Source of the DNA: Synechococcales cyanobacterium M55_K2018_004 | GTDB lineage: Bacteria; Cyanobacteriota; Cyanobacteriia; Elainellales; Elainellaceae | Length of the DNA: 34,004 nt | Direction: 5' to 3' | NCBI GenBank assembly: GCA_015295905.1 | Contig: DVEB01000022.1 | Location: 1-34,004, forward strand | Shown: positions 1 to 34,004 of the stretch, one piece after another | Position numbering within the stretch: the first letter of the stretch is position 1 | Layout of the letters: every line of letters starts with the position of its first letter | The notes under the pieces: model-generated | Databases searched by the model: none | Told to the model about the DNA's origin: nothing | What the model saw: the letters and a program-made list of their open reading frames with translations, nothing else | Program-made: the position numbers and the translations under genes

Positions 1-35
1 ATTTGCACAACACAATTTGCACAACACAATTTTGC
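1..35. repeat. Short tandem repeat at window edge
   Basis: A 14-bp unit (tttgcacaacacaa) occurs twice in perfect tandem at 2-15 and 16-29, followed by a partial third unit. The array may continue beyond the left edge of the window. Short tandem repeats like this are common in cyanobacterial intergenic DNA, and no function is evident. Confidence 0.7.
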
Positions 36-43
36 ATCACACC

Positions 44-168
44 ACGTCAGCTTTGGTTGAGGGGTTTTGGGGCACCGCGCCGTGCACAATGCCCAAAAAC
101 CCTTGCTGTTCCGTGCGCGCCGCGCACGGAACAGCAAGGGTTTCAGCTTATCCGGAATTCACGTTAAT
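44..168 (+). repeat. Palindromic repeat family 1, copy A
   Basis: This ~125-bp element runs from acgtcag to ttcacgtta and contains two long imperfect hairpins. The second has arms cccttgctgttccgtgcgc and its complement, at least 19 bp. Related copies are at 1860-1987 (inverted) and 11603-11728, with a divergent partial copy at 18081-18158. It encodes no convincing protein, so it looks like a non-autonomous MITE-like or REP-like element. Confidence 0.75.
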
Positions 169-251
169 ACTGATCGCTTGTAGGATTCCTGTGTCAGACA
201 ACAAACGTCTAGTGTGATTTTCGCCTAGATTTTCGCCTACTACGGACAGAC

Positions 252-286
252 AAAAACCACACCAGCAGGCCAAAATGAGACCTGCT
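252..286 (-). terminator. Candidate terminator of rpsF
   Basis: Read on the minus strand, a hairpin with arms AGCAGG/CCTGCT and an 11-nt loop is followed by a short spacer and five T residues. It lies about 70 bp past the rpsF stop codon. The stem is short, so this is tentative. Confidence 0.35.
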
Positions 287-354
287 AACCCCCTGAAGCC
301 TGAGTTCCTGTGAATTCAAACGCCATACGCTAAGAGGCGACCTAGAGAGACACT

Positions 355-654
355 CTACACGTTTGCTTCAGCCTTCTCCAGCTTGATGGTGAGATAGCGA
401 ATGACCTCTTCACTCAGACGCATGGCTCGCTCTAGATTTGCGACGGTGTTACCGCTAGCGGTGTAGTTCATCTGGACGTAGATCCCTTCGCGGTGCCGAT
501 CAATTTCATAGGCCAGCCGACGCTTACCTCGGTGCTGGGTTTCGATGTTGGTTGCGCCCTGTTCCTTCAGCAAATTCTGATACTTTGTGATTGCTTGATC
601 GGTCTGCTCATCCCCCAGATCGGGACGGAGGATATACATTGTTTCGTAGTTCAT
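355..654 (-). CDS. rpsF: 30S ribosomal protein S6
   Basis: This encodes ribosomal protein S6, which binds 16S rRNA together with S18 in the platform of the small ribosomal subunit. The 99-residue product has the family start [13 protein letters not shown] and the conserved core RRLAYEID typical of bacterial and cyanobacterial S6, and its length is normal. The ATG is preceded on the minus strand by GGGAG with a 7-nt spacer, a good ribosome binding site that fixes the start. It stands alone here: the next gene upstream is divergent and no rpsR or ssb is adjacent, unlike the rpsF-ssb-rpsR operons of many other bacteria. The assignment is firm. Confidence 0.96.
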
Positions 655-710
655 TCAATGGCTCCCTTATGGACAAACGGCTTTAACGGTAAACGTTGAG
701 AGCGACTAAC

Positions 711-738
711 CGTGGGAGAATCATGGATGATTCCCACG
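711..738. other. Hairpin between divergent rpsF and hydrolase gene
   Basis: An inverted repeat, CGTGGGA...TCCCACG, continues inward as AATCAT/ATGATT with a small bulge. It lies between the divergent starts of rpsF and the downstream hydrolase, in the region that must hold both promoters. It could be an operator or an untranslated-region hairpin. Confidence 0.35.
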
Positions 739-808
739 AATGCTCCACCGGACATTCACCTTCAAAGCAAGGATCTACAATTCTATCACTGATTCACACT
801 GTAAAGCT

Positions 809-1609
809 ATGGCGCAGCGCTACGTGCGGGTGCAGACAACAACCGGACAATTGTTTTATGGGCTACTTTTACTGGATCGCAGGGTCCAGGTGTTTGATGC
901 ACCGCCTTGGTTGCGGGGGCAGGCCACTGAGCAATATTTGGAGCCAGGGAGCTACCGTTTGTTAGCGCCTTGCGCTCCTTCAAAAATTGTGGCGGTGGGG
1001 AAGAACTATGCCAAGCACGCTGCCGAGATGGGCGGTGAGACTCCTCAAGAACCCCTGCTATTTCTCAAACCTCCCACCACCGTGATCGCCCATGAGACCG
1101 CAATCCAGTATCCTCCGCAGTCTCAACGGGTTGACTATGAGGGGGAACTAGCGCTGGTCATTGGCGATCGCTGCTGTGACTGTACGCCTGAAGAAGCCCA
1201 GGCGAAAATCTGGGGCTACACAATCGCTAATGATGTGACGGCGCGGGACTTGCAGAAGAAAGACAACCAGTGGACCAGAGCAAAGGGGTTTGACACCTTT
1301 TGTCCGTTAGGTCCCTGGATTGTGCGGGAGATCAGCCCAGCAGCCCAACTTCAGACCTTCATTAACGATGACCCCAACCCAGTCCAGTCGGCGCTGATTA
1401 GCGAGATGACCTACCCTCCAGAGTTTTTGGTGTCCTACATCAGTCAGGTGATGACATTGTTACCAGGGGATGTCGTCCTCACTGGCACGCCCCAGGGCAT
1501 TGGCTCCCTGCATGTGGGCGATCGCATCCGAGTGGAGATCGAGGGGATTGGCTGCCTGGAGAACCCGGTGGAAAGCCGTAGACCAGCAGGCGTGGTGGCG
1601 ATCGCCTGA
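809..1609 (+). CDS. Fumarylacetoacetate hydrolase family protein
   Basis: The 266-residue product belongs to the FAH superfamily, metal-dependent hydrolases or decarboxylases that cleave C-C bonds in beta-diketo acids; many bacterial members act on oxaloacetate or acylpyruvates. Family landmarks are visible: VGKNYAKHAAEMG near the N-terminus, the metal-binding YEGELALVIGDR segment, IANDVTARDLQ, KGFDTFCPLGPW, and the C-terminal LTGTPQGIG. The ATG at 809 is chosen because the preceding in-frame stretch (from 740) does not resemble the family and MAQRYVRVQ is a natural start. It is divergent from rpsF and is not in an obvious operon. The true substrate cannot be told from sequence. Confidence 0.9.
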   Translation: MAQRYVRVQTTTGQLFYGLLLLDRRVQVFDAPPWLRGQATEQYLEPGSYRLLAPCAPSKIVAVGKNYAKHAAEMGGETPQEPLLFLKPPTTVIAHETAIQYPPQSQRVDYEGELALVIGDRCCDCTPEEAQAKIWGYTIANDVTARDLQKKDNQWTRAKGFDTFCPLGPWIVREISPAAQLQTFINDDPNPVQSALISEMTYPPEFLVSYISQVMTLLPGDVVLTGTPQGIGSLHVGDRIRVEIEGIGCLENPVESRRPAGVVAIA

Positions 1610-1665
1610 CCCGTCATTCTCCCTTCATCATTCCCCTAAAACCATCGGCATTGCTGATTTAATCA

Positions 1666-1718
1666 ATGATGTTTTGAGTGAGGGGCGCACTCCGTGCGCC
1701 CCTCACTCAAAACATCAT
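1666..1718. repeat. Perfect 25-bp-arm hairpin after the hydrolase gene
   Basis: Two perfectly complementary 25-nt arms (1666-1690 and 1694-1718) flank a 3-nt loop. An imperfect outer extension pairs ggcattgctgatt on the left with ttaagcaacgcc on the right. It lies 56 bp beyond the stop at 1609 and has no T-run, so it is more likely a mobile palindromic element than a standard terminator, though it could stop transcription. Confidence 0.7.
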
Positions 1719-1758
1719 AATTTGGATTAAGCAACGCCAAACCATCAATTCGGAATCA

Positions 1759-1807
1759 GCTAAGACGCTTGACTCTCGTGCGCACCACAAAAGTCAAGCG
1801 TCTCAGC
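1759..1807. repeat. Second hairpin, 16-bp arms
   Basis: The arms at 1759-1774 and 1792-1807 are complementary except for one position (gctaagacgcttgact against the complement of agtcaagcgtctcagc), with a 17-nt loop. It is a separate palindrome from the one at 1666-1718. The stretch 1610-1998 therefore holds only repeats and no gene. Confidence 0.6.
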
Positions 1808-1859
1808 CCACCCTGAATGCCCCCTTGTCTAGGGCTGTTTGATGGCAGATGACAACCCT

Positions 1860-1987
1860 AATAACGTGAATTCCGGATAAGCTGACATCCTTGATGTTCC
1901 ATGCGCGGCGTACACGAAACACCAAGGGTGCTGAGGCACCGCGTCGGGCGCGGTGCCCCAACACCCGTTGAACCAGAACTGACGTTT
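1860..1987 (-). repeat. Palindromic repeat family 1, copy B (inverted)
   Basis: This is the same element as at 44-168 but in the opposite orientation: it begins ataacgtgaattccggat and ends ctgacgtt. It has diverged more than copies A and C in the hairpin next to its ataacgtg end, while the hairpin around gcaccgcg...cgcggtgcc is retained. It ends 12 bp from the stop codon of the Tic20-like gene. Confidence 0.7.
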
Positions 1988-1998
1988 AACCGGATGAC

Positions 1999-2475
1999 CT
2001 AACGCACCTGCATGTGAACCGCCTCGGAGAGCGTCGGGATCTCGGCATACCGACCCATTGCAGACTGGACTACCGAGTAAACAACCGCAGCAACCACACC
2101 CAAAAACACAACGTTGTAAAGAGTCTCAAGGATCAAGCCATCTTGAAAGATGGGTTGCAGGATGAAGCTAACGGCAATCCGGCAGAGGAAGACCACAATA
2201 CTAATCATGATGGCCTGCATCGCATTGAAGCGGATGAAGTGAGAGATATTCATGTTCCGCACCACTAGCAGGAAAACCACGAAGAAGATGATCAGGCTAG
2301 CAAAGGGCAACGAGTAGATCTGCAAGAGCGGCAGGAAAGGCAGTAGCAAGACCTGGAGTGCTGGAAACTGGTTAAAGAATGGCATACCAAAGGTCAAGCC
2401 ATCAAACAGGGGGATGAGGTAAGGGAGGCATGAAAAAAACCGATCTGAAGGGGTTGTCGCACCACGCCAAGTCAT
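1999..2475 (-). CDS. Tic20-like integral membrane protein
   Basis: The 158-residue, very hydrophobic protein resembles the cyanobacterial Tic20 family, homologues of the chloroplast inner-envelope import channel component; their role in cyanobacteria is unresolved. About four membrane segments can be seen, including LLPFLPLLQIYSLPFASLII, NAMQAIMISIVVFLCRIAV and YNVVFLGVVAAVVYSVVQSA. Family features are the N-terminal LPYLIPLFDGLTFG and the central HFIRFNAMQAI. The ATG at 2475 is preferred over the in-frame ATG at 2490 because GGAGAG lies at the right distance before it. It is divergent from the histidine kinase gene, with about 550 bp between. Confidence 0.85.
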   Translation of the reverse strand: MTWRGATTPSDRFFSCLPYLIPLFDGLTFGMPFFNQFPALQVLLLPFLPLLQIYSLPFASLIIFFVVFLLVVRNMNISHFIRFNAMQAIMISIVVFLCRIAVSFILQPIFQDGLILETLYNVVFLGVVAAVVYSVVQSAMGRYAEIPTLSEAVHMQVR

Positions 2476-2714
2476 GATTGCTCTCCTCAAGCCTTTACTA
2501 TCTGCGTGAACTCATTCTAGAACCTACTGCTAATAAAGTAACGCATTTTCCTGATGAGCTTCCTGCTCTGACTGGGTGGTCACAACCCTTAGGCAATGGA
2601 CTGCCATATCGCCACTCAAGATTGCAATTCCTAAAATCTGGGCACTCTGGATTTGATATCTCTATCCGGTAGTGGAGGCTTGACTACTCCACTGCCTAAT
2701 GGAGACGTTGACTT

Positions 2715-2890
2715 CCTTGACCTAGTGTTCCTGTATCATCCTGACCCCTTACACGATCGGTGCTTTGAAGTTGCACAGAGGGTGGATGGAAGTCTGAACG
2801 TGCAAGTTCTTTGCAGACTCTTTGTGTAGTTCCAACCACAGGCCGTGCTCCCCAGGACCCAGGAACTTGGTTGCGCGTGCTAGGCCATTT
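2715..2890 (+). ncRNA. Candidate structured RNA, possibly 6S RNA-like
   Basis: This gene-free stretch folds by eye into a long rod. The closing stem is cctagtg (2721-2727) with tgctagg (2878-2884). A large asymmetric internal bubble follows, then cacagag (2774-2780) with ctttgtg (2820-2826), and an apical hairpin agtctg (2791-2796) with cagact (2814-2819). A closing stem, open central bubble and terminal stem-loop is the architecture of 6S RNA, which binds RNA polymerase holoenzyme, and the size (~170-180 nt) fits. TTGACT at 2708 could be a -35 element. It could instead be the leader of the downstream kinase gene. The 6S identity is inference. Confidence 0.4.
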
Positions 2891-3022
2891 GGTAAGACCC
2901 CTGCAATCTTGTAATCCCTGATTCAGACTGGGATGCCAGGATGTAGAACCGTCCTATACCAAATCTCGGCTTGCTCAACCAGGGTGTCTACTTCCTGTCA
3001 AAGTGACCATGGTGACCCAAAA

Positions 3023-5230
3023 ATGTCCTCTCCTCTGACCCGTGAAAATTTGCTCTGTCCCAAAGCTGAGGTGCATCACTCTCAGCAATTTCTGTACAAC
3101 ATTATCAATAGTTCTGTTGATCCAATCTTTGTCAAAGATGAACAGCACTGTTTTGTGTTGGTGAATCAGGCGTTTTGCAAGCTAGTTGGGCGATCGCAAG
3201 CAGCACTTTTGGGTCAAACAGATTATGCCCTTTTCCCAGCAGAGCAGGCCGATGCCTTCTGGGAAAAGGAGAGTCAGATCCTCAGCACTGGCGAGGAAAG
3301 TATCGACGAAGAGGCCATTACGACTCAGACAGGTGAACTACGTTACCTCTCGACGCGCAAAAGCCGTTTTCAGGATGTCAGCGGTCGTTACTTTATTGTT
3401 GGCACCATTCGTGACATTACTGAACAACGGCAGGCATCACTTGCTCTTGCCCAGGCCAAAGCTGAACTGGAGCAACAGGTTGCCGCCCGAACCGCCGAGT
3501 TGCGGGAGCAGGAGCAATTTCTCCGCAGTATTTACGACGGCACCGACCAGGGAATTTTTGTCGTCGCGGTCAACGAAGACGGTAGTTTCCGCTATGCAGA
3601 CTGCAATGCCGGCCTGATCCGCATCCAACCAATCTCTAAACAAGACTTGGTGGGCAAAACCCCCATAGAGATGTATGGCGAGACGGCTGGAGCCCAAGTC
3701 GCCCACAACTACCAAACCTGCTTGAAAACGGGGGCTTCCTTTTCCTACGAGGAATGTATTCCAAAACCTGATGGTCAACCCCAGTGGTTCTTCACCACCC
3801 TCTCTCCGGTGCGCGATGTCGCAGGGCGCATCTACCGCATCATTGGCACCACCGTCGATATCACGGAGAGCATTCAAACGAAGCAAGCCCTGCAGGAAAG
3901 TGAAGAGCGCTTCCGGTTGGTGGCTGAGCAAACCGGGCAGTTGATCTATGACTACAACTTCATTACAGGAGAAATCCGCTGGGCTGGGGCGATCACCCAG
4001 ATGACCGGCAAAACACCAGAGGAATTTCAGCAGGTCGATGTCCATGCTTGGGAGCAACTCATCCACCCTGAAGACCGCAGAATGGCGGCAGATTTGCTGG
4101 AAAAGTCGATTCAGGAGCGATCGCCCTATTGGGTAGAATATCGCTTTCAGCAGGCAGATGGCCGCTACATCTTTGTGGAAGACCGAGGCGCACTGCTGGA
4201 GGATGCCACTGGCGAAATCTACCGCCTAGTGGGGACGATGACCGATATTACGGAACGCAAGCAAGCCCAGTTTGAACTAGAGCAATCGGAAGCGAAACTC
4301 CGCCAGCGCAGCGAGGAACTCCAGGATGCCCTGCGCCAACTCCAGCGCACCCAAACCCAGATGATTCAGGCAGAAAAAATGTCGAGCCTGGGGCAACTGG
4401 TTGCCGGGGTCGCCCATGAGATTAATAATCCAGTGAACTTCATCTATGGCAATCTTTCCCATGCCACCCAATACATCCAAGACTTGATGGGGTTGCTGCT
4501 CCTTTACCAGCAACACTATCCTGTCCCTGCCCCTGCCGTTCAAGCAGAAGCCGAGGCGATTGACCTCCCCTTTATTCTGAAAGACCTACCCAAGTTGATT
4601 GCTTCGATGCGCCTAGGGGCAGAGCGGATTCAAAAAATTGTCGCGTCTCTGCGGACATTCTCGCGGATGGACGAGGCCGAATTCAAAGCGGTGGATATTC
4701 ACGAGGGCATCGACAGCACCTTGATGATTCTGCAAAGTCGGTTAAAGGGCAAGAGTAATGCGCTCACGAATGACCAAGGCCGTCGTGTTGAGATTCGGCT
4801 GCTTAAGGAGTATGCTGAATTGCCTCTGGTGGAGTGCTACGCAGGGCAACTGAACCAGGTGTTTATGAATATCTTGAGCAATGCAATTGATGCCCTAGAA
4901 GATGCTGCAGAGCGATCGCACCGAATGCTTTCCGGCGAAACCTCAGACGAAACCTGGCAGCCCACCATCCGAATTCGCACAGCCCTGCTGGAGGGGCAAT
5001 GGGTTCAGGTCTGGATTGCCGACAATGGCCCCGGCATACCAGAGGCTGTCCGCCAGCGACTCTTCGACCCTTTCTTCACCACCAAAGAAGTGGGCAAAGG
5101 CACAGGCATGGGGCTTTCTATCAGCTATCAGATCATCACTGAGCGCCACGGTGGCACCCTGGAATGCATCTCTGAACCTGGCAGGGGGGCCGAGTTTGTG
5201 GTGACCATCCCCCTAAAACAGCGACAGTGA
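3023..5230 (+). CDS. PAS-domain sensor histidine kinase, orphan
   Basis: The 735-residue protein has three PAS domains followed by a complete histidine kinase core. PAS units end at [22 protein letters not shown] and [11 protein letters not shown], each followed by coiled-coil linkers, and the third has the PAC-like [17 protein letters not shown]. The phosphoacceptor is His465 in [12 protein letters not shown]. The ATPase domain shows the N box [16 protein letters not shown]1 DNGPGIP, F box FDPFFTTK and G2 GKGTGMGLS. No signal peptide or membrane segment is present, so it is probably cytoplasmic. No response regulator lies nearby. ATG 3023 is chosen because the upstream in-frame extension (from 2933) does not look coding; no clear ribosome binding site is visible. 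The sensed signal is unknown. Confidence 0.93.
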
Positions 5231-5289
5231 TTTGACGATCAGGGATTTGAAGAGGAACCGATCCGCTGCAACGGCTCGGCAGTTGAGTG

Positions 5290-5308
5290 CCTCAGGATTC
5301 TCCTGAGG
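5290..5308. terminator. Hairpin between convergent genes
   Basis: A perfect stem CCTCAGGA/TCCTGAGG with loop TTC sits 60 bp after the kinase stop and 6 bp after the stop of the convergent small gene. Its position suits a bidirectional terminator, but there is no clear T-run on either strand. Confidence 0.4.
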
Positions 5309-5313
5309 AGCGA

Positions 5314-5511
5314 CTACTCAATATTGGCGACGCGAAACCCCATCTGACACTCGTACTGGGTTGGGAACTGCTCTGCCATCTTTTGCAGCGCCCGCCCGCA
5401 GCGCAACTGCCCCTGATCCCATCTTGGCTGTCCTTGCTGATCAGCCATCAAACAGGTTTGACAGACCTGCTGAGGTTGCAGAAGCTGATCTTCCATCAGA
5501 ATGACTAACAT
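5314..5511 (-). CDS. Small conserved cysteine-containing protein
   Basis: This 65-residue protein has cysteines in CQTC, LRCG and YECQMG, an arrangement that could bind a metal or form a small zinc-ribbon-like fold. It has no signal peptide or membrane segment. The ATG is preceded on the minus strand by a near-perfect GGAGGTG ribosome binding site with a 6-nt spacer, and codon use is ordinary, which supports a real gene despite its size. I have an impression of similar short proteins in other cyanobacteria, but no function is known to me. It is convergent with the histidine kinase gene. Confidence 0.75.
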   Translation of the reverse strand: MLVILMEDQLLQPQQVCQTCLMADQQGQPRWDQGQLRCGRALQKMAEQFPTQYECQMGFRVANIE

Positions 5512-6123
5512 GTGACACCTCCACCGCGCCGTTCATCCTAACGCTTAGTGCCGACAAACCTATTCTAAGCCTGCCCCCAGAAGCGCTCTAGGATTGTTGA
5601 TTAAATTTATCTGTACCCATCTGTACCCAATTTAGAGGCAGAGCAGCACCACCGAAGTATCCGATGATGCTGTTGGAGGGACTGAGAGAGACGCGCCAGA
5701 CTCTCGCACGTCGTCCCATCCCCGATTTTTCGTTTGCTGCATACGCCGCCACCCAGCAGTGCATAGCAGTTCTCATTTTGGGCTTCTGGTGAGGGTTGCA
5801 CCCTACAGATGCACTCCTCCAACGCCTAGTTTTCATCCTGAGAATTGCTGGCCTTGACAGGAACTTTATGAGGCCACTAGGAAAGGGAGGTATGATCAGG
5901 GATCTGGGGTTGATATTCTGTGCCTTGAGATGCGGCGCTTCAGTGAGCGATCGCAGCGGCACTGATCCGACCTCAAGCTAACGCTAAGTTCGACGCCTGG
6001 CTTTGAGTGAGCGCGTGTGTACACACTCCTCAAACGGCGACTATCGAACTCACGTTAATCTACTGTCTACGTATTACGGAACGCTCGTGACGGCATGAGT
6101 GAAATTTTTCTGGGGGTTGACTT
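5512..6123. other. Gene-free stretch upstream of glyA
   Basis: No convincing gene is visible: the open frames here lack ribosome binding sites and family features. A ~20-bp segment (tttcatcctgagaattgctg) at about 5830-5851 recurs at about 11777-11797. Near the right end, gtgtgtacacac is a palindrome, and actcacgttaat (about 6050) resembles the end of repeat family 1, so a decayed repeat copy may lie at about 5975-6060. The glyA promoter must be in the last part. Confidence 0.4.
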
Positions 6124-7407
6124 GTGACTCAATCAAACTGGGATATTTTAGCGAAAATGGATCCGGCGATCGCTGGGATCATTCAGCGTGAGCTTCAGCG
6201 TCAGCGCGACCACCTGGAACTAATTGCCAGCGAAAACTTTACTTCGGCGGCAGTAATGGCAGCTCAAGGGTCTGTCCTGACGAATAAGTATGCAGAAGGA
6301 CTGCCCAAAAAGCGGTATTACGGCGGCTGTGAATTTATCGACGAAGCAGAGCAGCTTGCCATCGACCGGGCCAAGCAACTGTTTGGTGCGGCCCATGCCA
6401 ACGTGCAGCCTCACTCTGGTGCCCAGGCAAACTTTGCCGTCTTCCTGGCTTTGCTAGAGCCGGGGGATACCTTTATGGGCATGGATCTCTCCCACGGCGG
6501 CCACCTTACCCACGGGTCGCCGGTCAACGTGTCGGGCAAGTGGTTCAAAGCCTGTCACTACGGGGTGAACCAGGAGACTGAGCGGCTAGACTTTGACCAG
6601 ATCCGTGAACTGGCGTTGCAGCACCGTCCTAAGCTGATCATCTGCGGCTATTCGGCCTACTCCCGTGTGATTGAGTTTGACAAGTTCCGGGCGATTGCCG
6701 ATGAAGTAGGGGCTTACCTGATGGCTGACATCGCCCACATTGCAGGGCTGGTGGCCGCAGACCATCACCCCAACCCTATTCCTCACTGTGATGTGGTCAC
6801 CACCACTACTCACAAGACCCTGCGTGGTCCGCGCGGTGGCCTCATTCTGACACGCGATGCCGAACTGGGTAAGAAGTTTGATAAGGCTGTCTTCCCTGGC
6901 ACCCAGGGTGGCCCACTAGAGCATGTCATTGCAGCCAAGGCGGTGGCCTTTGGGGAGGCCCTCCAACCTGAGTTCAAGACCTATGCGGGCCAAGTGATCC
7001 AGAATGCCCAAGCCTTGGCGGCCCAACTGCAGCGACGGGGTGTGAAGTTGGTCTCTGGTGGGACGGATAACCACCTGCTGCTGTTGGATCTGCGCTCTAT
7101 CGGCATGACGGGGAAAGTGGCAGATCAATTAGTGAGTGCAGTCAACATTACAGCCAACAAGAATACTGTGCCCTTTGATCCGGAATCCCCCTTTGTCACC
7201 AGTGGTCTGCGGCTGGGGTCTCCTGCGATGACCACCCGTGGCATGGGGACGGCTGAGTTCACAGAGATCGGCAACATCATCGCCGATCGTTTGTTAAACC
7301 CAGACGATGAGGCGATCGCCACAGAGTGCCGTCGTCGCGTCGCTGCACTCTGCGAACGATTCCCCCTCTATCCCCACCTGAGTGCGCTGGAACCTGCCCT
7401 GGTATAG
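6124..7407 (+). CDS. glyA: Serine hydroxymethyltransferase
   Basis: This PLP enzyme interconverts serine and glycine while transferring a one-carbon unit to tetrahydrofolate, and in cyanobacteria it also takes part in photorespiratory glycine metabolism. The 427-residue length is normal. Landmarks are [12 protein letters not shown], the [12 protein letters not shown] segment, [10 protein letters not shown], and the PLP-binding lysine in [14 protein letters not shown]. The start is a GTG at 6124, since [16 protein letters not shown] matches the usual N-terminus and the next ATG (6157) would remove it. The stop codon TAG lies inside the left terminus of a palindromic repeat (7403-7504), so the repeat abuts and completes the gene. 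Confidence 0.97.
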
Positions 7408-7504
7408 CGCTCACGCATCGGTTAGGACAACGCGTTTTGTGGGACCTCCGCGGCGCGGAATTTCCCACAAAACGCGTTTGACAGCATGAGTGCGTAGCGC
7501 CATA
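7403..7504 (+). repeat. Palindromic repeat family 2, copy 1
   Basis: This ~102-bp element begins tatagcgctcacgcat and ends gtgcgtagcgccata; its ends are imperfect inverted repeats. Internal arms read aacgcgttttgtggg and cccacaaaacgcgttt. Copies are at 9823-9927 and, inverted, at 18162-18265. No coding capacity. Its left end overlaps the last two codons of glyA. Confidence 0.75.
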
Positions 7505-7521
7505 TCGTCAAACGCCTGTGT

Positions 7522-8757
7522 CTACGAGCGCGTCAAGATCAGGAAAACAGTCTGCATTAGGCCAACCAGGATACCTAGAAGCCCTCCCAAGTTGACAATG
7601 CCCTGAAGTTCGGTGCGGACAATTTCCTGGATAGCCAGTTCCAGGTTTGCTGGCGAGGTGGCCTTGACACGGTTAATAATCACCTGGTCAATGTTCAGAA
7701 TCGGGATAATTTGAGCAACGATTGCCTCCAAGTCCTTCTCTAGGTAGCGTTCCAGCACAAGCGCCAATTCTCGACTAATGGGATAGAGGGAATCACTCAC
7801 CACCCCAGACGTACGGAGACGGTTCAGGATGAGCACAGCAACGTTGTGCCAGTCCACCGAGTTACTGAGGGCATTAAACAAATCTTCGCCGCGCGTTTGC
7901 AGGTAGGTGCGCACAGAGTCGCGCAGAGTCTTGCGCAGTTGACGCACTGTTGAAACAGGCAGGTTTTGCAGGGAGAGATTGAGCAACCATTCCCGCAGGC
8001 GTTGCTGCACACTGAGCGACTGGATCAGTTCGGCAAGCAGGGTGTTGCTGGCTTCTCGTTCATCCAGAAAGTGCGATCGCAACCGAGATAGGGCATTTCT
8101 CACGCCAAACAAATTGGCCACCACCCAATAGGTGCCGCTTGTTTTTTCCCGAAACCCTTCATCAATGATTTGAATGTTCCGGTCGGTGAGGAAATCGATA
8201 ATGCCCTGCCGCAAAACGTCTGGGGGCAGCGCAACATCGAGCAACCACCGGGACAATTGCTCGGCCTGTGCTGGAGTCAGTTGCAGTTCCAGCAAAAACT
8301 CATCAAACACTTGATTAAGTTGGGCTTCTAGGAAGTCTTCACGGCGTGCCAGAACGGTCACCAGACGCGGTAACGACTCTCCCACCAAGTCATGCAGGAT
8401 GTTCGCGAGAATTTTGGCTGTCTTCTGTTGTTTGTCTTCCTGGATCTGGTCGAGTGCCAAGTTCAGGAGCCACTTAATGGCCTCAGTCACTCGCTCTGTT
8501 TCTAGCAATTTGCGGGCCAGATTTTGCAGTTCTTCTGGAGTCAACAGCGACCCCATAATAGCGTTCGAGATGCGTTGCGCCAGTCGCTCCTGGTTACTAG
8601 GAATCAGGCCAGGGGTAAACGGCAATTTGCGTCCCATCACGTAGATTGCTTTGTAGGGACGAAACAGCATCTTGATAGCAATGTCATTGGTGAAATAGCC
8701 AATGACACCGCCTAGCACCGGAGGAGCAATCAGTAGCCAGAGGTTGAGGAGATTCAA
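7522..8757 (-). CDS. DUF445 family membrane-associated protein
   Basis: The 411-residue protein belongs to the DUF445 family, whose function is not established. An N-terminal hydrophobic segment precedes the conserved [16 protein letters not shown], followed by [15 protein letters not shown] long, mostly helical middle follows, and a second hydrophobic segment closes the protein ([18 protein letters not shown]), so it is probably anchored at both ends. The start is a TTG at 8757: an in-frame stop lies one codon further upstream, and the first ATG would delete the conserved GYFTND region. It is downstream of menG on the same strand with a 240-bp gap, so an operon is not certain. Confidence 0.88.
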
Positions 8758-8928
8758 GGGTCAGCAAGGGATGAAGCGATGGAGTCGGGTTCGTCAGGGA
8801 GATTGCTAGCAAACCAATCACCGATGGGGCGGGTTTTGACCGTCATTAAAGCAGAAGCATGGATGGGATGTTGACCAAGTCGCCCATCTTAGCAGATCGG
8901 TTCTCAGCCGTCTCCTGCATTCGCAATA

Positions 8929-8950
8929 TCTCTTTCAGACGTGAAAGAGA
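8929..8950 (-). terminator. Candidate hairpin downstream of menG
   Basis: Nine-bp arms TCTCTTTCA/TGAAAGAGA enclose a 4-nt loop about 50 bp beyond the menG stop. There is only a weak T-rich tail on the minus strand. It may be a terminator for menG. Confidence 0.35.
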
Positions 8951-8997
8951 CAATCATCATTCCCTCTATCGTATCGTTTCGATTTAGCAGACTTCCA

Positions 8998-9765
8998 TTA
9001 TTTGCTCGCCACCAATACTCCCATCATGCCTCCGGCGATCGCATAGTGTACTGCGTCTGTAAAACCAGCCTGCTGTGCCAGCTTTACCTGTGCTCGTCCC
9101 GTCGGAAACCGCTCTATGCTAGGCATGATGTAGGCATATTCCTGCTGCAAGCCATACTGCTCGGCCAGCGGCACCACCCGAAAGTCCAGATACCACTGTT
9201 GAAACGTTTTCATCACAGCACTTGCAGGCCGATGAAAGTCAAGGATGGCAGCCTTACTGCCAGGCTTCAAAACCCGCTGCATTTCTGCAAGGCTAGCGAG
9301 AATATTCGGGATATTGCGGAGGCCATAGCCCATCGTGATGGCATCGAAGGTGTTGTCTGCAAAGGGCAGCTCTAGGGCATTGGCCTCAATCCAGGTAATG
9401 GGGTGAGGGGTGGGGAACTGCTGGGCGATCGCCAACAGTTCTGCCGAAAAATCGACCCCAAACACCTGACCAGCCTCACCCGCTTTGCGAGCGAGCAATC
9501 GTGCTAGATCTCCACTGCCGCAACATAAGTCCAGGCACACAGCGCCAGGTCGAGCACCACTCCAGTCCACCGTCATCTGTTTCCAAACACGGTGCAGCCC
9601 ATAACTCAATTGGTCATTGAACTGGTCGTATACCGGAGCAATGCGGTCAAAGAGGGCTTGAATTTGTTGCGGCTGGGGCGATTGGGTCACAGAGAAGAAT
9701 TGAGGGACAGAACGCGACGTGCCAATGATGGAAGTTACGGCTGCAACTAACCATTGCCAACTCAT
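8998..9765 (-). CDS. menG: Demethylphylloquinone/demethylmenaquinone methyltransferase (MenG/UbiE family)
   Basis: This class I SAM-dependent methyltransferase carries out a ring methylation in quinone synthesis; in cyanobacteria the family member acts on 2-phytyl-1,4-naphthoquinone to make phylloquinone for photosystem I. Visible are the UbiE signature FDRIAPVYDQFNDQLSYG, SAM motif I CLDLCCGSGDLARLLA, and the late motifs GYGLRNIP and RVLKPGSKAAILDF. The ATG at 9765 gives 255 residues, about 25 longer than usual. A GTG at 9690 would give VTQSPQPQQIQALFDR, closer to family length; neither start has a clear ribosome binding site. Confidence 0.9.
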   Translation of the reverse strand: MSWQWLVAAVTSIIGTSRSVPQFFSVTQSPQPQQIQALFDRIAPVYDQFNDQLSYGLHRVWKQMTVDWSGARPGAVCLDLCCGSGDLARLLARKAGEAGQVFGVDFSAELLAIAQQFPTPHPITWIEANALELPFADNTFDAITMGYGLRNIPNILASLAEMQRVLKPGSKAAILDFHRPASAVMKTFQQWYLDFRVVPLAEQYGLQQEYAYIMPSIERFPTGRAQVKLAQQAGFTDAVHYAIAGGMMGVLVASK

Positions 9766-9822
9766 GATCTGTCGAGCATCGTGTCAAATTTATCGACTCG
9801 TGTCAATTCTTATAGCGCTATT

Positions 9823-9927
9823 TATAGGGCTACACGCATAGGTTAGGGCGCAGCGTTTTGTGGAGAAACCCCACGGCGCGAGGTTTCCCACAAAACGCGT
9901 TTGACATCACGAGCGCGTAGCGCCATA
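9823..9927 (+). repeat. Palindromic repeat family 2, copy 2
   Basis: Same element as at 7403-7504, beginning tatagggctacacgcatagg and ending gcgcgtagcgccata. A further tatagcgct just upstream at 9811 may be a second, truncated terminus. It lies between the divergent menG and pyrE genes, so both promoters must coexist with it. Confidence 0.75.
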
Positions 9928-9973
9928 ACAGCCATGCCCAGCGTACTCACCCTAATGGCGTTGCTTCACCCCC

Positions 9974-10018
9974 AAAACCGGTACTGTAGGGCGCGAAGCG
10001 TCCTACAGTACCGGTTTT
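9974..10018. repeat. Strong hairpin between menG and pyrE
   Basis: Arms of 21 nt (9974-9994 and 9998-10018) pair with a single G-T position around the loop gaa. It looks like a terminator, but both flanking genes point away from it, so it terminates no visible gene. It is more likely another palindromic repeat, or a leader element of pyrE, which starts 64 bp later. Confidence 0.6.
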
Positions 10019-10081
10019 TATCCTTAACGAAGTGGCACACCGCTATATGATCAGGAATGGCAAATTTAGCCCCTCCGATCC

Positions 10082-10717
10082 ATGACGTTTTCTACTTCGA
10101 CCAGTTCGATTCCGCCAGTTGCAACAGAAGATCTCTCTGCTTTGCGACAACGCTTGCTTGATCTATTTTGCCAGGTTGCCTATAAAGAGGGCGACTTTTT
10201 GCTGTCGTCGGGGCAGCGCAGCACCTACTACATCAACGGTAAACAGGTGACACTCCATCCCTGGGGTGGGTTAGCCGTAGGGCGAATGTTGCTATCGATG
10301 GTGCCGCCAGGGGCGATCGCCGTTGCTGGTCTGACCTTGGGGGCAGATCCGTTGGTGACGGCGACAAGCGTAGTGGCAGCGTTGGCAGGGCGATCGCTGA
10401 CACCCTTAATTATTCGCAAGGAAGCAAAAGGGCACGGGACACAAGCCTACATCGAAGGGCCAACGCTGCCTGTAGGTAGCGAGGTGGCCGTGTTGGAAGA
10501 TGTCGTGACAACGGGGCAGTCCGCCTTAAAGGCAGTCGAACGGTTGCGAGAGGCAGGCTACGTGGTGCAGGATGTGATTTCGCTCGTAGACCGCAATCAA
10601 GGCGGGGCAGAACTTTATCAGCAAAAGGGATTGCGGTTCCAAACCGTATTTACTATTGCAGACCTACAAGCACGCTGGGCCGCACTACAAAGCGGGAACT
10701 CTGCTGCCAGCCAGTAA
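10082..10717 (+). CDS. pyrE: Orotate phosphoribosyltransferase
   Basis: This enzyme joins orotate to PRPP to form orotidine 5'-monophosphate in de novo pyrimidine synthesis. The 211-residue product has the PRPP-binding loop VAVLEDVVTTGQSALKAVE, the substrate segment LLSSGQRSTYYINGKQ and IIRKEAKGHGTQ, all typical. Start ATG 10082. A Tat-exported protein gene follows on the same strand after 61 bp and may be co-transcribed, although no functional link is evident. Confidence 0.94.
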   Translation: MTFSTSTSSIPPVATEDLSALRQRLLDLFCQVAYKEGDFLLSSGQRSTYYINGKQVTLHPWGGLAVGRMLLSMVPPGAIAVAGLTLGADPLVTATSVVAALAGRSLTPLIIRKEAKGHGTQAYIEGPTLPVGSEVAVLEDVVTTGQSALKAVERLREAGYVVQDVISLVDRNQGGAELYQQKGLRFQTVFTIADLQARWAALQSGNSAASQ

Positions 10718-10778
10718 GTCCTCTTCTTGCATCATTCCAGCGTTCACACTTTCAAGTTCTATCTATGCTGAGGAGACC

Positions 10779-11552
10779 ATGAACCGACGTAAATTCATTC
10801 GTGATGCCGGGGTTAGTTTTATCGCATCGCTAGTAGCAGGCGTTGCCTCTAGCTTCCAAGCATCGCAAGCGCAAACTCGCAGGTCAGTCACGATCCAATT
10901 TTTAGGACACAGTGCGTTTCTGTTTACCGGCGATGGTCGCCGCATTCTCAGCAATCCTTTCCGTCCGATTGGCTGCACAAAAGGCTACCGCGCTCCCCAA
11001 GTTGCTGCTGATCTCGTGATGATTAGCAGTCGTTTGTTGGATGAAGGAGCGTTGGATGGCATTCCAGGCAATCCTCGCTTGCTGGCAGAACCCGGAATTT
11101 ACCAGTTCCGTGGGATGCAGGTGCAGGGGATTCGGATGGATCACGATCGTGTTGGCGGACGACGGTTCGGTTCCAATATTGCCTGGCGCTGGAACCAAGC
11201 TGGGATCAATTTTCTCCACCTTGGTGGAGCTGCCGCCCCAATTACCGTCGAGCAACGCATTTTGCTCGGACGCCCTGATGTGTTGATGGTTCCTGTAGGC
11301 GGTGGCCCCAAAGCCTACAATGCGGCGGAGGCAAAAGCTGCGATTGAAGTCCTCAACCCCAAAATTATCATTCCGACTCAGTTTCGGACTCAGGCTGCTG
11401 ATCCCAATGCGTGTGACATTCAAGCCGTCGATGAATTTTTAACGGTGATGCAAGGCACACCCGTTGCTCGTCGAGGCAACACGATCGCTCTGCAACCAGC
11501 CGATCTGCCAACGCAAGGTGCCCGCGTTGAGTTAATGTCCTATCCCTTCTGA
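10779..11552 (+). CDS. Tat-exported MBL-fold protein lacking metal ligands
   Basis: The 257-residue product begins with a twin-arginine signal (NRRKFIRDAG, then a hydrophobic stretch and ASQAQT as probable cleavage region), so it is probably exported folded. The rest follows the UlaG/UPF0173-like metallo-beta-lactamase layout: FLGHSAFLF at about 42-50, LVMIS at 79-83, IRMDHDRVGGRRFGSNIA, INFLHLGG, and KIIIPTQF. The metal ligands are gone: where family members have HxHxDH there is SSRLLDE, HLGD is HLGG, and the late His (usually PMH) is PTQ. It is therefore probably not a normal metallohydrolase and may be a binding protein. ATG 10779 has GAGGAG just upstream; the longer frame from 10656 overlaps pyrE and is rejected. 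Confidence 0.83.
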   Translation: MNRRKFIRDAGVSFIASLVAGVASSFQASQAQTRRSVTIQFLGHSAFLFTGDGRRILSNPFRPIGCTKGYRAPQVAADLVMISSRLLDEGALDGIPGNPRLLAEPGIYQFRGMQVQGIRMDHDRVGGRRFGSNIAWRWNQAGINFLHLGGAAAPITVEQRILLGRPDVLMVPVGGGPKAYNAAEAKAAIEVLNPKIIIPTQFRTQAADPNACDIQAVDEFLTVMQGTPVARRGNTIALQPADLPTQGARVELMSYPF

Positions 11553-11602
11553 GCAGTCGTCAAACTCTCACGCCAGATCTTGATCTGTCTTACTTATAAA
11601 AA

Positions 11603-11728
11603 ACGTCAGTTCGGGCTAAGCGGGTTTTGGGGCACCGCGCCCGGCGCGGTGCCCCAAAACCCTTGCTGTTCCGTGCACGACGCGCGCGGAACAGCAAGGG
11701 TTTCAGCGTATCCCGAATTCACGTTATA
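11603..11728 (+). repeat. Palindromic repeat family 1, copy C
   Basis: This is the most regular copy of the family. The first hairpin has perfect 20-bp arms (11622-11641 and 11643-11662) around a single central base; the second spans 11660-11700 around gtgcacgacgcgc. Outer ends are acgtcagt and attcacgttat. The rest of the gap 11553-12019 shows the 20-bp segment shared with about 5830 and nothing else recognised; the pepP promoter should lie near its right end. Confidence 0.78.
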
Positions 11729-12019
11729 GAGGGAGGACTTTGTCTCCCCTAGGGGGGCAAACATCCCACGTCTAAATTTTCATCCTGAGAATTGCTGCCT
11801 TTGCTCCCCATCTGTTGCCCGCGTGTTTGAAATTAGTGTAGTGTCTGATGCTCGATTCAATACAACACTGACTCAATGCAGACAGTGCCAATGACAGAGG
11901 GCTGTTGAGCCTGCCGTTTGTGACTTAGAGGATTGCACTGTAAGCACAATCGTGTTGCCGGAATCCGCATCATCCACGTTATCGTAAAAAATAGTTAGTC
12001 TTTTTGTTGCAGTCCTCCT

Positions 12020-13312
12020 ATGCAGTCTGAATATTCGCAGCGTCGTGAAGCATTAATGGCAAAGATTGGCAAAGGTACGGCGATTTTTCACAGCGCGCCC
12101 GTTGCCGTGATGCACAACGACGTGGAATATAACTTTCGCCAGGACAGCGACTTTTTTTATCTGACGGGGTTTAACGAACCCCATGCTGTTGCGGTGCTAG
12201 CCCCTCACCATGAAGAGCATCGGTTTATTTTGTTTGTCCAGCCCAAAGATCCAGACAAAGAAACCTGGACAGGCTATCGGGTCGGGGTAGATGCGGCGAA
12301 AGAGCAGTTTGGGGCAGATGCGGTCTATCCCATCTCAGAGCTGGACGAAAAACTTCCTCAGTATGTCGAAAAGGCTGACCGTATCTTTTATCGAATTGGG
12401 CGCGATCGCACCTTCAACGAAAAAATCTTGGCCCTCTGGCAACGCCTACTCCAGACCTACCCCCGCAAAGGGATTGGCCCGACCGCAATTGAAGACCCAA
12501 CGACAGTGTTGCACCCGCTGCGGCTGCTCAAGAGCGAAGCAGAAATTGCCCTGATGCGGCAAGCGGCAGAAATTGCCGCAGAGGCCCACAACCGGGCGAT
12601 CGCCTTTGCCAGACCAGGGTGTTTTGAGTATCAGGTGCAGGCCGAAATCGAACATACCTTTCGGCTGAGGGGGGCTGAAGGTCCTGCCTATCCGTCTATT
12701 GTGGCGTCTGGCCCCAATGCCTGCATCCTGCACTACACCGCAAATACACGTCAGATTCAGGCAAATGACCTGCTGCTCATTGATGCAGGCTGCGCCTACA
12801 GATACTACAACTCCGACATTACTCGAACCTTTCCGGTGAGTGGGCAGTTTACGGCGGAGCAGAAGATTCTTTACGAGATTGTCTTGCGGGCACAGTTGGA
12901 GGCGATCGCACAAGTCCAACCTGGCAACCCCTACAGCAAAATGCACGAAACGGCAGTGAGCGTAATTGTCGATGGCTTACTTGATCTAGGGTTGCTCCAG
13001 GGCGATAAAGAAGAAATCTTCAAAGAAGAGAAATATAAGCCCTTCTACATGCACAGGACTGGTCACTGGCTAGGGCTAGATGTCCACGATGTAGGAGTCT
13101 ATGCCCACGGAGATACCCCCCACAACTTTGAACCCGGACAGGTGACCACCGTTGAACCAGGGATTTACATCAAACCCGACTTCAAACCTGCCGAGGGCCA
13201 ACCTGAGGTAGACGAACGTTGGCGTGGCATTGGCATTCGTATTGAAGATGATGTTCTTGTAACTAGTGCGGGTCACGAGGTTCTTACCGCGGCAGTGCCC
13301 AAGGAATTTTAA
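12020..13312 (+). CDS. pepP: Xaa-Pro aminopeptidase (aminopeptidase P)
   Basis: This dimetal peptidase removes the N-terminal residue from peptides with proline in second position. The 430-residue product has the N-terminal control domain (FRQDSDFFYLTGFNEP) and a pita-bread catalytic domain with all five metal ligands visible: Asp255 (LLIDAG), Asp266 (NSDITRTF), His349 (MHRTGHWLGLDVHD), Glu379 (TVEPGIY) and Glu409 (GIRIEDD). It is likely cytoplasmic, as there is no signal peptide. ATG 12020 preserves the conserved YSQRREAL start. Its 3' end is overlapped on the other strand by the read-through tail of the broken DnaJ-WD40 gene. Confidence 0.95.
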   Translation: MQSEYSQRREALMAKIGKGTAIFHSAPVAVMHNDVEYNFRQDSDFFYLTGFNEPHAVAVLAPHHEEHRFILFVQPKDPDKETWTGYRVGVDAAKEQFGADAVYPISELDEKLPQYVEKADRIFYRIGRDRTFNEKILALWQRLLQTYPRKGIGPTAIEDPTTVLHPLRLLKSEAEIALMRQAAEIAAEAHNRAIAFARPGCFEYQVQAEIEHTFRLRGAEGPAYPSIVASGPNACILHYTANTRQIQANDLLLIDAGCAYRYYNSDITRTFPVSGQFTAEQKILYEIVLRAQLEAIAQVQPGNPYSKMHETAVSVIVDGLLDLGLLQGDKEEIFKEEKYKPFYMHRTGHWLGLDVHDVGVYAHGDTPHNFEPGQVTTVEPGIYIKPDFKPAEGQPEVDERWRGIGIRIEDDVLVTSAGHEVLTAAVPKEF

Positions 13313-14218
13313 CGTGACTTCGCTAAACGATTTTGATGGTGTCCGACACCCCGTATGACCAACTAGGCTGCGCAGCAAACTTGCACTTGGCAGGTGCCAG
13401 AGCTTGAGCATCTGGTCTGCACCGCCACTGACAAGAACTTGTCCATTCGGGCTGAACGCCAGAGTATAAATGGCCTGCCGATGAGCAGTGAGCTGGCAGA
13501 ATGCTTTGCTAGTTTTCATGTTCCACAGTTGGATTAAGGCATCGTTGCCAGCAGTCGCCAGGATGCGGCTATCAGGCGAGAGCGCGATCGCATTGATGCC
13601 ATCGGGGTGAGCCAGCAAGGTTTGCGTGCAGCGCCACAGGTGGCTAGAGGGGGGTGGGGCGTCAGCTTGGCCGCATCCGCGTAGGTCAGAGGGGTGGTGG
13701 GGAGGAGGGGGCGCTGAGGGGGTGGAGGAGTTGGGCGATCGCTCCAACTGTTTTGCTTTGGTCAGGTCGGCTTCAGCACTCAGTTCCAGCCCCATGAGCG
13801 AATAGATGAAGCCACGATAGCGATATGCCTGGATATAGGCAGGATTGACTCGGATGGCCGCACTGAGGGCCTCAATCGCCTCTCGATAGCGGTTTGCCTG
13901 CACATGGGCTGAGGCCTCCTGATAGAACCGTTCTGCACTGGATGCTTGCCTCCGAATCACGGTTTCTGCCGCAGCAGCCGTCTGAGCGGAGACTGGAGAA
14001 TTGGGGACAGCAAAAGCCTGCGGCAGTTGTTTTAGCTTCTGGTAGGCTTCATTGATGGCTTTGATTTTTTCTTCTGCCAAGTATTTGAGATCGGGGTCGT
14101 GAGCAAAGCGATCGGGGTGCCAAACCTTCACAAGTTGTCGGTAGGCTTGCCTGATCATCTCCTGAGATGCACCAGGTTCTAACCCTAAAACAACGTAATA
14201 TTGGCGAAACTCTGCCAT
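13076..14218 (-). CDS. DnaJ-TPR-WD40 protein with broken 3' end
   Basis: The N-terminus is a J domain (about 5-65) with the HPD motif at 34-36 that stimulates DnaK-type chaperones. TPR-like helices follow (about 95-160), then a proline-rich linker (about 165-192). Two WD40 blades end in LIQLWNM and MLKLWHL. A third blade begins LLRSLVGHTG (to residue 290) and then stops resembling WD40; the frame runs on for ~237 bp antisense to pepP before a stop at 13076. In another frame just after the break the DNA encodes SDTIKIV and a stop at 13323-13325, like the end of a WD40 blade. The C-terminal propeller has thus probably been lost by deletion with a frameshift. The J and TPR parts look intact. Confidence 0.75.
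   Translation of the reverse strand: MAEFRQYYVVLGLEPGASQEMIRQAYRQLVKVWHPDRFAHDPDLKYLAEEKIKAINEAYQKLKQLPQAFAVPNSPVSAQTAAAAETVIRRQASSAERFYQEASAHVQANRYREAIEALSAAIRVNPAYIQAYRYRGFIYSLMGLELSAEADLTKAKQLERSPNSSTPSAPPPPHHPSDLRGCGQADAPPPSSHLWRCTQTLLAHPDGINAIALSPDSRILATAGNDALIQLWNMKTSKAFCQLTAHRQAIYTLAFSPNGQVLVSGGADQMLKLWHLPSASLLRSLVGHTGCRTPSKSFSEVTLKFLGHCRGKNLVTRTSYKNIIFNTNANATPTFVYLRLALGRFEVGFDVNPWFNGGHLSGFKVVGGISVGIDSYIVDI
13323..13350 (-). pseudogene. Out-of-frame remnant of WD40 C-terminus
   Basis: On the minus strand this short segment reads VSDTIKIV followed by TAG, shifted relative to the DnaJ-TPR-WD40 frame. WD40 blades commonly end with a DxTIKIW strand, so this is probably the original terminus left after an internal deletion of the gene. 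Confidence 0.5.
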
Positions 14219-14610
14219 AGATCCAGACCCTTGTACTCTAGCAATCCGGTCTCCCCTGCAAGCGGGTCAAGCGAACATCAAACAACAACTTCAACAGACA
14301 CTTCGCGCTCCCATGGTGTCTCTCCTGGTGACAGCATTCCCTTGATGCTGCGGAAGGCACCATGTCCTTCAGACAGGTAATCGCGCTTGACAGATCAAAG
14401 TTTTATATCTGTGCATCATCAAACTCCTACAATCATCCCGAACAATCGGTAGAATTTTTTTAATAGCGATCCTATCGAGTTCCTGGTGGAGTGGTGAGTT
14501 TCGGTGCTGCTTCCAGGAGCGTTTTCAAGAACGCATCGGAACGCTGGTTTTGTTTGCTTTTTGAATTCCTGCTTGAACTCATTGAATCAGTTAGATAGGT
14601 AGCGATCGCC
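14219..14610. other. Divergent intergenic region, no gene seen
   Basis: This 392-bp gap between two divergent genes must hold both promoters. TTGACA at 14387 resembles a -35 element, but no well-spaced -10 is clear. Open frames on the minus strand here are antisense extensions without family features. No tRNA or strong hairpin was noticed. Confidence 0.4.
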
Positions 14611-16218
14611 ATGCAAGTTGTGGTTCCTCCGACGATCAATCGTGAGCGGTTTCGGGTGCTGCAATCCCAGTTGCGCGATCGCTGGCAGAGCATTGACAAC
14701 TTCGACCAAGGCGAGACTGATATTTTGGTCGTCCCTTCCCTCAGCTTGGATCAGCAGGAGTTGCAAAAGGTCAAGGGCATCCACCACTACGAAGAGCGGC
14801 TGCTGTTTTCCCTGATTCGGCTGCGCAATCCCTGTACGCGCTTGATCTATGTCACCTCTCAGCCGATCCACCCCAGCGTCATCGAGTACTACCTGCAACT
14901 CCTGCCAGGGATCCCCTTTTCCCATGCCCGCGATCGCCTCCTGATGCTGTCAGTCTACGATGCTTCCACTAAACCGCTGACGCAAAAGATCCTGGAGCGC
15001 CCTCGCATCATCGAACGCATCCGGCGAGCATTACGCTCCTCTTGTTCCTACATCACCTGCTTTAACTCCACAGAACTAGAGCGACAACTTTCCCTACAAC
15101 TAGATGTGCCATTGCTAGCCGTTGACCCTGACTTGCTAGCATGGGGCACTAAGAGTGGCAGTCGCCAGGTCTTTGCTGAGGCCCAAGTGCCCCACCCCGA
15201 CGGCAGTCTACAAGTGTGGAGTGTGGCGGATTTGGCGATCGCCACCGTCAGTCTGTGGGAACGACACCCCCACTTGCAGCGGATGGTGGTCAAACTCAAC
15301 GAAGGCTTTTCCGGTCAGGGCAATGCCCTGCTAGATCTGCGCCCCCTGTATGCGATCGCTCCCCCCCATGCCTCAACCGCAGAGCGGATTGAGGCGATCA
15401 CTCGCCACTTTCATCACCTCAGCTTCCAGTGCGAGACCGAGACATGGCCTAGCTTCAGTCGCCGTATTCCCGAACTGGGAGCAATTGTTGAAGCCTTTTT
15501 AGAAGGAGAAGCGAAGCGATCGCCCAGTGTGCAGTGCCGCATTACCCCCATAGGCAAAGTAGAAATCCTTTCGACCCACGACCAGATCCTCGGTGGTCCA
15601 GATGGGCAGATCTTCTTAGGATGTCGGTTTCCGGCGGATGAAGCCTACCGTCTGCAACTGCAAGACTATGGCTATGAAGTAGGTAAAGTGCTGGCGGAGA
15701 AGGGCGCCCTAGAGCGCTTTAGTGTCGATTTCCTAGCCATTCCCCAGGCCAACGGTAGGTGGGACATTCAGGCAATCGAGATTAATCTACGTAAGGGTGG
15801 CACAACCCATCCCTTCATGGCGCTCAAACTGTTGACTGGCGGACGCTACGACAGTGCGACTGGTCAGTTCTACAACCAACAGGGCAAAGCGAAATATTAC
15901 ATCGCGACTGACAATCTGCACAAAGACCGCTATCGGGGGCTACTGCCTAGCGACTTGATGGATATTATTGCCCGTCATGGGCTGCACTTTAATCACAACA
16001 CCGAGACTGGCACCATCTTTCATCTGATGGGCTGTCTCTCAGAGTTTGGCAAGCTAGGACTCACCAGCATCGGCAACTCGCCGCAGCAAGCTGAGGATAT
16101 CTACAACCAGGTGATCCATGCACTGGATGAAGAAACCCAGCCCTTTGAGGAGCGATCGCACACTTTTGCCTCCTTTGCTCCACCGCTCACCTGGGAGAGT
16201 TCAGTGCTGCAAGCGTAA
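14611..16218 (+). CDS. PGM1-type peptide ligase (ATP-grasp-like)
   Basis: The 535-residue protein resembles cyanobacterial proteins annotated as related to PGM1, the ATP-grasp peptide ligase of pheganomycin synthesis that joins a carboxylate to a peptide amine. Supporting segments are VVKLNEGFSGQGNALLDL (a likely nucleotide-binding strand and loop), AIVEAFLEGE, VQCRITPIG, FSVDFLAIP and AIEINLRKGGTTHP, matching the late acidic metal-binding motif E-x-N of ATP-grasp enzymes. There is no signal peptide or membrane segment. Start ATG 14611. It is followed at 35 bp by a JAMM peptidase and then by a MoeB-like gene on the same strand. The real substrate is unknown. Confidence 0.82.
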   Translation: MQVVVPPTINRERFRVLQSQLRDRWQSIDNFDQGETDILVVPSLSLDQQELQKVKGIHHYEERLLFSLIRLRNPCTRLIYVTSQPIHPSVIEYYLQLLPGIPFSHARDRLLMLSVYDASTKPLTQKILERPRIIERIRRALRSSCSYITCFNSTELERQLSLQLDVPLLAVDPDLLAWGTKSGSRQVFAEAQVPHPDGSLQVWSVADLAIATVSLWERHPHLQRMVVKLNEGFSGQGNALLDLRPLYAIAPPHASTAERIEAITRHFHHLSFQCETETWPSFSRRIPELGAIVEAFLEGEAKRSPSVQCRITPIGKVEILSTHDQILGGPDGQIFLGCRFPADEAYRLQLQDYGYEVGKVLAEKGALERFSVDFLAIPQANGRWDIQAIEINLRKGGTTHPFMALKLLTGGRYDSATGQFYNQQGKAKYYIATDNLHKDRYRGLLPSDLMDIIARHGLHFNHNTETGTIFHLMGCLSEFGKLGLTSIGNSPQQAEDIYNQVIHALDEETQPFEERSHTFASFAPPLTWESSVLQA

Positions 16219-16253
16219 CTGCATGGCCTCACCTCCGGAAATCCAAAATTTTC

Positions 16254-16745
16254 ATGGTTCTCTGCCTCTCCTCTACCCATCTCCAGGCTCTACGCAACCA
16301 TGCAGAGCGGGCCTACCCCCACGAGTGCTGTGGGCTGCTCTTGGGGATCAAAGGAGCAAGCGAGACGCAGGTGATGACCGTGTGGGCGACAGAAAACGCC
16401 TGGACGCCAACAGTTGAGGAACACCTGGCAGGATCGCAGGCAACGGACATGAAGCATCCCCACAGTCAGCGCGATCGCTACTGGATTGATCCCAAAGACT
16501 TGCTAGAGGCTCAGCGCTATGCCCGCGATCGCCACTTGAATGTGATTGGAGTCTACCACTCGCACCCTGACCATGCAGCAGTGCCCTCGGAGTGCGATCG
16601 CTCCCTAGCTTGGGCGGAATATTCTTACGTAATCCTGTCAGTCGTGCAAGGTTGCGCCCAAGATTTACTATGCTGGTGTTTGGATGAGAATCATCAATTC
16701 CAGTCTGAACCCTTGGTGGTGTCCCCCTCAGCACTGCCAGAGTGA
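16254..16745 (+). CDS. M67 family JAMM metallopeptidase
   Basis: The 163-residue product is a single JAB1/MPN+ (JAMM) domain. The zinc site is complete: Glu24 in YPHECCG, and HSHPDHAAVPSECD with His102, His104, Ser112 and Asp115. Prokaryotic relatives act as deconjugating or maturation proteases on ubiquitin-like sulfur-carrier proteins, often next to ThiF/MoeB-type E1 enzymes. That is the arrangement here: the next gene, 29 bp downstream, is MoeB-like. Start ATG 16254. The carrier protein itself is not in this window. Confidence 0.92.
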   Translation: MVLCLSSTHLQALRNHAERAYPHECCGLLLGIKGASETQVMTVWATENAWTPTVEEHLAGSQATDMKHPHSQRDRYWIDPKDLLEAQRYARDRHLNVIGVYHSHPDHAAVPSECDRSLAWAEYSYVILSVVQGCAQDLLCWCLDENHQFQSEPLVVSPSALPE

Positions 16746-16774
16746 ACCTGTCATGTCATGCTTACTGAACTGCT

Positions 16775-17950
16775 ATGTTGAATCCAAACCTGGATGAGAT
16801 CCAGTTAACTAAAGATGATTACGAGCGATATTCGCGCCACTTGATTTTGCCGGAGGTGGGACTAGAGGGGCAAAAACGGCTCAAAGCGGCCAGCGTGCTG
16901 TGTGTTGGCACGGGTGGCCTAGGGTCGCCACTGCTGCTTTACTTGGCGGCAGCAGGGATTGGGCGCATTGGGATTGTTGACTTTGATGTGGTTGACAGCT
17001 CAAACCTGCAGCGACAGGTGATTCACGGCACCTCCTGGGTAGGCAAGCCCAAGATCGAGTCTGCCAAAAACCGCATCCATGAAATTAACCCCTACTGTCA
17101 GGTTGACCTGTACGAGACGCGGTTGAGTTCCGAAAATGCCCTTGACATCTTCCGTGACTATGACGTTATTGTGGACGGCACGGACAACTTCCCCACCCGC
17201 TACCTGGTGAATGACGCCTGCGTGCTGCTGGGCAAGCCCAATGTCTACGGCTCCATCTTCCGGTTTGAGGGGCAGGCTTCGGTGTTCAACTACCAAGATG
17301 GGCCGAACTACCGTGACCTCTATCCTGAACCGCCACCGCCAGGGCTAGTGCCTTCCTGTGCCGAGGGAGGTGTGCTAGGTATTCTACCTGGGGTGATTGG
17401 GGTGATTCAGGCAACGGAGACGGTGAAGATTATTTTGGGCGTGGGGCAGACGCTCAGCGGTCGCCTGTTGCTTTATAACGCCCTCAATATGACCTTCCGT
17501 GAGTTGAAGCTGCGTCCCAACCCAGTGCGTCCGGTGATTGAGACGTTGATCGACTACGAGGAGTTTTGTGGCATTCCCCAAGCGAAAGCCGCTGAGGAGC
17601 AACAAAAAGCAGCCATGCAGGAAATGACGGTTACTGAACTGAAAGCCCTGCTTGATCAGGGGGCTGAAGGGTATGTGCTGATCGACGTGCGCAATCCGAA
17701 CGAGTACGAGATTGCCCGCATTCCTGGCGCAACGCTGATCCCACTACCAGAGATTGAAAATGGAGATGGGGTTGCCAAGGTGAAAGCGCTACTCAACGGC
17801 CACAAGCTGATTGCTCACTGTAAGATGGGCGGGCGATCGGCAAAAGCACTCAGCATTCTGAAGGAGAAAGCAGGCATTGACGGGATCAATGTGAAGGGTG
17901 GCATTACTGCCTGGAGCCGCGAGGTAGATCCAACCGTGCCTGAGTACTAA
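16775..17950 (+). CDS. moeB: MoeB/ThiF-type adenylyltransferase with rhodanese domain
   Basis: This 391-residue fusion activates the C-terminus of a small beta-grasp sulfur carrier (MoaD, ThiS or similar) by adenylation and can supply sulfur through its rhodanese domain. The ATP site is GTGGLG at 45-50 with IVDFDVVDSSNLQRQ; TDN follows at about 136-138, and Cys195 in PSCAEGGVLG is the conserved conjugating-type cysteine. The rhodanese domain (about 285-385) has its active loop CKMGGRS with Cys349. The paired CxxC zinc motifs of E. coli MoeB are not present; only isolated cysteines (195, 265) remain near those sites. It is probably co-transcribed with the JAMM peptidase gene upstream. Confidence 0.92.
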   Translation: MLNPNLDEIQLTKDDYERYSRHLILPEVGLEGQKRLKAASVLCVGTGGLGSPLLLYLAAAGIGRIGIVDFDVVDSSNLQRQVIHGTSWVGKPKIESAKNRIHEINPYCQVDLYETRLSSENALDIFRDYDVIVDGTDNFPTRYLVNDACVLLGKPNVYGSIFRFEGQASVFNYQDGPNYRDLYPEPPPPGLVPSCAEGGVLGILPGVIGVIQATETVKIILGVGQTLSGRLLLYNALNMTFRELKLRPNPVRPVIETLIDYEEFCGIPQAKAAEEQQKAAMQEMTVTELKALLDQGAEGYVLIDVRNPNEYEIARIPGATLIPLPEIENGDGVAKVKALLNGHKLIAHCKMGGRSAKALSILKEKAGIDGINVKGGITAWSREVDPTVPEY

Positions 17951-18080
17951 ATCATCCCGACGCGAATTCGAGGGCTGTCCGTCACGACTCGGCCTGTCTA
18001 TGCTTGAATGGCCTCTAAAAGATGGGGCTGTGCGTTTTGGGCTGCAACTAGTTTGAGCTGCAAATAGATTTCCAGAACCT

Positions 18081-18158
18081 CAGTTGGGGTTAGGCAGGTT
18101 TTGGGACACCGCAGGATACGCGCTGTCCTAAAACCTGCTTAGCTCTGCGTTGGGCTAA
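18081..18158 (+). repeat. Divergent partial copy of repeat family 1
   Basis: The left part cagttggggttaggcagg resembles the corresponding part of the copy at 11603. A hairpin with 21-nt arms (18092-18112 and 18120-18140) has a few mismatches and a 7-nt loop. The second hairpin of the full element is missing. Confidence 0.55.
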
Positions 18159-18161
18159 CAA

Positions 18162-18265
18162 TATGGTGCTACGCGCTCATGATGTCAAACGCTTGTTGTG
18201 GGCACCTCATCTACGCGGGGGTTTCCGTACCAAGCGTTGTCCTAATCTATGCGTGTGGGGCTATA
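18162..18265 (-). repeat. Palindromic repeat family 2, copy 3 (inverted)
   Basis: It begins tatggtgctacgcgctcatg and ends gcgtgtggggctata, the reverse orientation of the copies at 7403 and 9823. Its central hairpin has more mismatches, so it appears older. Confidence 0.7.
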
Positions 18266-18323
18266 CCTTCACAAGATCCTCACGATCATCATTTAGGTTT
18301 GAGTCGGGAGAGGTTTGCGGGAC

Positions 18324-18348
18324 GCAAATTTATATCGCACAAATTTGC
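18324..18348. promoter_or_regulatory. Inverted repeat, candidate operator
   Basis: GCAAATTT (18324-18331) and AAATTTGC (18341-18348) are perfect inverted half-sites with a 9-bp spacer, about 105 bp before the ABC operon. The symmetry suits a dimeric regulator of the efflux genes. No regulator gene lies next to it. Confidence 0.4.
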
Positions 18349-18354
18349 ATCAAT

Positions 18355-18388
18355 TTAGATTGTGAAAATTGTTAGATTGTGAAAATTG
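18355..18388. repeat. Perfect 17-bp tandem repeat upstream of the ABC operon
   Basis: The 17-bp unit ttagattgtgaaaattg occurs twice without a gap (18355-18371 and 18372-18388), and a degenerate third unit (agattgagaaaa) follows. It lies in the AT-rich promoter region 65 bp before the ATPase start and could be a set of binding sites or slippage-prone DNA. Confidence 0.65.
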
Positions 18389-18452
18389 AGATTGAGAAAA
18401 AATACTTAACTTACAAAAAATCGATTGAATAGCAGTTTAGCCAATCTCTTTT

Positions 18453-19211
18453 ATGGCTTGGAACCAGCAACATCTCGTTCAGGCTGATGTGAAAACTGCT
18501 GCTCCCAGCGGTGTCAGTTTTCATGTGCGTAATCTCTCCAAGGTCTATGGCATGGGCGAAGTCGAAGTCGTGGCCCTGCAATCGATTGACCTAGATCTGT
18601 ACGATGGCGAATTTGTCGTGATTCTGGGACCATCGGGTAGTGGCAAATCGACCCTGCTGAACATCCTCGGCGGGTTAGATGTCCCCACCAGTGGCCACGT
18701 CTACTTTCACGATCGCGACCTCACCCACACCAACGAGGCTGAACTGACTCGCTTTCGACGCGATTGTGTGGGGTTTATCTTCCAGTTCTACAACCTCATC
18801 CCCAGCCTCACCGCACGCGAAAACGTCGCTTTGGTGACTGACATTGTGCGGCACCCGATGCGGCCAGAGGTGGCCTTAGAGCGGGTAGGATTGGGCGATC
18901 GCCTCGACCATTTTCCCTCCCAACTCTCTGGTGGCGAACAACAACGGGTGGCGATCGCCAGAGCCATTGCCAAGCGTCCTGAAGTCCTGCTCTGTGACGA
19001 ACCCACTGGAGCGCTGGACTACAAAACTGGAAAGCTGGTGTTGGAGGCATTGCAGCGGGTGAACCAGGAATTGGGGACGACGACGGTCGTGATTACCCAC
19101 AACGCGGCGATCGCCAATATGGCAGACCGGGTGGTGACGATGCGGAGTGGTGAAATTACCCGCATCCAGCGCAACGAGAAAAAAGCGTCGCCAGAGGAGT
19201 TGGAGTGGTAA
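18453..19211 (+). CDS. ABC transporter ATP-binding protein (MacB/LolD type)
   Basis: The 252-residue ATPase has Walker [10 protein letters not shown] at 59-67, Q-loop Gln111, signature LSGGEQQ at 158-164 and Walker B VLLCDEP at 178-184, in the pattern of the MacB/LolD/FtsE subfamily that pairs with FtsX-type permeases. It probably drives mechanotransmission rather than ordinary membrane translocation. Start ATG 18453. Its stop codon TAA overlaps the ATG of the permease gene by one base, so the two genes are translationally coupled. Confidence 0.95.
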
Positions 19212-21574
19212 TGAAAGCACTCGACCGCAAACTAGGGCGCGACCTGCGCCGGCAGTGGGGGCAGATTCTGGCGATCGCCCTAATTGTGGCCTGTGGCATT
19301 TGCAGTTTTGTGGCGATGCAGAGTGCTTACGAATCCCTCAAGTTGTCGCAGACCACCTATTACGAGCAGTACCGATTTGCCGATGTGTTTGCTCAGTTGA
19401 AGCGGGCACCAGAGTCTTTGCGATTGCCAATTGAGGCAATTCCTGGGGTGAGCCAGGTGCAGACGCGCATCCTGGTGGATGTGACATTGGATGTGCCCGG
19501 ACAAACAGAACCCGTGACAGGACGAATTATCTCCATCCCGGCCCAGCCAACTCCCATGTTGAACGACCTCTACCTCCGCCAGGGGCGTTATATCGACCCA
19601 GGACACCCAGAGGAGGTGCTGGTCAGCGAAGCATTTGCTCAAGCGAACAATTTGCAGTTAGGCGACACAATTGGAGCCGTGATCAACGGGCGCTGGCAAC
19701 AATTGCGCGTTGTGGGGTTTGCCCTGTCGCCAGAATACGTTTACGAAATTCGTCCGGGGGCGCTATTACCCGACAGCAAGCGATTTGGCGTGATCTGGAT
19801 GGGGCGCAAGGCGATCGGCTCGGCTTTTGATATGGAGGGAGCATTTAACGATGTGGCTGTGTCCCTAGCGCCTCATGCCAGTTCTGCCGAGGTGATTTTT
19901 CGCCTCGACCGCTTACTAGAAGCCTATGGTGGACTGATGTCCTACGACCGCAAGGATCAACCTTCCAATCGGTTTGTTTCCGATGAAATTGTGCAACTGC
20001 GTGCCCACGCCATCATCCTGCCTGTTATCTTTTTGGGGATTGGTGCATTTTTGTTAAATATCGTGTTGTCTCGCTTAATTAGTACACAACGCGACCAGAT
20101 TGCCGTACTGAAAGCATTTGGCTATGGCAATCCAGCGATCGCTCTCCATTACCTCAAATTTGTGCTGGCGATCGTCCTGTTGGGGGCTACTCTTGGCATC
20201 GCGGCAGGACTGTGGCTGGGGTCTGCCCTGACAGGGATCTATACACAGTTCTACCATTTCCCCGTGTTGCAATACACCATCAGTCCAGCATTAATATTCA
20301 CAGCGGTTTTCATCAGTAGTAGTGCTGCTGTAGTGGGGGCGTTTGGGGCTGTGCAACGGGCTGTGCAACTGCCGCCAGCGGAGGCGATGCGGCCCGAACC
20401 GCCAGCAGTTTTCCGCCGCACCCTCCTAGAGCGGCTCGGGTTGCAACGATTCCTATCTCCTGTGGGACGCATCATTCTTCGCAATCTGGAGCGCAAACCC
20501 ATCCAGGCTATTCTTTCTATTCTGGGCATTGCGCTCTCTGTTGCCTTGCTGCTAACGGGGCGGTTTTCGATGGATGCGATCGACTACATCATGGAGGTGC
20601 AGTTCCAACAGGTGCAGCGCGATGATGTGACGGTTGTGTTTAACGAACCGCGTCCGGCGCGGGCGACCTACGAAGTTATGCACCTGCCGGGGGTGATGCA
20701 GGCAGAACCATTTCGCAGTGTGGCGGTGCGGTTGCGATCGCAGCACTACACCTACAAGATTGGGGTCATGGGGTTAGACCCACACGGTCAACTGCGACAA
20801 CTGATCAACCGGGAGTTGCAACCCGTCCAGTTGCCCCCCGATGGCCTGGTGCTGACCACTAAATTGGCAGAACTGCTGCACGTCGAACCGGGTGACTCGC
20901 TGACGATGGAGGTACTGGAGGGCGATCGCCCCGTCAAAACCGTCACGCTGGCGGCAACGGTGGATGAACTGGTGGGTGTGTCTGCCTATATGGATCGCCA
21001 CGCGCTGAACCGACTGATGCAGGAAGGTGGTACGCTTTCTGGCGCATTTCTCAAAGTCGATGCCAACCAACTCGCCCCCCTCTACACCCAACTCAAGCAA
21101 ACGCCTGCTGTGGCAGGCGTCACCCTGCGGCAGACCATCATCGAGGAATTCAAAAAAACGATCGCCACTAGCCAAGGCATCGCTACCTTAGTTCAGGTTA
21201 TTTTTGCCTGTGTGATTGCCTTTGGCGTCATCTATAACGCCGCCCGCATTTCCCTGTCGGAGCGCAGCCGCGAACTAGCAACCCTGCGGATTATTGGCTT
21301 CTCGCGAGTGCAGATCGCCGTTGTGTTGCTGGGCGAACAGGCAGTCTTGACGATCGCCGCTATTCCCGTTGGCTTCCTGCTGGGCTACGGCATTGTCTCG
21401 CTGCTGGTTCTCGCCTACAGTACGGAACTCTACCGGATGCCGCTGATTGTCACGAAGGCGAGTTACCTGTTTGCGTTTGGGGTGACGGCGATCGCCGCCT
21501 TCGTCTCTGGCCTGATCGTCCGTCGCCACCTCGATCACCTAGACTTGATCGCCGTCCTCAAGACCCGCGAATAA
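19211..21574 (+). CDS. Large ABC transporter permease, two FtsX domains
   Basis: The 787-residue membrane protein has an N-terminal membrane anchor (LAIALIVACGICSFVAM), a periplasmic domain, a first FtsX block (about 255-385, beginning AIILPVIFLGIGAFLLNIVL), a second anchor and periplasmic domain, and a C-terminal FtsX block (from about 645, including LATLRIIGFSRVQIAVVLLG). The duplicated layout distinguishes it from the ~390-residue DevC permeases of cyanobacteria. Start ATG 19211 overlaps the ATPase stop codon; the GTG at 19205 is less likely. With the flanking ATPase and adaptor it should form an efflux or lipid-export complex. The substrate is unknown. Confidence 0.92.
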   Translation: MKALDRKLGRDLRRQWGQILAIALIVACGICSFVAMQSAYESLKLSQTTYYEQYRFADVFAQLKRAPESLRLPIEAIPGVSQVQTRILVDVTLDVPGQTEPVTGRIISIPAQPTPMLNDLYLRQGRYIDPGHPEEVLVSEAFAQANNLQLGDTIGAVINGRWQQLRVVGFALSPEYVYEIRPGALLPDSKRFGVIWMGRKAIGSAFDMEGAFNDVAVSLAPHASSAEVIFRLDRLLEAYGGLMSYDRKDQPSNRFVSDEIVQLRAHAIILPVIFLGIGAFLLNIVLSRLISTQRDQIAVLKAFGYGNPAIALHYLKFVLAIVLLGATLGIAAGLWLGSALTGIYTQFYHFPVLQYTISPALIFTAVFISSSAAVVGAFGAVQRAVQLPPAEAMRPEPPAVFRRTLLERLGLQRFLSPVGRIILRNLERKPIQAILSILGIALSVALLLTGRFSMDAIDYIMEVQFQQVQRDDVTVVFNEPRPARATYEVMHLPGVMQAEPFRSVAVRLRSQHYTYKIGVMGLDPHGQLRQLINRELQPVQLPPDGLVLTTKLAELLHVEPGDSLTMEVLEGDRPVKTVTLAATVDELVGVSAYMDRHALNRLMQEGGTLSGAFLKVDANQLAPLYTQLKQTPAVAGVTLRQTIIEEFKKTIATSQGIATLVQVIFACVIAFGVIYNAARISLSERSRELATLRIIGFSRVQIAVVLLGEQAVLTIAAIPVGFLLGYGIVSLLVLAYSTELYRMPLIVTKASYLFAFGVTAIAAFVSGLIVRRHLDHLDLIAVLKTRE

Positions 21575-21601
21575 CCACCACCATTCCCCCTGGAGGATGT
21601 G

Positions 21602-22999
21602 ATGAAACAACTCCCACCCCGTCCCTCAACCCTGCAGGACAACGTCCCCGCCGTTGCCCCCAGACCCCGACGGGCTTTTAAACTGCCGTTGAAGCGGTTG
21701 CTCTACGTAGCGCTGGGCGTGGGGGCATTGGTTCTGGTGGCAACGCTGTTGCGCCCCACCCCCCCTCGGGTGGAAACGGCCACAATTCAACGGGGCGACC
21801 TGTTGGTGACGGTGGAGGAGGAGGGCAAAACGCGGGTGCGTGATCGCTACCAAGTGGCCGCCGAAACTCCTGGCTACCTCAACCGCATCACGTTGAAGGA
21901 GGGGGACGCCGTCAAGCAAGGAGACGTCGTCGCCCAGATCGATGCCCTGCCAAGCACGACGGAGATCCAGCAAGCTCTGGCACAACTCCAGGAGTTGCGT
22001 GCCCAGCGTGCTGGAGTGGCCACCCAACGCCCCAAAACCGCTGCGCTTGAGCAGGCGAGGAGCCGCATTGACGCTGCGGCAGCTCGCCAACAGCAGGCCA
22101 ATGCCAGGGTTGCCCAGGCCAAGGCTGCACTGGAACAAGCTAGGCGCGATCGCCAGCGCAACCAGGAACTTGCCGCTGCCGGAGCAATCTCCCAACAATC
22201 GCTAGAAGCCGCACAACTAGCAGAGACTACCCGTGCCCGCGAACTCGATGCCGCAGAATTAGAGGCCAATGCTGCTGCCGCCGCTGTGCAGGTCGCCAGA
22301 AATGAACTGACTGTCTTGCAGCAGGAACAACGCGACCCTGATTACCTGCTGCGCGTCTATGATGCTCGCATTGCCAGCACCGAAGCCCAACTGACCAGGC
22401 TCCGCAACAATGCTGAACGCACTGAAATTCGATCGCCTATCACGGGTCGAGTGTTGCGGATTCACCAAGAAAGCGCTCAGTACGTCGCTAGTGGCACTCT
22501 CCTGATGGAGATTGCTAATCCAAATCAATTGGAACTGGTGATTGATGTGCTCTCCAGCGATGCCTTGACGATCAAACCAGGAGACCCGATCCGAGTGGTT
22601 TTAGGCAGTGAGATGGAACCGCTGGCAGCGCGGGTAAAGCGGATTGAACCGGCTGCCTTCACGAAGGTCTCTGCGTTGGGAGTGGAGGAACAGCGCGTGA
22701 ACGTGATTGGTGAATTCGTCAACCCACCCCAAAATTTGGGAGACGGCTATCGGGTGGATGCGGCGATCGCCATCTGGCAGGGCAGAGATGTGGTGAAAGT
22801 CCCTATCAGTGCCATTTTTCGGTGCGGGGGCGATCGCTGGTGCACGTTTGTCGCTGCCAACGGCAGAGCCAATCAGCGGCAAATTGAGATCGGACGCCGC
22901 AGTTCTCTGGAGGCTGAAGTCCTGCACGGGCTCACGGTGGGCGATCGCGTCATCCTCCATCCTAGTGGACAGATTCGTGACCAACAGCGCATCCGCTAA
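21602..22999 (+). CDS. HlyD/MacA-type periplasmic adaptor
   Basis: The 465-residue membrane-fusion protein has a proline-rich cytoplasmic start, one membrane anchor at about 35-49 (LLYVALGVGALVLVA), a biotinyl-lipoyl-like half (VAAETPGYLNRITLKEGDAVKQ), a long alanine- and glutamine-rich coiled-coil hairpin (about 115-275) and the returning half IRSPITGRVLRIHQES, followed by a beta-barrel. It would link the inner-membrane ABC complex to an outer-membrane channel. ATG 21602 is preferred because TGGAGG lies 5 nt before it; an adjacent GTG at 21599 is possible. No outer-membrane TolC-like gene is in the window. Confidence 0.92.
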   Translation: MKQLPPRPSTLQDNVPAVAPRPRRAFKLPLKRLLYVALGVGALVLVATLLRPTPPRVETATIQRGDLLVTVEEEGKTRVRDRYQVAAETPGYLNRITLKEGDAVKQGDVVAQIDALPSTTEIQQALAQLQELRAQRAGVATQRPKTAALEQARSRIDAAAARQQQANARVAQAKAALEQARRDRQRNQELAAAGAISQQSLEAAQLAETTRARELDAAELEANAAAAAVQVARNELTVLQQEQRDPDYLLRVYDARIASTEAQLTRLRNNAERTEIRSPITGRVLRIHQESAQYVASGTLLMEIANPNQLELVIDVLSSDALTIKPGDPIRVVLGSEMEPLAARVKRIEPAAFTKVSALGVEEQRVNVIGEFVNPPQNLGDGYRVDAAIAIWQGRDVVKVPISAIFRCGGDRWCTFVAANGRANQRQIEIGRRSSLEAEVLHGLTVGDRVILHPSGQIRDQQRIR

Positions 23000-23015
23000 A
23001 TCCTGACATTTGGCA

Positions 23016-25064
23016 CTATACGTCGCGTAACCGCCGCCTAGACTGCACCAACTTCACGCGATACGGATCAGCATCCTTGCGCCACACCACGCGATGGCCC
23101 TTCAACTCGGCACAGTGCTCCTCTAGGCATTTCTGCCAACCCCGATAGTCGTAAATCAGGCGTAAGTCGTCCAGTAAGCCCCAATCAGTTTCCTGACGAG
23201 TCAGTTTGGCAAACTTTTCGTAGAGGGGATAGTCAGTTGTCACCATCAAATCCTTTTGATGCAGCAGGGGAGGATTATCGTCTGGGTCGTAATCCTGGTA
23301 GTGGACGTGCAGGTCTCGCAGATCGATCTGCATACGAGTGTGGAGTGCAGGGTGGGGGTCTGTGTCAAAGTTGGGATAGAACAGGTAAGAAATCTTGGGT
23401 TGACGGAAGTGGAACTTGACCACATTGGCTTCTGAGGGGCGACCAATGGTGCGAGAAGCGCAACCTTCGTAGAGCCGCAGCAGCGGGTCGAGCGCCTCGA
23501 TCGCCGACACATGTACCCACAGGGAATTGGGTCGCTTCTGCCCAATGGCACTCTGCTTGCAGCGTTCTGCAATCACGTTCAAATTACCTAGGCTCATCAA
23601 CATCAGGTCTGCCGCCGCGCAGGCTTGCTGATAGCTTCCGAACAGACTTTTGATGTCGTTCTGCACCACTGGGGTGAGGTCCCGCAGCTTAGGACGGCGA
23701 CCAAAGTGGCTCAACGCCAGGTAAACCAACAGATCATGACGACGACGATCGCTAATGGCATCCCATTCCTGCGGGTTTGTGGCTTGCAGCACGATCTGAA
23801 ACGCCCGCCGCAGCGTGCCAAATTCGGTGTTCAGGACTGCGGCTTCAGGCAATTCCTCTGCCACTGGCAGTCGTCCCCGTTCCGTAAAGAAATTCATCAA
23901 CGGCGTGAGCAGTTCCCGATAGTCCTCAAACCGCTTGTTCGCCAGGTGAACCTTGGGAACACTGACCCGCGATCGAAAGCGGGAGGCTCGGAAGCTTTGG
24001 GCTTGAGCCTCATCCCGAAACACAAAGTAAATTCCCAACGCCACGGGAATCGAGTCAACTCCCAGCACTTGGTCAATGTAGAGCTTCAGTTCTTCCTGGT
24101 CGTAGTATTTCTGAAAGGTGTTGCGGCTGGTAATCACCCCGTCTCCGTAGGCAATCTGACTACTGCCCTGGGCGATTAACACCTGCGCCGACACAATTAA
24201 GACTTGCCGCGTCAGTGCCCAGGCGTTGATTAAGGCGTCCCGCCGCTCTGCCGGAGACTCAATGACATTGATGACATAGCCGAGGTTGACCACATCTGCC
24301 TCCCTCAGAGGCACCTGTGGACGATAGTGAGGATCCCACCCGGCACTGTCATAGCCCAGCTTGGCCACCCGCTCCACGTCACCCCCCAGCCCACAGCCAT
24401 AGTCAAAAAAAGTGGTGGACGGGTTGAGCAGCCCTGTTTCTAGGGCCAACCGCACAGGTTTGGAAAAGTCATTGCGGCTGATGGCGGCCTTGTGGCGATC
24501 GATCTTGACCGGCGTGGACGGGGAATTGAGCAGGGAGCGATGCACCAGCGTATGCCCCTGAAACGCCACTTGGAATTGGGCGAGGCGTTCTTCCCAGGCA
24601 AGGCGAGTCCCGATCGCCCTAGGATTGTCTAGCAGCCCCAGCGCTTCCTCCTGGCGGGTCAAGGCTGCAAACTGCGGGTAGTGCGGATATTCTGGGGTAA
24701 CGAAAGTCTCCTTGCGGTGAAGAATGAATGGATTGGCGGCATCCCTGTAATCGCGATGGCTGACCTCACCAGTTTGCACATTCACCTGGATGCTGGCTTG
24801 GAGGGCAGGATGGGGGTCTGAGTCGAAATCGGGATAGAGCAAATAGGAAACGCTAGGCTTCTGCAGGCTGAATTTGACCAACGTCATGCGCTCTGGATAA
24901 TTTGCGATTTGTCGGGCTGCACGTTCGTAATCTTGCAGAAGCGAATCGAGAACCGCTAGCGCTGAAACGTGAACGTACAGAGCACCGGGCAAGCGTTTAC
25001 CGACTTGGCTCTGCTGGCAGGCAATGGCGATTGCATCCCAATCACTGCGGCAACTCGATATCAT
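23016..25064 (-). CDS. DNA phosphorothioation-associated methyltransferase with duplicated flanking domain
   Basis: The 682-residue protein matches the family known as DNA phosphorothioation-associated putative methyltransferase. The SAM-binding segment is FFDYGCGLGGDVERVA (motif I at 221-229), with GWDPHY at 242-247 and NLGYVINVIES at 260-270, after KAAISRNDFSKPVRLALE. Residues about 12-176 recur at about 498-662 with a constant offset of 486, without gaps and roughly half identical by eye; shared blocks are LYVHVSA/LWVHVSA and DSDPHPAL/DTDPHPAL. The methyltransferase core is thus sandwiched between two copies of one domain. ATG 25064 overlaps the stop of the preceding small gene (ATGA), so they are coupled. 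The methylated substrate is not known. Confidence 0.9.
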   Translation of the reverse strand: MISSCRSDWDAIAIACQQSQVGKRLPGALYVHVSALAVLDSLLQDYERAARQIANYPERMTLVKFSLQKPSVSYLLYPDFDSDPHPALQASIQVNVQTGEVSHRDYRDAANPFILHRKETFVTPEYPHYPQFAALTRQEEALGLLDNPRAIGTRLAWEERLAQFQVAFQGHTLVHRSLLNSPSTPVKIDRHKAAISRNDFSKPVRLALETGLLNPSTTFFDYGCGLGGDVERVAKLGYDSAGWDPHYRPQVPLREADVVNLGYVINVIESPAERRDALINAWALTRQVLIVSAQVLIAQGSSQIAYGDGVITSRNTFQKYYDQEELKLYIDQVLGVDSIPVALGIYFVFRDEAQAQSFRASRFRSRVSVPKVHLANKRFEDYRELLTPLMNFFTERGRLPVAEELPEAAVLNTEFGTLRRAFQIVLQATNPQEWDAISDRRRHDLLVYLALSHFGRRPKLRDLTPVVQNDIKSLFGSYQQACAAADLMLMSLGNLNVIAERCKQSAIGQKRPNSLWVHVSAIEALDPLLRLYEGCASRTIGRPSEANVVKFHFRQPKISYLFYPNFDTDPHPALHTRMQIDLRDLHVHYQDYDPDDNPPLLHQKDLMVTTDYPLYEKFAKLTRQETDWGLLDDLRLIYDYRGWQKCLEEHCAELKGHRVVWRKDADPYRVKLVQSRRRLRDV

Positions 25065-25270
25065 GGCAGAAGGGTGGCGCCAATTCGCTTCAGAATACCC
25101 AGAACAGCATAAAGCTCTTGCTCTGGGTTATCCATTGAAAATCGGCGAGACAGAGCATACTTGGGGGGTTGTCCTGGCATGAGCTGCATGAATAAAAACC
25201 CACGCCCATTGGTAGCAAGACCAAACAAGGGATGATCGCGCGTGTCACTAGCCGAAGTTGCAGAAGGCAT
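25061..25270 (-). CDS. C-terminal remnant of a restriction-nuclease-like protein
   Basis: The 69-residue product resembles the last ~60 residues of cyanobacterial proteins annotated as restriction endonuclease subunit R-like (HsdR N-terminal-type fold): FGLATNGRGFLFMQL, then PKYALSRRFSMDNPEQELYAVLGILKRIG. The catalytic N-terminal part is absent, and nothing like it is visible upstream on this strand. Its stop codon overlaps the ATG of the methyltransferase gene (ATGA), which may explain retention: ribosomes finishing it would load onto the methyltransferase. No strong ribosome binding site precedes ATG 25270. It may be a degraded gene or a trimmed leader cistron. Confidence 0.6.
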   Translation of the reverse strand: MPSATSASDTRDHPLFGLATNGRGFLFMQLMPGQPPKYALSRRFSMDNPEQELYAVLGILKRIGATLLP

Positions 25271-25499
25271 GGCAAGATGAGACGGCTCGTAATAAACACC
25301 CTAATTTTATCAGGCCTCTTTCATGGCACAGGGCGATGTCACTAGACAGCGATTGCGGCAGAGCTGCACCGTCTAGCTAATGCTGAGCGCCAATTGGACA
25401 AACCAGCCGGAAGTCGAGATTTGCTAAAGTTTGGGAGAGATGCATCGGGTTTGCCATGCCTACTCGTTTCAGTGGTATCCAGTGCTGAGGTTGCCAGCC

Positions 25500-26090
25500 A
25501 TGACTCAAACTGCCCCCAAGCCACCCAAACTGCTCACGATGGAGGACTATCTGGACTATGACGACGGCACCGACACCCGCTACGAGTTGGTGGATGGCGA
25601 ATTAGTGGAAATGCCCGTAGAGAGCCAGGTTAATCTCAATATTGTTAAATATCTGCTGTTTGAATTTGCCAAGTATCTCCCGATCGCGCTGTTGGCAACG
25701 ATGACTGAAGTGGAAGTCTCAGGTAAACGAGCCAAGAGCCGAGTACCTGATTTGATGGTGCATTCAGAGGAATCCTGCTCGGCATTGTCTGGAGGCAAGC
25801 GCGCGATCCTACTGCGAGATATGCCGCCTCCAGCATTGGTGATCGAAGTCGTCTCCCCAGGGCAAGAGAATCGGGACCGGGACTACCGCTTCAAGCACAC
25901 AGAGTATGCTGCCCGCGGCATCAATGAATATTGGATTATTGACCCGGAGCTTCAGCAGGTGACGGTGTGCCTGTGGGTGAATGGGCAGTATGAAGACACG
26001 GTGTATCAGGGCGATACGCCCATTCAATCTACAGTAGTGCCTGATTTTAAGCTCAGCGCCGCTCAAATTCTGGCGTTTGGACAAAATTAA
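25500..26090 (+). CDS. Uma2 family (DUF820) endonuclease, tandem copy 1
   Basis: The 196-residue protein is a Uma2-type PD-(D/E)XK nuclease-fold protein, a family greatly expanded in cyanobacteria and of unclear cellular role. Visible features are the N-terminal [20 protein letters not shown], the catalytic Asp in RVPDLMV, and ALVIEVVSP with a following lysine-containing [11 protein letters not shown] 25500 is preferred because residues encoded upstream (from 25431) do not fit the family. Its first ~75 bp after the start region and its last ~238 bp are almost identical to the next gene, while the middle differs strongly. Confidence 0.88.
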
Positions 26091-26106
26091 TGGGAGCTGG
26101 CGAGCC

Positions 26107-26700
26107 ATGATGCAAACTACACCCCGCACCTCTAAACTGCTGACACTGGAGGACTATCTGGACTATGACGACGGCACCGACACCCGCTACGAGTTGGTGG
26201 ATGGCGAATTAGTAGAAATGCCAACGGAATCTCCAGAGAATTGCAAGCTCGCCAAATTGCTGATGCTGGAATTGGCAAAACACCTTCCGATCGTGCTGAT
26301 CAACCTCAAGGATACAGAAATTGTGGTTAGCGGCAGGCGGGCAAAGGTGCGGTTGCCTGACTTAGTTGTACTCAGCGAAGAGGGGTATGCTGCTTTGGCA
26401 GGACAACGCCGCAATATAATTACTCAGGAGATGCCACCCCCCGCTTTGGTAGTTGAGGTGGTCTCCCCAGGGCAAGAGAATCGGGACCGGGACTACCGCT
26501 TCAAGCATACAGAGTATGCTGCTCGCGGCATCAATGAATATTGGATTATTGACCCGGAGCTTCAGCAGGTGACGGTGTGCCTGTGGGTGAATGGGCAGTA
26601 TGAAGACACGGTGTATCAGGGCGATACGCCCATTCAATCTACAGTAGTACCTGATTTTAAGCTCAGCGCCGCTCAAATTCTGGCGTTTGGACAAAAATAA
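26107..26700 (+). CDS. Uma2 family (DUF820) endonuclease, tandem copy 2
   Basis: The 197-residue paralogue of the preceding gene starts 16 bp after its stop. The active-site pattern is kept ([24 protein letters not shown]). The last ~238 bp differ from copy 1 at only three visible positions, all synonymous, and an N-terminal 75-bp block differs at one. The central ~80 residues are only about half identical. Start ATG 26107 is supported by alignment with copy 1; ATG 26110 is an alternative. It lies upstream of the sspBCD operon with 261 bp between. Confidence 0.88.
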
Positions 26701-26869
26701 TCAGACAGAAATAACAGGATGAGTGGGCTAGATTCGGCGGCATCACTCTGGTGTGGTTTCTCGAGAGGATCCTTCTTGCAGACGAGTTCCCAGCATTAGC
26801 CCATCTATATGCCTATCCATAAATTTAGCGCTAATTGAAATCCCAACCTCCACCCATGGGGTAGCATAA

Positions 26870-26885
26870 GAGTCGCATGCGACTC
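26870..26885. promoter_or_regulatory. Perfect 16-bp palindrome upstream of sspB
   Basis: gagtcgcatgcgactc reads the same on both strands and lies 76 bp before the sspB start, in the only gap where the sspBCD promoter can be. It is a candidate operator for a dimeric regulator. The 11-bp unit gttctgtctcc is also repeated (26932-26942 and 26947-26957) immediately before the start codon, where no clear ribosome binding site is seen. Confidence 0.4.
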
Positions 26886-26961
26886 CTAGGGCTATCCAGG
26901 AGATGCAAAATCGCAGAGAATAGGTACATTCGTTCTGTCTCCACAAGTTCTGTCTCCGCCT

Positions 26962-27885
26962 ATGACGATCGAACCAGCGCTGCGCCATCCTGATCCTCGC
27001 AGTCCGACCAGAGGGATGGTCTTTGCTCGTCATGAGACTTTTCACCCGCGTTTTGGCTGGCTGAAAAAGGGGTTCGATCGCGCGGCTCACGATCCCAAAG
27101 TGTTTTTGAGGGAGGATGCCCCGGTTCGGTTGGGCGTGGGGAAAAACATGGTGCGCTCGATTCGGTACTGGTGCACCGCTTTCAAACTGTTGCAGGATGA
27201 CCAGCCGACGGAATTTGGTCAGCAGCTTTTGGGGTCGCAGGGATGGGACCCTTACCTGGAAGACCCTGCTTCTCTTTGGCTACTGCACTGGACATTGCTG
27301 GAAGCCCCTCACCTAGCAACCGCTTGGAACATAACGTTCAATGAGTTTCGTGCGGTTGAGTTTACGGTTGAAGAATTGTTCTATCAGCTTTGTGAGTATC
27401 GCGATCGCCATGCCCCTCGAATTTCCGACTCTTCCCTCAAAAAAGACGTAAGTTGCTTACTGCGGATGTATGTGCCCCAGCCTGGGGGGAAGGCTCACGT
27501 CAGCGAAGAGTCCCTCGACTGCCCCTTTACGCAACTAGGGTTGATTCACACCGCCGGAGATGCACGGCACTACAAGTTTCGTGTCGGACAGAAGCCAAAC
27601 TTGCCCCCAGAACTGGTAGTCTATGCTTGCTTGCAGCATCATGCTCAAGTCGGTAGCTCTGCCAAAACCATGCCCATTGCCAATTTGCTCTATGACCCCG
27701 GTAGTCCAGGATTGGTATTTAAGCTAACGGAGAGCGTCCTTTGTGATGCAATTGAAGTTGTCGCTCGGCGCTGCGAAAAAATTCGCTTGTCTGATGCTGC
27801 CGGAAAACTGCAATTTTCCATTGAGGGAGAGCCATTGAGCCTAGCAGGGGCTATTTTAGACGGGTACTACCGAGCGGGAAGATGA
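26962..27885 (+). CDS. sspB: DUF4007 protein, SspB-like component of DNA phosphorothioation
   Basis: The 307-residue protein belongs to DUF4007, the family of SspB, reported as the DNA-nicking component of SspABCD phosphorothioation, which places a sulfur on one DNA strand. The family signature is clear: ARHETFHPRFGWLKKGFD at 22-39, then LREDAPVRLGVGKNMVRSI and RYWCTAFKLL. The stop codon overlaps the start of the next gene (ATGA), so it is translationally coupled to sspC. The ATG at 26962 lacks a good ribosome binding site; ATG 27016 is possible, but would cut close to the conserved HETF segment. A nicking role here is inferred from family and operon. Confidence 0.8.
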   Translation: MTIEPALRHPDPRSPTRGMVFARHETFHPRFGWLKKGFDRAAHDPKVFLREDAPVRLGVGKNMVRSIRYWCTAFKLLQDDQPTEFGQQLLGSQGWDPYLEDPASLWLLHWTLLEAPHLATAWNITFNEFRAVEFTVEELFYQLCEYRDRHAPRISDSSLKKDVSCLLRMYVPQPGGKAHVSEESLDCPFTQLGLIHTAGDARHYKFRVGQKPNLPPELVVYACLQHHAQVGSSAKTMPIANLLYDPGSPGLVFKLTESVLCDAIEVVARRCEKIRLSDAAGKLQFSIEGEPLSLAGAILDGYYRAGR

Positions 27886-30800
27886 GCAAGATGACCAAAA
27901 CACCTGCGGCGACGCACCGCAAACAGGCTCTATCGACCTATTTTGAGGTACACCGTCGCTACTATCGCTCCGTCAATTTAGAGCGAGACCTGGACAAGCC
28001 AAGTGCGGTGCAGGGCTATGTTCCGACGGAGCGATCTGCTGAAGCGTTGCGGCGGATTCTGTCGGCCCTTGGTGACCCCAATGCCCACCGCGCCTGGACG
28101 CTCACTGGGGTCTACGGCACTGGCAAGTCAGCCTTTGCTCATTTTTTGGCGGCATTGTGCGCCCCGGAGGGCAGTGCCATTGCTGAGGCAGCATGGGCGA
28201 TCGCCGAATCCGTTTTTGCCGATGACAGCCCTGAAATGGAGGCAGTTAGACGCATTCCTGAAGCGGGGTTAGTGAGAGCGGTGGCCACCGCCCAACGAGA
28301 GCCGCTGAGTTGGACGATTGTCCGTGCTCTGTCCTACGGCTTTGACCGATTTTGGCAAAAGAAACGAAAGCCCGACTTCTGGATGGATCTGAATGAGTGG
28401 CGCTTTCAGGCAGAGGAAGGCAACTGCCAGGTTACCGACCAACAGGTGTTGAAGTTGCTGCGGGAGCTTGTTCAGGCTGTTGAAACAGATGTGCTGCTCA
28501 TCATCGATGAGTTGGGCAAGAATCTGGAATACGCCGCTCATCACCGGGGGACTCAGGATCTATACCTCTTGCAACAAATTGCAGAGCTAGAGCTAGAAGG
28601 CAATTACCAAGTTCATTTGGTGGGAATTCTCCACCAGTCCTTTGCTGGCTATGGCGATCGCCTTTCGACTGTTGAGCAAAGCGAGTGGACTAAAATTCAC
28701 GGGCGATTTACCGATCTAGTCTTGACCGAATCGCCCAGCCAGATGACGCGGCTGATTGGACAAGCCATAACACAGTCTAAGGCTGACTCGATTCTTCCTA
28801 CCCTTCACCGCCAAGCCGAATGCTGGTTTGAGGCGTTCCAGGATGTGCTTGCGGAGTACGAAATTTCAGCCAACGTCTTAGCAGAAACCTACCCGTTGCA
28901 TCCCTTGGCGGCGTTGGTGTTGCCCATGCTCTGTGTGCGTTACGCCCAGAACGATCGCTCGCTGTTTACCTTCCTCACCAGCGACGAGCCTTACGCCTTG
29001 CCGCAATTTCTCAAGTCTACGGCCATTCAAGAAGACAAAATCCCCACGCTGAAACTGCACCAACTTTATGACTATTTTGTGGAATCCGTCACTGGGCTGG
29101 CATCGCGGCTCAATCTCCAGCGTTGGGTTGAAATACAAGGGCTGATTCAGGATGCCAGGGATCAGAGTCAAGCCATTCTCAACGTCTTGAAAACCATTGG
29201 AGTGCTTAACCTAGTCACCTCGACTGGCGCGTTACGGGCAACCCCTGACCTTGTGACACTGGCCCTGTGCGATTCTCCTAGCGATGAGCAGGGCCGTCAG
29301 CATTGGCGGGAAGTCATCGAGTCTCTGAAGCAGAAGAAACTCATCACCCACCGCAGTGCTCAAAACGAACTGCGGATCTGGCAGGGTTCAGATTTTGATA
29401 TTGAAGCCGCAATTCAAGCGCAGATTGAACAGACGCGCACCCCTCTAGCAGATCGATTGACCACAACCTATCCCTTAAAACCGCTGGTCGCTCAACGCCA
29501 CTACACCACAACAGGCAACCTCCGCTATTTTGAACAGCGCTATGTGGATAGTCGGGTTGACCTCCAGGCGTTGACCTGTGCCAATCCTGGCAGTGACGGC
29601 CTGATCGCCTACTGGCTCGACACGGCATCACCTGCATCCGTGCCATCGCACACTGCTGATGGAAAGCCGTTGATTGTGATTGCTGTGACCGACCTAGAAC
29701 TTCTGCGAATGCGGAGTGAAGACTTTGGGGCACTGAAACAGATCTGGCAAGAGGCTCCTGAGTTGCAAACAGATGGTGTAGCCAAGCGGGAGGTGCGACA
29801 ACGCTTGGTCGAAGCGGAGCAACTGCTGAACGAAACCATTGCGTTTACCTTTAACTGGGCTACCCAGCAAACGACCTGCTGGATTGAAGGTCAACTGACG
29901 GCAATTGAGTCTGCTAGGGGCTTTCAAGCGGCGCTTTCAGACCTGTGCGATCGCACCTACTGCCAGGGCTTGGTGCTCGACAATGAACTGATCAATCGCC
30001 GTGAACTGACATCCCAGGGGGCAAAAGCGCGGCGCGAACTGATCGAGGCGATGCTCAAAAATGCTGACCAGCCCCGCCTGGGGCTAGATGGCTATGGGCC
30101 GGAGGTCGCCATGTATGGCTCGGTGCTAGAGGCGACGGGGATGCATCGTCAAGACGGGGGGGAATGGGGCTTTTATCCCCCGCTTGCCAATTCGGGCGTG
30201 GCGGCAGTGTGGGATGCGATCGCCCACTTCTGTCGATCTGCCAGCGATCGCCCCCAATCTCTAGACTTGCTTTATCGCCAACTAGAACACCCCCCCTTTG
30301 GGGTTAAACCAGGCGTTATTCCCGTCTTGCTAGCCGCATTTCTGCTGGTGCATATGGATGACATCGGCATCTACAAAGACGGCACCTTTATCCCTATCTT
30401 GGGGCCAGAACACTTTGAGTTGTTGGTGAAAGAACCAGCACGCTTCTCGGTGAAATACTTTGACCTGGCAGGACTGCGATCGCAGGTCTTCCGGGAACTA
30501 GAAGCCGTCTTAAAATCACCGACAGCCAAGACTCCTGCTGGTGTGCGAAATACGTCATTGCTCGCCGTGGCTAAGCCCTTGTTTCGCTTTGTGCGACAAC
30601 TGCCAGACTTTGCCCGCGCGACAAAGCGGCTGAGCGTGGCAGCCCGCAACGTGCTGCAAGCCCTCCAGACTGCCCAAGAACCCGATGCCTTGCTGTTTGT
30701 CGCGCTGCCCCAAGCGTGTGGGTTCAATCCGATGACGACGGGGCGTGCGGAAAATGAGTCAGAGGCCAGAGCCTTTCGCAAGAAACTGGTGCAGTGCCTC

Positions 30801-31412
30801 CACGAAATTCAAACTGCCTACGACAATCTGTTAGCTGACTGTCAAAAGCACCTATATGTAGCCTTTGGAGTCCGCAGCAAGGAAGCCAACCTACGGGAAG
30901 ATTTGCGCGTGCGGGCCAGTTATCTGGTGGGACAATGCATTGATCCGGTTTTGCGGCATTTCGTCACCAAAGCCGTAGACGAAGACTCGTCTGACCGAGA
31001 GTGGCTAGAAGCGTTGGTTAGAATTGTGGCCGATAAACATCCCAAGGGGTGGACTGATGAAGACTTTAGCCGCTTTGAACTCGCTTTGAGTGATTTGGTG
31101 CGTCGGTTTGAGAATTTGGAAGCCTTGCAGACTGAAATTCGACGGCAAGGCAAAGGATTTGAGGCACGACGGATTACCATCACAGCACCCAATGGCAAAG
31201 AAATTCATGAAGTCGTTTGGATTGATGCCGAACACCAGGAGTTGTTTGAGCAACTGGTTAAAACGGTGTTAGATGATCCGGCATTGAAAGATAACCCCCG
31301 GCTTCAGAAGGGGTTCTTGGCCAAGCTCAATGAAACACTCTTGAGCCGCAACGATGCAGATGTACAGGGGGAATGGGGAAAACCTAAACTGAGGAAAGGG
31401 CAGTCAGCATGA
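27882..31412 (+). CDS. sspC: Large P-loop ATPase, SspC-like
   Basis: The 1176-residue cytoplasmic ATPase has Walker A GVYGTGKS at 76-83 and Walker B VLLIIDE at 204-210, followed by LGKNLEY and a sensor-like region LVGILHQSFAGYG. The remaining ~900 residues are unassigned, mostly helical-looking, and without membrane segments. Its position between a DUF4007 gene and a PAPS reductase-like gene, with ATGA overlaps at both ends, identifies it as the SspC ATPase of an Ssp phosphorothioation module. Its overall layout also recalls the BrxC/PglY class of defence ATPases, so the family assignment rests partly on context. Confidence 0.78.
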   Translation: MSKMTKTPAATHRKQALSTYFEVHRRYYRSVNLERDLDKPSAVQGYVPTERSAEALRRILSALGDPNAHRAWTLTGVYGTGKSAFAHFLAALCAPEGSAIAEAAWAIAESVFADDSPEMEAVRRIPEAGLVRAVATAQREPLSWTIVRALSYGFDRFWQKKRKPDFWMDLNEWRFQAEEGNCQVTDQQVLKLLRELVQAVETDVLLIIDELGKNLEYAAHHRGTQDLYLLQQIAELELEGNYQVHLVGILHQSFAGYGDRLSTVEQSEWTKIHGRFTDLVLTESPSQMTRLIGQAITQSKADSILPTLHRQAECWFEAFQDVLAEYEISANVLAETYPLHPLAALVLPMLCVRYAQNDRSLFTFLTSDEPYALPQFLKSTAIQEDKIPTLKLHQLYDYFVESVTGLASRLNLQRWVEIQGLIQDARDQSQAILNVLKTIGVLNLVTSTGALRATPDLVTLALCDSPSDEQGRQHWREVIESLKQKKLITHRSAQNELRIWQGSDFDIEAAIQAQIEQTRTPLADRLTTTYPLKPLVAQRHYTTTGNLRYFEQRYVDSRVDLQALTCANPGSDGLIAYWLDTASPASVPSHTADGKPLIVIAVTDLELLRMRSEDFGALKQIWQEAPELQTDGVAKREVRQRLVEAEQLLNETIAFTFNWATQQTTCWIEGQLTAIESARGFQAALSDLCDRTYCQGLVLDNELINRRELTSQGAKARRELIEAMLKNADQPRLGLDGYGPEVAMYGSVLEATGMHRQDGGEWGFYPPLANSGVAAVWDAIAHFCRSASDRPQSLDLLYRQLEHPPFGVKPGVIPVLLAAFLLVHMDDIGIYKDGTFIPILGPEHFELLVKEPARFSVKYFDLAGLRSQVFRELEAVLKSPTAKTPAGVRNTSLLAVAKPLFRFVRQLPDFARATKRLSVAARNVLQALQTAQEPDALLFVALPQACGFNPMTTGRAENESEARAFRKKLVQCLHEIQTAYDNLLADCQKHLYVAFGVRSKEANLREDLRVRASYLVGQCIDPVLRHFVTKAVDEDSSDREWLEALVRIVADKHPKGWTDEDFSRFELALSDLVRRFENLEALQTEIRRQGKGFEARRITITAPNGKEIHEVVWIDAEHQELFEQLVKTVLDDPALKDNPRLQKGFLAKLNETLLSRNDADVQGEWGKPKLRKGQSA

Positions 31413-32221
31413 GCAAGAAGCAGAAAACGGTGCGGCACATTTTGGGCCTTTCGGGTGGAAAAGACAGTACGGCTCTGGCAATCTTTATGCGCCAACACTA
31501 TCCTGAGCTAGAAATCGAGTATTTCTTTTGTGATACCCACAAGGAACTGAAGGAAACCTACGACTACCTCAGACGCATTGAAGATTGGCTGGGCATCAAA
31601 ATTCACTACTTAGAAGCAGAGCGCGGTTTTGACCACTGGCTAGAGGTCTACGGCGGCGTGCTGCCATCCCCTAAAATGCGGTGGTGTACCAAGCAGATGA
31701 AGATTATTCCCCTAGAAAAATGGGTCGGGGATGATGAAGCAATTTCTTATATTGGCATTCGCGCCGATGAGAATCGAGACGGCTACATCTCAACCAAACC
31801 CAATATCACCGCACGATTTCCTTTCAAAGAGCATGGTCTGGTCAAAGCGGATATTCTTCGCCTGCTCGAAGAGAGCGGTATCGGTATGCCGGATTACTAT
31901 CGCTGGCGATCGCGCTCTGGCTGCTACTTTTGTTTCTTCCAGCGTAAGTATGAATGGGTGATGTTGGCCCAAGAGCATCCTGACCTGTTCCAAAAGGCCG
32001 TGGACTACGAGCAAAATCACCGAGACGGCAGAACCTACACCTGGACCCAGGGGGAAACCTTGTTGGAACTGCTAGACCGCAAGGAACAAATCATTGCCGA
32101 CCACCAGAAGGCTATGGCACGAGAAGCCCAGCAGATGCCCGATCGCCCTTTGGTGGACGCTTTGGAAGCTATTTTGGATGAAGAGGACGACACCTTGCCC
32201 TGTCTGGCGTGCCATCTATAA
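31409..32221 (+). CDS. sspD: PAPS reductase-like sulfurtransferase, SspD/DndC-like
   Basis: The 270-residue PP-loop protein has the ATP-pyrophosphatase motif LSGGKDS at 14-20 and belongs to the PAPS reductase superfamily. In phosphorothioation systems this component (DndC, SspD) activates the DNA backbone and handles sulfur. Conserved-looking cysteines are Cys93 (RWCTKQMK) and Cys172/Cys175 (GCYFCFF), candidates for an iron-sulfur cluster or sulfur relay. An unusual CLACHL tail adds two more at the extreme C-terminus. It is coupled to sspC by an ATGA overlap. A cysteine desulfurase partner must come from elsewhere, as none is in the window. Confidence 0.83.
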   Translation: MSKKQKTVRHILGLSGGKDSTALAIFMRQHYPELEIEYFFCDTHKELKETYDYLRRIEDWLGIKIHYLEAERGFDHWLEVYGGVLPSPKMRWCTKQMKIIPLEKWVGDDEAISYIGIRADENRDGYISTKPNITARFPFKEHGLVKADILRLLEESGIGMPDYYRWRSRSGCYFCFFQRKYEWVMLAQEHPDLFQKAVDYEQNHRDGRTYTWTQGETLLELLDRKEQIIADHQKAMAREAQQMPDRPLVDALEAILDEEDDTLPCLACHL

Positions 32222-32272
32222 GCTGAACTCCAGGGATTGAGTACTGTTCGAGAGGCCCATTCAGGAGGCTTG

Positions 32273-32866
32273 ATGATCACCACCGCCATCCAACCCACTC
32301 AAACCCCTCAACCTGTGCGATTCACGGTGCAGGACTATCACCGTTTAGTGGACCTTGGCTTTCTAGGCGAAGACGACCACATTGAGCTAATTCGGGGGGA
32401 GTTAATCCAAATGGCCGCACGAGGCACCGCCCACGAAACCTGTCTTCGACGGTTATTGCGAATTTTACCTGGGATCATTGGCGATCGCGCCACGCTCCAG
32501 TGCCAGTCACCCATCACCATCGCCTCTGATGGAGAACCGGAGCCAGACTTTGCCATCGTGCAAAACCGGGAAGATGACTATGCCTCGGCCCATCCCACTG
32601 CACAGGAAACCTTGCTTGTGATTGAGGTGGCGGATTCTTCGCTGGAGTACGATCGCACGGTGAAGCTGGCTCTCTATGCTGAGGCTGCCATTCCCCACTA
32701 TTGGCTGTTCAATGTCATCGATCGCACGCTGGAAGCCTACAGCGAACCCGCTCAAATTACACCAGGGCAGTTTGGCTATCTGAATCGCCAGATTGTTACG
32801 CCGTCTGGTGCGATCGCCCTGCCGATGGGAGAGCAGCCCCTTGCCCTTGCCCACATTTTTCCTTGA
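32273..32866 (+). CDS. Uma2 family (DUF820) endonuclease
   Basis: The 197-residue Uma2 protein has the catalytic pattern EPDFAIV, LLVIEVADSS and a following YDRTVKLALYAEAAI. It differs clearly from the tandem pair at 25500-26700 and is not a recent copy of it. ATG 32273 has GGAGG four nt upstream, a good ribosome binding site that fixes the start. It follows sspD by 51 bp on the same strand and could be transcribed with the phosphorothioation operon. Confidence 0.88.
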   Translation: MITTAIQPTQTPQPVRFTVQDYHRLVDLGFLGEDDHIELIRGELIQMAARGTAHETCLRRLLRILPGIIGDRATLQCQSPITIASDGEPEPDFAIVQNREDDYASAHPTAQETLLVIEVADSSLEYDRTVKLALYAEAAIPHYWLFNVIDRTLEAYSEPAQITPGQFGYLNRQIVTPSGAIALPMGEQPLALAHIFP

Positions 32867-32945
32867 TTGACTTTTACAATGCTTCGAGTCCAGCCATGGT
32901 ACAGGCCCAACCGCAACGTCTATCGTTTGGATAGGAGTTTATACA

Positions 32946-33647
32946 ATGGAGGCACCGAGAATCGGTCTCAGCGGAGAGAGAGCTATCATGCCCCTAACGG
33001 CTCAGGAATTGGCAGACCTAATGCCCGATGCCCGTCAACTGGAGAGCGATGAACCGGAGATGGAAAGTTCGGTACACTATGCCCAGTTGGCGCTCCTGGT
33101 GGCCTGTCTGGAATGGCTGTGGCGCGATCGCACTGACTTTTTTATTGGGGCGAATCTCTCTATTTACTTCAGCCGTGACCAGCTAAAAAAGCGCGACGTT
33201 CAAGGCCCAGATTTTTTTCTCGTCATGCACACAGAGCGCAAACCCCGAAAATCTTGGGTGGTGTGGGAAGAAGGCGGGCAGTATCCTGACTTGATTATTG
33301 AGTTGTTGTCTCCCGCGACGGCCCAAATCGACCGTAGTCTGAAAAAAGCCCTTTACCAAGATCGGTTCAGAACTCCAGAGTATTTCTGGTTTTCGCCAGA
33401 CACCCTAGAATTTGAGGGCTATCGGCTAGTGGGGCAACACTATGAGGCCATCGCCCCCAACGAGATAGGCTGGCGCTGGAGTGAGGTGCTGGGGTTGTTT
33501 TTGGGGGTGCAGGATGGGCAGTTGCGCTATTTTACGGAATCAGGGGAACTGGTGCCAACCCCACAAGAGGCTGCGGCTCAGGCAGAGGCGCGATCGCGGC
33601 GATTAGCAGAGCAGTTGAGGGCGCTGGGGGTGGAGCCAGATGCTTAG
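32946..33647 (+). CDS. Uma2 family (DUF820) endonuclease, longer type
   Basis: The 233-residue Uma2 protein belongs to the subgroup starting LTAQELADLMPDA. The nuclease-fold core shows GPDFFLV, PDLIIELLSPATAQIDR and a lysine-containing KKALYQDRF. A C-terminal tail rich in alanine, glutamate and arginine follows, likely a coiled coil. ATG 32946 has AGGAG eight nt upstream; ATG 32988 (MPLTAQELADL) is a reasonable alternative start. It follows the previous Uma2 gene by 79 bp. Confidence 0.85.
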   Translation: MEAPRIGLSGERAIMPLTAQELADLMPDARQLESDEPEMESSVHYAQLALLVACLEWLWRDRTDFFIGANLSIYFSRDQLKKRDVQGPDFFLVMHTERKPRKSWVVWEEGGQYPDLIIELLSPATAQIDRSLKKALYQDRFRTPEYFWFSPDTLEFEGYRLVGQHYEAIAPNEIGWRWSEVLGLFLGVQDGQLRYFTESGELVPTPQEAAAQAEARSRRLAEQLRALGVEPDA

Positions 33648-33661
33648 GCAGTTGCAAACAA

Positions 33662-33780
33662 AGAACCACAGAGCCACAGAGGACACTGAGAATTTACTCT
33701 GTGCGCCTTGTGCCTCTGTGGTTATTCCTACAGGCTATTGAAATCCTCTCTGTGTCCTCCGTGCCTCTGTGGTTATTTCT
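33662..33780. repeat. Cluster of short repeats around cctctgtggttatt
   Basis: Two direct copies of a ~32-bp segment ending gtgcctctgtggttatt occur at about 33698-33728 and 33746-33780. An inverted version (agaaccacagagccacagagg) lies at 33662-33682, so the whole can fold into a large hairpin. I recall similar cacagagg-type repeats in intergenic DNA of many cyanobacteria. Confidence 0.65.
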
Positions 33781-33854
33781 AAGAACCTTAGCTCCTCACC
33801 CCAAAGCCCCCCAAACAACGACAATTGACTGATTACGCTGTTTCCTGACCTGTG

Positions 33855-34004
33855 ATGTCCACGAACCCACCCCCCACCCCCCTGAAAAAAGCAGCCCTGC
33901 GCCACCTGCTGGCCCCCAGCCCCACCACCAAACCACCCTCAGCAGCAGCTCTTCGCAATGCGAGGCAGTGGGCTAGGGCGGCAAAGTTGCTCGATGAGCG
34001 GGGG
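33855..34004 (+). CDS. Possible gene start running off the window
   Basis: From ATG 33855 an open frame continues to the window end for 50 codons. It begins MSTNPPPTPLKKAALRHLL, a proline-rich start followed by the basic helical-looking ALRNARQWARAAKLLDERG. Absence of stops and sensible composition suggest coding, but there is no clear ribosome binding site and I do not recognise the family. It could belong to the same defence region. Confidence 0.45.
   Translation, partial: MSTNPPPTPLKKAALRHLLAPSPTTKPPSAAALRNARQWARAAKLLDERG

Follow-up and report, generated by a model that had tools for sequence, protein, structure and literature searches.

A phosphorothioation-associated putative methyltransferase family carries one or two copies of a mobile domain, of which the paired copies are not equivalent

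Introduction

DNA phosphorothioation (PT) has been described with a fixed gene list. The window analysed here, that is, the whole 34,004-nucleotide stretch of cyanobacterial DNA, holds together the genes for three proteins of the Ssp system, SspB (DUF4007; 26962..27885), SspC (27882..31412) and SspD (PAPS-reductase family; 31409..32221), all on the plus strand. Divergent from them, as in many relatives, lies a minus-strand gene (23016..25064) whose 682-aa product matches TIGR04096, the NCBIfam family "DNA phosphorothioation-associated putative methyltransferase", in two stretches and with 882.9 bits (cut-off 150). In the available parts of the published descriptions of the Ssp (SspABCD) and Dnd (DndABCDE) systems, the TIGR04096 gene is not a named component, nor is the family treated in the accessible portions of the Dnd and BREX surveys. 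We found no paper testing its function in the open-licence literature, where one paper mentions it, as an annotation entry only. Does this protein belong with the PT machinery, and why does it carry the same domain, called R here, on both sides of its methyltransferase core (M)?

Results

An initial sequence-only reading had proposed that the two ends of the protein are copies of one domain, aligned without gaps at a constant offset of 486 residues and about 50% identical by eye. The repeat was borne out: residues 12-176 align with residues 498-662, ungapped and at an offset of 486, and the similarity of the ends is clear, although the measured identity is lower, 71/165 or 43%. BLASTP of the two ends against each other gave 147 bits (E 1e-49, 63% positives), and their local alignment scored 363, whereas 1000 shuffles reached at most 69, so that the similarity is significant. 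At the DNA level the two copies are only 54% identical, indicating that the duplication is old.

The N-terminal copy, R1 (residues 8-178; 24531..25043, minus strand), is canonical, with 11/11 residues of a signature defined below, and the C-terminal copy, R2 (residues 494-665; 23070..23585, minus strand), is divergent, with 8/11. Between them lies M (residues about 187-372; 23949..24506, minus strand; about 187-353 in a narrower delimitation), which is, as the same reading had it, a methyltransferase core: it matches class I SAM methyltransferases (Foldseek E 1e-4; VIA Z of 11-13 for many of them, maximum 13.3), and the fold matches of the full-length protein are confined to it. M carries the glycine-rich SAM motif FDYGCGLGGD and a motif IV region GYVINVIE. 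Within residues 187-372, neither the [DNS]PP[YFW] motif IV of DNA amino-methyltransferases (N6A / N4C) nor the PC catalytic motif of DNA C5-cytosine methyltransferases is present. A helical segment (residues 383-491; 23592..23918, minus strand; from about residue 377 in a wider delimitation) connects M to R2 and resembles two homing-endonuclease-associated (HAR) repeats. The HAR (PF18780) match at residues 454-487 has E 5e-4 and 20.7 bits, below the Pfam gathering score of 26; such a match, at E<=0.01, is found in 8/36 family members, and the second repeat was recognized by eye. The full-length AF2 model has a mean pLDDT of 88 and a pTM of 0.64. The TIGR04096 family and the window protein have in common the M core, the helical segment and the C-terminal R. 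The TIGR04096 model (478 positions), however, spans M, the helical segment and R2 only, and R1 of the window protein aligns to it as a second match, at model positions 303-477.

Comparison of sequences and predicted structures indicates that R is a complete, mobile domain. Modelled alone, R1 gave a pLDDT of 93.7 and a pTM of 0.87, and free-standing R is found in KVP40-group Vibrio phages, a 485-kb uncultured phage, a Cetobacterium plasmid and viral contigs. The R1 model, these free-standing proteins and the single-copy family members rule out, within the reach of prediction and homology, that the two ends are one split domain. Used directly as a query, the full-length protein found no homologues among the viral contigs; the R alignment found seven loci there. 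R also occurs in phages that have no PT genes annotated alongside it. On one phage contig (L101), a single protein encoded among head genes joins R to an M-like methyltransferase, an inorganic pyrophosphatase and an XkdF-type protease; this R and M fusion is multidomain like the phage polyvalent proteins (PMC5512222), whereas the bacterial gene encodes a separate PT-linked protein. An M-like methyltransferase is also encoded within a few kb of R in the 485-kb phage, where a small search set gave a weak match (E 7.6e-6), and at L102. Against PDB structures R gave no convincing match (best Foldseek E 0.19; best VIA Z 3.7), which does not imply a novel fold, and its profile matched no chain among PDB sequences at E<=10. 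One viral predicted structure matched R with E 1.9e-6.

Some details of the phage loci may be recorded here. The R proteins of Vibrio phages KVP40 (KVP40.0371; L092:4953-5912) and D479 (VPHD479_0014; L093:3950-4474) are hypothetical proteins with 11/11 signature residues, and phrog_16075, related to them, has no known function. The polyprotein at L101:3287-5668 runs, in order, from a zinc-type HNH-like start (by eye) through R, M and inorganic pyrophosphatase to the XkdF-type protease.

The survey of homologues that the sequence-only reading had called for did reveal single-copy versions, and they are common. R-M-R and single-R (M-R) forms both occur in the family; the R-M-R form is common and no local oddity, being found in cyanobacteria, Proteobacteria and one Spirochaete, and both Actinobacteria seen have the M-R form, which in one case spans two open frames. 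A homologue is also encoded on plasmid pSYSM of Synechocystis PCC 6803 (SGL_RS00125). In the tree of R copies all R1 form a single clade (94/77), and the single-R copies of cyanobacteria are placed with cyanobacterial R2. The tree of the M core requires three changes of architecture, its deep support being weak and its branches very long. We rejected the idea that genomes with M-R forms supply a separate R in trans, since 26 genomes (25 with M-R and G080) each had one R match, inside the gene itself. Likewise, the idea that the partner system sets the architecture (M-R with Dnd, R-M-R with Ssp) describes a tendency only: DndD is no more than 10 kb away from 18/24 M-R forms and 4/29 long forms, and exceptions are an M-R form with Ssp (L096) and R-M-R forms with Dnd (L038, L040, L079). 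In genome G080 the single R is a degenerate one (R2), with a remnant of R1 ahead of M. R2 is shortened by about 54 residues, with R1 intact, in a cyanobacterial family (f12) and in Geminocystis (L123-L128, L057).

The two copies were compared at residues chosen beforehand from reference proteins alone, as those that do not vary across 25 single-R proteins and four R proteins of phage or plasmid origin. These form an 11-residue signature, G22, K23, Y30, H32, F80, P86, H116, K118, I151, G152 and W157, basic and aromatic in character and including G-K, Y-x-H and H-x-K. As judged by this signature, R1 and R2 are no equal pair; R1 holds the whole signature, and R2 the scaffold with an incomplete one. 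All 11 residues are present in 45/47 N-terminal copies and 10/11 in the other two, and C-terminal copies retain two to ten, never all; in 46/46 proteins R1 retains more than R2. In the window protein R2 has K changed to Q509, Y to W516 and G to Y638. The cyanobacterial copies score alike at 55 conserved positions outside the signature (0.784 for N-terminal and 0.771 for C-terminal copies), compared with 1.00 and 0.764 at the signature, indicating that R2 lost a site and not its fold. Since the tree places cyanobacterial R2 nearer to the single-R proteins, the signature test is biased against the result obtained. A further 36 R-M-R proteins served as a hold-out; exact duplicates had been removed from it, and some of its members are closely related to proteins of the first set. 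In 36/36 of them, R1 had 11/11 and R2 fewer than 11. With both sets pooled, the full signature is present in all but two of 83 R1 copies, and R1 exceeds R2 in 82/82 pairs. A simple rule describes this: one canonical R per protein, in the R1 position when two are present.

This asymmetry bears on the proposal, also made in the sequence-only reading, that R1 and R2 form an internal pseudo-dimer recognizing a symmetric or two-site substrate. In its favour, both copies are complete and are predicted to share one secondary structure. However, the systematic excess of signature residues in R1, the shortening of R2 in several lineages and the frequency of single-R members all speak against it, leaving the proposal unsupported, and we regard it as the least probable of the readings considered here.

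The conservation of the signature would also suit an enzyme: R might be catalytic through its H/K-rich signature and act before or after M, R2 being a pseudoenzyme copy. The 11 residues, with their G-K, Y-x-H and H-x-K, are invariant from phages to cyanobacteria, phages carry R as free-standing proteins, and the pattern of loss in R2 may be that of a pseudoenzyme. On the other hand, no known enzyme fold was found for R, and it has no invariant acidic residue and thus no obvious metal site; we consider an enzymatic R unlikely.

The link to PT, which had been read from the sequence, is upheld by membership in TIGR04096 and by gene content. In 386 genomes drawn from the cyanobacterial phylum, the TIGR04096 gene was present in 102, DndD in 94 and both in 91, figures that are inflated by shared ancestry. 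(The family cut-off was passed in 104 genomes, of which G159 and G385 had fragments only and were excluded.) The gene was thus missing from 3/94 genomes with DndD; conversely, five genomes have it with no DndD or SspD detected, strong SspD matches being counted. In some genera, for example g45 and g58, the TIGR04096 gene and the PT genes vary in step. Judging from gene content, the TIGR04096 gene is almost obligatory with the PT machinery in the surveyed cyanobacteria.

Physical linkage takes several forms. In Rhodobacteraceae SC52, sspD-sspC-sspB is divergent from sspA and the TIGR04096 gene; in Pseudoalteromonas the TIGR04096 gene heads dndBCDE; in several cyanobacteria dndC-dndD-dndE is followed by an M-R form; and on two contigs of the viral collection sspC-sspD stands directly ahead of the TIGR04096 gene. 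Among long forms in genomes with DndD, 25/29 are more than 10 kb away from it, and unlinked long forms adjoin mreC/mreD-like genes (named by sequence reading) in Nostocaceae or in Microcystis. The frequent lack of linkage between long forms and dnd genes would fit a general methyltransferase with no role in PT, its association arising from shared defence islands or ancestry. Its presence, however, tracks the PT genes even when unlinked, and the pairing is conserved in cyanobacteria, Proteobacteria and viral contigs, which makes such a general role highly improbable.

At four loci (L038:4496-5785, L039:4706-5737, L040:3746-4951 and L055:3430-4644) a DndC-like gene of the PAPS-reductase family stands divergent beside an R-M-R gene, possibly as a variant PT module. 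This arrangement, together with the strict association with PT genes, could also mean that the signature is a docking surface, with R1 or a single R tethering the protein to DndC/SspD or DndD/SspC and R2 serving as filler. The occurrence of R in phages with no PT genes annotated alongside it does not agree with such docking, and we think it decidedly unlikely.

Discussion

The co-occurrence of the TIGR04096 gene with DndD in 91/94 cyanobacterial genomes suggests that it is a missing component of PT. As to what the component does, we hold with moderate confidence, from sequence and structure prediction, that it is a PT accessory enzyme in which R1 binds or processes a substrate, R2 is scaffold and M works outside canonical DNA-base chemistry. 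Together, the signature residues (G-K, Y, H, F, P, H-x-K, I-G and W) would make up a single candidate site for binding or processing, whose substrate would most likely be PT-DNA, PT-precursor DNA or an intermediate of sulfur transfer. Following duplication, only R1 would have gone on using this site, with R2 and the helical repeats providing a scaffold. By the canonical chemistry, M is unlikely to methylate a DNA base at C5 or at an exocyclic amine.

The PT-binding cavity in the sulfur-binding domain (SBD) of ScoMcrA likewise presents H, R/K, Y and P residues (PMC6224610). The resemblance of this domain to R is in residue types only and is to be taken as a lead; the SBD was not among the fold matches listed for R. 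A bolder extension is that R represents a new class of PT-recognizing or PT-processing domain within a missing, conserved PT component, and that free-standing R, in phages such as the KVP40 group, is a counter-measure masking or altering PT marks, which at present we judge quite unlikely. R combines conservation from bacteria to phages with the lack of a convincing PDB match and with one clear candidate site, and because of this site its role can be tested directly by point mutations in R1 versus R2.

In the window itself, no sspA (cysteine desulfurase) or sspE (effector) was identified, and DndD is absent from the source genome. Four genes of the Uma2 family flank the ssp genes (25431-26090, 26077-26700, 32237-32866 and 32946-33647); two of these stand between the methyltransferase gene and sspB, an interval that in several relatives is too short to hold them. 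An ABC exporter operon (ATPase, permease and membrane-fusion protein; 18453-22999) converges on the methyltransferase gene. Further away, a JAB-domain protein (16254-16745) is followed by a MoeB/MoeZ-type E1 with a rhodanese domain (16775-17950), and the two are likely a sulfur-carrier pair.
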